From a virus, in the IMG/VR virus record IMGVR_UViG_3300019926_000156, positions 1 through 45,172 of that record: DNA of 45,172 bases; one strand, given 5' to 3'. Made by a program: the position numbers and the translations under genes. The notes under the pieces were generated by a model. That model worked only from the letters and a program-made list of their open reading frames with translations, did no database searches and was not told the DNA's origin. Below, in pieces: positions 1-45,172 of the stretch (its first letter is position 1; the number at the start of each line of letters is the position of its first letter).

Positions 1-99
1 GCCCTTGTCGAATAGCACTTGCGCGACTTCGGCGTCGTCGGCGTCGGTGTCTTCGATTAGTTGTTCAAGTTCCGATTCGAAGTCGCCCGCCGGCGATTC
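1..99. repeat. terminal direct repeat, left copy
   Basis: These 99 bases are identical to the last 99 bases of the window (45074-45172). A small leftward gene is open through the joint, so the repeat is best read as the overlap of a circular or circularly permuted assembly and not as two biological copies. An exact short terminal repeat of a linear genome is less likely but not excluded. Confidence 0.93.
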
Positions 100-108
100 C
101 GTCGTCAT
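1..108 (-). CDS. small acidic protein, 5' part (gene crosses the circular joint)
   Basis: The gene starts at ATG 108 (MTTESPAGDF...), runs leftward off the window start and continues at 45073 down to a TAA at 45047-45049. The full product is 44 aa and very acidic (ELEQLIEDTDADDAEVAQ), with no recognised domain. Its ATG overlaps the TGA of the upstream 105-467 gene as ATGA, so the two are probably translationally coupled. The same gene junction sequence recurs at 5138-5141. It is too short for routine gene calling; the support is the coupling, the codon pattern and continuity through the joint. Confidence 0.7.
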   Translation of the reverse strand, partial: MTTESPAGDFESELEQLIEDTDADDAEVAQVLFDKG

Positions 109-467
109 TGCGAACCACCGTCGTCACGCGGGTCGGTCGGCAGTCGCACGTCGTCGGCGTCGATTCGCAGTCGCGTACCGCCGTTGTGTCTGTCTTCGAC
201 TGTCACCGGCGGGAAATACGCGTCGTACATACCGGCGACTGCCGCGTCGATGTCCGACGCCGACCACGATTCGGGCAATTCGACCACCGCGTCGCCGGCG
301 ATAGCAATGAATTCGTCGATGTCCTTGCCGTGTACGTTGCGGTCGAACCACCGTTGCGCGTGTGCAAGCCAATATCGGGCATGGTCACCCGCGTCGGTGT
401 CTTCGCCGGCGGTTCCGAACCGTTCGTACCGACCTTGTCGTTCGTCGGTTGTGGTGTGTCGCACCAT
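105..467 (-). CDS. acidic protein of unknown function, repeated-promoter gene
   Basis: The 120-aa product begins MVRHTTTDERQ at ATG 467, directly under a copy of the repeated promoter (TATA centred 24.5 nt upstream), so the mRNA is probably leaderless. The body contains ARYWLAHAQRWFDRNVHGKD and a stretch around ELPESWSASDIDAAVAGMYDAYF that look helical. I do not recognise a family. The C-terminus DPRDDGGSQ is shared with the 5138-5353 product, and its stop overlaps the next start as ATGA. The N-terminal MVRHT peptide is common to seven otherwise different genes here. Confidence 0.75.
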   Translation of the reverse strand: MVRHTTTDERQGRYERFGTAGEDTDAGDHARYWLAHAQRWFDRNVHGKDIDEFIAIAGDAVVELPESWSASDIDAAVAGMYDAYFPPVTVEDRHNGGTRLRIDADDVRLPTDPRDDGGSQ

Positions 468-512
468 ACCCCTACTTGCATACCCGTGTATAAATATGTG
501 TCGTCTTGCACC
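465..512 (-). promoter_or_regulatory. repeated promoter module, class A, copy 1
   Basis: On the minus strand this region has the conserved upstream block, a TTTATA box at 494-489 and then a GC-rich spacer ending at ATG 467. The TATA centre lies 24.5 nt from the A of the ATG, which places transcription initiation at or next to the start codon. The same module precedes 2068, 2920, 5353 and 14426, with a longer-spacer variant before 30784 and 41036. Confidence 0.8.
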
Positions 513-536
513 GGCAAAAGGGGAAACCCGACGCCG

Positions 537-770
537 TCAGTCGACGATGTCCGACCGCTTTTCGTTTAGCAACGATATCAGTTGCTTTCGAACCTGTCTG
601 TCTTCGTGGTCGGCAAGCCACAATTCGGCTTCGATGTATTCAGTCACCCGTTCCGGTTTCCTGATTCCTTTGATTACTGCCCGTACGGTTGCGTCGTTCT
701 TTTCGGCAAGTACGTACGCGGCTTCGGTCGGATATTCCGACTTCGATGTCTGTGCCTGTTTCCGTGTCAT
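537..770 (-). CDS. small charged helical protein, unknown function
   Basis: The product is 77 aa from ATG 770 (MTRKQAQTSKSEY). I chose this start over longer GTG-initiated versions because the extension is Arg-rich shadow sequence that overlaps the neighbouring zinc-ribbon gene. The protein reads as charged helices (YVLAEKNDATVRAVIKGI, EYIEAELWLADHEDRQVR). The start lies two bases past the stop of 773-949, so it is the last gene of the operon led by 942-1202. I assign no family. Confidence 0.75.
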   Translation of the reverse strand: MTRKQAQTSKSEYPTEAAYVLAEKNDATVRAVIKGIRKPERVTEYIEAELWLADHEDRQVRKQLISLLNEKRSDIVD

Positions 771-772
771 GG

Positions 773-949
773 TCACCGTTTGGATACGAACGACCCGCCG
801 TCGTACCTGTCTTCGTCTGTGTACGACCCACACACCGGGCATTCGTACATCGTCTTCGGACCACCGGGCGACGGCACTTCGGTTCGGTGCAAGCCGACGT
901 GCCCGCAATCGACGCATTCGACATCGTACGTATCGCCGGCGTCACTCAT
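773..949 (-). CDS. small zinc-ribbon protein
   Basis: The 58-aa product (MSDAGDTYDVECVDC) has two CxxC knuckles, CVDCG and CPVCG, about 24 residues apart, as in a four-cysteine zinc ribbon. Its ATG 949 overlaps the end of the upstream gene as ATGAGTGA. Such mini zinc ribbons are common in haloarchaeal viruses. A nucleic-acid or protein contact role is inference only. Confidence 0.8.
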   Translation of the reverse strand: MSDAGDTYDVECVDCGHVGLHRTEVPSPGGPKTMYECPVCGSYTDEDRYDGGSFVSKR

Positions 950-1202
950 TCGAACCACCCGACAGGAATTCCGACACGTCGTCAGGGTGTGGCAGTACCC
1001 TCTTGCCGTCGGTCGTCTGTACCACGACGCCGGCGACTGTTTCGCCGTCGTGCCGACTGTCGTTGTGTTCGTGTATCACGTCGGCAGATTCCGACCAATC
1101 GACCACCTTGTGCGTACCGCATTGCGGGCACGCAACAGGTACGTGGTCCGGTGTGTCGTCGGCGTCGGCGGTACTGTCGTCGGCAGGTGTGTCGCCGGTC
1201 AT
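942..1202 (-). CDS. small protein with one CxxC knuckle
   Basis: The product is 86 aa from ATG 1202. An acidic N-terminus leads to CPQCGTHKVVDW, followed by a segment VAGVVVQTTDGKRVLPHPDDV. Only one CxxC is visible, with His residues (HEHNDSRHD) nearby that could complete a metal site. A TTTTAA box at 1231-1236 lies about 31 nt upstream. The gene leads a three-gene operon (942-1202, 773-949, 537-770). Its C-terminus (LSGGSNE) and junction sequence recur at 4779-4786. Confidence 0.72.
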   Translation of the reverse strand: MTGDTPADDSTADADDTPDHVPVACPQCGTHKVVDWSESADVIHEHNDSRHDGETVAGVVVQTTDGKRVLPHPDDVSEFLSGGSNE

Positions 1203-1230
1203 GCCTGCCGGTGACGACGTACGCGGTGGT

Positions 1231-1236
1231 TAAAAC
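1231..1236 (-). promoter_or_regulatory. TATA box for the 1202 operon
   Basis: TTTTAA on the minus strand is centred about 31 nt upstream of ATG 1202, which fits a nearly leaderless haloarchaeal transcript. Confidence 0.45.
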
Positions 1237-1279
1237 CGTGTCGGCGACTGCCGGACAGGTGAACAGAAAAGTCGCGTCG

Positions 1280-2068
1280 TCAGTCGTCGATTCGACCGTC
1301 GTGGTCGACCGTCACGTCGAAGTCGGAATCGACCGTGCGTTCGACGCCGGCTTCGATTCGGTCTTGCACGGTGTCGACGCGGTCGTCGGTGACGCCGTCG
1401 ACGGTCACCGTGAACGTGTGACCGGCAGGGAATTCGACGCGTGCCGTCTTGCCGATTTCTTGATTCCGTCGACCCTGCGTTTCGACGGTGCGTTCGTGAA
1501 CCGCCGTCACTTCGACGTGCCTGTCGCGTCGACTGTCGTACCCACGAATCCGGTCACCATTCCATTCGACCGATACGTCTTGCAGGGTCATGGTTTTCAG
1601 ATTGCCCGAACGGTTCGAACGGTACTGCACCGTCACGTCGACGCCGTCTTGCACGGCACCGTCGACGGGTGCCCGCCGACCCATGACCACGCAGGTTAGG
1701 TCGACCGCGTCGGCGACTTGCCTGAATTCGTAATCGTCACCCTGCCGGTACAGATTGCCGGCGTCGGTGTACGCGTACTTCGTGCCGTCGACGTACCAAC
1801 TGTAAACGCCGACGCCGTCGTCGGTGTCGACCTTGTCGGCGTCGCGGGTCGACTTCGTCGGCGTAACTGCCCGAACCGTCTTGCGCGTGTCGCGTCGGGT
1901 CGTGTACGTGAATTCGATTGCCTTGCGGTTGTGGTCACAGTCGACGACATCGTCAGACACGGTAAGACCCGTGAATCGGTCGTGAAATAGGTCGTCGGCT
2001 TCGATGTCGACCGTTCGTTCGTGGTATTCGTCGGCGATTCGGTCGTCGGTTGCGGTGTGTCGCACCAT
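1280..2068 (-). CDS. acidic protein of unknown function, repeated-promoter gene
   Basis: The product is 262 aa from ATG 2068 (MVRHTATDDRIADEY). This start lies 24.5 nt below the TATA of the repeated module and fits better than an upstream-extended version that would read through the promoter. Beta-rich segments include GVGVYSWYVDGTKYAYTDAG and KTARVEFPAGHTFTVTVDGV. The final 70 residues alternate charge and Val/Thr and end in DHDGRIDD. No family is recognised. The gene appears to stand alone. Confidence 0.75.
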   Translation of the reverse strand: MVRHTATDDRIADEYHERTVDIEADDLFHDRFTGLTVSDDVVDCDHNRKAIEFTYTTRRDTRKTVRAVTPTKSTRDADKVDTDDGVGVYSWYVDGTKYAYTDAGNLYRQGDDYEFRQVADAVDLTCVVMGRRAPVDGAVQDGVDVTVQYRSNRSGNLKTMTLQDVSVEWNGDRIRGYDSRRDRHVEVTAVHERTVETQGRRNQEIGKTARVEFPAGHTFTVTVDGVTDDRVDTVQDRIEAGVERTVDSDFDVTVDHDGRIDD

Positions 2069-2114
2069 ACCCCTACTTGCATACCCGTGTATAAATACGT
2101 GTCGTCTTGCACCG
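2066..2114 (-). promoter_or_regulatory. repeated promoter module, class A, copy 2
   Basis: TTTATA at 2095-2090 is centred 24.5 nt upstream of ATG 2068. The spacer and upstream block match copy 1 almost base for base. Confidence 0.8.
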
Positions 2115-2125
2115 GCGGGCAAGCC

Positions 2126-2197
2126 GGTGTCGACCGTGTCGTGTCGACGCAACTGCAAGGGTCGAAGTCGGCAAGAAGGGTCGGCAGGGTGGTCGTC
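2126..2197 (-). repeat. 3'-flanking repeat family X, copy 1
   Basis: About 72 bp directly after the 2196-2471 gene are nearly identical to 4279-4350, which follows another leftward gene. Both contain two GTCGAC sites and the word GGCAAGAAGGGTCGGCAGGG. The position suggests a shared 3' untranslated or termination element; no coding function is apparent. Confidence 0.65.
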
Positions 2198-2471
2198 AGA
2201 CGCGTTCGATTCGCGGGTGACCGTACACGTCGTCAGGGTCGACGACCGTGCCGTCGACGTACTGACGTGCATACCCGGCACAGTCGGCACCCGTGCCCGG
2301 TTCGTTCGGGTGACTGTCTAACCACGACTGCGTGACGTGTATGACGGTTTCGTCGTGTGGCACGATATAGTGCATGAATACGTCGACTTCGATGTAATAG
2401 AAGCCGTGTGGGTGCCCCTGCACCTGCCACCGGATTGTGAACGGGTCGGTGTCGATGTCGGCGTCAGTCAT
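2196..2471 (-). CDS. acidic protein of unknown function
   Basis: The 91-aa product starts at ATG 2471 (MTDADIDTDPFTIRW), which overlaps the preceding stop as ATGA. The upstream in-frame extension is a run of Arg codons antisense to the neighbour's Asp run, so it is excluded. The protein has aromatic beta-type segments (FTIRWQVQGHPHGFYYIEVD) and two histidine clusters. No domain is recognised. It is second in the operon with 2468-2920. Confidence 0.72.
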   Translation of the reverse strand: MTDADIDTDPFTIRWQVQGHPHGFYYIEVDVFMHYIVPHDETVIHVTQSWLDSHPNEPGTGADCAGYARQYVDGTVVDPDDVYGHPRIERV

Positions 2472-2920
2472 TGCGAACCACCGTCGGCGTCGTCGTCGTC
2501 GTCGTCGTCGCGTCGTTCGGGCACTTCGACGTACAGTCGAACGCAACCGGCACCGTCACGGAATCGAACCGTTCGGTCGGTCGATTCGTCGGCGTACCCG
2601 GCAAGCCTGACAAGTGACATCGGCGTCGCGTGTGGGTCGTCTTGCCCGAACGAATCGTATTCGACTTTCACTTCGTCGGCACGGTCGAAGTCTATCATAG
2701 ACAACACGTCGAAGCCGACCGCGTCGGCACACAGTTTTGCGGCAAGACCGACCGGCGTTAGAACCTTCGACGATTCCGGGTCGTGGTCGTCGGCGTCGTA
2801 TTCGGCTTCGACCGCGTCGACGACCGCGTCGAACGCGTCAGACGACGGGTCGTCGGCGTACGCAGTCGCAGTCTGTTCCGGCGTCGGTTCGGCGTCGTCG
2901 GCGTCGGTGTGTCGCACCAT
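2468..2920 (-). CDS. acidic protein of unknown function, repeated-promoter gene
   Basis: The product is 150 aa from ATG 2920 (MVRHTDADDAEPT), under a diverged copy of the repeated promoter. The middle contains SSKVLTPVGLAAKLCADAVG and a possible DNA- or protein-binding helix pair. The C-terminus runs into a stretch of Asp codons and ends in ADGGSQ, as do other upstream partners of coupled pairs here. It is translationally coupled to 2196-2471. Confidence 0.75.
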   Translation of the reverse strand: MVRHTDADDAEPTPEQTATAYADDPSSDAFDAVVDAVEAEYDADDHDPESSKVLTPVGLAAKLCADAVGFDVLSMIDFDRADEVKVEYDSFGQDDPHATPMSLVRLAGYADESTDRTVRFRDGAGCVRLYVEVPERRDDDDDDDADGGSQ

Positions 2921-2952
2921 ACCCGTACTTGCATACCCGTGTATAAGTATCT
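2918..2952 (-). promoter_or_regulatory. repeated promoter module, class A, copy 3 (upstream half diverged)
   Basis: The spacer and TATA (CTTATA at 2947-2942, 24.5 nt from ATG 2920) match the family. The conserved block upstream of the TATA is replaced by the start of the AT-richer 2963-3205 repeat. Confidence 0.7.
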
Positions 2953-2962
2953 GTCGGTGGTT

Positions 2963-3205
2963 TACTATCAGGTACAGTACCGATACAGTCATATACGCAG
3001 TTTCGATTCTAAGCCGTCTTAGCGGTCGCACAGTCGGCTTCAATTTTCGCCGACCCATACCACCTATTCTTTTTTCAAACGGATTCGGCAAGTTCGGACC
3101 CTGTACTTACTGATATCGGGCGTTTCGGCAAAATACACGGGTATTTAAAGGCACCCGCCGATATCACCCTGTATCATAATACCGAAACAAAACGCGTCGG
3201 TTCCG
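2963..3205. repeat. AT-richer intergenic repeat, copy 1
   Basis: About 240 bp match 26707-26948 at roughly 90% identity by eye. The block is the largest non-coding stretch of its arm. It contains a T/A-rich run near 3070, a TTTAAATA word near 3145 and an imperfect inverted repeat of TGATATCGG type around the latter. Together with the adjacent family Y element it fills the gene-free interval 2921-3358. I see no convincing gene in it. Confidence 0.8.
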
Positions 3206-3209
3206 GTGT

Positions 3210-3361
3210 CGACCCTGTCTGCACAGTCGGCGTCACAGTCGCCGTCAGAAACGGCACAGTCGGTCGTGTGACCGTCGCAGTCGTACGTGCCCGATTGGTC
3301 GCAGTCACAGACGAACCGTCGCGTGCCGTACACCGTCGACCCTGACGACCCTGCCGCGTCA
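3210..3361 (-). repeat. 3'-flanking repeat family Y, copy 1
   Basis: About 150 bp begin at the TGA of the 3359-4162 gene and run leftward. The outer parts are almost base-identical to 39002-39153; only about 22 central bases differ. Related copies are at 12583-12731 and 26971-27048. A 62-codon frame with many Cys-Asp pairs (3145-3333) runs through it but is interrupted in other copies, so I treat the block as a 3' element and not a gene. Confidence 0.75.
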
Positions 3362-4162
3362 GTCGCCGTCGTCTTCGTCGCCGTCTTCGTCGGTCGGTGG
3401 TTCGGTCACCTGTACGTGCGTGATATCGACTTCGGTGACACCGTCGTCGTCGACCGTCACGTCGTGGTCACCGTCGACATTCACGTCGACACCGTCTGAT
3501 ATCTTCTTGTACGTGTCTATCAGGTTCGCAAGGTGGCTTTCCTTGCGTTCGATTGCCTTGTCACCGAACGATACGAACCGTTCACCCGTCGGTTCGAAGT
3601 CGCCCGAACGTACGTCGCACGGCGTCGGGTTACCGTCAGACATATCGAAGCCGGTGCAGACTTCGGGCAACGGTGACGATTCCGACGCCGTGTACGTGTT
3701 GCCACACTTCGGGCAACTGTACTTGTCGACCCGTTCGGCTTCGGGTATCTTGTCGACTGCCCGAACCAACCGGGTGAATTCCCACCCGATTGATTGCTTT
3801 AGCATATCTGCCATGTCGTCGACCGACAGTAAGTCGCCGTCGTCTGTCTGCACGACCGCGTCGAAGACTTCGGCGTCGTCGTCGTTCATTCGTTCGGAAT
3901 ACAACAGGTGTCGGGCGTTTTGGTTTTGCCACCCTTCTAAGCCACCGACGCCGTGCCCGTTGTGTTTCCTGCAATGCCCGGTCGTACGGTCGGTGCCCCA
4001 ACCTGCGGCTTGCAGACAAAACGCGTAATCCCACCGTTTGTTTCCGTTCACGTCTGTCGCGTCTGTCTTTTCACGACCGCATATCGGATATCCGTTTTCC
4101 GGGTGTATCGGTACGCCGTCGTCGTTCGTCGGTGCGTCAGGGTGTACGTTCGACCATGCCAT
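3359..4162 (-). CDS. protein with phage HGG/NANA-type motif, possible small-terminase-like or DNA-binding
   Basis: The product is 267 aa from ATG 4162; a GTG at 4171 is the alternative start. Residues about 55-85 read TGHCRKHNGHGVGG...WQNQNARHLLYSE. This matches the CxxH-GG...GNxNAxxHGxY layout seen in many phage proteins often annotated as small-terminase-like. A CPKCG knuckle with later Cys residues (VCTG, PCDV) suggests a zinc ribbon in the middle, and the tail is an Asp/Glu-rich beta repeat (VNVDGDHDVTVDDDGVTEVDI). A ten-codon frame (MTENTQTAGA) ends just before the ATG. Because it lies far from the large terminase, DNA packaging is only one possibility. Confidence 0.72.
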   Translation of the reverse strand: MAWSNVHPDAPTNDDGVPIHPENGYPICGREKTDATDVNGNKRWDYAFCLQAAGWGTDRTTGHCRKHNGHGVGGLEGWQNQNARHLLYSERMNDDDAEVFDAVVQTDDGDLLSVDDMADMLKQSIGWEFTRLVRAVDKIPEAERVDKYSCPKCGNTYTASESSPLPEVCTGFDMSDGNPTPCDVRSGDFEPTGERFVSFGDKAIERKESHLANLIDTYKKISDGVDVNVDGDHDVTVDDDGVTEVDITHVQVTEPPTDEDGDEDDGD

Positions 4163-4278
4163 ATTACGCACCTGCCGTCTGTGTGTTTTCAGTCATGTTT
4201 ACGTGTTCGGGCGATTGCCCGTCGTGTTACTGGTTGGTTCGGCAGGTGCAGGTAAAGTCGTGTCGGCGTCAGACGGCA

Positions 4279-4350
4279 GGTGTCGACCGTGTCGTGTCGA
4301 CGTGACTGCAAGGGTCGACACCGGCAAGAAGGGTCGGCAGGGTGGTCGTC
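4279..4350 (-). repeat. 3'-flanking repeat family X, copy 2
   Basis: This is nearly identical to 2126-2197 and follows the end of the 4358-4786 gene. Together with a short GC-rich stretch it occupies the interval to 4162. Confidence 0.65.
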
Positions 4351-4357
4351 GGTCGGT

Positions 4358-4786
4358 TCAGTCGTCGCAGTCGTGAATCTTCTTGCGGGCACGGGAAACA
4401 GACGTGCCGACGGTGCCGCGTTCGACACCGCGTTCACGGGCACGTTCACCGCCGGTCTTGCCGTCGACTTCGACTGCGAAGTAATCACGTTCTTGCGTTT
4501 CGGTGACGTGACTGCCGGCAAGGTCGTCGAAGTCGTCGAAGGTGCCGACGTACGACTGCGACGTTATTTTTCGGTCGAAGATGTCGAAGCCGTCAGGGAA
4601 TTCACGCGGCTTTTCCGACCCGTCGTCGTACGTTTCGGTACCCATGCACGACGGGCAAGCCATAACGTCGGTGCGTTCGAAGTCGTCGGCGTCGTCGAAG
4701 ACACTAACGAATTCTTGCCTGCACCGGCGACAGGAAAGCAAGAATGCAAGTCGTGCCCGACTGCCGTGTTCGGCGGTATCACTCAT
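4358..4786 (-). CDS. zinc-ribbon protein of unknown function
   Basis: The product is 142 aa from ATG 4786 (MSDTAEHGSRARLAF), which overlaps the upstream TGA. Two knuckles, CRRCRQEF and CPSCMG, lie about 30 residues apart. The second half is acidic, then basic (ARERGVERGTVGTSVSRARKK) in a way that suggests a helix-turn-helix or nucleic-acid contact. It is last in the 5353 operon. Confidence 0.75.
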   Translation of the reverse strand: MSDTAEHGSRARLAFLLSCRRCRQEFVSVFDDADDFERTDVMACPSCMGTETYDDGSEKPREFPDGFDIFDRKITSQSYVGTFDDFDDLAGSHVTETQERDYFAVEVDGKTGGERARERGVERGTVGTSVSRARKKIHDCDD

Positions 4787-5141
4787 TCGAACCACCCGGC
4801 AGGCATTCAGACGTGTCGTCGACCGCGTCGGCGACGGTTCGGCGAATGGTCGACAGGTACGGCGTCTTCGTGAATATCGCAACGGCGTCGAACCTGTCCG
4901 ACAGACGGTCGACTGCGTACTGCCGGTCGTCGACTGCCCATGCAAGTGCCGGGTACACGGCACGCGACAAGTCGTCGGCGTCGAATAGGTCGGTCGACGC
5001 GTCGAACGCGACTGCGACGAATCGGCAGTCGTCACGAAGCCGCGACTGCACGATGTCTTGCGTTTCCTGCCCGAATGCCGACCACACGGTTTCGTCGTCG
5101 GCGTCGCGGATTGCGTCGGCAAGGTCCGATTCCGTCGTCAT
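4779..5141 (-). CDS. acidic helical protein, unknown function
   Basis: The product is 120 aa from ATG 5141 (MTTESDLADAIRDADDE), coupled by ATGA overlap to the gene upstream and by a similar overlap to the one downstream. The body looks helical (VWSAFGQETQDIVQSRLRDD, YPALAWAVDDRQYAVDRL). Its first residues match the small gene at 1-108, and the whole junction sequence is duplicated. The family is not recognised. Confidence 0.75.
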   Translation of the reverse strand: MTTESDLADAIRDADDETVWSAFGQETQDIVQSRLRDDCRFVAVAFDASTDLFDADDLSRAVYPALAWAVDDRQYAVDRLSDRFDAVAIFTKTPYLSTIRRTVADAVDDTSECLPGGSNE

Positions 5142-5353
5142 TGCGAACCACCGTCGTCACGCGGGTCGTCGAAGCCGTCGACGTACGTGACTGCAAGGTC
5201 GATAATCTGGTTCGGGTCGTCGATTGAACCGACTTCGTCGACGATGAATTCGGGCACGTCGTCGTCGCCGGTTAGTGCCTGCATTGCGTCGAACGCGTGT
5301 GCTTTCGTCTGTTCGTCGGTTCCGTCGTCGTCGGCGTCGGTGTGTCGCACCAT
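5138..5353 (-). CDS. small acidic protein, repeated-promoter gene
   Basis: The product is 71 aa from ATG 5353 (MVRHTDADDDGTDEQT). Its first 30 residues resemble the 40401-41036 product (MVRHTDADDDRTDEQT...DAVQAL), and its end DPRDDGGSQ matches the 105-467 product. It leads the three-gene operon 5353-4358. The function is unknown. Confidence 0.78.
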   Translation of the reverse strand: MVRHTDADDDGTDEQTKAHAFDAMQALTGDDDVPEFIVDEVGSIDDPNQIIDLAVTYVDGFDDPRDDGGSQ

Positions 5354-5400
5354 ACCCGTACTTGCATACCCGTGTATAAAAATGTGTCGTCTTGTACCGG
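5351..5400 (-). promoter_or_regulatory. repeated promoter module, class A, copy 4
   Basis: TTTATA at 5380-5375 is centred 24.5 nt from ATG 5353. The full conserved upstream block is present. Confidence 0.8.
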
Positions 5401-5407
5401 CAGGTGT

Positions 5408-5755
5408 CTATGCAGTTGCGAACAGGATAATCGCAAGGTTCGACCCGGTGATTAGGGCACCGACTGTCGTTAGTGACGCCGGTATCGCCGTTCGATACTT
5501 CGTGTTCGCGGTGAAATAGAAGCCGACTGCGACTGCAAGAACCACCGCTTTCATGCCGACCATTAGCAAGGGTCCGAAGTCGACGATTGTACTGCCGACA
5601 GGGTGCGTTTCGGTCACACCGGGCAGGGATAACCCGACGACTGTTGTGATTACGTCGCCGACGACGAAGGTTAGTGCCGACGCAACCCAAAGCCACCCGT
5701 CGGTGTCTGTACTGCGTTCGTCTAACGCGTCGATTGGATTGGTCACAGTCTGCAC
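5408..5755 (-). CDS. four-helix membrane protein
   Basis: The 115-aa product starts at GTG 5755 (MQTVTNPIDALDERSTDTDG). No ATG is available upstream before a stop. Four hydrophobic segments are visible: WLWVASALTFVVGDVITTVV, a stretch near LLMVGMKAVVLAVAVGFYF, a segment around PASLTTVGALI and GSNLAIILFATA at the C-terminus. Loops are short, so it should sit in the cell membrane. The role is unknown. The upstream 130 bp carry two palindromes. Confidence 0.72.
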   Translation of the reverse strand: MQTVTNPIDALDERSTDTDGWLWVASALTFVVGDVITTVVGLSLPGVTETHPVGSTIVDFGPLLMVGMKAVVLAVAVGFYFTANTKYRTAIPASLTTVGALITGSNLAIILFATA

Positions 5756-5803
5756 GTCGACCGTGTCGAAGATAAGGTCTTGTTGTTCGTCGCCGTTTCC
5801 CGT

Positions 5804-5816
5804 GACGTGTCACGTC
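5804..5816. promoter_or_regulatory. 13-bp palindrome upstream of the 5755 gene
   Basis: GACGTG-T-CACGTC reads the same on both strands around one central base. It lies about 50 nt upstream of GTG 5755, next to the longer palindrome at 5828-5845. It is a candidate operator. Confidence 0.45.
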
Positions 5817-5827
5817 GTTCGACAGGT

Positions 5828-5845
5828 ACAAACGCCGGCGTTTGT
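5828..5845. promoter_or_regulatory. perfect 18-bp palindrome
   Basis: ACAAACGCCGGCGTTTGT is a perfect palindrome in the 133-bp gap between the 5889-6158 and 5408-5755 genes. It could be an operator for the membrane-protein gene or a termination hairpin for the gene before it. There is no T-tract beside it, which makes an operator somewhat more likely. Confidence 0.55.
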
Positions 5846-5888
5846 TCGACGATTCGCACGACGACACTTTGTATGCTTGCCGTATGTA

Positions 5889-6158
5889 TCACGTAATCGA
5901 CCGTACGTCGTTGTCGGCTTCGCGCAACCGTCGGATACACCGGGCACACAACGGCTTTCGTTTCGGTCGTCGGTCGTCGTCGAAAAAGACTGTGTGAACG
6001 GTACTGCGTACGTCGTCGCGTTCGCACCGAACGCAGGGTCGTGATTCGGTGACCATGACCGTGCCGTCGGTGTCTGCCGTCTTAGTGATTCGCCCGCGTC
6101 TGTCGGCGATTGTGTAAACCGTATGGTGCGATACAAAGTCGGCGTCGTCGGCAGTCAG
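5889..6158 (-). CDS. zinc-ribbon protein, possibly CTG-initiated
   Basis: The frame holds CVRCERDD and CARCIRRLRE, two CxxC knuckles about 32 residues apart, and ends at TGA 5889. The only ATG is at 6056 and gives 55 aa. The haloarchaeal codon pattern continues upstream (TADDADFVSHHTVYT) to a CTG at 6158 that overlaps the previous TGA as CTGA, exactly parallel to the ATGA, GTGA and TTGA junctions elsewhere here. The longer form would be 89 aa. I give the longer span; the ATG form is the conservative alternative. Confidence 0.6.
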   Translation of the reverse strand: MTADDADFVSHHTVYTIADRRGRITKTADTDGTVMVTESRPCVRCERDDVRSTVHTVFFDDDRRPKRKPLCARCIRRLREADNDVRSIT

Positions 6159-9100
6159 TCGTCAGGGTCGACCGCGTCTTCAACCGTCACGGCTTCGATT
6201 CGCGTAATCGTGCGTGGTTCGTCGAAGTCGGCACCGTGCAGTTGCGGTCGGTATGCGTTCACCTGTCTGTCGTCGGTGTCGCCGGTGGTTCCGACGCGTG
6301 TTTCTGTCCATTCGACCGATACCATGCAGTCGTCACGAAGCCATCGGAACGACGCCGTGTGTGCCGTCTTCGTTCCGTACTTGTGGTCGGTCGTCGACCG
6401 TGCGTGTCGTCTGAATTCGGCGGTGACCGTGCCTGCGACGGTTCGCAGGTGGTACGCGTCGCCGGATTCGACTGTGACCGTCGTGTCTTCGTTCACGGGT
6501 ATGTCGACCGATACGTACGGCGTCGCGGCAGGGTCGACCACGGTGTCGAAGTCGCCGTCGTCGCCGTCGTCGCCGGCACCCTGCCCGCCGTCGGTTCGAA
6601 CCGCGTGCAGGGTTGCGTCGAACGATATGACTGCAAGCCACCCGTCGGTGTCGACGACGGACAGTCGACCGCCGGCATTCCATACTAACTGCTTGCCGTC
6701 GGCGTCGGCAAGTTTCACGATGTTAGATAGTTCCGTGCCGTCGACCGTCTTGATGTCCGTGTCGGTCACCGTTCCGGCGATTCGACCTTTGCCGTCGTCG
6801 CCGGCAATCGGTTCGGCTTGCACGACCACGTTGTCACCGCGTTCAAGGTCGTGTGCGTCGACTTCGGTGTCGTCGTCGGTATCCTGCCCGCCGTCGGTTC
6901 GAATCCTGCCGTCGCCGGCGTCACAGTCGTCGTCAGACGCGTCAGACGTGCCGTCAGGGTCGTCGTCGGTGTCGTCGGTGGTTTCGTCACCGTCGTCGAC
7001 GCGGTCGACGTGCCGTGCAGACACGACGATAGACGTGCCGTCGTACGCGACGTGCCCGTCACCGTCGCGGGTCGTGGTCGCAGTCAGTTGTGACCCGTCG
7101 ACTTCGTCGACCGTTGCCTGCCCGCCGTCGACGAAGGTGCCCGAATGTTCGTCGGGCACGAACACGGTGTCGCCGGCGGTGATATCGTGGTCGTAATTGT
7201 ACTTCGGGTCGTCGAAGTCGACGCCGGCGTCGGTTAGTTCGTCGACGACCGCGTCTGACGACCGGATTTCAGGCACCGCGAAGTCGCGGTCGTCACCGGC
7301 TTCGAACGCGACGAATTCGATATCGCCGATGTACGTGTGATTCCCTGCCGACGACACCGAATGTATCTGTCCGGTCGTAAACTTGTCATTGCCGAACCGG
7401 AACGACCCGTCGTGGTCGTCGGTTTCGAAGACGATTCGGTGCAATTCGCCGTGTGCGTGATTGTACGTCACGTTCGTCACCGTGCCCGACTTCGTCAGGG
7501 TCGACGACGAACGGTTCGAATCGTACGCGACGAACACCCTGTCGCCGATTGCGATATCGCCGGCGTCGAAGGGCACTTCTTGATACGTACCCAATGACTG
7601 CAAGCCGGAACCTGACGTGCCGGCGGTGACGTGACTGTCGTACGATTCGGCGGTTTCGTACGCGACTGCACCGGGTCGGTCGTCGTTGTAGACTTCGCCC
7701 GACGATTCCTGCACGTACCACCTGTCGTCGTCGGTTGCGGTGAACCGAACGACACCGTCGGACACCTTCGTCACCGTGCCCGCGACGACGGTGTCGTCGT
7801 GATTGCAGTCTTTGCCCGTGACGACGATACTGTCGCCGGCTTCGAACCTGCCGTCGAATGCGTCACAGTCGTCGTCAGACGCGTCAGACGCGTCGTCAGG
7901 GTCGTCGTCGGCGTCGTGCCCGCCGTCGGTCACCGGGTCGGCACGTTCGACAGTCAGGTGCCGGTCGTCTGATTCCTGCACGGCGTCGACACCGTCGAAG
8001 TGTCGTAACATTGCGTCGCCCGCGTCGACCGCCGTGTCGTCGCCGGTGAATGACATCGACAATTCGTGTAACTGAACGCCGACGACGCGTTCGTCGGCAG
8101 GGTCGACCGCGAAGTGTCCGTACCGGGCACCACCTTTCACCGTTCGCAAGTCGACCGCGTCAGTCAGGGTCGACAATGCCGACTGCACTTCGTCGACGAC
8201 GCCGTACTGTTCGGCGACGATTTTGTCAGGTTCGAACCACCCGGCAAGACCCGTTCCGAAGTCGAACGTGGTTCGGTCACCGGAACGGTCGGCGACGAAT
8301 CTGATTTTGTGCCGGTCGGCGTCATTCATCGGTTTGTCGACTGCGACTTCGAACGGGTCGGCGTCTTCGTCGCGGGCAGACAAGACACGACGGCACGTTT
8401 CCGTCGCCGTGTCTGCCACCGGAACGAAGACACCGGATTCGACGGATTCGACGAAGTCGTCGATAGTGTCTGCCGAACCGTTGTCGTACCGAACGACCGT
8501 GTCGAACGACGCGTCGTCGACGGTTTCGACGGTGTAAACCTTGTCGTTGTGAACGCCGACGAACGTGTCGCCCGGCGACGGCATATCGGCGTTGTCGGCG
8601 TCGTCGGTGCCGTCGTCGACGATGTCGATGTCGTCGACACGACCCAACTGCGTATTGTGTTTGCGTGACGGACCCGTCGACTTGTGCAGAAACACGGGCA
8701 CGGTGTCGCCGTCGGCACGAACGTACCGCGTCGAACCGTCGTAATCGGCGTCGGGTGCCGTCGCGTTCGTTTGCAGTCGGATTCGGGCAGGGGCACCGTC
8801 GTCGTCGGTCGTCGTCACGGCTTCGGTGACCCACACGTCGACCGTCGTGGTTTCGTCGTATTCGTCTTTGTAGTGACGCGACTTGTGTGCGTACGTCACT
8901 TCGATTCGGTCACCGGCTTCAAGACCCTGCACGATGTCGAACGCGTCGGCAAACGGCAGGTGGTCGGTCGTCGATTCGTCGGCGTCGTCGGCGGGCACAA
9001 GTTCGATTACGTCGGCGTCTTTCAGTCTGTACGACAGCGTGCCGTGTGGTTCCGGGTCGACCCATGTGGTGCGACCCGACGCCGAATCGTCTGTCGTCAC

Positions 9101-9316
9101 GCGGTACACGTCTGTCGTGCCCGGTATCGGGTCGTGTCGCCGTCTGAACTTGTCTAACGTGTCGGCGTCTGTGTGCCACCGTTTGCCTTGCCGCAAGACG
9201 ATTAGCGATTCGTCTTCGGGCAGGTTCGGCAGGATTGCCGCGACGGTTAGGGCAGTACGATACGACAGGGGCACACCGACGCGTAAGTTGTTCCAATCTG
9301 TCGGTTTCCGTGTCAT
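6155..9316 (-). CDS. giant modular beta-domain protein, unknown function
   Basis: This is the longest gene, 1053 aa from ATG 9316. About six units begin with a [F/I/L]xxGDxxxV motif: EAGDRIEVTY, SPGDTFVGVH, EAGDSIVVTG, AIGDRVFVAY, TAGDTVFVPD and ERGDNVVVQA. Each is followed by 50-70 residues of alternating hydrophobic strands, which suggests small SH3- or KOW-like barrels joined by Asp/Ser linkers. Two linkers carry the DNA repeat encoding SDASDDDCDA. There is no signal peptide or membrane helix. The gene overlaps its neighbours on both sides. A scaffold for nucleic-acid or protein binding is a guess. Confidence 0.8.
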   Translation of the reverse strand: MTRKPTDWNNLRVGVPLSYRTALTVAAILPNLPEDESLIVLRQGKRWHTDADTLDKFRRRHDPIPGTTDVYRVTTDDSASGRTTWVDPEPHGTLSYRLKDADVIELVPADDADESTTDHLPFADAFDIVQGLEAGDRIEVTYAHKSRHYKDEYDETTTVDVWVTEAVTTTDDDGAPARIRLQTNATAPDADYDGSTRYVRADGDTVPVFLHKSTGPSRKHNTQLGRVDDIDIVDDGTDDADNADMPSPGDTFVGVHNDKVYTVETVDDASFDTVVRYDNGSADTIDDFVESVESGVFVPVADTATETCRRVLSARDEDADPFEVAVDKPMNDADRHKIRFVADRSGDRTTFDFGTGLAGWFEPDKIVAEQYGVVDEVQSALSTLTDAVDLRTVKGGARYGHFAVDPADERVVGVQLHELSMSFTGDDTAVDAGDAMLRHFDGVDAVQESDDRHLTVERADPVTDGGHDADDDPDDASDASDDDCDAFDGRFEAGDSIVVTGKDCNHDDTVVAGTVTKVSDGVVRFTATDDDRWYVQESSGEVYNDDRPGAVAYETAESYDSHVTAGTSGSGLQSLGTYQEVPFDAGDIAIGDRVFVAYDSNRSSSTLTKSGTVTNVTYNHAHGELHRIVFETDDHDGSFRFGNDKFTTGQIHSVSSAGNHTYIGDIEFVAFEAGDDRDFAVPEIRSSDAVVDELTDAGVDFDDPKYNYDHDITAGDTVFVPDEHSGTFVDGGQATVDEVDGSQLTATTTRDGDGHVAYDGTSIVVSARHVDRVDDGDETTDDTDDDPDGTSDASDDDCDAGDGRIRTDGGQDTDDDTEVDAHDLERGDNVVVQAEPIAGDDGKGRIAGTVTDTDIKTVDGTELSNIVKLADADGKQLVWNAGGRLSVVDTDGWLAVISFDATLHAVRTDGGQGAGDDGDDGDFDTVVDPAATPYVSVDIPVNEDTTVTVESGDAYHLRTVAGTVTAEFRRHARSTTDHKYGTKTAHTASFRWLRDDCMVSVEWTETRVGTTGDTDDRQVNAYRPQLHGADFDEPRTITRIEAVTVEDAVDPDD
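6919..6962. repeat. dispersed linker repeat, copy 1
   Basis: A stretch of about 42 bp encoding DGTSDASDDDCDAG-type linkers occurs twice in the giant protein (here and 7861-7902) and once in the RHH-type protein (17143-17186). Its core also appears in family Y elements. The match is at DNA level between unrelated proteins. Confidence 0.65.
7861..7902. repeat. dispersed linker repeat, copy 2
   Basis: This is the second copy within the giant protein gene. It encodes DDASDASDDDCDA on the minus strand. Confidence 0.65.
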
Positions 9317-9618
9317 TGTTTGGGTCCGTGTTCAGTCAGGATATCGCCGATTCGGTCGAACAATGCGTCGCGGTCGTCGAAGTCGTCGCCGTCGACTGTC
9401 GCAACCCGTTCGTTGTCGATGTCGATTCGGTAATCGGGCACACCGAAGCCGTCAGGTTGCACGAAGACGTGTGCCGTCGACCCGTCGTGTATCCGGTCGT
9501 CGTCGCCGTCGTCGGCACCGTGTCGGTACGACAGTACGTCACCTTCGACCCAATTGACCGACCAGTCACCCGGTGCCGGGTATTCCGTTCCGTTCACAGT
9601 TTCGGTTTCGTGTTTCAT
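9313..9618 (-). CDS. acidic protein of unknown function
   Basis: The product is 101 aa from ATG 9618 (MKHETETVNGTEYPAPGDW). It has beta-type segments (WVEGDVLSYRHG, TAHVFVQPDGFGVPDYRIDID) and an acidic C-terminal helix (RDALFDRIGDILTEHG). It overlaps both neighbours by ATGA junctions, so it is co-translated with the giant protein that follows. No family is recognised. Confidence 0.75.
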   Translation of the reverse strand: MKHETETVNGTEYPAPGDWSVNWVEGDVLSYRHGADDGDDDRIHDGSTAHVFVQPDGFGVPDYRIDIDNERVATVDGDDFDDRDALFDRIGDILTEHGPKQ

Positions 9619-10043
9619 TGTGTCACCCGTTGCATTACTGCAAGGATTGCGAACGCGTACAGGAAAGCAAACGCACCGCCGACGATTAAGCCGACGTGAA
9701 CACCGCCGAACGACGCCGACACCGCCGTCGTGCCGTACGCGACGGACAAGGCACCCACCGCAAGGGTGCCGTATAATCCTGCCGTGACGGTCGTTCGTGC
9801 CGGTGGCACGGCGTCGACAATGCCGGTCGTTGTCGTCGATAGTGTCTTCGACATTGCCGTCAGTACGTCGTCGCCGTCGTCGTGCGTGTCAGTTTCGTCG
9901 ACCGCGTCGCCGGCGTCGTCGTGCGTCGGTGCGTCAGGGTCGGCTTCGCCGGCGTTCGGTTGCACTTTCCGATTCACCGTTCGGTCGTCGTGGTCGTCGC
10001 CGTCACCGTCACCGTCGACAGTACCGCCGTCGGCGTCGGTCAT
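9615..10043 (-). CDS. acidic protein with two C-terminal membrane helices
   Basis: The product is 142 aa from ATG 10043 (MTDADGGTVDGD), overlapping the clamp gene's TGA as ATGA. The first 65 residues are almost all Asp, Gly, Thr and His and probably disordered. Two hydrophobic segments follow (VTAGLYGTLAVGALSVAYG and HVGLIVGGAFAFLYAFAIL). The acidic part would face the cytoplasm or the exterior. The function is unknown; a holin-like role is possible but unsupported. Confidence 0.75.
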   Translation of the reverse strand: MTDADGGTVDGDGDGDDHDDRTVNRKVQPNAGEADPDAPTHDDAGDAVDETDTHDDGDDVLTAMSKTLSTTTTGIVDAVPPARTTVTAGLYGTLAVGALSVAYGTTAVSASFGGVHVGLIVGGAFAFLYAFAILAVMQRVTQ

Positions 10044-10837
10044 GCTGATTTTGGTAATCGTGGTGCCTGCATTATCTTCGTGTCTATCGTGTCGTGTCGC
10101 GTTGTCCATACGTGGTATGGCATATTGTCGCCGGTTACCATACGGAACGTGTCGGCGTCGATTATCGACACGAAGTCTTGCAGGTACGATAGTGACTGTT
10201 TTACCGTGACGCGTGTGTCCGGTGTGCCGTCGTCGTTGTACGCGAAGTCGTCGGCGTCGTGAATGTCGACCGATACTGAATCGGTGTCGCCGTCACCCGT
10301 CACCGTGAACGCCGAATCGTCGTCGAACGTGAATGTGCAATAGTTGGTCACCATGTCAGTCACGTCGACGGCACGGTCGAACTTGTCTGTCGGTACTGTG
10401 CAGTCGACGACGTACCCGTCTTTGTCTGCCGGCGGTACGTCGAACGGTGACCCGGTGACGGAATCGACGGTAAGACCCGCCATTCGGAATTCGATTTCTC
10501 CGGCTTCGATTACGAATTCGTAATTGTCCCAATCGTACCACAAGTGTACGGGTGCGTCGACCTTGCCGATTACGTCGCCGAACCGTTCGATATTCACACC
10601 CAACCGGAACGTGCCGGATACGTCGTAATGGTCGAAGTCGTCGGCGTCGACCGTCTGTCGGACCATTGCGACGTTTGCCGCGTCGACACTTCTGTTTTCG
10701 AAACCGTCAGGTGTGAATTCGAAGACGGTTTCGAAGCGATTGATTGCCTGCAATCCGTTTGCGATACTGTCCCATACGTCGCAGTCGATTATCGTGTCGA
10801 CGGTTACTTCGCCGTCGGAACCTGTTTCGGGTGGCAT
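10040..10837 (-). CDS. PCNA-like DNA sliding clamp
   Basis: The product is 265 aa from ATG 10837. The layout follows archaeal PCNA: an early strand-helix region, SVDAANVAMVRQTVDADDF (the domain-1 motif seen as AVDPANVAMVDL in hosts), LGVNIERFGDVIGKV, the interdomain region near FRMAGLTVDSV and a second domain starting at DRAVDVTDMVTNYCTF. It closes with SLSYLQDFVSII and a C-terminal tail MQAPRLPKSA. The length matches the family (about 247 aa plus an N-terminal extension). The clamp would form a trimeric ring and tether the polymerase. No viral polymerase is visible, so a host polymerase is the likely partner. Confidence 0.82.
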   Translation of the reverse strand: MPPETGSDGEVTVDTIIDCDVWDSIANGLQAINRFETVFEFTPDGFENRSVDAANVAMVRQTVDADDFDHYDVSGTFRLGVNIERFGDVIGKVDAPVHLWYDWDNYEFVIEAGEIEFRMAGLTVDSVTGSPFDVPPADKDGYVVDCTVPTDKFDRAVDVTDMVTNYCTFTFDDDSAFTVTGDGDTDSVSVDIHDADDFAYNDDGTPDTRVTVKQSLSYLQDFVSIIDADTFRMVTGDNMPYHVWTTRHDTIDTKIMQAPRLPKSA

Positions 10838-10895
10838 GGTTGTTCGGTGGGTCCGAATTGCGGGTCGGATACCCGCCGACCGCGTGGTCGGAAAG

Positions 10896-10978
10896 TGGCA
10901 CCTGCCGGATTCGAACCGGCGAAGTCCTGCGACGCACGGTCTTAAGCCGTGTGCAGTCGACCACTTTGCTAAGGTGCC
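10896..10978 (-). tRNA. tRNA-Leu (anticodon UAA)
   Basis: The minus strand folds with a perfect 7-bp acceptor stem (GGCACCT/AGGTGCC), a D arm closed by GCA/TGC and a 5-bp anticodon stem (CACGG/CCGTG) around loop CTTAAGA. A long type II variable region and a T arm GCCGG-TTCGAAT-CCGGC follow. The anticodon is UAA, and the discriminator base is A. CCA is not encoded. A TTAA box lies about 28 nt upstream. It decodes UUA and, by wobble, UUG. Confidence 0.95.
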
Positions 10979-10986
10979 CCAAACGA

Positions 10987-11002
10987 ACCGGCGTGCGCCG
11001 GT
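10987..11002. terminator. inverted repeat between the 11005 gene and the tRNA
   Basis: ACCGGCG-TG-CGCCGGT forms a 7-bp stem with a 2-nt loop just after the stop of 11005-11292 and just before the tRNA. It may end the upstream transcript or help processing. No T-tract accompanies it. Confidence 0.4.
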
Positions 11003-11004
11003 GG

Positions 11005-11292
11005 TTAATGCGTGTCGGCGTCGTCTGTCGGCATATTCGGCACAGTCGCGTCGACCGACAGGGTTTCGTTCAGGATTCGTTTCACGCAGTCGTCGCACAC
11101 CGTTGCTTTCGTGTTCGACGGTGCCGGCGAATTTTGGTTTTGTACGTATTCGCCGACAAAGTGCCCGATGTCGACTTCGTGCCCGTTGTCGTCGGCAGTC
11201 AGGAATCGGTCACACCCTGCACCGTCGCACACGTCACCGCGTTCGATATCCGATTCGTCGATTACCGTACCGTCGGGTAATTTCAATGCCAT
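11005..11292 (-). CDS. small zinc-binding protein
   Basis: The product is 95 aa from ATG 11292. It starts MALKLPDGTVIDESDIERGD, has CDGAGCDRF and then VCDDCVKRIL about 35 residues later, and a histidine between them. The pattern suggests a treble-clef or zinc-ribbon fold. It sits four bases after the end of the 387-aa gene and is probably in one operon with it. Confidence 0.78.
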   Translation of the reverse strand: MALKLPDGTVIDESDIERGDVCDGAGCDRFLTADDNGHEVDIGHFVGEYVQNQNSPAPSNTKATVCDDCVKRILNETLSVDATVPNMPTDDADTH

Positions 11293-11296
11293 GTTG

Positions 11297-12460
11297 TCAG
11301 TTGTCGTCGGTGTCGTTTTGGTCGTGATACGCCGGCACGACGCCGGTTGCGTCGTCGACGATTGCGTCGATTAGGTCGTCTGTGTCCGGTGTCGCACCGG
11401 CGTCGACTTCGTCGCGGTTCGACGCAATCACCTTCAAAGCGTTGTAATTCAGTACGCCGTCGACTGCCGCGTCGAACGACTGTCGACGAACCTGTCGGTC
11501 GATGTCGTCACGACCGAATTGCACGGTTAACCCTGACACGTCGCCGTGCCCGTCGTCGTCGGCGACTGTGACCGTCGCGGTGTCGAAGTCGGTGCCGTCG
11601 ACCGCGTCGTCTGTGCCGGCGTCAGGGTCGTCAGACGCGTCGTCACCGCCGTCGCCGTCGTCGGTGGTATCGTCGCCGGTGTCGCCGTCGAAGTCAGACA
11701 AGGCTTTGTGTGCCTTTGCAGTCGCGTCGTCGTCTGATATCGGTTCACCACGGTCGACGATATCAAGCCGACCCGTCTTCGCAAAGTCGACTGCCCATTG
11801 CGGGCAGTCAGGGTCGTCGGGCGTTGCCCGCGTTCCGGTCGTGAACACGCACCGCGTCAGGTAACTGTACCCGATAATCGCCGGTCGGTTTTCACCTGCA
11901 CCGTGTGGGTGAATTATCCATACACGGGTACGCAACGGTTCGATTACCGGCGGTTGTTGTTTCGACGACACGGGAATTCGAAGGTTCAAGCCGCGTTCAC
12001 GGCATTCGTCGATGTAATCTTCGGGCGTTTCCCAATTGCTCTTACCCACGGACATCAATAGGTCGATTGCCCGCGTCGACGTGATATCGCCGAAGTGTGA
12101 CCCGTCGAAGCCGAACCGCGACAGTCGGTCGATATGGTTGGGAATGTCGTCAGACGGTGTCGTCGTACCACCGTCGGCAATGTAGTGCAGACTGAACGCG
12201 TTGCCCGGAAACGGTCGGTATCCGGGTATAATCGCACCTTTGCCGGTGTATTCCTTGTATTCGACCGGGTCGTCTAATTCGACGAATCGTGGTATGTCGC
12301 CGTCAGGTGCCGAAAGTGCAGACACGTCACACCTGACGTAAGCCGCGTTCGGTTTCAAGTGCCCGCAACCGCGTTCTTTGTTGTCGATTGTTTCGCGTTC
12401 GTCGTCGGGTATGCCTTTTTCTAACTGTTCGTCGACGGCTTGCCGCAAGGGGTTGGTCAT
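11297..12460 (-). CDS. conserved-looking 387-aa protein with SAP-like C-terminus, unknown function
   Basis: The start is ATG 12460 (MTNPLRQAVDEQLEKG), about 40 nt below a TTTTATA box, so a short leader is likely. Residues 25-220 look like one globular domain with cysteines at RGCGHLK, YVRCDV, DECRERG and LTRCVF and a striking RIPVSSKQQPPVIEPLRTRV segment. An Asp/Gly-rich linker follows. The last about 50 residues (LNYNALKVIASNRDEVDAG...DDLIDAIVDD) resemble the C-terminus of the TFB-like protein (MNYNRLKELAASHDLDVG...SDIVDALVRN), a short SAP/LEM-like helical module. No enzyme motif is seen. Confidence 0.75.
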   Translation of the reverse strand: MTNPLRQAVDEQLEKGIPDDERETIDNKERGCGHLKPNAAYVRCDVSALSAPDGDIPRFVELDDPVEYKEYTGKGAIIPGYRPFPGNAFSLHYIADGGTTTPSDDIPNHIDRLSRFGFDGSHFGDITSTRAIDLLMSVGKSNWETPEDYIDECRERGLNLRIPVSSKQQPPVIEPLRTRVWIIHPHGAGENRPAIIGYSYLTRCVFTTGTRATPDDPDCPQWAVDFAKTGRLDIVDRGEPISDDDATAKAHKALSDFDGDTGDDTTDDGDGGDDASDDPDAGTDDAVDGTDFDTATVTVADDDGHGDVSGLTVQFGRDDIDRQVRRQSFDAAVDGVLNYNALKVIASNRDEVDAGATPDTDDLIDAIVDDATGVVPAYHDQNDTDDN

Positions 12461-12496
12461 GGGTCGGTCACCACGGTCGACGATTGTTTCGGCGGG

Positions 12497-12503
12497 TATA
12501 AAA
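12497..12503 (-). promoter_or_regulatory. TATA box for the 12460 gene
   Basis: TTTTATA on the minus strand is centred about 40 nt upstream of ATG 12460. The implied leader of about 14 nt contains GGTGA, a weak ribosome-binding match. Confidence 0.5.
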
Positions 12504-12582
12504 CCGTGTCGGTGATTGGGTGAATGGTGGGCCGGACATTGCCACCGGCAGGTGTGACCCGCGTGTGTCGGTCGGTGTCTGT

Positions 12583-12731
12583 CGATGTCTGCACAGTCGG
12601 CGTCACAGTCGTCGTCAGAAACGGCACAGTCGGTCGTGACGCCGTCGCAGTCGTACGTGCCGTATGGGTCGAATCAGGAAAAGAAACGTCGCGTACCGTA
12701 CGCCGTCAGTCGTGACGACCCTGCCGCGTCA
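12583..12731 (-). repeat. 3'-flanking repeat family Y, copy 2
   Basis: This starts at the TGA of the 12729-14426 gene and runs leftward, sharing most of its sequence with copies 1 and 4. On the transcribed strand it includes GTTTCTTTTCC, which could serve as a U-rich archaeal terminator. With the 12460 promoter it accounts for the interval 12461-12728. Confidence 0.75.
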
Positions 12732-14426
12732 GTCGTCGGTGTACTTGTCGTGCAGGGTCGTGAATGACCCGTTTCGGGAATCACGGCACCCACACGGGCA
12801 CCGCAAGGTTAGTTCGCGGTCGGTCGTCGTGTTGTATCGACTGATTTTGTAGGTGTGAACGCGAAGGGTCGGTCGAAGTCGGTCACCACACCACGGGCAC
12901 ACCGCAAGTTCGTGCAAGACTTCGGTGCCCTTGTCGGTGATATCCCACCGGGCATTAGGGTCGTCGAAGTCGGCGTCGTCATTGCCGTCGACGCGTTCAA
13001 TCAAGCCGACTTCGCGTGCCTTGCGAATGACCGTTCGAAAGTGTGCGTCGCCGTGTGCGAAGCCGTCGGGTCGACGGAAACCCGTGCCCGGTGACCCATG
13101 ACCCTGCACCTTGCGAACACCTTGCTTACCCGTCGGGCACGGTGCGATATCGTCAGGGTCGACATCGTCGTCGTACGTGTTCACGGTGAACATACCGCCG
13201 TCGCCCGACGCGTCTTCGCGTGCCGACGCAATGAATTCCTGCCACCACGCGACATCGGTAAGCAACGACCGAACCTTCGTCGGCGTCACCGACGCGTATT
13301 CGTCGAACACGTCGGCGACATCGTCGGGCACGTCGGCGTCGTCGACGGACCACACGCGGTCGTCTTTGCAGTCGATACACACCGGGTCGTCGTGTGCCGG
13401 GTGGTCGTGTTCGGCACCGGCGTCGTGCGTGTCACCGCAACGGGCACAGTCGAACGTGTCGATGTACCTGTCGGCGGTCTTTTTGCCGTCGTCGTTGTAC
13501 TGTGCCTTGTTGTAAGCCGCGTCGCGGATTCGTTCGACGTTTCGGTTCACGGACAGTCGGCGAAACGTCTGTGCGACTTCGGTTCGGTTGTTGTCCGACG
13601 CGTCGACAAGGTCGGAATACGAAGCCGCGTCGAATTCGTCGTCGAAGTCGTGTGGTATCGTCGCACGATACCACAAGGGTCGTTCGTAATCAGGGTCGTC
13701 GTATGACGGCAAGCCGTCGTCGACATCGTCGCCCGCCGTGCCTGCACGCAATGCGATAGTTGCGTCGAAGGGGCAGTCGCCGTCGTCGCCGTCGCAGGTG
13801 TATCGCAGTCGAATGATTCCGTCGTCGTCGACACGGGTGCGTTCGCGGTTCCGGTGACCGTCGTGAACCGGGCACGTCGGCGGTGCGTGTGACAACGATT
13901 CACCGTCGGCGTCGTCGGAATACTGTTCGACGACCTTGTGAACGACGGTGCCGTCTTCGACGACCGTTCGAATCGACCCGTCGTGCCGAATCTTGATGTC
14001 GTACTGTTCCGGTTCGGCGTCGCGCAAGAAGTGTTCCGTGTCGGCGTCGGAGTGTGCGTCGACTTTGGCTTCGACCGGGTCGGTGTCACCGCCGTCGGTC
14101 ACCGCGTCGGCGACTGCCGTTTCGAACGCGTCGACGGTGTCGCCGAATCCGCGTTCGGCGTCGGTCGGTTCGCGGTCGTCGGCGTTCAGGTGGTCGTCGG
14201 CGTCGGCGGTGTCGTCGCGGTCGACGCCGTACGGATTGCGCGACTTTAGTTCGGCGATTGCGACTTCGGCGTTCGCGGTAAGGACAGGTTCGGCGTATTC
14301 GCCGTCGGGCAGGTTCGCGGCAGTCTGTGCGACGCGGTCGATGTACTGAATCAGTTGGTCGGTCGACATCGTCGTCGGGTCGATGTCGGCGGGCGATTCG
14401 TCGTCGGCGTCGGTGTGTCGCACCAT
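12729..14426 (-). CDS. large zinc-ribbon/winged-helix protein, probable regulator, repeated-promoter gene
   Basis: The product is 565 aa from ATG 14426 (MVRHTDADDESPAD); a second ATG at 14432 would add two residues. Motifs in order are: an acidic helical N-terminus; a Cys/His segment PTCPVHDGHRNR...YTCDGDDGDCPFD near 190-230; a CARCGDTH...CIDCKD ribbon near 330-360; and a winged-helix-like segment GDAHFRTVIRKAREVGLIERV...WDITDKGTEVLHEL near 465-515. A final CPWCGDRL...CPCGCRD ribbon follows. It is divergent from the TFB-like gene, so the two may be regulated together. DNA binding is inferred from these motifs. Confidence 0.75.
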   Translation of the reverse strand: MVRHTDADDESPADIDPTTMSTDQLIQYIDRVAQTAANLPDGEYAEPVLTANAEVAIAELKSRNPYGVDRDDTADADDHLNADDREPTDAERGFGDTVDAFETAVADAVTDGGDTDPVEAKVDAHSDADTEHFLRDAEPEQYDIKIRHDGSIRTVVEDGTVVHKVVEQYSDDADGESLSHAPPTCPVHDGHRNRERTRVDDDGIIRLRYTCDGDDGDCPFDATIALRAGTAGDDVDDGLPSYDDPDYERPLWYRATIPHDFDDEFDAASYSDLVDASDNNRTEVAQTFRRLSVNRNVERIRDAAYNKAQYNDDGKKTADRYIDTFDCARCGDTHDAGAEHDHPAHDDPVCIDCKDDRVWSVDDADVPDDVADVFDEYASVTPTKVRSLLTDVAWWQEFIASAREDASGDGGMFTVNTYDDDVDPDDIAPCPTGKQGVRKVQGHGSPGTGFRRPDGFAHGDAHFRTVIRKAREVGLIERVDGNDDADFDDPNARWDITDKGTEVLHELAVCPWCGDRLRPTLRVHTYKISRYNTTTDRELTLRCPCGCRDSRNGSFTTLHDKYTDD

Positions 14427-14475
14427 ACCCATACTTGCGTACCCGTGTATAAAAATGTGTCGGCTTGTACCGGGC
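14424..14475 (-). promoter_or_regulatory. repeated promoter module, class A, copy 5
   Basis: TTTATA at 14453-14448 is centred 24.5 nt from ATG 14426. The module shares the 100-bp divergent interval with the promoter of the TFB-like gene. Confidence 0.8.
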
Positions 14476-14494
14476 AGTCGGTGAATGCCGACAC

Positions 14495-14502
14495 GTTTTT
14501 AC
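14495..14502 (+). promoter_or_regulatory. TATA-like box for the TFB-like gene
   Basis: GTTTTTAC is centred about 28 nt upstream of ATG 14527. This supports that start over the ATG at 14485, which lies upstream of the box. Confidence 0.45.
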
Positions 14503-14526
14503 CTGCCGTCGGCGTACCCTGCACCG

Positions 14527-15528
14527 ATGTCAGGTGCAAAAACCGACCCGCCGACCCTTCGCCGTCTTGCCGATTCCGTCGGCTTCGACGACGGTGATAT
14601 CGACTTCGCCGAACAGTTAGACGACCAACTGCCGAACGACGGTGGTTTCGCCGACCGTGACGCCGGTATCGTGTACGCCGTCGCGCGTATCAATAACGTG
14701 CCGATTCGACCCGGCGAAGTCGCCGACGCGTCGCAGTACGACGATGTCGACGCCGATACTGTCGTGAACGACACGCGACGTATCGCCGACACTATGCCCT
14801 TCGACTTACACGTCGACGACCCGTCGGCGTTCGTAAAACGATTCGTCGACGACGTATCCGATGTCTGCCGGGTGCCCGACGGTTTCCGGCAGACTGCCCT
14901 TCGTCTGTGTGCCGACGCAACGAACGCCGGCTTGCAGTCAGGTAAGTCGCGTTCCGGTTTTGCCGCGTCGGTCGTGTACGCGGCTTCGGTCGTCACCGAC
15001 GCCGATATCGGGCAATACGAAGTCGCCGACATCGTCGACGTGTCACCCGTAACAATCCGAAACCAGTACCGACCGATTATCGACTGCACCGACGAACACG
15101 ATTGGACAATGCACGACGCCGACGACTTGCCCGAACTTGTCGACGCAATCGCCGACGACATCGACCGCGTACCTGACGACGTGCGTGACGACGCGGTCGG
15201 CGTCGCCGAATCAGTCGTCGCCGACGAACCGGAATTCGTCACGTCGACGAAGGTGACCGGAACCGCCGGCGGTGTCTTCTATGTCGTTGCTGAACGACAC
15301 CGTTTCGACGTTTCCATGCAAGAAGTCGCCGATACCGCCGGCGTCAGTAAGCATACAGTCGTTGCCCGTGTTCACGACGTGCGTGATTACTGCCGTCGCG
15401 TTCAGTACCGAACGATGAATTACAACCGTCTGAAAGAACTTGCCGCGTCGCACGACCTTGATGTCGGCACGACGCCGGCGAAGTCAGACATCGTCGACGC
15501 GTTAGTTCGCAACAAAATCGACGCATAA
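14527..15528 (+). CDS. TFB (TFIIB)-like transcription factor lacking the zinc ribbon
   Basis: The product is 333 aa from ATG 14527 (MSGAKTDPPTLRRL). Cyclin-type helical repeats are visible. One half-repeat is AGIVYAVARINNVPIRPGEVAD. A full repeat lies around QTALRLCADATNAGLQSGKS...AASVVYAASVV...YEVADIVDVSPVTIRNQY, and a second around VGVAESVVADEPEFVTST...VFYVVAERHRFDVSMQEVADTAGVSKHTVV. The family's N-terminal zinc ribbon, which contacts RNA polymerase, is absent. A short SAP-like module (NYNRLKELAASHDLDVG) is added at the C-terminus. It heads a four-gene rightward operon and may direct polymerase to viral promoters. Confidence 0.72.
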   Translation: MSGAKTDPPTLRRLADSVGFDDGDIDFAEQLDDQLPNDGGFADRDAGIVYAVARINNVPIRPGEVADASQYDDVDADTVVNDTRRIADTMPFDLHVDDPSAFVKRFVDDVSDVCRVPDGFRQTALRLCADATNAGLQSGKSRSGFAASVVYAASVVTDADIGQYEVADIVDVSPVTIRNQYRPIIDCTDEHDWTMHDADDLPELVDAIADDIDRVPDDVRDDAVGVAESVVADEPEFVTSTKVTGTAGGVFYVVAERHRFDVSMQEVADTAGVSKHTVVARVHDVRDYCRRVQYRTMNYNRLKELAASHDLDVGTTPAKSDIVDALVRNKIDA

Positions 15529-15530
15529 CC

Positions 15531-15716
15531 ATGCCTGAATACCTGAAATTCCGTGAACCGTGCGACGCCGACGACTGTGACCACACAGTCACGACATGGT
15601 TTCCGAAAAACGTGTCGCCGGTGCGTGTTCGGTGTGCCGAATGTCGACGTATAAACCGTATCGAATCGTCGCCGGTCGAATCGGCAGTCGTCGCAAACAA
15701 GGGTACGGGCACATGA
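15531..15716 (+). CDS. small zinc-ribbon protein
   Basis: The product is 61 aa from ATG 15531, two bases after the TFB-like gene. CDADDCDH and CAECRRIN form two Cys pairs in a typical four-Cys layout (MPEYLKFREPCDADDCDHT). The stop overlaps the next ATG. A role beside the TFB-like protein is plausible from position: it could supply the zinc ribbon that protein lacks. This is speculation. Confidence 0.75.
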   Translation: MPEYLKFREPCDADDCDHTVTTWFPKNVSPVRVRCAECRRINRIESSPVESAVVANKGTGT

Positions 15717-16324
15717 CGGTCGACGAATCCTGCCCGGTGTGTGACGATACCGGGTGCGTCGTCTGTTGGTCGGTCGACGATGTCACTATCGGCACGACTG
15801 ACGACTGCACGTACGACAATATCGCCGGCTTCGATGTCGACGTGACTGACGAACGGGTGCGAAGTCGTGACGGCTTCGATATCGGCGACTGCGAAGTGTC
15901 GTTCAATGCTGAATTGACCGTGCCGCAATCCGTCGTTCGAAAGACGAACCGGCGGGCAGTCGATACCCTGCAATCGAAAGCAACCCACGAATTCGACTGT
16001 GACGGATTCGACCGGGAAACCTTCGACGACGCCGTGCATTCGATTGAATCGGCAGGGTACGATACTGCACGGTGGGTTATGCCGTCGTCGGTCGTCGAAT
16101 CCCTGCGTTCGTGGTACGACGATAGGTTCCGTGTCAGTCAGTTCGACGGTGCGTTCGTCGACGACCGTGTGTCATGGCAGTACCCAATCGTCGAAGTATC
16201 TGACGATGTCGAAGATACCGACGCGTTGCTTGTTGCCACCGACGCCGTGTCGAATGGCCCGTCGCCGTTCACCGACCGAATTATCGTCGTCGACCCTGAC
16301 GGTGTCGCGGTGATTCACACATGA
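15713..16324 (+). CDS. Cys-knuckle protein of unknown function
   Basis: The product is 203 aa from ATG 15713 (MTVDESCPVCDDTGCVVCW), overlapping the preceding TGA. A compact CPVC-x4-CVVC knuckle opens the protein. A globular alpha/beta part follows with VVRKTNRRAVDTLQSKATHEF, DTARWVMPSSVVESLRSWYDD and a C-terminal strand run ALLVATDAV...RIIVVDPDGVAVIHT. I do not recognise the family. It is third in the TFB operon and coupled by ATGA to the next gene. Confidence 0.75.
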   Translation: MTVDESCPVCDDTGCVVCWSVDDVTIGTTDDCTYDNIAGFDVDVTDERVRSRDGFDIGDCEVSFNAELTVPQSVVRKTNRRAVDTLQSKATHEFDCDGFDRETFDDAVHSIESAGYDTARWVMPSSVVESLRSWYDDRFRVSQFDGAFVDDRVSWQYPIVEVSDDVEDTDALLVATDAVSNGPSPFTDRIIVVDPDGVAVIHT

Positions 16325-16746
16325 CCGGGTCGATATTGGGGCACTTCGAAGACTGGTTCAAAAGCCGCGACACGCGGATTCGACACCGATACGAAGACGA
16401 TGTCGGGCAATGGGCATTCGTCGTTCAGGTGCGTGGTGACGAACTTGTCTGTGCCGCAAGGTCGTCGTACCGTGACGACGACGCGTCGCAGGTGTCGATT
16501 ATGAAACGCGTCGCAGGTAGGGCACAAGTCCGTGACGGCTTCGTCTGTCTTCGCGTTCGTGACGATATCCTTGTCTTCGACCCGGTCGCAATCCTTGCGG
16601 CAGGGTCGAATGACGAAGTCTTCGAAGACGACCGCAAGAAACGCGGTGAACAATGGGTCGTCGTGCCTGTCGATGTCGCCGTTCCGTTCGACAGGTGGTT
16701 CGACGGTGTCGACCCTGCCACCTTCGGCGATATTACTGATTACTGA
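16321..16746 (+). CDS. beta-rich protein of unknown function
   Basis: The product is 141 aa from ATG 16321 (MTGSILGHFEDWFKSRD). The pattern of strands (GQWAFVVQVRGDELVCAARSS, FVCLRVRDDILVFDPVAIL, EQWVVVPVDVAVPFDRW) suggests one beta-barrel domain. Its last 14 bases overlap the convergent 16733-17494 gene. It is last in the TFB operon. No function is assigned. Confidence 0.73.
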   Translation: MTGSILGHFEDWFKSRDTRIRHRYEDDVGQWAFVVQVRGDELVCAARSSYRDDDASQVSIMKRVAGRAQVRDGFVCLRVRDDILVFDPVAILAAGSNDEVFEDDRKKRGEQWVVVPVDVAVPFDRWFDGVDPATFGDITDY

Positions 16747-17494
16747 ACGCACCGCCGTCGCGTGCCTTGCGATACGTCGTCTGTTTCACCCTGTCGCCGA
16801 TGTCGGCGACTTCGGCGTCGACCGCGTCTTCGGTTCGACCGATTACGATTTTCCATGCCGACCCGTCACCCGTATCTGCCGGCTTCGCAACGACTGCGTT
16901 GTACTTGTCGACGACGCGTTCAATCAGGGATTCGCGGGCACGGTCACCGAACGACCACCTGTCGTCTATTATGTTCGTCAGTACGGCACGCGGTACTGCG
17001 ACCGCGTCGTCGGTGGTTCGCAAGAGGTATTCGGCGATGTATTCGGCTTTGTCGCGTTTCGGTGCCTTTGCGTGTGGTACGTCGTCAGGGTCGAAGTCGG
17101 AACCGCCGTCGTCGGTACTGTCGTCGGCGTCGTCTGTGCCGGCGTCACAGTCGCCGACAGACGCGTCAGACGTGCCGTCAGGGTCGACCCGTGCAGTCTG
17201 CCCGGTGTGTGTGTGCGACGGTCGTGAAACGGTGCGTGTGGTGTCTGTACCGCCGTCACAATCGACGACGACCGCGTCTTCAAGCCGCGACAATTGTGCC
17301 TGAATCGTTGCGACATCGTTTTCTAACCGGGCGATTTCATCGGTCGGTCGGTCGGCGTCGATGTACTGCCGTATTGCGTTTTCAAGTTCGTCACGCAAGA
17401 CACCGCGTCGTTGCCCGTGCCTGTCTTCGACGTACCGAACGAACCTGTCGTACAAGTCGGCGTCTATCGGCGTCGGTTGTTTGGTGTCACCCAT
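16733..17494 (-). CDS. RHH-type N-terminal domain, coiled coil and winged-helix-like C-terminus; probable DNA-binding protein
   Basis: The product is 253 aa from ATG 17494 (MGDTKQPTPIDADLYDRF). The opening PIDADLYDRFVRYVEDRHGQ...LRDELENAIRQYID resembles CopG/ribbon-helix-helix proteins of haloarchaeal plasmids. It is followed by a short coiled coil (IARLENDVATIQAQLSRLED) and an Asp-rich linker carrying the repeated SDAS...DCDAG stretch. A helical domain (AEYIAEYLLRTTDDAVAVPR...RESLIERVVDKYNAVVAKP) closes the protein. Its promoter box (GTATTTAC at 17528-17521) lies about 30 nt upstream. It sits beside the four-hairpin block, an attractive binding site for it. Confidence 0.72.
   Translation of the reverse strand: MGDTKQPTPIDADLYDRFVRYVEDRHGQRRGVLRDELENAIRQYIDADRPTDEIARLENDVATIQAQLSRLEDAVVVDCDGGTDTTRTVSRPSHTHTGQTARVDPDGTSDASVGDCDAGTDDADDSTDDGGSDFDPDDVPHAKAPKRDKAEYIAEYLLRTTDDAVAVPRAVLTNIIDDRWSFGDRARESLIERVVDKYNAVVAKPADTGDGSAWKIVIGRTEDAVDAEVADIGDRVKQTTYRKARDGGAFSNQ
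17143..17186. repeat. dispersed linker repeat, copy 3
   Basis: This copy is in the Asp-rich linker of the 16733-17494 protein and encodes DPDGTSDASVGDCDAG. It differs from the other copies by a few bases. Confidence 0.6.
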
Positions 17495-17520
17495 TGCAGA
17501 TTTCTGTTTTGTACCCTGTT

Positions 17521-17528
17521 GTAAATAC
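17521..17528 (-). promoter_or_regulatory. TATA-like box for the 17494 gene
   Basis: GTATTTAC on the minus strand is centred about 30 nt upstream of ATG 17494. Confidence 0.45.
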
Positions 17529-17584
17529 GTGCCGGTTGTTTCGATTAAGATTGTACTAACTGTGCGTCTTGTGTGCAAGCCGAC

Positions 17585-17704
17585 ACTACTTACTACTTAG
17601 TTTGTACTGTAAAAGTAGTAAGTAGTAACAGGTGGGTCGGTTCACCGACCCACCTAATCGGGTCACCGACCCGATGTCTTGCGATTCGACGAATCCGTCG
17701 AATC
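17585..17704. other. block of four consecutive perfect inverted repeats
   Basis: Hairpin 1: 14-bp arms 17585-17598 and 17613-17626 (ACTACTTACTACTT and its complement) around a 14-nt loop. Hairpin 2: 12-bp arms 17630-17641 and 17644-17655 with a 2-nt loop. Hairpin 3: 8-bp arms 17657-17664 and 17668-17675 with a 3-nt loop. Hairpin 4: 9-bp arms 17683-17691 and 17696-17704 with a 4-nt loop. The block lies between divergent genes (starts 17494 and 17794) in a 299-bp gene-free interval. An origin, a partition or packaging site, or a structured RNA are all possible. Confidence 0.85.
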
Positions 17705-17793
17705 TGCACCGTACCGTCTGACACCGTCTGCACACACACACCGCAATCGGCACCGACACGCGTATCGGTCACCCGTTCAATGTTCACGATACC

Positions 17794-18267
17794 ATGTCTT
17801 CGACAAAGGGTGACAGGTGGGAAAGAAATTATCGAAACGCGTTGTGTGCAACTGATTCCGAAGCCGACGCCGACGACATCGACCGCGTCGGTGTCGATAG
17901 TGTCGACGCCGTCGAACCGTTCGTCGCCGTTCGTATGCCGTCGTCAGGGTCGGCGACACGCGAAGACTTGCCCGACTTGCACGTCTGGTATGTTTCCGGG
18001 TCGGTCGTTCGGGAATTCGCCGTCGAAGTGAAAGCCGGTCGTGACAGGGTTAGATTGGATAATTCCGAAGTACCTGCACTTCGTCGGTATGCTGATTCGA
18101 CCGCGTCTGAACCAATCGTGTTCGTACATATTGATTACGTCGGCGACTTCGTCGTGCCCGTCGACGACCTACACAGTACCGATAAAGGGTACACGTTCAC
18201 CGAAAGTCGTGACGCCGGCGACGCCGTCACATTCGCCGAATGGGTGCAGTCTGTGCCGACTGTTTAA
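17794..18267 (+). CDS. Hjc-like Holliday junction resolvase
   Basis: The product is 157 aa from ATG 17794. The archaeal resolvase signature is intact: STKGDRWERNY with Glu10, RMPSSGSATREDLPD with Asp61 and AVEVK with Glu78 and Lys80, followed by an alternating C-terminal part (PIVFVHIDYVGDFVVPV). These are the metal-binding PD-ExK residues of the family, which cuts four-way DNA junctions as a dimer. In tailed viruses such an enzyme commonly resolves branched replication or packaging intermediates. It lies beside the four-hairpin block. Its stop overlaps the convergent gene 18264-18638. Confidence 0.85.
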   Translation: MSSTKGDRWERNYRNALCATDSEADADDIDRVGVDSVDAVEPFVAVRMPSSGSATREDLPDLHVWYVSGSVVREFAVEVKAGRDRVRLDNSEVPALRRYADSTASEPIVFVHIDYVGDFVVPVDDLHSTDKGYTFTESRDAGDAVTFAEWVQSVPTV

Positions 18268-18638
18268 TCGTCACTATCGGCGGGCGATTCGGAATCTGCC
18301 GACGACCCGCGAAACAGGATTGTGTCGATGTCGGCTTTGTCTGCAATCTTCTTTAGAAGTCTGTAATTCCTGTCCGTCTTGTTGTCGACTTCGTCGACCT
18401 TGTGTTCGACGCCGTCGACGCGTTCGCGCAAGGTCGAATTCGACTGTTCAAGGGTTTCAAAGCGGTCGTCTGTCGATTGTAAGTGCCCTTCGTCTAATTC
18501 CGTTCCGGCAAGGGTTTCGTATGCGGGTTTCGCATACCGATAGTGCCTGACTGTAAGCCACACAAGCCAACTGAAAATTGACCCGAAGCCGAATGCGATT
18601 ACCCACACGGCAAGGTTGGCAACGACTGATTGCACCAT
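18264..18638 (-). CDS. membrane-anchored coiled-coil protein
   Basis: The product is 124 aa from ATG 18638. One N-terminal membrane helix (VANLAVWVIAFGFGSIFSWL) is followed by a heptad-rich segment (RFETLEQSNSTLRERVDGVE and onward) and an acidic tail. A box CCTTTAGG lies about 30 nt upstream inside a palindrome. It sits at the distal end of the late region, where lysis or entry genes may be found, but no such function can be shown. Confidence 0.72.
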   Translation of the reverse strand: MVQSVVANLAVWVIAFGFGSIFSWLVWLTVRHYRYAKPAYETLAGTELDEGHLQSTDDRFETLEQSNSTLRERVDGVEHKVDEVDNKTDRNYRLLKKIADKADIDTILFRGSSADSESPADSDD

Positions 18639-18707
18639 TGCCTGATTTCAAGGCACCCGGAACCTAAAGGTTCGCGTACTGTCTGTTATGTTGTTTATAC
18701 GTCGCGC

Positions 18708-19121
18708 CTATTCCGCAACTAACGTCAGTTGCCCGACTTCGATTTTGATTTCTGTGAAATCTTCAAGATTGCGCGTACTGTCTAACGCGGCAATTGCGAC
18801 AAGTTCGTCACCCGATATCGACGGTACATTGCCCAATATGAACACATGGTCGACCGTCTGTGACGAATCCGACGTGTCGAAAGTCAGGGTACTGTCGTTT
18901 TCGAAGCCGTACGAATCGCCGACGACATCGGCACTTGTCGTCACCGACGACGACTGCCGACTGTATGCCGACCCGGTCGGTTCGGTCGTAATATCGGATT
19001 CGGTCGACGTGTCGTCTAACGAATCGTTCACCTGATTGTATAACCCGACGGTGACCGACTGCCCGTCTAAATTCGAATCGACGACCCATTCTTCGCCGTT
19101 GTCCGTGACTTCATTCGGCAT
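18708..19121 (-). CDS. probable virion-associated tail/fibre accessory protein
   Basis: The product is 137 aa from ATG 19121 (MPNEVTDNGEEWVVDS). The N-terminus (VTVGLYNQVNDSLDDTS, ITTEPTGSAYSRQS) resembles short haloviral proteins encoded next to tail fibres. The rest is beta-rich (HVFILGNVPSISGDELVAI, TEIKIEVGQLTLVAE). It is less Asp-biased than the early proteins, in line with a structural role. Confidence 0.65.
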   Translation of the reverse strand: MPNEVTDNGEEWVVDSNLDGQSVTVGLYNQVNDSLDDTSTESDITTEPTGSAYSRQSSSVTTSADVVGDSYGFENDSTLTFDTSDSSQTVDHVFILGNVPSISGDELVAIAALDSTRNLEDFTEIKIEVGQLTLVAE

Positions 19122-19195
19122 ATCTGTGCGTTGTCGCCGTCATGCAATAGTCCTTTGCGAACGACCGTTTGAATAATCCAGATTGCGACATAGTT

Positions 19196-20698
19196 TTATA
19201 ATTTAACGATATCGTCGAAGTAACAAATTGCCGTGTCATCACTAAACAAGGTCAGATTTATTCCCCAATCGTCGCGGTCATTAATAGATGGGGAAATATT
19301 AAGTGTTCCTACATTCACACCCGAATTATTTTGCACACGTAGTTCGACGGCACCAGATACAAAATCAAGACTGTACTTGTACCATTCAGGGTGGGATAAG
19401 CCGGGATTCAAACCGTTAGATGTAGTTACTTGCGACCCGTCCCAATGCCTAAGAAATATTTCATCTCTGCCTTGAATATTCGCTGATAACCGACAGTCGA
19501 CGTTTTCACTTGTTGATTCTGCACGCACCTGAAATACTGCGACAGGTCCAGCGTTCGGGTCGATGTGTTTTACCCACCATTCGACTGTGTCACCTTCTTG
19601 TGGGTAAATCGGCAATCCGTCACCCGGAAAAGAACCTGCAGCCGGCGAATCATTGGCAGAGTTATTACTCTGTTCCATGCCGAACGACCCGGTCTTTGCC
19701 GCGTCACTTGTTACGTCGACATACGCCGACCCGCCGACATCAGATAATGAATATTCCGACAAGTCGCCGTCTTCAAAGTCGTCGATTGTTTGTATTGCGG
19801 ATACCGTCACCGTCGACACGGCAGTATCGTCGTCGGCAGTTAATCGCGCGTCGTAATCTTGTGCCGTTGTCGACGATTGCGTCGACCATGTCCATGTGTC
19901 CGATACTGTTGTGTTCGGTGACACCTGCGAAAAGAAGACTGAATCTTCTTGTGTGTATGCCGATTCGGAATCATTGAAGGGTTTTATTTCAAGGGGCACA
20001 GTCACGTCGCCGGTGCCGTCGCCGTTGTTCGACAAGTCGCCGTCGACGGTAAGGTCGGACCCTTGCACGACCGGCGAATTCGTGCCGGTGATTGTGATTG
20101 CGAAGTCAGGGGCAACGATGTCGGTGGTCGTCGTGTCGGTGTCGTCGTCGGAATTGATACGCAAGTCGTACGTTCCGGTATCGGCATTACTGTCGACGAA
20201 CCACGACCATGTGAACGACTTTGTGTCACCGGGTTGTATGTCACCTTCGCCGATGAATACGGACCCTTCTTGTGCGTATTCCGATTCGGATTCGGTCGAT
20301 TTTTTCACTTCTAAGGGTATGCTTTCCGATGTCGCGGCAAAGTCGGCGTCGTTCGTCACGTCGGCATTCACGTCGACGGTTTCACCGGGTTGTGCCTGTT
20401 GTGTTCGGCTTGTAATCGTAATCAGGTACACACCCGTCGCGTCGGTCACCGTTTCCGTCACCGCCGGCGTCAGGGGCACGTTCACCGTCTGTACTGTGCC
20501 ACCGACGCCGAACGATTCGGTTACTGCCGGCGTTAGGTCGACCGTGATATTGTCCGATATGACATCGGCAATCGACGTTTCGGTCACACCCGGCGTTAAC
20601 TGCACTTCGACGGCACCGGATTCGAACCTGTCGACAAGGTCGGCGTCACGGACCACGCGCAACCGTTCTAACTTCGTCGATTCAAGCAAGTTCGACAT
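19196..20698 (-). CDS. tail fibre / receptor-binding protein with CARDB-like and lectin-like domains
   Basis: The product is 500 aa from ATG 20698. Three N-terminal repeats of the type VQLTPGVTETS...VDLTPAVTESF...VPLTPAVTETV are followed by two CARDB-like Ig domains (QQAQPGETVDVNADVTNDAD and PVVQGSDLTVDGDLSNNGDG). A C-terminal domain from about 305 (IDDFEDGDLSEYS) ends in YFDDIVKL and is typical of concanavalin/laminin-G-type sugar-binding folds. Bases 19196-19700, which encode that domain, are visibly AT-richer than the rest of the window. This suggests exchange of the host-binding tip. Confidence 0.78.
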   Translation of the reverse strand: MSNLLESTKLERLRVVRDADLVDRFESGAVEVQLTPGVTETSIADVISDNITVDLTPAVTESFGVGGTVQTVNVPLTPAVTETVTDATGVYLITITSRTQQAQPGETVDVNADVTNDADFAATSESIPLEVKKSTESESEYAQEGSVFIGEGDIQPGDTKSFTWSWFVDSNADTGTYDLRINSDDDTDTTTTDIVAPDFAITITGTNSPVVQGSDLTVDGDLSNNGDGTGDVTVPLEIKPFNDSESAYTQEDSVFFSQVSPNTTVSDTWTWSTQSSTTAQDYDARLTADDDTAVSTVTVSAIQTIDDFEDGDLSEYSLSDVGGSAYVDVTSDAAKTGSFGMEQSNNSANDSPAAGSFPGDGLPIYPQEGDTVEWWVKHIDPNAGPVAVFQVRAESTSENVDCRLSANIQGRDEIFLRHWDGSQVTTSNGLNPGLSHPEWYKYSLDFVSGAVELRVQNNSGVNVGTLNISPSINDRDDWGINLTLFSDDTAICYFDDIVKL

Positions 20699-20728
20699 AC
20701 CTGACGACAGGGTCGGCAGGTGGTTAAA

Positions 20729-21652
20729 TTATTGCACCGTGACTTGTGCCTGCGTGACGAAACCACGGTCGTCGACTGTGATTGCGTGACTGTTGGCAAG
20801 CCACACAAGCCGGTTCGAATCGTCGTGAACACCCACCTGTACGATGTCGTACGGTGACCCGCCGGATACCGCCGAATCCGGCACAGACGCCGTCACGACG
20901 ACAGACGTGCCGTCATGTGCCACCGTCACCGACTGCCGCAAGACTTCATTCGGCAGTTGGTCGTAATCCTGTATCGTATCCTGCGTGTCGGAATACACGA
21001 ATGCACGGAACGGGTCGGCAGGATTGGTCGACACGACCGCGTCGGCAATCTGTTCGAACGCGTACGGTGCCACCCATTGCGACGTACCACGGGCACGACC
21101 CGATATCGTGACTTCGGTTTCGAATTTTACGTCGTCGTTCGACGGGTCGACGCCGGTTGCGTCGAAGACTTCGCGTGTAAGCAAGGCACCGCCGTCGTCG
21201 ATAATGCCGACTTCGTACCCGTTGTCGATGTACGACGGTGCCGCAATCGGGTCGGATTCGACGCGTACGTTCTTACCCGTCGCCGATACCGTCGCCGACA
21301 CGTCGCCGGTCTTGTTGCTTAGTGTCGTGTCTGTCACGTCGGCGTCGTCGCCGGTGCCGTCACCGTATGCAATCTTGTCGGGCACCGACCCGTCGCCCGC
21401 CGTCGAAGCCGCGACAAGTTCACGACCGCGTCGCGTCGATACCACCGACGACCGTGTCTGCCCGACTTCGGTGAACGGGTCGGTCGTGCCCGACGGTCGT
21501 GTGAATAGTGTCGTGTCGACATCTAACTGCACGTACTGCCGACCATAGAACCGGGCACGTTCTTGTTGTGACGATACTGCGACGAACCGACCTTGCGTTC
21601 TATCTAAGTCCTTTCGCGTTTCGCCGACGATTGATTCAAGACTTCGGACCAT
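20729..21652 (-). CDS. tail fibre or baseplate-associated protein
   Basis: The product is 307 aa from ATG 21652. A helical N-terminus (LESIVGETRKDLDRTQGRFV) is followed by the segment PDKIAYGDGTGDDADVTDTT, which in many phage fibre/baseplate proteins precedes a beta domain. A C-terminal part (SYDIVQVGVHDDSNRLVWLA-type strands) follows. It lies four bases after the hub gene, in the usual place for a fibre-attachment protein. Confidence 0.68.
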   Translation of the reverse strand: MVRSLESIVGETRKDLDRTQGRFVAVSSQQERARFYGRQYVQLDVDTTLFTRPSGTTDPFTEVGQTRSSVVSTRRGRELVAASTAGDGSVPDKIAYGDGTGDDADVTDTTLSNKTGDVSATVSATGKNVRVESDPIAAPSYIDNGYEVGIIDDGGALLTREVFDATGVDPSNDDVKFETEVTISGRARGTSQWVAPYAFEQIADAVVSTNPADPFRAFVYSDTQDTIQDYDQLPNEVLRQSVTVAHDGTSVVVTASVPDSAVSGGSPYDIVQVGVHDDSNRLVWLANSHAITVDDRGFVTQAQVTVQ

Positions 21653-21655
21653 TGC

Positions 21656-23116
21656 TTACAGACTAACGTTGCCCGATAGACTTAGGGTGACGTATCCGAC
21701 ATCGGTTCGACCGACTGAATACACGACGTATTCACCGTCGATATTTTCAGACGACCATGTCACCGACAACAGGGTGCCCGGTTCGACCTTCTTGAACCGT
21801 TCGTCGGCGACGGTGATTGTGATTGCACCGTCGTCGAACGCGTTGTCTTGCAGGTATCCGCGTGCCCGCCGTTTTGCCTGTTCGAACGTGCGAATCGACG
21901 GGTCGTCTATTGCGTCGGGTTTCGGTGACCGACTGCCATAGAATTCAATCGACTGCGACGATTCAAAAGTTTCCCGTATGTCACCTTTACCCTGTATCGT
22001 GACGACGTTTGTGACATTGAAGTCGCGGTCGACTTCGAAGTCGACGACTGCCGGTGTGCCGGCGTCTTCGTCGATTGGAATATCGAACGATTCGGACCCT
22101 GACGGCTTGTAGTTCAGTACGTTGTCTTCGTCGACGTACGCCGTGTATCCGTCTTCGGTCGACAGTCTGTCGGCGATTTCAAGAATCGACCCGGTAAGCC
22201 GTCGCGTCGTTTCGCCCGATGTCGGCACCACGTTCGTCGTGATATTCGTGTCGCGGTCGACCGTTTCGAACGTGATTGCCGACGCCGAATCTATCATAAA
22301 GGCACGTTCGTCGGGTATATTCCCGTCTGTGACAAATTCGTATCGCAACGTGCCGGCAGGGTGGTCGTTGTCGGTCGTGATATCCGCGTCTTCGACCGGC
22401 AATTCGTACGTTCGGGTTTCGGCACGACCGGCAAGGGGCAATTCCCACTTGTATTCGACGCCGGCGTCGTCGACAACGTACACGAAGCCGTCGAAGTTAT
22501 CACCCTTGTCGGCGATAAGAAGCCGGGTTTCGATACGTTCTAAGCGTTTCGCAGGTATGCCCGAAAAGTCGGTGTATTCGGCGAAGTATGTGCCTGTACC
22601 GCCGGCACGGAAACCGAAGTATAACGCATTGTCACCCACCTGTATCACGTCTGTCGCCGAATCCATCAATTCGAAGTCTTGCAGGTTGTGCGACCACCCT
22701 GTCGTTGTCTGCCCTTCGTGTATCTGTATCGTGTTCTTGTTCGGGTCGGCTTGTTCGGCGACGGCTTTTTCTATCAATTCCGAATTCGTCACTTCGATAA
22801 ACGGTCGGTCGACCGTTCCGTATTCTAATGCCGTCGACGACCCTTCGGCAGACACGGTTAACGTCAGGTTATCTTTCGACGCGTTCGACGGCTTCGACGT
22901 GACTTCGCCGACCCAATCTTTCAGGTACACGTTCGGATTATCAGGGTCCGGCGTTTCGACTGTGACCGTCGCACCGGCTTCGAATAAGTCACGGTTCGGT
23001 TGCGTGTTTCCGGCTTCGATTGTGGCTTCGCCGATACCGCCGGAATCTGGTTTATCGTACGATACGCTAATTACCTGCGTTGCGACCGTTCCGTCGACGC
23101 GTACACGGTAAGGCAT
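21656..23116 (-). CDS. baseplate hub / tail tip protein (gp27/gpD-like)
   Basis: The product is 486 aa from ATG 23116. The order follows tail hubs: an N-terminal strand-rich domain (MPYRVRVDGTVATQVISVSY ... TVTVETPDPDNP ... KDWVGEVTSKP); a central insertion of beta-sandwich character; then EIADRLSTEDGYTAYVDEDN, NVTNVVTIQGKGDIR and FEQAKRRARGYLQDNA. It closes with a domain ending in YVTLSLSGNVSL. Its position after tape measure and distal tail protein supports the hub role at the tail tip. Confidence 0.78.
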   Translation of the reverse strand: MPYRVRVDGTVATQVISVSYDKPDSGGIGEATIEAGNTQPNRDLFEAGATVTVETPDPDNPNVYLKDWVGEVTSKPSNASKDNLTLTVSAEGSSTALEYGTVDRPFIEVTNSELIEKAVAEQADPNKNTIQIHEGQTTTGWSHNLQDFELMDSATDVIQVGDNALYFGFRAGGTGTYFAEYTDFSGIPAKRLERIETRLLIADKGDNFDGFVYVVDDAGVEYKWELPLAGRAETRTYELPVEDADITTDNDHPAGTLRYEFVTDGNIPDERAFMIDSASAITFETVDRDTNITTNVVPTSGETTRRLTGSILEIADRLSTEDGYTAYVDEDNVLNYKPSGSESFDIPIDEDAGTPAVVDFEVDRDFNVTNVVTIQGKGDIRETFESSQSIEFYGSRSPKPDAIDDPSIRTFEQAKRRARGYLQDNAFDDGAITITVADERFKKVEPGTLLSVTWSSENIDGEYVVYSVGRTDVGYVTLSLSGNVSL

Positions 23117-23131
23117 GGTTGTGTTGTTGTT

Positions 23132-23578
23132 CTAACTGATAAATACGTCTAAGTATGTCCATTCGATAGACGCGTCGTACTGTCGTGCCGGTCGTGACGA
23201 TACGTCTTCGACAAGATTCAGATTCGTGAATACGCCGTTTAGACTTCGCCCGTCGTAATACAATTCGTCGAATCCGTCTTGTCTGTCCCAACCCCATTCT
23301 AACGACGCACGTTCAAGTTCGTTATAAAATCCGTAATCGTCGTCGGAATACGACCCACTATTCGGGTAATCCGACGAATCCATACCCTGAATGTCTAAAT
23401 CAATCTGCCATTGCCGTATATCTAAGACGAACTTGCCACCCAATATTTCACGCGATATTCCCGACACTATCGAATCGGTGACCAACCCGTTCGATACTTC
23501 GGTTTCGACACGGCTTGCTTTCAGTACGAATATTTCTGAACCGTCGTTGCGTCGTAATTCGACTTCGGTATCTGACAT
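23132..23578 (-). CDS. distal tail protein candidate
   Basis: The product is 148 aa from ATG 23578 (MSDTEVELRRNDGSEIFVLK). It sits between tape measure and hub, the usual position of distal tail (Dit) proteins. Strands are visible at GKFVLDIRQWQIDLDIQGMD and at QYDASIEWTYLDVFIS. It is shorter than classical Dit proteins, so it may be the minimal N-terminal ring domain only. Confidence 0.65.
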   Translation of the reverse strand: MSDTEVELRRNDGSEIFVLKASRVETEVSNGLVTDSIVSGISREILGGKFVLDIRQWQIDLDIQGMDSSDYPNSGSYSDDDYGFYNELERASLEWGWDRQDGFDELYYDGRSLNGVFTNLNLVEDVSSRPARQYDASIEWTYLDVFIS

Positions 23579-23580
23579 TG

Positions 23581-25581
23581 TTACCGAACACCCGAACGAC
23601 TGTTCGTCTTGCGACCGATTGCCTGCGATATCTGTTCGGCGAAGTCTTCAAGTTCGCGTCTGTTCATGTCTGACGGGTCGAAGTTACCGCCGTCGATGTT
23701 TACCGATACGTTTTCGACATTCGTGACTGTCGACCCGGCACCGCCGGCACCTGATTCGCCATTACTTGCGGCAGACACTATCGGTTCGGGTATCACGGCT
23801 TCACCACGGTCGACCACCGCGACGCCGGTTTCCTGAATCATACCGCCGGTGTTCAGTTGCGGCAAGTCTAACGACTGCCCGCCGATTGTGACTGACATAC
23901 CACCTGCCCAATCCGGTGCCGACAAAGTCACAGACGGTATCGACACTTCGCCCGGAACCACCGAATTGAACGCCGTTCGCACCGACCCGGTCATTGCCGA
24001 CCCGATGTCTTCGACGAATCCGATTGCTGAACTTGCCATGTCTTCAAAGAAGTCGGGCACGATAGACGTGACTGTACTGAATATCGACCGAATCGTGTTA
24101 CCGACCGAACGAACCGTGCCGATTATTCGGTCGAACGCACCTGTAATCGTACCGCGTACGGCATTGAACGCCGACGACGCAAGACCGCGTACGATACCGA
24201 ACACGTTGCTTACCACCTGCCGAATGCGATTGAACACACCCGTCACGACGCCGATGTATGCCTGAATACCTGAACGCAGTACGCCGATTGCAGATTCGAA
24301 GACGCCGACGACGCGGTCGAATGCGCCCGTGACTGTACTGACGACGCGGTCGAACACACCCGTCACGACGCCGATGTATGCCCGAATCCCTGAACGCAGT
24401 ACGCCGATTGCCGACTGAAAAACGCCGACGATTCGATTGAACACACCTGCGACTGTGTTACGCACCCGATTGAACACACCCGTCACGACGCCGATGTATG
24501 CCTGCACACCGGAACGAAGGATACCGAACATTCGTCGACCGACGCCGATTATTCGATTGAACACACCCGTCACGACACCGATTACGGTATTGAACGCACC
24601 GACGAACCGTGATTGTATCGCCGTCACCGCCGTCGCAATCACACCGCGTACCCTGTTGAAGATACCGACCACGAACGACACGTAATTGTTGAACAATCCG
24701 CGTAAGAATGCAAAGCCACTTGCGAACACCGACCGGATACCGCCGACGACACCGCCGACGAACGACCCGATACGCCGAAACCCGGATACGATACCGCCGA
24801 TTACGCCGTCGAACAAGCCGGCAATAAAGTCGACTGCACCCATGACGACGCCGACGACCCGGTCGAATTGCCGTTGCCATGACCCGATAAATATGTTCAT
24901 AATCTGTGTTGCCCGGTCGATTGCACCACTAAACCCGTCTTCGAAAAATCCGATTATCAAGCCACCTAACGCGGCAAGTGGTGCAATGAATATCGACATA
25001 ATCTGCAAGATTCCGTCTTTCACGAATCCGGGCAGTATTCCGGCGACGAATTCGCCGAATCCCTTGATTGCGTCTAAGGCACCCGTGACGTGTAAAATCC
25101 ATGCACCGAACAACCCGATTGCGGCACCGATTGCACCGGCGACTGCAAGGGCACCCGCCGACCCTGCCGCAAGCCATGCCGCAAAACCCTTCAAGGCACC
25201 AATTACCGACCCGACGATTCCCGAAAGCGAAAGACCACTTAGGGCACCCGTGACTGTACCGATTGCACCTGACAGGGTCGACATGATACCACCCAATCCG
25301 GCAAGACCCGCAATATAGGCACCGACCGACGCAATCGCCGACGTAATCGTACCACCCAACAGACGCGTCTTGTTGTCCATGATACCCGTCTGTCGACCCG
25401 TCTGTTCGGCTTCGTCGCCGGTGTCTTGAATGACGCCGGTAAACCCACGCATTCGACCCGATGTCGATTCCGTCGTTTCACCTAACCGTTCTTGCGATTC
25501 CTGTAATTCCTGCGTCTTTTCGGTGGCTTCGTCGGCACCCGTGACTTTTGCTTGATATTCTATCGTTCCAATCTGAACCAT
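23581..25581 (-). CDS. tail tape measure protein
   Basis: The product is 666 aa from ATG 25581. A coiled N-terminus (TEKTQELQESQERLGETTES) leads to a long hydrophobic, Gly/Ala-rich region with several membrane-like helices (TSAIASVGAYIAGLAGLGGI and onward). Residues about 330-470 contain 40-residue repeats of the type AYIGVVTGVFNRV...GVLRSGI; the DNA shows the same word CACCCGTCACGACGCCGATG near 24237, 24357 and 24477. By the usual rule of about 0.15 nm per residue, the tail would be about 100 nm. It follows the tail chaperones. Confidence 0.9.
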   Translation of the reverse strand: MVQIGTIEYQAKVTGADEATEKTQELQESQERLGETTESTSGRMRGFTGVIQDTGDEAEQTGRQTGIMDNKTRLLGGTITSAIASVGAYIAGLAGLGGIMSTLSGAIGTVTGALSGLSLSGIVGSVIGALKGFAAWLAAGSAGALAVAGAIGAAIGLFGAWILHVTGALDAIKGFGEFVAGILPGFVKDGILQIMSIFIAPLAALGGLIIGFFEDGFSGAIDRATQIMNIFIGSWQRQFDRVVGVVMGAVDFIAGLFDGVIGGIVSGFRRIGSFVGGVVGGIRSVFASGFAFLRGLFNNYVSFVVGIFNRVRGVIATAVTAIQSRFVGAFNTVIGVVTGVFNRIIGVGRRMFGILRSGVQAYIGVVTGVFNRVRNTVAGVFNRIVGVFQSAIGVLRSGIRAYIGVVTGVFDRVVSTVTGAFDRVVGVFESAIGVLRSGIQAYIGVVTGVFNRIRQVVSNVFGIVRGLASSAFNAVRGTITGAFDRIIGTVRSVGNTIRSIFSTVTSIVPDFFEDMASSAIGFVEDIGSAMTGSVRTAFNSVVPGEVSIPSVTLSAPDWAGGMSVTIGGQSLDLPQLNTGGMIQETGVAVVDRGEAVIPEPIVSAASNGESGAGGAGSTVTNVENVSVNIDGGNFDPSDMNRRELEDFAEQISQAIGRKTNSRSGVR

Positions 25582-25644
25582 TGTTACCTGAAAACACGGT
25601 GTCCGACCGACTTATGCGTACGGTGCCCGACGCGGTCGACGCCG

Positions 25645-26163
25645 TCAGGGTCGGTTATTCTGTTGATTCGCCCGCCGGCGTTGTCGTTTCCGTTCTTTTT
25701 CGCGTTGCTCTTGTTCGTACTTCTTGCGTTCTTGCACTATCGCAAGCCGGCGTCGGAATTCGTCGCCGGTCATGCCGTCACTTCGTATCTTGCCGACCTT
25801 GTGCGTATCCGGCGGGTCGGTGAACACGGAATCGGGTGCCCGGTTCGCACCGGTTGCGACGCCGGCACAGACGACGGCAAGTATGCCGACCGTGACGGTG
25901 CCCGTGAACGCCGTGACGACGGCACACGCGACTGCCGCGACTGCCGACGCCGATTGCACCTGCCGACGACCGAACGCCGACAAGACGCGTCTGACTGTCG
26001 CAGTCGCGTCGTGTCGTGTCTGTGCGATTGCGACGGTTCGGTCGACGCCGTGTATATCCTGCCGCGTCACACCTTCGTCGTGCAATAGTTGTTCGCCGAT
26101 TTCACGGTGTATTAGTAGGTCGTCGGCGTCTTGCGGGCGACGACCACGTATCGCCCGCGTCAC
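25645..26163 (-). CDS. tail assembly chaperone-like second protein (GTG start)
   Basis: The product is 172 aa. The start is GTG 26163, overlapping the upstream TGA as GTGA. The N-terminus (DADDLLIHREIGEQLLHDEG) looks like the part seen after tail chaperone G proteins. A hydrophobic stretch follows (AVAAVACAVVTAFTGTVTVG), then a very basic tail (EQEQREKERKRQRRRANQQ). It lies between the gpG-like gene and tape measure, where the GT-type extension is found in long-tailed phages. Coupled initiation or a -1 frameshift at ATTAAAC just before the stop are both possible. Confidence 0.65.
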   Translation of the reverse strand: MTRAIRGRRPQDADDLLIHREIGEQLLHDEGVTRQDIHGVDRTVAIAQTRHDATATVRRVLSAFGRRQVQSASAVAAVACAVVTAFTGTVTVGILAVVCAGVATGANRAPDSVFTDPPDTHKVGKIRSDGMTGDEFRRRLAIVQERKKYEQEQREKERKRQRRRANQQNNRP

Positions 26164-26594
26164 ACGTTTAATTCGGCTTCGTCGATGTCGGAAACCGGCG
26201 GTGGCACTTCGTTTTGCAGTTTTTCGAACACCGGATTTCCGACTTCGTTTCCGGTCGGTGCCTTTGTCAGTAGTTCACGAATGCCGGGTGCGTCAGGGTC
26301 GTCGGCACCGGACCAATCGACGACCATGTATTCAAGCATATCAATATAATAATCGTTCGACACCTTCGTACCCTGTTCGGTCATGGTCGCATTGTCTTCT
26401 AACACGTTGCCCTTCTTACGCACCGGCACCTGTTCGCGCAATTCGAACCACCATTTAAGTTCGCGTTCGTGGTCGACGACCCACACAACACGCGTCGACG
26501 AATCGTCGGCGATTGCGTCGTCGGCAGTACCTAATTCGTAATCCGCGACATCTTCGGGTGGTTCGGGCACCTTGTCAGGTGTGTCGTCAGACAT
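26160..26594 (-). CDS. tail assembly chaperone (gpG-like)
   Basis: The product is 144 aa from ATG 26594 (MSDDTPDKVPEPPEDVADY), located between tail tube and tape measure. The middle (RELKWWFELREQVPVRKKGN, YIDMLEYMVVDWSG) matches the compact helical style of G chaperones that coat the tape measure. A TATTAAC box lies about 27 nt upstream, so the distal tail genes may have their own transcript. Confidence 0.7.
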   Translation of the reverse strand: MSDDTPDKVPEPPEDVADYELGTADDAIADDSSTRVVWVVDHERELKWWFELREQVPVRKKGNVLEDNATMTEQGTKVSNDYYIDMLEYMVVDWSGADDPDAPGIRELLTKAPTGNEVGNPVFEKLQNEVPPPVSDIDEAELNV

Positions 26595-26618
26595 ACCACA
26601 CGGTTCGTCGATATTGGG

Positions 26619-26625
26619 TATTAAC
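26619..26625 (-). promoter_or_regulatory. TATA-like box for the 26594 gene
   Basis: GTTAATA on the minus strand is centred about 27 nt upstream of ATG 26594. It suggests an internal late promoter after the intergenic repeat block. Confidence 0.4.
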
Positions 26626-26706
26626 GTGTCGGTGCCCGGTCGACCGTGTCTGCACAGTCGTCTTTGTCGGTGCGAACGACGGGTGTGTAAGTAACTGTCG
26701 CCGTAA

Positions 26707-26948
26707 TACTATCAGGTACAGTACCGATACGCCCATATACACAGTTTCGATTCTATGCCGTCTAAGCGGTCGCACAGTCGGTTTGAATTTTCGCCGACCC
26801 ATACCACCTATTCATTTTTCAAACGGATTCGGCAAGTTCGGACTCTGTACTTGCCGATATCCGGCGTTTCGGCAAAATACATGGGTACTTAAAGGCACCC
26901 GCCGATATTACCCTGTATCAGACTGCGTAAACAAAACGCGTCGGGTCC
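26707..26948. repeat. AT-richer intergenic repeat, copy 2
   Basis: This is about 90% identical by eye to 2963-3205 and lies some 23.7 kb away on the circle. With the family Y copy beside it, it fills the 511-bp gene-free interval 26595-27105, in the middle of the tail operon. No gene is supported in it. Confidence 0.8.
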
Positions 26949-26970
26949 GGCGTCGGTCGGTGCCTGTCGG

Positions 26971-27048
26971 TGCCTGCACAGTCGTCGTCAGAAACGGCAC
27001 AGTCGGTCGTGACGCCGTCGCAGTCGAACGTGCCCGATTGGTCGGACC
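26971..27048 (-). repeat. 3'-flanking repeat family Y, copy 3 (partial)
   Basis: It shares the CTGCACAGTCG...GAAACGGCACAGTCGGTCGTGACGCC core with the other copies. The half that would abut the stop codon of the tail tube gene is diverged. Confidence 0.65.
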
Positions 27049-27105
27049 CTGTCGGCGACGACTGCACGCGCGTCGCACGTCGGCACGCACACCCTGCCGT
27101 GTCGA

Positions 27106-28038
27106 TTACACCGTCGTATCCGGCACCCATTCGATGTATCCGGTATCGGGCACTATCGTAATGCCGACTTCGGGTGACCCTTCGTCTGCCATTGGGTGAC
27201 CGGCTTCGGTGAATCCGATTTTGTCGAACGTGAATGTCAGTTTTTGATTTTCGCGTTCGAATGCGATACTTGCTGTACCGGCGTCGTCACGACCGATTAG
27301 GTCTTGATAAAGTTGGTCGTCTGACGGTGTAATCGTCGCCGACACTTCGTGGTCGGCGTTTCCGAATGGGATTTCAAACGGGTCTTGCGCGTCGCCGTCG
27401 TGAATGTAGTGTCGCGGATTCACGTTGTTCGATAATTCCCATTCGAAGTCTGTGACCCGTGCGTACGACGTGCCTGCAAGGGACAGGTTCGACTGTGCGT
27501 CATGGAATAACCACGGTGACCCTGACGCGGCAGACACGTCGGTCGGCGACGACCCGGTCGTGACACCTTGTGCGATGAAATCAAGGTCGACCGTAAGCCG
27601 TGATTCGTTGTCGACCGATATGGTGCCGGCGTCGGGTGCGTTTCCGACGAAGGTACGCACGAAGTCGGATTGTGACCCACCCGTGCCGTAATATGTGGCT
27701 TCGACGGTCATGGTACGCGGCAATGCCGCGTTGTCGACTTCGATTTTACCCGACGATTCGTCTTGCCCGAACAGAAATTCGAACGGTGTAAGGTCGACGG
27801 GTATGACGGTTAAAGAACCGCCGTCGTATGCGTTTTGACCCGGTTCTTTGCCTGATAGTTCGCGGCTTTCGGCACCGATTGTTCTTTCCTCTTGCCATTC
27901 GACTGTTGGGTCAGGCATATCGCCGGCGTCGACGATTTTGCCTAACGTTGTGTCCGGCGTCACCGACACACCGTGGTCAGATTCGAAACCAACCGCAATC
28001 TGTGCGTTGTGCCGTGTGAACGGTGGTTGTGCCGACAT
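27106..28038 (-). CDS. major tail tube protein
   Basis: The product is 310 aa from ATG 28038. It is beta-rich: GGSLTVIPVDLTPFEFLFG, a strand-turn segment near RVTDFEWELSNNVNPRHYI and a C-terminal domain around YQDLIGRDDAGTASIAFE. The arrangement follows haloviral and siphovirus tail tube proteins. It is read after the tail terminator and before the chaperones. It would polymerise into the tail tube around the tape measure. Confidence 0.8.
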   Translation of the reverse strand: MSAQPPFTRHNAQIAVGFESDHGVSVTPDTTLGKIVDAGDMPDPTVEWQEERTIGAESRELSGKEPGQNAYDGGSLTVIPVDLTPFEFLFGQDESSGKIEVDNAALPRTMTVEATYYGTGGSQSDFVRTFVGNAPDAGTISVDNESRLTVDLDFIAQGVTTGSSPTDVSAASGSPWLFHDAQSNLSLAGTSYARVTDFEWELSNNVNPRHYIHDGDAQDPFEIPFGNADHEVSATITPSDDQLYQDLIGRDDAGTASIAFERENQKLTFTFDKIGFTEAGHPMADEGSPEVGITIVPDTGYIEWVPDTTV

Positions 28039-28083
28039 ACACGTCGATATGTGAACGACTGACTTAACGGTTCGTCGCCCGGT

Positions 28084-28530
28084 TCAGGTTTCGACGTTTC
28101 GACTGCGACTTTCGAATGCGATTACGACTTCGTGCAGAAACGCACCGAACGCGTTGTCGTCTAACGGCGTCACGTCTTCGAATATCATTCGGTCGTGGTC
28201 ACCCGGTGTATCCGGGCGTTTCCGGTGCGATTCGATTATCCGTCTGAATTCGTCGAATAGGTCGTCGCGTCGTTGTTCCGACGACGACTTGATTTCAACA
28301 AAGACGACGGTGTCGATGTCTTGCGTCGACATGAATAGGTCGGAATACGATATGTCGACCGGCGACGTAATCGACACTTCGATGTAATCGTACGTGCCGA
28401 TGTCCCTGCCCTTGCCGATACTGTCTGACTTGTCGATAATCAGGTTTCGTCGTGGTACGTTGTTACTGTCCCAATTGTCGTCTAACAACTGTACGACCGC
28501 GTCGGTCATGTTCACGTCTGGTTGTGTCAT
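28084..28530 (-). CDS. tail terminator / completion protein candidate
   Basis: The product is 148 aa from ATG 28530 (MTQPDVNMTDAVVQLLDDNW). The alternating layout (YDYIEVSITSPVDISYSD, DTVVFVEIKSSSEQRRDD, FGAFLHEVVIAFESRSRN) and its position between the gp10-like gene and tail tube match tail terminators, which cap the tube and join it to the head. The assignment is mostly positional. Confidence 0.68.
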   Translation of the reverse strand: MTQPDVNMTDAVVQLLDDNWDSNNVPRRNLIIDKSDSIGKGRDIGTYDYIEVSITSPVDISYSDLFMSTQDIDTVVFVEIKSSSEQRRDDLFDEFRRIIESHRKRPDTPGDHDRMIFEDVTPLDDNAFGAFLHEVVIAFESRSRNVET

Positions 28531-29106
28531 TCACGAATCACCATCTTCGAAGGTGGTTTCGCCGTCGCGTTGTACCACGACGAAACCTGATTGCAGTAAG
28601 GTGCCCCTGTCTGTGGCTTCGTCGGCGACGATGTCTTGTGACTGTTGAAACGCGAAGTCGAACGTATCTTCGAATATCTTGCGTGCCGCGTCAGGGTCGT
28701 CGGTGCCTGCGTACGATTCGGCGAATTGTTCGGCGGCTTGTTTCGCGGCTTCGAAACCGCGTCGCAACATGAAGACGCCGTCGGTGCCCGTCGCGGCAAT
28801 CGACGATACGACCACCCATGCAACCGCGTCTTTGTGTTCAGGTGAACCGGGCGTAATGTTCGTCGATTCGCCGTCTTCGTTCGTCAGGGGCACGTCTTTC
28901 AAGCCACCGTCTAAGTCGTCCCATTTTCTGTCGACCCATTCGCGCAACGGTTCGAACGGTGGTTGCGTGCCGGTGTATTCAGTCGGGAATTCGACGTATG
29001 CCGCGTATTCGGCGGTGTACCCAACCTTCGCAACCACCTGCAAGTTACTGAATAGTTCGTCTAACTTGCCCGTGTCGAACGATACCGTCACGTTTGCGTC
29101 GGTCAT
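28531..29106 (-). CDS. HK97 gp10-like head-tail joining protein
   Basis: The product is 191 aa from ATG 29106 (MTDANVTVSFDTGKLDELF). The motif YAAYVEFPTEYTGTQPPFEP followed by a helix (LREWVDRKWDDLDGG) is characteristic of the gp10-like neck family. A long C-terminal helix (RRGFEAAKQAAEQFAESYAG) agrees. It is read directly after the connector gene, and its stop is immediately followed by the next ATG. Confidence 0.75.
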   Translation of the reverse strand: MTDANVTVSFDTGKLDELFSNLQVVAKVGYTAEYAAYVEFPTEYTGTQPPFEPLREWVDRKWDDLDGGLKDVPLTNEDGESTNITPGSPEHKDAVAWVVVSSIAATGTDGVFMLRRGFEAAKQAAEQFAESYAGTDDPDAARKIFEDTFDFAFQQSQDIVADEATDRGTLLQSGFVVVQRDGETTFEDGDS

Positions 29107-29930
29107 GGTCGTCTGTATTCGTCGATTAGGTCGTCGGCTTCGGCTTTCAGGTTCGATACCGCGTTCGACAACGACGGTTCGTCACCGCCGGAATCGGGCA
29201 CAAGTTCACCGTATTGGTCCGACCCAATCAGTCGGGCAGTCGTAAGCAATGCGACCGCGTCGCGGATATCACCGGGCACGGCAGTCGATACCTGCACACC
29301 GTCGACCGTCTGTGCATTCGGTTCACGACCGTACCGATACGTCATTCGCACCCGTGCGTTGTCGATGTCGCGGGCACCGCGTCGACGCCGACCCGTCGGC
29401 ACGAATAACGACACGTTCGGTCGTATCACACCCTTGCGCGTGTCGACGACCCATTGCCCGTCGTCACGACCTTCGTTGTCAGTCACGTCGTTCACGTTTC
29501 GCGGATTCAGGATTTCTACCGTGTCACCTTCGTTCGGGTCGATGTCGAAAATCTGTATGTGTGGCAAGTCACCGAAGCCGCGTCGACCCGCGTTCGTCAC
29601 GAAACCACCGGCACCGCGTCGACCGCGTCGTCGCAGTCGACCGCGTTTTTCCTGTTGCCTGAACTTGATTCGTACTTCGTACCCGTTCACCCGGCGTTTT
29701 CTCCATGCCCGCTTTGTCTGATTATCGACCCGTTCGGTGAATCGGGCAATCAAGTCGTTCACCTGCGACTGCGACAACGATGTACCTTCGCCCGGTGCCG
29801 GGTCGGTTGGGTGCGTTTCGACAAGGTCGGACCATGCCTTGTTTCGGATATGCGTAAAGACATCGGTGCCCGTGCAGTACACGATGTCGTCGTCGATAAG
29901 TTCGGTTTCGATTCGACCCGACGTGTTCAT
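29103..29930 (-). CDS. head-tail connector / adaptor protein
   Basis: The product is 275 aa from ATG 29930. An N-terminal helical part (SQSQVNDLIARFTERVDNQT) and a C-terminal helical part (RDAVALLTTARLIGS...SNLKAEADDLIDEYRR) flank a basic central insertion (RRGRRGAGGFVTNAGRRGFG) and a beta segment. This matches gp6/gp15-type adaptors that bind under the portal. Its stop overlaps the gp10-like start as ATGA. Confidence 0.72.
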   Translation of the reverse strand: MNTSGRIETELIDDDIVYCTGTDVFTHIRNKAWSDLVETHPTDPAPGEGTSLSQSQVNDLIARFTERVDNQTKRAWRKRRVNGYEVRIKFRQQEKRGRLRRRGRRGAGGFVTNAGRRGFGDLPHIQIFDIDPNEGDTVEILNPRNVNDVTDNEGRDDGQWVVDTRKGVIRPNVSLFVPTGRRRRGARDIDNARVRMTYRYGREPNAQTVDGVQVSTAVPGDIRDAVALLTTARLIGSDQYGELVPDSGGDEPSLSNAVSNLKAEADDLIDEYRRP

Positions 29931-29995
29931 ACCGGCAGGTACACCGTCGCGGTACTTAGGGATTCGTCGCCGGAAAAGAAGTCTGCCCGCGTCGT

Positions 29996-30784
29996 TCAGT
30001 TGTCGCCCGACGGTTCAATAGTCACGTCGACCGACTGAATCCAATACCGAACGTTCTTGCGAACTATCGTCGTGTTGTGTTGTCGTTCGATTTTGTTGTC
30101 GTCGTCGCCGACTGCCGGCAGGTTCGATTGCCACATTGCGGTGTCGTACGACCCGCGACTTGTACTGTTCAGTTTCGACCGGGCACGTTCGACGATGTCG
30201 CCGGCACGACCCGGCACGACCGTCACGGTCACCGGCACGTCGATACGGGCACGGCGTTCGGTTCGGTCGGTCGACACCTGCACGTCTTCGACGTGTCGTT
30301 CGTCTTGCGGCGGTGACTGTGCGTCGTCGTAACTGTATTTGTCGACCGTGTGTTCGGTTGCGTCGTCGACGACTTCGTCGATGTCGTACGCCGTCGCATA
30401 GTTGCCTGCAAGACACCGGAACGTGACAGTCGCGTCGACCTTGTCGACCGACGCGTCAGGGTACGCAACCCATTCGGTCGTTCCGATTCGACCCGACGAT
30501 TCCGACGTGTGTACGGCACCGCCGACGCCGATGTATCGGTCGGCTTCGGCGTCGGTGCCGATTACCCACCCGGACAGTCGACGGGCACGCGAATCGAACG
30601 GGTCTGACGGTCGCACCGGGTCGTTCAGTCGTTTCGTCGTCACGTCGTCGTCTGAATAACTTGAATCGTACCCGACGACGATGAAATCGCAGTCAGGGAT
30701 TACCGTACGTTTTTCGTGCCGCGTCAGTCTGTCGACCGGCACCTTAGTCAATTCGTCGCCGTCGGCGTCGGTGTGTCGCACCAT
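29996..30784 (-). CDS. protein of unknown function inserted in the head operon, repeated-promoter gene
   Basis: The product is 262 aa from ATG 30784 (MVRHTDADGDELTKVPVDRL). It carries the same N-terminus and promoter family as early genes although it sits between head genes. It is beta-rich: CDFIVVGYDSSYSDD, RRLSGWVIGTDAEADRYI and RIDVPVTVTVVPGRAGD, ending RYWIQSVDVTIEPSGDN. It could be a virion or neck protein or an independently expressed moron. The family is not recognised. Confidence 0.72.
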   Translation of the reverse strand: MVRHTDADGDELTKVPVDRLTRHEKRTVIPDCDFIVVGYDSSYSDDDVTTKRLNDPVRPSDPFDSRARRLSGWVIGTDAEADRYIGVGGAVHTSESSGRIGTTEWVAYPDASVDKVDATVTFRCLAGNYATAYDIDEVVDDATEHTVDKYSYDDAQSPPQDERHVEDVQVSTDRTERRARIDVPVTVTVVPGRAGDIVERARSKLNSTSRGSYDTAMWQSNLPAVGDDDNKIERQHNTTIVRKNVRYWIQSVDVTIEPSGDN

Positions 30785-30836
30785 TGCAGTCGACACTAAT
30801 AGACGGGTGCATAAATAAGTGTCGTCTTGCACCGGC
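30782..30836 (-). promoter_or_regulatory. repeated promoter module, class B, copy 1
   Basis: The conserved upstream block is present, but the spacer differs from class A and is four bases longer. The box (TTTATG on the minus strand) is centred about 28.5 nt from ATG 30784. The same spacer is found before 41036. Confidence 0.75.
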
Positions 30837-30861
30837 GGGTCGGCACCGGGTCGGTTCCGGC

Positions 30862-31137
30862 TTATCGGTCACCGATTGCCATGACCGACACGGTGACATC
30901 GGTACTTGTGTCACCGCCGGATACGTCGACCGTTGCCTGCGACGTGCCGACTGCCGACCACCCGGCTTCGCCCGACGCCGACGAAACCAGTAATGTCGGC
31001 GTCGAATCGAAGTCTTCGGACCACGATACCGTTGTCGAACCGTTGCCTGAACCGTCGGTCGACACCGTCGTTTCGTACACGTCGATGTCACCGCCGTCGT
31101 GCGTCGGGTCACCGAATGCTGTTTTTGCTTTTCCCAT
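30862..31137 (-). CDS. capsid decoration protein candidate
   Basis: The product is 91 aa from ATG 31137, read directly after the major capsid gene. It is an all-beta protein (DIDVYETTVSTDGSG, TPTLLVSSASGEAGWSAVG, ATVDVSGGDTSTDVTVSV) of Ig-like character. Small beta proteins in this position commonly decorate HK97-type capsids. The call rests on position, size and fold pattern. Confidence 0.62.
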   Translation of the reverse strand: MGKAKTAFGDPTHDGGDIDVYETTVSTDGSGNGSTTVSWSEDFDSTPTLLVSSASGEAGWSAVGTSQATVDVSGGDTSTDVTVSVMAIGDR

Positions 31138-31150
31138 TGTTCACACCTTC

Positions 31151-32374
31151 TTACTGCCCGACATTGTAGTGATACCGAATGCGCGAAGTCGACGACACGG
31201 CAAGGGTGCCGTAACTGTCGATTGCCATGTCTTCTTCGGGCGTCGTTCGCGCAAGTGGGTGAATCGTCGCGTCTTGTAGCATTGGCATGACGGTTTCCGA
31301 CATATCAAGGGTCACCACGACCCTACTGCCGTCGGAATCAGGGGCACCGTGCGTTTCCATGACCGGCGTACCGTCAATGTTCAATGCCTGAAAGCCGAAG
31401 TCGACGGTGTCGCCCGGTGTGTCGTATCGCAGTACGTCGTCGACATCGTCTTTCAAGTCACCAAACACCGTATGGTCGACAAGGGTGACGATGTCGGCGT
31501 AATCGGCACCGCGTCGTCGCAGGTATTCGATGTCTTCGCGGATTTTCGACGTGCCGTACGTACCGCCGGATTCGGTGATAAGTTGGTCGGATTCGGAACG
31601 CACGACATCAGGCAAGCCGGGAAAACTGTTCGTGTCGAAACCGGACAGGTTCGACGCGTCGCCGTTGCCCCTGATTACCTGATTTTCCTCATAGAACCGT
31701 TGCGACCGCATTAGGCTTTCCTCTGTGATTGCCTGCGACGACCGTAACGTCTGTGCCGCAAGTTGCAGGAAATCGGTCACCGAAGTCTGCCGACCGTACG
31801 GCACGACATTGTACGAATGCGTGTCGAAGGTGTCGTCGGCTTCGACCCACGTTTCGTCTGTACCGCCGTTCGTACCCGGTTCGTAATACCGTTCGGCTTG
31901 CCCGTGGTCCGTCTGTTCGTCGACATTGTATTCGTCTGACTGTATCGCCGTGCGTGCCACCATGTCGGCAAACGGTGTCTGCCGTTCGTCGGTGACTGTG
32001 ACATCGGGCGACACGAAAATCGGCAGACTGAACGACGGTCGGTTTATCTCTTTTGCGACCGTTTCGACTGCCGACCGAACCGACGCACCCTTGCGGATTG
32101 CCGCATTGAAGATGTCGTACGCGTCGGACCACACGGCGTCGTACATCTTCTTTTTCAGGTTCGTCGGGTCACCGCCGTTTTGGAAACCGAACGGGTCGTA
32201 ATACAGCACTTCGTCACCGGGCAAGCCGGTGTTCTTTTCGACGACTTCGTGCAGGTTACTGAACGAAGCCGCGTACGCGTCGATTCGTTCTTTCTTGCTG
32301 ATTCGACCACCGCGTCGACCACTTGCCTTTACGACTTCGGAACGCACCGGCGTTTCAGGGTAATCGTTTCGCAT
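31151..32374 (-). CDS. major capsid protein, HK97 fold
   Basis: The product is 407 aa from ATG 32374. Family-like features include an N-terminal helical arm, INRPSFSLPIFVSPDVTVTD, FADMVARTAIQSDEYNVDEQ, SVTDFLQLAAQTLRSSQAIT and QRFYEENQVIRGNGDASNLS, a pattern common near the E-loop/spine region. Also present are DIEYLRRRGADYADIVTLVD in the P/A region and the C-terminal AVSSTSRIRYHYNVGQ. It is directly preceded by the protease-scaffold gene, as expected. Confidence 0.87.
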   Translation of the reverse strand: MRNDYPETPVRSEVVKASGRRGGRISKKERIDAYAASFSNLHEVVEKNTGLPGDEVLYYDPFGFQNGGDPTNLKKKMYDAVWSDAYDIFNAAIRKGASVRSAVETVAKEINRPSFSLPIFVSPDVTVTDERQTPFADMVARTAIQSDEYNVDEQTDHGQAERYYEPGTNGGTDETWVEADDTFDTHSYNVVPYGRQTSVTDFLQLAAQTLRSSQAITEESLMRSQRFYEENQVIRGNGDASNLSGFDTNSFPGLPDVVRSESDQLITESGGTYGTSKIREDIEYLRRRGADYADIVTLVDHTVFGDLKDDVDDVLRYDTPGDTVDFGFQALNIDGTPVMETHGAPDSDGSRVVVTLDMSETVMPMLQDATIHPLARTTPEEDMAIDSYGTLAVSSTSRIRYHYNVGQ

Positions 32375-32376
32375 TG

Positions 32377-34116
32377 TCAGTCACCACCTTTCAGACGCGG
32401 ATTCGCGTTGTTCGTCGACCCGGTCGTCGAACCGGTGTCGTCACCGTCGTCGTCGAAGTCGATGTCGTCGTACGCGTCTTCGACTTCGGAATCGGTGTCG
32501 ACGCCGGCAGTCTGTTCGACCATGCCCTTGCGGGCGACTGTGCCACCGTCACCGCCGTCGTTGTCGGCGTCGGCGTCGACGCCGATTGCGTCGGCGATTT
32601 CATCGACGCGTTTTTCGACTGACTTCATTCGGTCGTTTTCGGGTGCGTCGTCGTCGATGTCACCTTCGTCGATTCGGTCGTTCGGCACGTCGTCGCCGAC
32701 TGCACCTTTCAGTTGTTCGACTTCGTCTTCGACCGTCGTAAGCCGGTCGTCGAAGTCGTCGACCTTTTCGTCGACACCTTTCACCATTGATTTCAATTCG
32801 TCGATACCGTCGGCGACATCGTCACCGCCGTCGCCGGTGTCCGTGCCCGTTTCCGGGTCGTCGTGTTCGTCTGTCATGGATTGCGAACCGCCGTCGTTCT
32901 TGCCTGACTGTTCGACTTCGTCTTCGTCGTCTTCGTCGTCGGATTCGCCGGCGTCACCGCCGTCGCCGTCTGACATTGCCGATTCGATTATGTTACTGGC
33001 TTCGCGTAACATATCGACAATGGCTTCGGCGTCGTCGTCGGGCATTTCTGCCTTTGCCGATACCGTGCGTTCGGCAAGTGTGACACCGGGCGTATCCGAC
33101 TGCAATGCAGTCTGAATCGGGTGTGTGCCGTCGTTGTCCATGTCTGTGCGTTCGTCGTTGTTACCGCCGTCACCGCCGGCTTTCGCGCGTCTGTCGACCG
33201 TGTCGACAAGGTCGTCGACAGGGATTGGTGTACCTGCACCGTATATCGAAAAGCCGGATAATTCACCTGACTGTACGCGGTTCCATTCGTCGTCGACGAA
33301 CCGTTTGCCGACGACCCACGTACCGGCAGGGTACGTCACCGATTCACCGTCGGGCGTTTCGAATGACGTTTCCTCTTTCAGTATCCAACTTTCGACCGGC
33401 GTACCTGCACCGTCTTCAAGGTCGTGGTCGGAATCCATCTTGCGGTATTCCGACATATATTCGTGTGCCGTCTTTTCGACGACATACGGTGGTATCACGT
33501 CACCTTGTTTATCCGGTTGGTTGGGTATCAAGACTGCCGCGTAAGCAATCTGTTTTTCGCCGTCGTCGTTCCGTGCCGTGACATCGACATCGGCGTCTTT
33601 CGCCGTCATTCCGATGTCGTCAGGGTCGAAGTCGTCAGGGTCGAAGTCGTCGGGCAAGCCGGCACGCGTCGACCCTAAATCCGGCGGGTCGTCGACTTCG
33701 TCTTCGGGCACGCAATTCGGCACTTCGTCGCCCGAACCGTCAGGGTCCGGTTTCATGCCGACCATGACCCACCCGTCTTCGCACGGGTCGTCTTCTTGCT
33801 TACACGGTCGACACAAGCCGTCGTCGTCGGCAGGAAAGACGAACGGTCGTTCGACTTCGCGTGCCTTTCGACGCGGTGTGTCGGCGTCTTTGAAAAGCAA
33901 CCATTCGGAATCTTGTGCAGGTGTGTCGACAGACGACACGAATTCCGTTGTTAGTGACGTAAGTACATTTTGCGCGTCAGGGTCGTCTAACACCTTCGCA
34001 CGTTCTTGTAACCACGCGCAAAATGCGTCAGGGTCGTCGACTTCGCCGGTATTGTCACGAACGCACGCGTCGAAGTCGTCGTACCCTGCAAACGGTTTCT
34101 GTATCGTCTGACTCAT
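32377..34116 (-). CDS. XkdF-type prohead protease fused to scaffold
   Basis: The product is 579 aa from ATG 34116. Residues 7-37 (KPFAGYDDFDACVRDNTGEV...FCAWLQE) are a phage motif often found with XkdF proteins. Residues about 187-295 form the XkdF serine protease: AYAAVLIPNQPDKQGD, His231 in DSDHD, GTWVVGKRF and Ser290 in SGFSIYG. Residues 400-579 are an acidic coiled-coil scaffold. An internal ATG at 32877 (MTDEHDDPETG) follows the peptide DGGSQS, which elsewhere marks gene ends, so the scaffold may also be made alone, as with lambda C/Nu3. Confidence 0.83.
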   Translation of the reverse strand: MSQTIQKPFAGYDDFDACVRDNTGEVDDPDAFCAWLQERAKVLDDPDAQNVLTSLTTEFVSSVDTPAQDSEWLLFKDADTPRRKAREVERPFVFPADDDGLCRPCKQEDDPCEDGWVMVGMKPDPDGSGDEVPNCVPEDEVDDPPDLGSTRAGLPDDFDPDDFDPDDIGMTAKDADVDVTARNDDGEKQIAYAAVLIPNQPDKQGDVIPPYVVEKTAHEYMSEYRKMDSDHDLEDGAGTPVESWILKEETSFETPDGESVTYPAGTWVVGKRFVDDEWNRVQSGELSGFSIYGAGTPIPVDDLVDTVDRRAKAGGDGGNNDERTDMDNDGTHPIQTALQSDTPGVTLAERTVSAKAEMPDDDAEAIVDMLREASNIIESAMSDGDGGDAGESDDEDDEDEVEQSGKNDGGSQSMTDEHDDPETGTDTGDGGDDVADGIDELKSMVKGVDEKVDDFDDRLTTVEDEVEQLKGAVGDDVPNDRIDEGDIDDDAPENDRMKSVEKRVDEIADAIGVDADADNDGGDGGTVARKGMVEQTAGVDTDSEVEDAYDDIDFDDDGDDTGSTTGSTNNANPRLKGGD

Positions 34117-34200
34117 TACGACCCTTCGGTCGATATGTGTGCCCCTTCAAGTATTAGTGTAATCCGACCGTTTAGCACTATCGTCGGCAGAAACGTCGCG

Positions 34201-34217
34201 TGAACGGTAAACGTTCA
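34201..34217. terminator. small hairpin at the end of the 34215 gene
   Basis: TGAACG-GTAAA-CGTTCA forms a 6-bp stem and overlaps the stop of the 34215-34397 gene. It may act in termination. Confidence 0.35.
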
Positions 34218-34397
34218 GGGGAATACCTGAACCGAACCGTTCCTTGCAGGTTTTAGAAATCCGCCGGGTGTGACGCCGGCGGTGTGTGATTGCTCACAGA
34301 CGACAACGACAGTCGGTTCGTTGCGGGCGACACACCGAACAACCGACCGACCCATGTTGTCGGCGGTGTCTGACACACCGCAACCGGAACAAGGCAC
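34215..34397 (-). CDS. small Cys-rich protein (zinc-ribbon-like), GTG start
   Basis: The product is 60 aa from GTG 34397: CSGCGVSDTADNMG, then RCVARNEPTVVVVC, then GGFLKPARNGSVQVFP. Four cysteines in two pairs suggest a zinc ribbon. A GTAATA box about 26 nt upstream lies inside the end of the MuF gene. It is the only coding candidate in the 306-bp gap 34117-34422; the remainder of that gap is the leader of the protease gene. Confidence 0.55.
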   Translation of the reverse strand: MPCSGCGVSDTADNMGRSVVRCVARNEPTVVVVCEQSHTAGVTPGGFLKPARNGSVQVFP

Positions 34398-34422
34398 ACC
34401 GTCAGTAAAAACGTGTCGGGTA

Positions 34423-36507
34423 TTACAGTACGTCGTTCAGTCGGTCGTCGTACTTGCGTTTCCAATTGTATAGGGTCGGCTTCGATACTAACCCGTGTTC
34501 GTCGTCGTCGTATGACGACGACCGCGTCAGTCGGTTGTTCAGGTGTCGTTTCGCCGGTTCGACCGACCCGCCGGATTCGGTGAATGCCGTGCGTAATGCC
34601 TGCACGATGGATTCACCTAATGCGCGTTCAATCTGCCGTTCGCGGTCGGAACGGGCAAGGTCGTCGGCAAGTTTCGACACCGTGTCGCGGTACGATTCGC
34701 CGGCGTCGTCGTCGACGCACCCACACTTGCCGACCGAATTGAAGACTTCGGCGTCGGGCACAGTCACGTCGATATCGGTGTCGGCAGTCGTGTCACGAAC
34801 GAACGTGTGCCGGCAGTTAATGTGTGGTGTGTGCCGACGGTATTGCAGATTCGGAAAGTGGTTTTCACTTGCTTCGCGTTCCAATCGAACTAACGTCTTC
34901 ATGTCGACAGGTTCACCGGGCACGAAGTCGAAGTCGGTGTCGGGCGTACCCGATTCCTGCCCGGTCGCAATCTTCAAGTCTTCGCACAATGCCGTCGTGC
35001 GACTGTCGCCCGGACCCTGCCAATAGTACACGAATCTGTCCGAATCGTCGCGGTCTTGATATCCGATTTCACGCGAACGGTTCAGTACCGAAGTCGTTTC
35101 TGTCCGTGCCACCGTTTCAAGGTCGTCGGCGTCGGCACCCGGAAACACGTCTTGCATTCGGTCGACGATACTGTCTAACGACCACCCTTGCGGTTGCGTT
35201 AGTGATTCCTGTACGATGTCTTCGACCCTGTCGCGCAAGTCGGTCGGCACGGATTCGAACCGTTCGAACACGGCACCACGGTCGACGGCTTCGTTCACCG
35301 CGTCGCGTACGTATTCCGGCACGACATCGTCACGATTCCATGTTCGTTTTTCGATGTCGTCGACCGACGCCGGTTGTATCTGGTCTTTGTGTGCAGTTAA
35401 CAGGTGCCGGTCGAATTCGACAAGTTCGGCGTCGGACAGTACGACGGTGCCGTCTGTGCCGTCGGTGGGTCCGTCACCGCCGTCGCCGTTTCCCGTGTCA
35501 CCGCCGTCGGCAGGTTCGTACAAGTCCCATTCAGTCGACAACGACAGGGTTTCCCTGACTTCGTCGATTCGGTCGGCAAGACTGTCGGACCATTCGAAGC
35601 CGGCGTCACTTCCCCAAAGTTGGTCGGATAACCACCCATTGTCTTCGTATCGGTGGTCGTGGTCGTCGGCGTCGAATTCGTGATTGCCTTGTGCCCGGTG
35701 CCGGCGATGAAAGTTCGCAATTTCAACAACGTACGGCACACCGTCGTCGTTCGTGCCGATAAGCGGTTCGTCGTCTTCGTAATGCCTGATAATCTGCCGT
35801 GCCCGTTGTAAGGCTTCTTGCGTACCACCCGACGCCGTTTCCCTGCCGTGTTCGTCGATTAGTTCAAGGGCACGTTCGCAGGCTTCTTTTGCACCCTTCG
35901 GCGGTACGAACCTGTCTTCGGATATTTCAGACAAGACGGCTTCGGGTATCTGTTTCGTCACGTCGCCGGCGTCGTCGGTCGACATGAACAACCCACCGCC
36001 GGCGTCACCGCCGTCGTCTTCGGGCACGACCGTACCGTCTTCGACCACGATACGACCGTCGCGGTACTGCACCTTGCCGTCAGGGTCGTCGGCGTCTTCG
36101 TCGACTGCACCCGCAATTGCCCGTGCCGCGTTTGCCTGCGATTCTATCAAGTCGGCACGGTCTTTTCGTTCGGCGACTGTCTGTTCGCGTTCGAATTCGA
36201 ATTTCAAGTCTTCGGATATGTCCGACCATATCAAACCCCTGTTAATTGATTCCTCTAACTGACGAAGTAAGACCCTGAATCCGCGTTGTGCATATGCTTC
36301 TTGTTGTGACGTATCGGTCGCACGGTTCGTATTTTCGAAGTCGAAACCCGCATACGACGGGTTAACCTTGAACACGGAACCTAACACCGTCACCCAATAC
36401 TTTGTACGTTCAAGTATCTGCAATTCCTGATATGACGGTGTAATCGGCGTAAAGTCGACGGGCACCTTGCTGTACCCGACGCGGTGTCGTTCACCTTCGT
36501 CTTTCAA
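34423..36507 (-). pseudogene. portal C-terminal part fused to a VPP/WGG-like domain and MuF head morphogenesis domain (5' part lost)
   Basis: The frame opens only at a TTG (36507) after an in-frame TAA. Residues 14-95 (KVPVDFTPITPSYQELQILE...GSVFKVNPSYAGFDF) are the C-terminal portal core. Residues about 195-330 (DRFVPPKGAKEACERALELI...WGSDAGFEW) resemble a domain common in phages with a WGG motif. Residues about 420-600 are MuF (VARTETTSVLNRSREIGYQD, CEDLKIATG, HTPHINCRHTFVR). About 150 residues expected between this and the N-terminal portal fragment (36491-37009) are missing, and the frame is shifted by one. I cannot tell a real deletion from an assembly error. Confidence 0.7.
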
Positions 36508-37009
36508 AGTAGTGCTTTACCCAACAGGAATCGCCGAATTCTAATAGAATCCGTGACGTGCCCGCAAGTACGTCACGAAACGGCAATTCCGGGTGCAGGC
36601 TTCGCACATTGCGTTCGGCTTCGGATAATTCCTTGTCACTAAACGAATCCTGCATATCGGAATCACGCGGCTTAATCTGCCATGACGCCGAAGCCGCGTC
36701 TTGCGACAGGGTATCGACGTATGCCTGCACTATTGCGTTCGACGCAATGTCGCGCAAGAATATCGGGTCGTACGGCTTCGCAATCCCTGATTGGTCGACG
36801 ACCGCGTCTTCAAGCAACCCGTACGTTTCTGCCCGCCGGTCGATTCCTTGTTTTTCGACGATATCCGACCCGTCGGTTCCGTCACGACGCCGTCGGAATT
36901 CGTGTCGGCGTCGGCGGGCACCGGCAGTCTGTTCCGGCGGTGTCGTCGACGACCCTGACGACGACAACGGTGACGTTAGTATGTTGATAAACGAATCGCC
37001 GAATGACAT
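36491..37009 (-). pseudogene. portal protein N-terminal fragment
   Basis: The product is 172 aa from ATG 37009. A basic, flexible N-terminus is followed by PYDPIFLRDIASNAIVQAYV, SQDAASASWQIKP and FRDVLAGTSRILLEFGDSCW, the usual start of a portal. It ends abruptly at a TGA after VKHYFERRR. The remainder of the portal is found in the +1 frame from 36507, but without the central stem and clip region. Portal proteins are usually 400-500 aa. Confidence 0.72.
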
Positions 37010-37039
37010 TCTTGTATCTGATTCGTGCGTCGCACGACT

Positions 37040-37960
37040 TTAGTGTTCGTCACGCGTCTGTGGTTGCACGTCACCGTCACACCGACACCTGCCGAATATG
37101 TGATAATCGGCAGTCGGTCGTGTCACACCGAATTCGCGGGCGATACGTGCGACGACCGGGTCGTCGCGTCGACTGTGTGACTGCCGCAATTCGTCACATA
37201 ACGCCGTCGTGGTACTTGCCCGTGGTATCGGGTCGACATCGACATCGTGGTCGCAGTCGTCGCGCAAGTGCTTGTACGCCGTCGATACTGCGATACGATA
37301 CGCCGACGCGCATTCGTCGACGGTTACCGTTTCGTTCCGTCTGTACGCGTGACGAAGGTGCCCGCATTCGGCAGTCGACAGTACGGCGTCGACCGGGTCG
37401 TCGCGTCGGCAGTCGTGGTCACACCTGCCCCAAAGGTGTTTATGAACCGCATTCGCCGACCGATGAAAGTCTGCCATGATGTCGGCTTTCGTTGCCCCTG
37501 CCCGGAACGCGTCGCGGATATCGCAACATTCGTCGACGCCGACACGCGGCGATGTCGTCGGCGGGTCGTCGTGGTCGTGGTTGCACCGACCTTCGGCATG
37601 ACGGAATACTGCCGACGGGTGTACCGTGTCGTATCTGTCCATGACCGTCGACGGTCGACGTGCCTGCCGCATTCGGCGTCGTATGTCTGCACAGTCGTCG
37701 GCGTCGACTGCCGACGGTGATTGGTCCGACCCTGACGCCGACGCGTGTGACGTGCCGTCTGACGCCGTCTGTGACCGTTCACAGTCGCCGGATAACATCG
37801 ACGGTTTCCGTGCCGACCGTGGTAACTTGCCGAATCGCACGATTCGTTCGGCTTCGGAACGGTCGAACGCCGTGTCGCCGGTCGACAGATATTCGATTCG
37901 GGCACGGTCGGCGTCGTCTAAGTCGACCGACTGTAAGTCAGGGTCGGTTACTGTTGACAT
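37040..37960 (-). CDS. protein with four tandem Cys-HTH repeats, probable DNA-binding; small-terminase candidate
   Basis: The product is 306 aa from ATG 37960 (MSTVTDPDLQSVDLDD). Four units of about 45-50 residues follow an acidic/Ser-rich N-terminal third. Each begins with a Cys and an Arg-rich helix (CADIRRRM, CCDIRDAF, CGHLRHAY, CDELRQSH). Each continues with an HTH-like helix pair (for example IAREFGVTRPTADYHIFG) and ends in [GD]xC[NDR][HC]D (GRCNHD, GRCDHD, DDCDHD, GRCRCD). This suggests a repeated metal-stabilised HTH. Its place next to portal and terminase genes makes a packaging-site-binding small terminase possible; a regulator is the alternative. Confidence 0.72.
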   Translation of the reverse strand: MSTVTDPDLQSVDLDDADRARIEYLSTGDTAFDRSEAERIVRFGKLPRSARKPSMLSGDCERSQTASDGTSHASASGSDQSPSAVDADDCADIRRRMRQARRPSTVMDRYDTVHPSAVFRHAEGRCNHDHDDPPTTSPRVGVDECCDIRDAFRAGATKADIMADFHRSANAVHKHLWGRCDHDCRRDDPVDAVLSTAECGHLRHAYRRNETVTVDECASAYRIAVSTAYKHLRDDCDHDVDVDPIPRASTTTALCDELRQSHSRRDDPVVARIAREFGVTRPTADYHIFGRCRCDGDVQPQTRDEH

Positions 37961-38226
37961 TCGTCGCACACGTTATATACCGACAGTTGGTCGACCGGCG
38001 TAAGCCGGTAACAACGGGTGCATTCGCGTACTTGTGGGTGTTCGTCGTCAGGTTCACCGTTTCGGCAGACTTCGTCGACGTGCCCGGTGCAGATATACCG
38101 TCGGACACCTTCGGGCGTAAACACCCATGTCACCGCGTCGTTCTTGCACCTGTTGTCGACCGGACCTTCGGCGTTTAAGGGTCGTGCGTAACAATTCGAT
38201 TCGACGCCGTCGGCGGTGTCGTGCAT
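37948..38226 (-). CDS. multi-cysteine zinc protein
   Basis: The product is 92 aa from ATG 38226 (MHDTADGVESNCYARPLN); a GTG at 38286 would add 20 residues and overlap the upstream gene. Cys pairs occur at DNRCKND, YICTGHVDEVC, ECTRCYRL and VCDECQQ, enough for two zinc sites. Its end overlaps the HTH-repeat gene by 13 bases. The function is unknown. Confidence 0.7.
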   Translation of the reverse strand: MHDTADGVESNCYARPLNAEGPVDNRCKNDAVTWVFTPEGVRRYICTGHVDEVCRNGEPDDEHPQVRECTRCYRLTPVDQLSVYNVCDECQQ

Positions 38227-38269
38227 ACGTGTGGTTGCGCGTCGCCCGCCGAAAAAGTGCCGGTGAATG

Positions 38270-38527
38270 TCACCGACAGTCTGCACACCGACCGCCGGTC
38301 AATATCCGATTGCAGGCAAGGAATCGTGCCGGTGCCCGTCGCGTCGGTTCGATTGCGTCGTCGCAGTCTGTGCAGTAAAGGTCGGTTTCCCTGACGTACA
38401 CGGTGGTCGTGCCGATAGTGACGCCGACACGCGGTTCGTGCCCGCCGTATCGACCCGAACCGACTTCGTCTGTCATGTGCAGGTAATACGCAAGTCCTTG
38501 CGGTGACCACATACCCGAATCAGTCAT
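38270..38527 (-). CDS. small zinc-ribbon protein
   Basis: The product is 85 aa from ATG 38527 (MTDSGMWSPQGLAYYLHM), overlapping the upstream TGA. Beta strands (RVGVTIGTTTVYVRETDLY) lead to CTDCDDAIEPTRRAPARFLAC and GGRCADCR, a four- or five-Cys cluster typical of zinc ribbons. It is second in the operon led by 38520-38918. Confidence 0.73.
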   Translation of the reverse strand: MTDSGMWSPQGLAYYLHMTDEVGSGRYGGHEPRVGVTIGTTTVYVRETDLYCTDCDDAIEPTRRAPARFLACNRILTGGRCADCR

Positions 38528-38918
38528 TGCCCCAATCGTCACCGTATCGCAGTCGGCGGGCAGGTGACAAGTTGCCTGCACCCGTCGCAGGGTCGGCGTT
38601 CGTACCGTGACAATACTTGCACCCGTCGCGGGTCGTGCAGGTGCCGACCGGCTTCAAGACGAAGTCGACCGCGTCAGGGTCACCCGAACGAAATTCGCAT
38701 TCGGGCAACGGTTGCGCGTTGTCGGCGTCGCGGTCGACGCGTTCCGTGTGGTCGTCGCCGTCGACGAACACGATTGTACCGTCGTCGTCAGTCTTCGGAA
38801 CGTGCGTCGACCGACTGTTCTTACTGCGTGCCCGTACTGCGACTTCGACGCCGTCGTCGTACACGTCGGTCGATTGTGGGTCGGTACTGCCGTCGCCGTC
38901 GTCTGTTGCTTTCGACAT
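38520..38918 (-). CDS. acidic protein with CxxC knuckle
   Basis: The product is 132 aa from ATG 38918 (MSKATDDGDGSTDPQST). An acidic first half is followed by PECEFRSGDPDAVDFVLKPV, then CTTRDGCKYCHG. Directly upstream the words GTGCGACACACCGATG look like a decayed copy of the repeated MVRHTD start, out of frame with this gene, with a TTTTAA box 27.5 nt above it. The real leader is therefore about 13 nt long. Confidence 0.72.
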   Translation of the reverse strand: MSKATDDGDGSTDPQSTDVYDDGVEVAVRARSKNSRSTHVPKTDDDGTIVFVDGDDHTERVDRDADNAQPLPECEFRSGDPDAVDFVLKPVGTCTTRDGCKYCHGTNADPATGAGNLSPARRLRYGDDWGND

Positions 38919-39001
38919 CGGTGTGTCGCACCGGGTGCCCGTTCGGGCGTTCGCGTTAAAAGTCTGTCGTCGTCAGTCTAAAGATTGAATCTTCGCCCGG
39001 T

Positions 39002-39153
39002 CGACCCTGTCTGCACAGTCGGCGTCACAGTCGCCGTCAGAAACGGCACAGTCGGTCGTGTGACCGTCGCAGTCGTACGTGCCGTATGGGTCGAATCAGG
39101 AAAAGAACCGTCGCGTGCCGTACGCCGTCGACCCTGACGACCCTGCCGCGTCA
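39002..39153 (-). repeat. 3'-flanking repeat family Y, copy 4
   Basis: This begins at the TGA of the 39151-39720 gene. It is almost identical to copy 1, except for about 22 central bases, where it matches copy 2. The transcribed strand has GTTCTTTTCC, a possible terminator T-tract. It accounts for most of the interval 38919-39150. Confidence 0.78.
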
Positions 39154-39720
39154 GTCGTCGTCGTTGTCGGCAGTACCCAACCCGTCGATGTCCGTACCGG
39201 CAAGTGCCGCGTCGACGACTTCGGTGTCGAACGCGTCGACTGCGTGTGCGACGATTGGGTCGGCGACTGTACTGTCAGGGTCGACCCTGTCGAACAGTTG
39301 CGACAGGAATTCGACCCGACGGTCGAATTGCGGTCGTGTCTGACTGTCGTACAGGTGTTCGATTGGGATTCGTGCAAGCCGACCCGACGGGTAATCGTAC
39401 GTCTTGTCGGCAGGGTCGGCGGGTATGTCTTGCGGCTTCGTCGGCACGAACACGCATTCGAATATCGTGTCGTCGGGTCGGATTGGTAACCACGGGTGAA
39501 CCTTGTACGTGGTTAGGTCGAAGTCTTCGTCGTCGAAGTATTCGACCGCCGTGTCTGCACGAACGCGACTGACGTACAACGGTCGACCTTGCACAAGGTC
39601 GATTACGATGTCGCCCGGTTGTACCTGTCGCGGGAATTGCGACAGACTGTCAGTCAGTCGGTCGTGTGCCTTGCGTTCCGATTCGTCGAACGTGTTGTCG
39701 ATTGCACCGTGTTCAGACAT
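39151..39720 (-). CDS. beta-rich acidic protein of unknown function
   Basis: The product is 189 aa from ATG 39720 (MSEHGAIDNTFDESERKAHD), overlapping the ASCH gene stop by 8 bases. A motif QVQPGDIVIDLVQGRPLYVS followed by strands suggests an SH3- or PUA-like barrel. The second half (IEHLYDSQTRPQFDRRVEFL and an Asp/Ala-rich tail) looks helical. Pairing with an ASCH protein may point to a shared RNA- or nucleotide-related role, but this is inference. Confidence 0.72.
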   Translation of the reverse strand: MSEHGAIDNTFDESERKAHDRLTDSLSQFPRQVQPGDIVIDLVQGRPLYVSRVRADTAVEYFDDEDFDLTTYKVHPWLPIRPDDTIFECVFVPTKPQDIPADPADKTYDYPSGRLARIPIEHLYDSQTRPQFDRRVEFLSQLFDRVDPDSTVADPIVAHAVDAFDTEVVDAALAGTDIDGLGTADNDDD

Positions 39721-40288
39721 GGTCTTGTGATTCGTCTTCGGTCGGTTCGACACCTGAAAACAGTACCACCGTGACAGTCGTGTCGGCGGTGATTCCGTCG
39801 GTGTCGTACAAGTCACGCAGGGTTTCGACAAGGTCGTCAGTCTGCCCGGTTTCCCAATCGCCGATACTGAATTCGCACACCCGACGAACGGGTATGTCGA
39901 TATAGGCTTCGACCGTCGCAGTTGCGAAGGTATCGCCGTCAGGGTCGACAAGGTCGAATCCTTGTCCGGGCACGAATTCGCGTTGTAAACCGTACCGTAT
40001 CGTCGTCGTCTTGTCGCCCGACAGTATCGGGTCGATGTACTGCGTATCGAATCGAAGGTACTGATTCGTCGCGTACCGTATGATGTCGGCGACATCTTCG
40101 AAACCGTGCGTCGCGTGGTACGACAGGGACAAGTCGAACCGTGCCGCGTCGTCGGCGTCGACGCATTGCCCGGTTTCGGCGTCGGTGACGTGTACCTGCC
40201 CGGATTCGATACCGTCGGCAAGCCGTCGCAACCCTGCCGCAAGTTCGTCGGTGTCGACATCGACACCTTGTATTATCCGTCGTTTCAT
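39713..40288 (-). CDS. ASCH-domain protein
   Basis: The product is 191 aa from ATG 40288 (MKRRIIQGVDVDTDELAAGL). Residues about 75-185 form an ASCH (PUA-like) domain: YLRFDTQYIDPILSGDKTTT with the typical IxxGxKxxxxR pattern, QREFVPGQGFDLVDPDGDTF, ATATVEAYIDIPVRRVCEFS and a closing strand TTVTVVLFSGVEP. ASCH domains bind RNA or modified nucleosides, and some act as hydrolases. The N-terminal 70 residues are acidic and helical. No leaderless TATA spacing is visible; a TTTTTACC box lies about 50 nt upstream. Confidence 0.82.
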   Translation of the reverse strand: MKRRIIQGVDVDTDELAAGLRRLADGIESGQVHVTDAETGQCVDADDAARFDLSLSYHATHGFEDVADIIRYATNQYLRFDTQYIDPILSGDKTTTIRYGLQREFVPGQGFDLVDPDGDTFATATVEAYIDIPVRRVCEFSIGDWETGQTDDLVETLRDLYDTDGITADTTVTVVLFSGVEPTEDESQDHV

Positions 40289-40400
40289 GGTCGTGTGTCG
40301 CCCGCCGGCGACGGTGGTACTTCGGCAGGGGTTGGTAAAAACGCGTCGGTGGTTGGTCGAACGGTGAAAGAATTAGAAGTCGCAGTCGGCTTCGTCGGCG

Positions 40401-41036
40401 TCAGGGTGCGAAGTCGGTGACCGTCACGATTCGCCGTCGCGGGTTTCGGTTGCGCGTGAACCGTTCGTCGTGTTTCTTGTGGTGGTCGTACCTGTCGGGC
40501 ACGTATTGGTCGATGAATCGGAACGCACCTTGTTTCGTCTGAAAGACGACTTCGACCGTGCCGTTGTTCACGTCGAAGTCGGCGTACGACACCGTGTCGA
40601 CGTATGCGTTGTTGTCGGCACGCATATCGTCGATACAGTCACCCGCAACGGCGTCGACCACAATGACACCACGCAGGTAATCGACGATGTCGACGACTGC
40701 ACGGTTCGACAGGCACGCGTCGACGAACGCCGGCATACCCATGATATGCACGACGATATCAAGGTCGTCGGATATGGTCGACACGACACGACCGATTTTG
40801 ATTCCGTCGGTCGTCAGACAGTCGTTGTCGGTCACCCACCCGTGTTCGACCAACCGTGCCTTGCGGTCGGTGTCGACGGTTCCGGCTTCGCCGTCGACGT
40901 ACCGGGCGACTGCCCGCAAGTCCTTGCGCGTTCGGTTCGTGCCCGCGTCGTCGTCGGCAAGTGCCTGCACCGCGTCGGCAAGGCTTAACGTCTGTTCGTC
41001 GGTTCGGTCGTCGTCGGCGTCGGTGTGTCGCACCAT
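40401..41036 (-). CDS. winged-helix-like protein, repeated-promoter gene
   Basis: The product is 211 aa from ATG 41036 (MVRHTDADDDRTDEQT). Its first 30 residues resemble the 5138-5353 product. A segment RKDLRAVARYVDGEAGTVDTD followed by RKARLVEHGWVTDNDCLTTD reads like a winged helix. The rest alternates strands and helices (IVVHIMGMPAFVDACLSNRA, NGTVEVVFQTKQGAFRFIDQ) and ends basic (KKHDERFTRNRNPRRRIV). DNA binding is plausible; the family is not named. Confidence 0.73.
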   Translation of the reverse strand: MVRHTDADDDRTDEQTLSLADAVQALADDDAGTNRTRKDLRAVARYVDGEAGTVDTDRKARLVEHGWVTDNDCLTTDGIKIGRVVSTISDDLDIVVHIMGMPAFVDACLSNRAVVDIVDYLRGVIVVDAVAGDCIDDMRADNNAYVDTVSYADFDVNNGTVEVVFQTKQGAFRFIDQYVPDRYDHHKKHDERFTRNRNPRRRIVTVTDFAP

Positions 41037-41087
41037 TGCAGTCGTCACTAATAGACGGGTGTATAAATATGTGTCGTCTTGCACCGC
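41034..41087 (-). promoter_or_regulatory. repeated promoter module, class B, copy 2
   Basis: TTTATA at 41067-41062 is centred 28.5 nt from ATG 41036. The spacer matches the 30784 copy and the upstream block matches all copies. Confidence 0.78.
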
Positions 41088-41105
41088 CAGTATGCGGGCG
41101 ACAGA

Positions 41106-41113
41106 TATATTAA
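41106..41113 (+). promoter_or_regulatory. TATA box for the 41202/41293 pair
   Basis: TATATTAA on the plus strand lies back to back with the class B promoter of the leftward gene. Initiation about 25 nt downstream falls at 41133-41136, on an in-frame CTG. Confidence 0.5.
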
Positions 41114-41201
41114 CACGGCACCCTTAGTACACCTGTCGGCGGGCGACGCCGACCGTACACGTCAGGAAACCCCTGCGCGTGTTCGCAAGTACGACCGACC
41201 C

Positions 41202-41300
41202 ATGACGGCACCAATCTGTGCCCGTGACACGGCACACGACCACGGTGTATCGTTCACAACCGACGCCGGTGCGTTCCGGGCAGGTGATTCCGATGTCTGA
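41202..41300 (+). CDS. very small protein, possible longer CTG-initiated form
   Basis: From ATG 41202 the product is 32 aa (MTAPICARDTAHDHGVSF...AGDSDV). Its TGA overlaps the next start. The same frame shows haloarchaeal codon use back to a CTG at 41133 (SAGDADRTRQETPARVRKYD), which lies at leaderless distance from the TATA box. The real product may therefore be 55 aa. The function is unknown. Confidence 0.45.
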   Translation: MTAPICARDTAHDHGVSFTTDAGAFRAGDSDV

Positions 41301-41748
41301 CGCCGATGTCGCGGCAGACATCGACTTCGTCGACACCGTGCCGACGCGCATTATGTCGACGACCGGCACCGTCACGAAGGAAACACCGCGTGACACGGCA
41401 GGCTTCGCGGTCAATATCCTGCCCGAAGGGGCACCCGCCGGCTTCGTCGAAGCCGTCGTCGATTGGTTCGACACGCGTGTCGACCCTGACGACTTCGACG
41501 ACCGTACACCCGTCGGCGTTGTCGTCGTCGACGCCGACGACCCGTCGACGGTAATGCCGGTGTGCCTGTACGACACCGTCGCCGTCGACTTGCCGGCAGA
41601 CTTCGAACAGGATACCGCAGCCGGCACCGTCGCAATCGTGTCGCGTTCCGGCAGTCTTCGATTGCGTGGTATCGGTGCAGTCGATGTCGAACCGACCGAC
41701 GTGTTAGAAGTTACCGACCGGCACTTCGACGCAATCGCCGGCGACTGA
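41293..41748 (+). CDS. protein of unknown function
   Basis: The product is 151 aa from ATG 41293 (MSDADVAADIDFVDTVPTRI), with GGTGA eight bases upstream. The core FAVNILPEGAPAGFVEAVVD, PVGVVVVDADDPSTVMPVCL and GTVAIVSRSGSLRLRGIGAV suggests a compact alpha/beta fold. It converges on the large terminase gene. Not recognised. Confidence 0.72.
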   Translation: MSDADVAADIDFVDTVPTRIMSTTGTVTKETPRDTAGFAVNILPEGAPAGFVEAVVDWFDTRVDPDDFDDRTPVGVVVVDADDPSTVMPVCLYDTVAVDLPADFEQDTAAGTVAIVSRSGSLRLRGIGAVDVEPTDVLEVTDRHFDAIAGD

Positions 41749-41761
41749 CGACCCGACGGTG

Positions 41762-43273
41762 TTACCGTTTCGACACCGTCGACCCTGACGACCCTGACGA
41801 CGACCCACGCAACGAATCGGTATATATCGCATACCGTAAACTGTCGACCGCGTGGTCGTCGGCGTCTTTCGCACCGACATCGTCTTCGGTGTACGACAGT
41901 AATTCACTTATCAGATTTTCACATTCGGTACTGACAAGTAACCCGTACCTGTCTTCGTGGTCGGCACGCAGTCGGTGTTTCACTTCGTCGATTCCCGCGT
42001 CGATGTCCTTTTCGGCTTTGCCTGCCGGATACCCTGACGGTGGGTCGTCGATATTCGTTAGTGCCGGCTTTCGGAACTTGCGGATATCGCCCGGTTCGTG
42101 TTCGCAATAGATTCGACCCGACGGCTTACTGCCGTCACCCAACCACCTGATTGCGTCGGCGACGTGCGTGCCCGATTCGTAAAATTCGTCGACAACGACG
42201 TACTGCCCGTACGACGACCGGGCGATTTCAAGCAAGACACGCGGGTCGGACCAACCCGCGTCGTACCCGTATATCCGGTGCGTGCCGGATATCGTCACGC
42301 GGTCGGTTGGGTTTCCGTCGTCGTCGACTGACGTGTACCCGCCGTCGTCTGTCTGCACAAGGTCGACGACGTGTGCCTGCCGACTGAACGGAAAGACTTG
42401 CCCTTCGGCACTTTCGAACGCACCGTGTAATGCCTGTTGGGATTGTTTCGACTGCCCGTGCGTTCGACGTAATCGTGCCTTGTCGTCGGCAGTCAGAAAC
42501 GGATTATTTAGTGACGACGCCGTTATCAGTTTCACCGATTGCCCGATTGGATTGCCGTACGCGTCGACCCGTCGTTCTAAGATGTCGTGTGCCGGATTCA
42601 AGCCGTTGCCTGTCGTCGTCACAAGCATAACCTTCGGTTTCCCGAAGTCGAACCGTTCGGTCACCGTCTTGCGAATGCCGTGTATCTTGTCCGTGTCGTA
42701 ATGCGCGAATTCGTCACACCACGCGAAGGAAAACGACCCGCCGTCGTACCTGTCCGACTTGTCTGCCGACGCAAGTATCACCGTCGAATCCGTCGCCGTC
42801 GTCAGGATACCGTCTTGTTTCGACCACGACTTGATTACCGGCGAATTCGTCGGGTCACCGTCGTACAGAAACGGGTCGACCTTTTCGGCAGGGGCACCCG
42901 GCAGTTGTTCGAACAGTACCGGGTACGTCGTCTTTTTGGCTTCGGCGTACGTCTTGCCCATTGCTAACGACCGCGTCTGTCCGAACGAATCGTCTAACGC
43001 AACCTGCCATGTGGCACGGGCACCCGTCACCGACTTGCCTGAACGAAACCCGCCGACCAACCCGACGATGTCGTAATCGCCGGAATAGACTGCCCGGAAC
43101 GCGTCGACTTGCGGTTTCCAAAATGCCCATTTGACCGACAGACTGCCACCGACCGACTGTTCGACGACGCCGTCGTGTCGCAACCTGTCGACTTCGTCGT
43201 CGGCAAGGTCGTCGACGCCGTCGGGAACGACCAACTGCGTGCCGTCAGGTGCCGATATTGTCGATACAGACAT
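41762..43273 (-). CDS. terL: terminase large subunit
   Basis: The product is 503 aa from ATG 43273. The ATPase part has Walker A GGFRSGKS (74-81) and Walker B FSFAWCDEFAH with Asp187 and catalytic Glu188, followed by TTTGNG (220-225), the coupling motif. The nuclease part starts at YGYDAGWSDP with Asp338 and includes VVVDEFYESG. It ends with AKDADDHAVDSLRYAI, whose Asp cluster binds the second metal. It would pump and cut DNA at the portal. Several unrelated small genes separate it from the portal, an unusual distance of 5 kb. Confidence 0.93.
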   Translation of the reverse strand: MSVSTISAPDGTQLVVPDGVDDLADDEVDRLRHDGVVEQSVGGSLSVKWAFWKPQVDAFRAVYSGDYDIVGLVGGFRSGKSVTGARATWQVALDDSFGQTRSLAMGKTYAEAKKTTYPVLFEQLPGAPAEKVDPFLYDGDPTNSPVIKSWSKQDGILTTATDSTVILASADKSDRYDGGSFSFAWCDEFAHYDTDKIHGIRKTVTERFDFGKPKVMLVTTTGNGLNPAHDILERRVDAYGNPIGQSVKLITASSLNNPFLTADDKARLRRTHGQSKQSQQALHGAFESAEGQVFPFSRQAHVVDLVQTDDGGYTSVDDDGNPTDRVTISGTHRIYGYDAGWSDPRVLLEIARSSYGQYVVVDEFYESGTHVADAIRWLGDGSKPSGRIYCEHEPGDIRKFRKPALTNIDDPPSGYPAGKAEKDIDAGIDEVKHRLRADHEDRYGLLVSTECENLISELLSYTEDDVGAKDADDHAVDSLRYAIYTDSLRGSSSGSSGSTVSKR

Positions 43274-43275
43274 TG

Positions 43276-43656
43276 TTACACGTACACCGTTTCACCTTCA
43301 AGTAGTTCACCGTCACCGTGCCGACTGACTGCCCGCAATCCGTTCACGTCGTACCTGTCGCACCAATCTTCGAAGTCGAAGTCGTCTGAATACGCGTCGG
43401 CGACTGCCGTTTCGAACGCGTCGATGTCGATGTCGCCGTCGACGTACCGTTCACGCGCGACTGCGACGGCAATGTTCCGGTCGTCGAAGCCTGACGCCGA
43501 CCCGCGTGACGCGTCGTCTGACGCCGTCTGTGCCCGTCTGTGTGCCGACTGCATGACTAACGCCGTTCCGTACGATACGACGAACGCAACTGCGACGATA
43601 CACACGACGCCGGCGACACCTGCGACGACCCACAGTACGATTGATATTCCCGACAT
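43276..43656 (-). CDS. membrane-anchored protein with SHOCT-like domain
   Basis: The product is 126 aa from ATG 43656. One N-terminal membrane helix (VLWVVAGVAGVVCIVAVAFV) is followed by a short linker and the segment AVAVARERYVDGDIDIDAFE, which matches the SHOCT pattern of short C-terminal helices found on membrane proteins. Its stop is two bases before the terminase start. The function is unknown. Confidence 0.75.
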   Translation of the reverse strand: MSGISIVLWVVAGVAGVVCIVAVAFVVSYGTALVMQSAHRRAQTASDDASRGSASGFDDRNIAVAVARERYVDGDIDIDAFETAVADAYSDDFDFEDWCDRYDVNGLRAVSRHGDGELLEGETVYV

Positions 43657-43658
43657 CG

Positions 43659-43856
43659 TCAGTACGGCGTATCGACCAACTGCCCGGATTCGTCGCGGTC
43701 GTGCCGACGGTTCGGGTCGACCATGAACACGGAATCGGTCGAATGCCGTTTACCGCAATCGTCACACCGTACGACTGTTTCCGGGTCGTCGTCTTTCCTG
43801 TAATACGTGTTGAACGACCCGCAACGGGTGCAGTTAAGCCGCAATTCCTGAACCAT
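43659..43856 (-). CDS. small zinc-ribbon protein
   Basis: The product is 65 aa from ATG 43856 (MVQELRLNCTRCGSFNTYYR). CTRCG and CDDCG knuckles 22 residues apart form a classic zinc ribbon. The stop lies two bases before the next start. Confidence 0.8.
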   Translation of the reverse strand: MVQELRLNCTRCGSFNTYYRKDDDPETVVRCDDCGKRHSTDSVFMVDPNRRHDRDESGQLVDTPY

Positions 43857-43897
43857 GACCGACGTTTAATCTTCATACGGCAAGTGCCTGTCGGCAG

Positions 43898-44347
43898 TCA
43901 CAACCCGGCAGACACCGCAACGTACACGACTTGCGTTGCGAACAGACTTGTTAGAAAATACCACGGTTTTTCTTTGATGTCGTGTGCCCCAATGCCGTGA
44001 TTGCAGGGTGAATCAGGATTATACTGCCGTCGACGTGCGAAGACGAAGTCGCCGACCATGTACGCGACACCGACGACGGCACCCGGAAAGCCGAACGCGA
44101 CTGCGAACGCGACGAAGACGCCGACGCCGACACCTAACTGCAATGCGTGCAGTTTCACCCACGACAGATTACGCAACCACGGTAAATTAGGTCGAACGGG
44201 TCGGTGACGGGTTTCTGCAAGCCACCGGATACCCGCGACTTCGACGCCGTCGGCAGGGTCCGGGTGGTCGTACCCGTCGTCGTCACCGCCGGCACAGTCG
44301 CCGTCAGTCGCGGCAGACACGTCGTCACCGCCGTCTTTCCGGTTCAA
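43898..44347 (-). CDS. membrane protein, TTG start
   Basis: The product is 149 aa. The TTG start (44347) overlaps the upstream TGA as TTGA. An acidic 60-residue N-terminus is followed by two hydrophobic segments (GVGVGVFVAFAVAFGFPGAV and, after VGVAYMVGDFVFARRR, a C-terminal one at TSLFATQVVYVAVSAGL). The sequence CNHGIGAHDIKEKPWYF lies between. The function is unknown. Confidence 0.7.
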   Translation of the reverse strand: MNRKDGGDDVSAATDGDCAGGDDDGYDHPDPADGVEVAGIRWLAETRHRPVRPNLPWLRNLSWVKLHALQLGVGVGVFVAFAVAFGFPGAVVGVAYMVGDFVFARRRQYNPDSPCNHGIGAHDIKEKPWYFLTSLFATQVVYVAVSAGL

Positions 44348-44736
44348 TTGTTACCACCGTCGTTCGAATCTGTCGCGTCTTGTACGTCGGTCGATTCGAT
44401 TTCATAGTTATCTGCAATGCGGGCGATTGCGGTGACCAACCCGCCGACGAACGATACGCCGATTATGTTTAGCACTTGTGCAAGGGTGAACAACACGAAT
44501 AACCCTGCAAGGGCAAGTGCAGTATATTCAACAATCCACCCAATCGACACCGTCGCAGTCACCTGAATCGACGGGTCGATTATACCGAATGCGACCGACC
44601 CGACGATTGCACCCAATATCGTCAGGAATAACGCCGTGACGTACACGTACGAATATTTCTTACTTCCCTGCACTTCGGGCACTTCGTCGACGGCTTCGTC
44701 GACCGCGTCAGGGTCCGGTGTATCCGGTGCAGACAT
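44344..44736 (-). CDS. three-helix membrane protein
   Basis: The product is 130 aa from ATG 44736 (MSAPDTPDPDAVDEAVDEVP). Three hydrophobic segments are visible: VTALFLTILGAIVGSVAFGI, a stretch at GWIVEYTALALAGLFVLFTL and LNIIGVSFVGGLVTAIARIA. The C-terminus is acidic. It is translated together with the TTG-initiated gene. It could be a holin-type protein by topology alone; no lysis enzyme is nearby. Confidence 0.72.
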   Translation of the reverse strand: MSAPDTPDPDAVDEAVDEVPEVQGSKKYSYVYVTALFLTILGAIVGSVAFGIIDPSIQVTATVSIGWIVEYTALALAGLFVLFTLAQVLNIIGVSFVGGLVTAIARIADNYEIESTDVQDATDSNDGGNN

Positions 44737-44807
44737 GGTCGACGAAAGGTGCCGTCGGCACTAAACCATTCGTACCGTGTCGGAAAGAAACCGTGTGACG
44801 TGCCGTC

Positions 44808-44840
44808 TGTGCCCGTCTGTGCCCGTCTGTGCCCGTCAGT
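44808..44840. repeat. short tandem repeat GTCTGTGCCC
   Basis: A 10-bp unit repeats three times in the gap between the 44836-45045 and 44344-44736 genes and runs into the end of the zinc-ribbon gene, whose last codons are a DER repeat. It is probably replication slippage. Confidence 0.6.
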
Positions 44841-45045
44841 CGCGTTCGTCGCGTTCGTCGCGTCGAACTAAGCAACCGGAAAGACCGGAATTCGACGCCG
44901 ATTGCGGGTCACACACCCAATGCCCGGCACGACCGCATTCAGTACACCGATACTTACCTGTACCACCGCGAATCGTGATTCGTTCGTACACCGTTTCGAC
45001 TTCGTGCCCGCATTCACAGACGAAGCCGACTTCGTCGTCGGTCAT
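44836..45045 (-). CDS. small zinc-ribbon protein
   Basis: The product is 69 aa from ATG 45045 (MTDDEVGFVCECGHEVETVY). CECGHE and CTECGRAGHW form a four-Cys ribbon; a further VCDP follows. The C-terminus is charged (RRDERDERD). The preceding stop of the joint-crossing small gene ends one base before this ATG. Confidence 0.78.
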   Translation of the reverse strand: MTDDEVGFVCECGHEVETVYERITIRGGTGKYRCTECGRAGHWVCDPQSASNSGLSGCLVRRDERDERD

Positions 45046-45046
45046 G

Positions 45047-45172
45047 TTACCACCGACCCGACGCGACTTCGTTGCCCTTGTCGAATAGCACTTGCGCGAC
45101 TTCGGCGTCGTCGGCGTCGGTGTCTTCGATTAGTTGTTCAAGTTCCGATTCGAAGTCGCCCGCCGGCGATTC
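45047..45172 (-). CDS. small acidic protein, copy at right end of window (same gene as 1-108)
   Basis: This is the continuation of the gene that starts at 108: residues 4-44 of the 44-aa product, ending ...DKGNEVASGRW at TAA 45047-45049. The first three codons lie beyond the window edge because only 99 bases are repeated. Confidence 0.7.
   Translation of the reverse strand, partial: ESPAGDFESELEQLIEDTDADDAEVAQVLFDKGNEVASGRW
45074..45172. repeat. terminal direct repeat, right copy
   Basis: This is an exact copy of bases 1-99. Removing it leaves a unique circle of about 45,073 bp. Confidence 0.93.

Follow-up and report, generated by a model that had tools for sequence, protein, structure and literature searches.

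The block of hairpins at positions 17585–17704 of the window, by which we mean the whole analysed stretch of 45,172 nucleotides, may be the core of a replicator, a cis-acting DNA site specific to the virus, which is read by the protein of the adjacent gene and may well act as a replication origin. We give this leading reading, which is built on sequence, slightly less than an even chance. The linkage of the block to one gene and its product P0002, its occurrence as a single site per genome and the selection acting on DNA shape together point to a cis site bound by that protein. An origin had been one of several functions proposed in the earlier note; a DNA-level site for the RHH-type protein is now supported, with the origin as the leading but unproven function. 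As a conserved site with a dedicated protein, the region offers a defined fragment of roughly 1 kb that lends itself to plasmid assays and might be developed into shuttle vectors.

The window virus, an IMG/VR record, carries within its 45 kb the tail, portal, capsid and terminase genes of the haloarchaeal tailed virus type. Its hairpin block is flanked by two divergent genes, the RHH-type gene (minus strand) and hjc (plus strand), and the region contains the following features:

16733–17494, minus strand: RHH-type gene encoding P0002, whose RHH-like N-terminus is joined by an acidic linker to a C-terminal winged helix
17203–17236, no strand: inner inverted-repeat copy, which follows directly on the DGG codons in the linker-coding stretch of the RHH-type gene
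17520–17527, minus strand: TATA-like element (TATTTACA), 26–33 nt upstream of the RHH-type ATG, at haloarchaeal promoter spacing
17585–17626, no strand: hairpin 1, AT-rich, arms 17585–17598 and 17613–17626 of 14 bp, loop of 14 nt
17630–17655, no strand: hairpin 2, GC, arms 17630–17641 and 17644–17655 of 12 bp, loop of 2 nt
17657–17675, no strand: hairpin 3, GC, arms 17657–17664 and 17668–17675 of 8 bp, loop of 3 nt
17679–17686, plus strand: TTGCGATT motif after hairpin 3, from the alignment, represented by GCGATT or a close variant in most relatives
17683–17704, no strand: hairpin 4, arms 17683–17691 and 17696–17704 of 9 bp, real and without counterpart in relatives
17710–17743, no strand: outer inverted-repeat copy, containing GCACACACACACCG
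17794–18267, plus strand: hjc, Holliday junction resolvase (PF01870)

The four adjacent perfect hairpins described in the earlier note were all recovered at 17585–17704, and the arms of each are 100% complementary. When non-overlapping hairpins with arms of at least 8 bp and loops of at most 14 nt are counted within a span of 125 bp, a four-hairpin cluster occurs once in the window, and the best of 20 dinucleotide-Markov sequences reaches two hairpins, placing the block far above chance. Fold prediction on both strands, one of the checks proposed earlier, returned strong folding on each, with RNA z-scores against shuffles of −7.8 (plus strand) and −8.3 (minus strand) and a DNA z-score of −12.1. 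Hairpin 1 is composed of ACT/ACTT (AGTA/AGTAAGTA) repeat units, and exact copies of AGTAGTAAGTAG occur once in each of its arms and nowhere else in the genome. This hairpin is a candidate iteron array and melting region. To its left, at 17570–17577, a third, shorter TG-rich box can pair with the outer box at 17729–17736 (TGTGTGCA/TGCACACA); a similar third TG-rich box is present in the viral contig L007.

Searches with Hjc and the RHH-type protein revealed the same neighbourhood in the viral contigs L004, L005, L006, L007, L015, L017 and L019, and the RHH-type protein also in the isolates Hardycor1, HRTV-28 and HRTV-4 and in L010 and L165/L166. Counted outward from this protein's gene, the elements come as AT repeat hairpin, two GC hairpins in succession, GCGATT or a close variant, and CA-rich box. 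This order is common to eight haloarchaeal tailed viruses (the window virus, L004–L007, L015, L019 and Hardycor1), of which Hardycor1 is the weakest, its CA-rich outer box not being clear; each of the seven relatives among them has a counterpart of the AT-rich hairpin. Recurrence in relatives was therefore borne out for hairpins 1–3, but not for hairpin 4, whose place is taken by unrelated sequence next to the retained TTGCGATT motif. In the most divergent relatives (L165, L010, L017, HRTV-4 and HRTV-28), the GC hairpins are missing or not clearly recognisable, indicating that they are not essential to every member, and the repeat array and the inverted repeat also turn up in divergent relatives that have no clear GC hairpins. 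L165 and L166 carry, upstream of their RHH-type gene, a (TAC)n array of about 10 versus 6 copies; at about 2900–2950 in these close relatives, the copy number of the ACT array varies in a microsatellite-like manner.

No relatives of either flanking protein were found among about 85,000 prokaryote species represented by one genome each, and no DNA similarity to phage records was detected. A scan for the AT palindrome recovered the full block only in two relatives, both already found, and a DNA-pattern scan with GCGATT...GCACACACAC was too loose, so that its loci were left out. We found no description of the block in the literature covered, from which subscription journals are mostly missing; the Hardycor1 paper lists other intergenic repeats and, in the passages located, does not describe this region (PMC7911831).

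A sign of constraint comes from the GC hairpins, in which the letters differ in nearly every virus while the pairing stays perfect, with loops of 1–4 nt. Hairpin 2, present in eight viruses, displays two to three different Watson-Crick pair types per position. For hairpin 3 we used fixed 8 bp arms in seven viruses, a fairer count than one with arms ended at mismatches, and found 56 of 56 cells paired, two-sided changes at 6 of 8 positions and one-sided changes at none. This covariation was equalled by 0 of 500 shuffles and disappeared on sliding the partners. Conservation with compensatory changes had been the earlier note's own key test, and the block passes it. No G-U intermediates were seen, which would place the constraint on DNA or on both strands rather than on a single RNA strand, as far as seven sequences can tell; in the survey of hairpins 2 and 3, the lack of G-U arises partly by construction, as arms were ended at mismatches. 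Across viruses, the MAFFT alignment of the AT arms was unreliable.

A self-search of the intergenic region returned a 34 bp match in inverted orientation inside the RHH-type gene. In relatives, the outer copy usually lies 180–335 bp before the ATG and the inner copy usually at gene nucleotides 190–320, beside the DGG codons. The two copies agree within each virus and differ between viruses: the window has GCACACACACACCG, L005 has GTGCGTGTGTGTATAG and HRTV-28 has AAAAAGAAAAAA in both copies, and those of L010 read CGTGAAAAAACAAAAAGGA and CGGGAAAAAACAAAAAGGA. Summed over 12 viruses, the within-virus match scores reach 411, whereas shuffled partners average 277 (permutation p<5e-6). Taken singly, some viruses, for example L004, L017, HRTV-28 and Hardycor1, do not reach significance, and in Hardycor1 the match, at other positions and with a score no better than chance, is probably due to chance. 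L165, found after the 12-virus test, agrees with a score of 30 (0 of 500 shuffles as high) and carries AAAAAGAAAAAAC in both copies. The residues encoded by the inner copy vary (HTHT, ACVY, KNKK, KKKK), yet its match to the upstream copy persists, so that the constraint appears to act on the DNA and not on the protein. Whatever its function, a paired repeat that co-varies per genome and has one intragenic copy would be an unusual two-site control element.

An invertible switch that would generate an RHH-Hjc fusion was considered for this repeat and rejected, as the frame is not conserved and no tyrosine recombinase turned up in the seven genomes searched. Inversion would give an in-frame Hjc fusion only in the window (17743 to 17794) and L006, and not in L004, L005 or L015. 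The frame in the window was counted by hand; the automatic test had taken a shorter match at gene nucleotides 360–376.

P0002 is a candidate site-binding protein or initiator. In this protein and its relatives, an N-terminal RHH pattern is followed by a variable acidic linker and then by a C-terminal domain, and searches of P0002 against Pfam, NCBIfam and PHROG gave no profile match. Its RHH assignment is inferred from the sequence pattern and from two predicted helices in low-confidence AlphaFold models, in which the mean pLDDT of P0002 and its relatives is about 60 overall and 74–88 for the C-terminal domain. The latter aligns to winged helices, with weak Foldseek matches and a best VIA-align Z of 6.0 to what is a common fold. 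P0002 has no helicase, primase or endonuclease domain. Regarding the two flanking genes as first described, Hjc is confirmed by its profile, and the RHH-like protein fits the pattern but lacks a profile match.

A TATA-like element is located near −29 of the RHH-type ATG in several viruses, a position that would put the hairpins upstream of the expected RHH transcript; a scan for bacterial-type terminators and promoters stayed at chance level. The RHH-type gene is the constant neighbour of the block, whereas hjc is inconstant: in Hardycor1, hjc lies at 27.5 kb and the block at 44.1 kb. In L007, an extra gene (5133–5580, minus strand) sits between block and hjc, indicating that hjc is not tied to the block. 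The idea that the block serves mainly as a cruciform substrate for Hjc was rejected on these grounds, as the block is kept in Hardycor1 and L007, where hjc is not adjacent.

Profile searches of seven genomes, including the isolates Hardycor1, HRTV-4 and HRTV-28, found no MCM, Orc/Cdc6 (Cdc6_C), PolB or Prim-Pol (PF09250), implying that initiation would depend on the host or on an unrecognised viral protein; binding of host Orc1 at the site may be considered. The same searches gave neither a ParA-type protein (PF13614) nor a tyrosine integrase. No primase/helicase family was present among the window proteins scanned, and Pfam scans of the larger window proteins detected no HUH or Rep-Arvir Rep endonuclease. 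PCNA is encoded by four of the genomes, the window included, where a PCNA-like sliding clamp (10040–11098, minus strand) occurs with no detectable viral polymerase, as also in G001, G002 and G003. A TFIIB-like factor is encoded near the block (14485–15528, plus strand), and a similar gene lies near the block of L015 (7327–8472, minus strand). The window further harbors a tRNA-Leu (TAA) gene (10895–10978, minus strand) and an acidic 1053 aa protein (6155–9316, minus strand) for which Pfam, NCBIfam, PHROGs and PDB sequences gave no confident match. Three genes (1280–2290, 2468–3091 and 12729–14432, all on the minus strand) have near-identical starts (HGYAS.GMVRHTDADD or MVRHTDADD), which suggests a repeated promoter/leader unit copied before different genes, comparable to the MNANT repeats reported for Hardycor1.

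GC skew at fourfold sites of same-polarity genes differs between the two sides of the block, with −0.003 versus +0.077 in the window, −0.106 versus +0.034 in G001 and −0.121 versus +0.052 in G002. Cumulative skew, another of the checks proposed earlier, gave a divided answer: the window has its peak at 17639 and G001 has one no more than 0.7 kb from the block, but in G002 the distance is 3 kb, and in Hardycor1, HRTV-28 and HRTV-4 the peak lies elsewhere. Moreover, the extremum is a maximum, conventionally read in bacteria as a terminus and opposite in sign to an origin. As a sign of an origin, the skew shift is suggestive only; differing gene modules could cause it.

For a replicator, these features can be arranged into one putative sequence of events. 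RHH dimers of P0002 would attach to the ACT/ACTT tandem array in the AT-rich hairpin, and the C-terminal winged helix would bind both copies of the framing inverted repeat, the one upstream of the gene and the one in its linker, looping roughly 540 bp together. Torsional strain would then melt the AT-rich repeat, and the GC hairpins would extrude as short-loop single-strand DNA hairpins that stabilize the opening. Once extruded, they might mark the loading place for host primase/helicase and polymerase, with the window virus supplying the PCNA encoded in its own genome. By binding shortly before the TATA-like box of the RHH-type gene, the RHH domain would autoregulate this gene as well.

Regulation alone is the main alternative, possible but doubtful: P0002 would be a transcription regulator, binding the repeats and the distant copies and repressing by looping its own gene, perhaps also the divergent side, with no role in replication. 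Such an operator would agree with a site just upstream of the TATA-like box, with RHH and winged-helix domains that are common in archaeal viral regulators, with repeats and distant paired sites suited to looping repression, and with the one site per genome expected of an autoregulator. However, operators conserve sequence and not pairing, which leaves unexplained why two or three perfect short-loop hairpins of free sequence persist, and the block is kept though the far-side gene changes (L007, L019, Hardycor1). The RHH fold also brings to mind a centromere-like partition site with its centromere-binding protein, by which the virus would be carried stably in the manner of a plasmid, since RHH partition operons usually have tandem repeats immediately before the RHH gene. 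The seven genomes have no tyrosine integrase, so that lysogeny would need episomal carriage. Motor-less partition systems exist; still, the absence of ParA from the seven genomes weakens this earlier suggestion, related isolates were obtained as plaque-forming viruses, and hairpins and an intragenic repeat copy are foreign to partition sites. We consider it unlikely.

A structured RNA, also named in the earlier note, here as a non-coding RNA or 5' leader with transcription running across the block, would account for the strong RNA folding on both strands and for the covariation. We regard it as quite improbable, because none of the 56 hairpin 3 cells holds a G-U or one-sided change, the hairpins are equally strong on both strands, the region has no Rfam match, the hjc side varies between viruses, and the RHH transcript is expected to begin only beyond the block, which lies upstream of the TATA-like element of that gene. 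Chances appear slim for a packaging initiation (pac) site recognised by terminase. The block lies about 3–6 kb upstream of terL on the circular map in Hardycor1, HRTV-4 and HRTV-28, which suits this earlier idea, but the distance ranges from 3 to 20 kb overall and is about 19 kb in the window, and the tight linkage is to the RHH-type gene and not to terminase. Template switching at inverted repeats could likewise keep the arms perfect, and as a functionless mutational by-product that also homogenises distant copies it would explain perfect arms and matching copies together. It leaves unexplained the constant order, position, loop size and gene neighbour in viruses down to about 30% identity in the RHH-type protein, and we hold it to be very unlikely.

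The favoured replicator shares traits with several known systems. Iteron replicons, including RSF1010 oriV, use single-strand initiation hairpins, and as in these, direct repeats, an AT-rich segment and adjacent hairpins lie beside the gene of a DNA-binding protein, here an ACT/ACTT array beside the RHH-type gene. In contrast to them, the repeat unit is only 3–4 bp, no primase gene was found, and in place of a Rep with two winged helices in tandem (e.g., Rep_3), P0002 combines the putative RHH domain with one winged helix. Lambda ori is a cis site inside the linker-coding part of the gene for O itself, a likeness to the inner inverted-repeat copy; here, just one of the two copies is intragenic and the repeat array is outside. 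RHH partition operons (omega, ParG) have tandem repeats immediately upstream of the RHH gene, an arrangement seen here as well, with an RHH fold that comes from low-confidence models. They differ from the present site, which has no ParA-type partner and has conserved hairpins, an intragenic repeat copy and an extra winged helix.

The SNJ2 origin of betapleolipoviruses, served by Rep-Arvir, has a conserved hairpin beside an inverted repeat (PMC13107129). SNJ2 is likewise a haloarchaeal virus, and its Rep also has a winged helix. There, however, the hairpin is downstream of a rolling-circle endonuclease gene and conserved in sequence, whereas here the hairpins are upstream, their sequence is not conserved and the proposed initiator is without a catalytic domain. 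In the pRN1 family of Sulfolobus plasmids, the best archaeal precedent, the origin stem-loop is needed for replication and is conserved in structure but not in sequence, with a similar stem-loop in phage BIP-1 (PMC4234260). The likeness lies in a non-coding stem-loop near a replication gene, with structure kept without sequence; stem integrity is required in pRN1. In that origin, a single large stem-loop follows the primase-helicase-winged-helix gene, unlike the several short-loop hairpins and direct repeats found here upstream of an RHH-winged-helix gene with no detectable primase or helicase. Since pRN1's catalytic replication protein was not found, we do not file the element under the pRN1 type; nor do we file it under the SNJ2 type, of whose Rep the Pfam scans of larger window proteins gave no sign. 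Tentatively, the site could instead represent a new type of viral replicator in haloarchaeal tailed viruses without a known initiator, combining an RHH-winged-helix initiator, a short-repeat melting element, GC hairpins and two self-matched boxes, one of them in the initiator's linker, with the host replisome.
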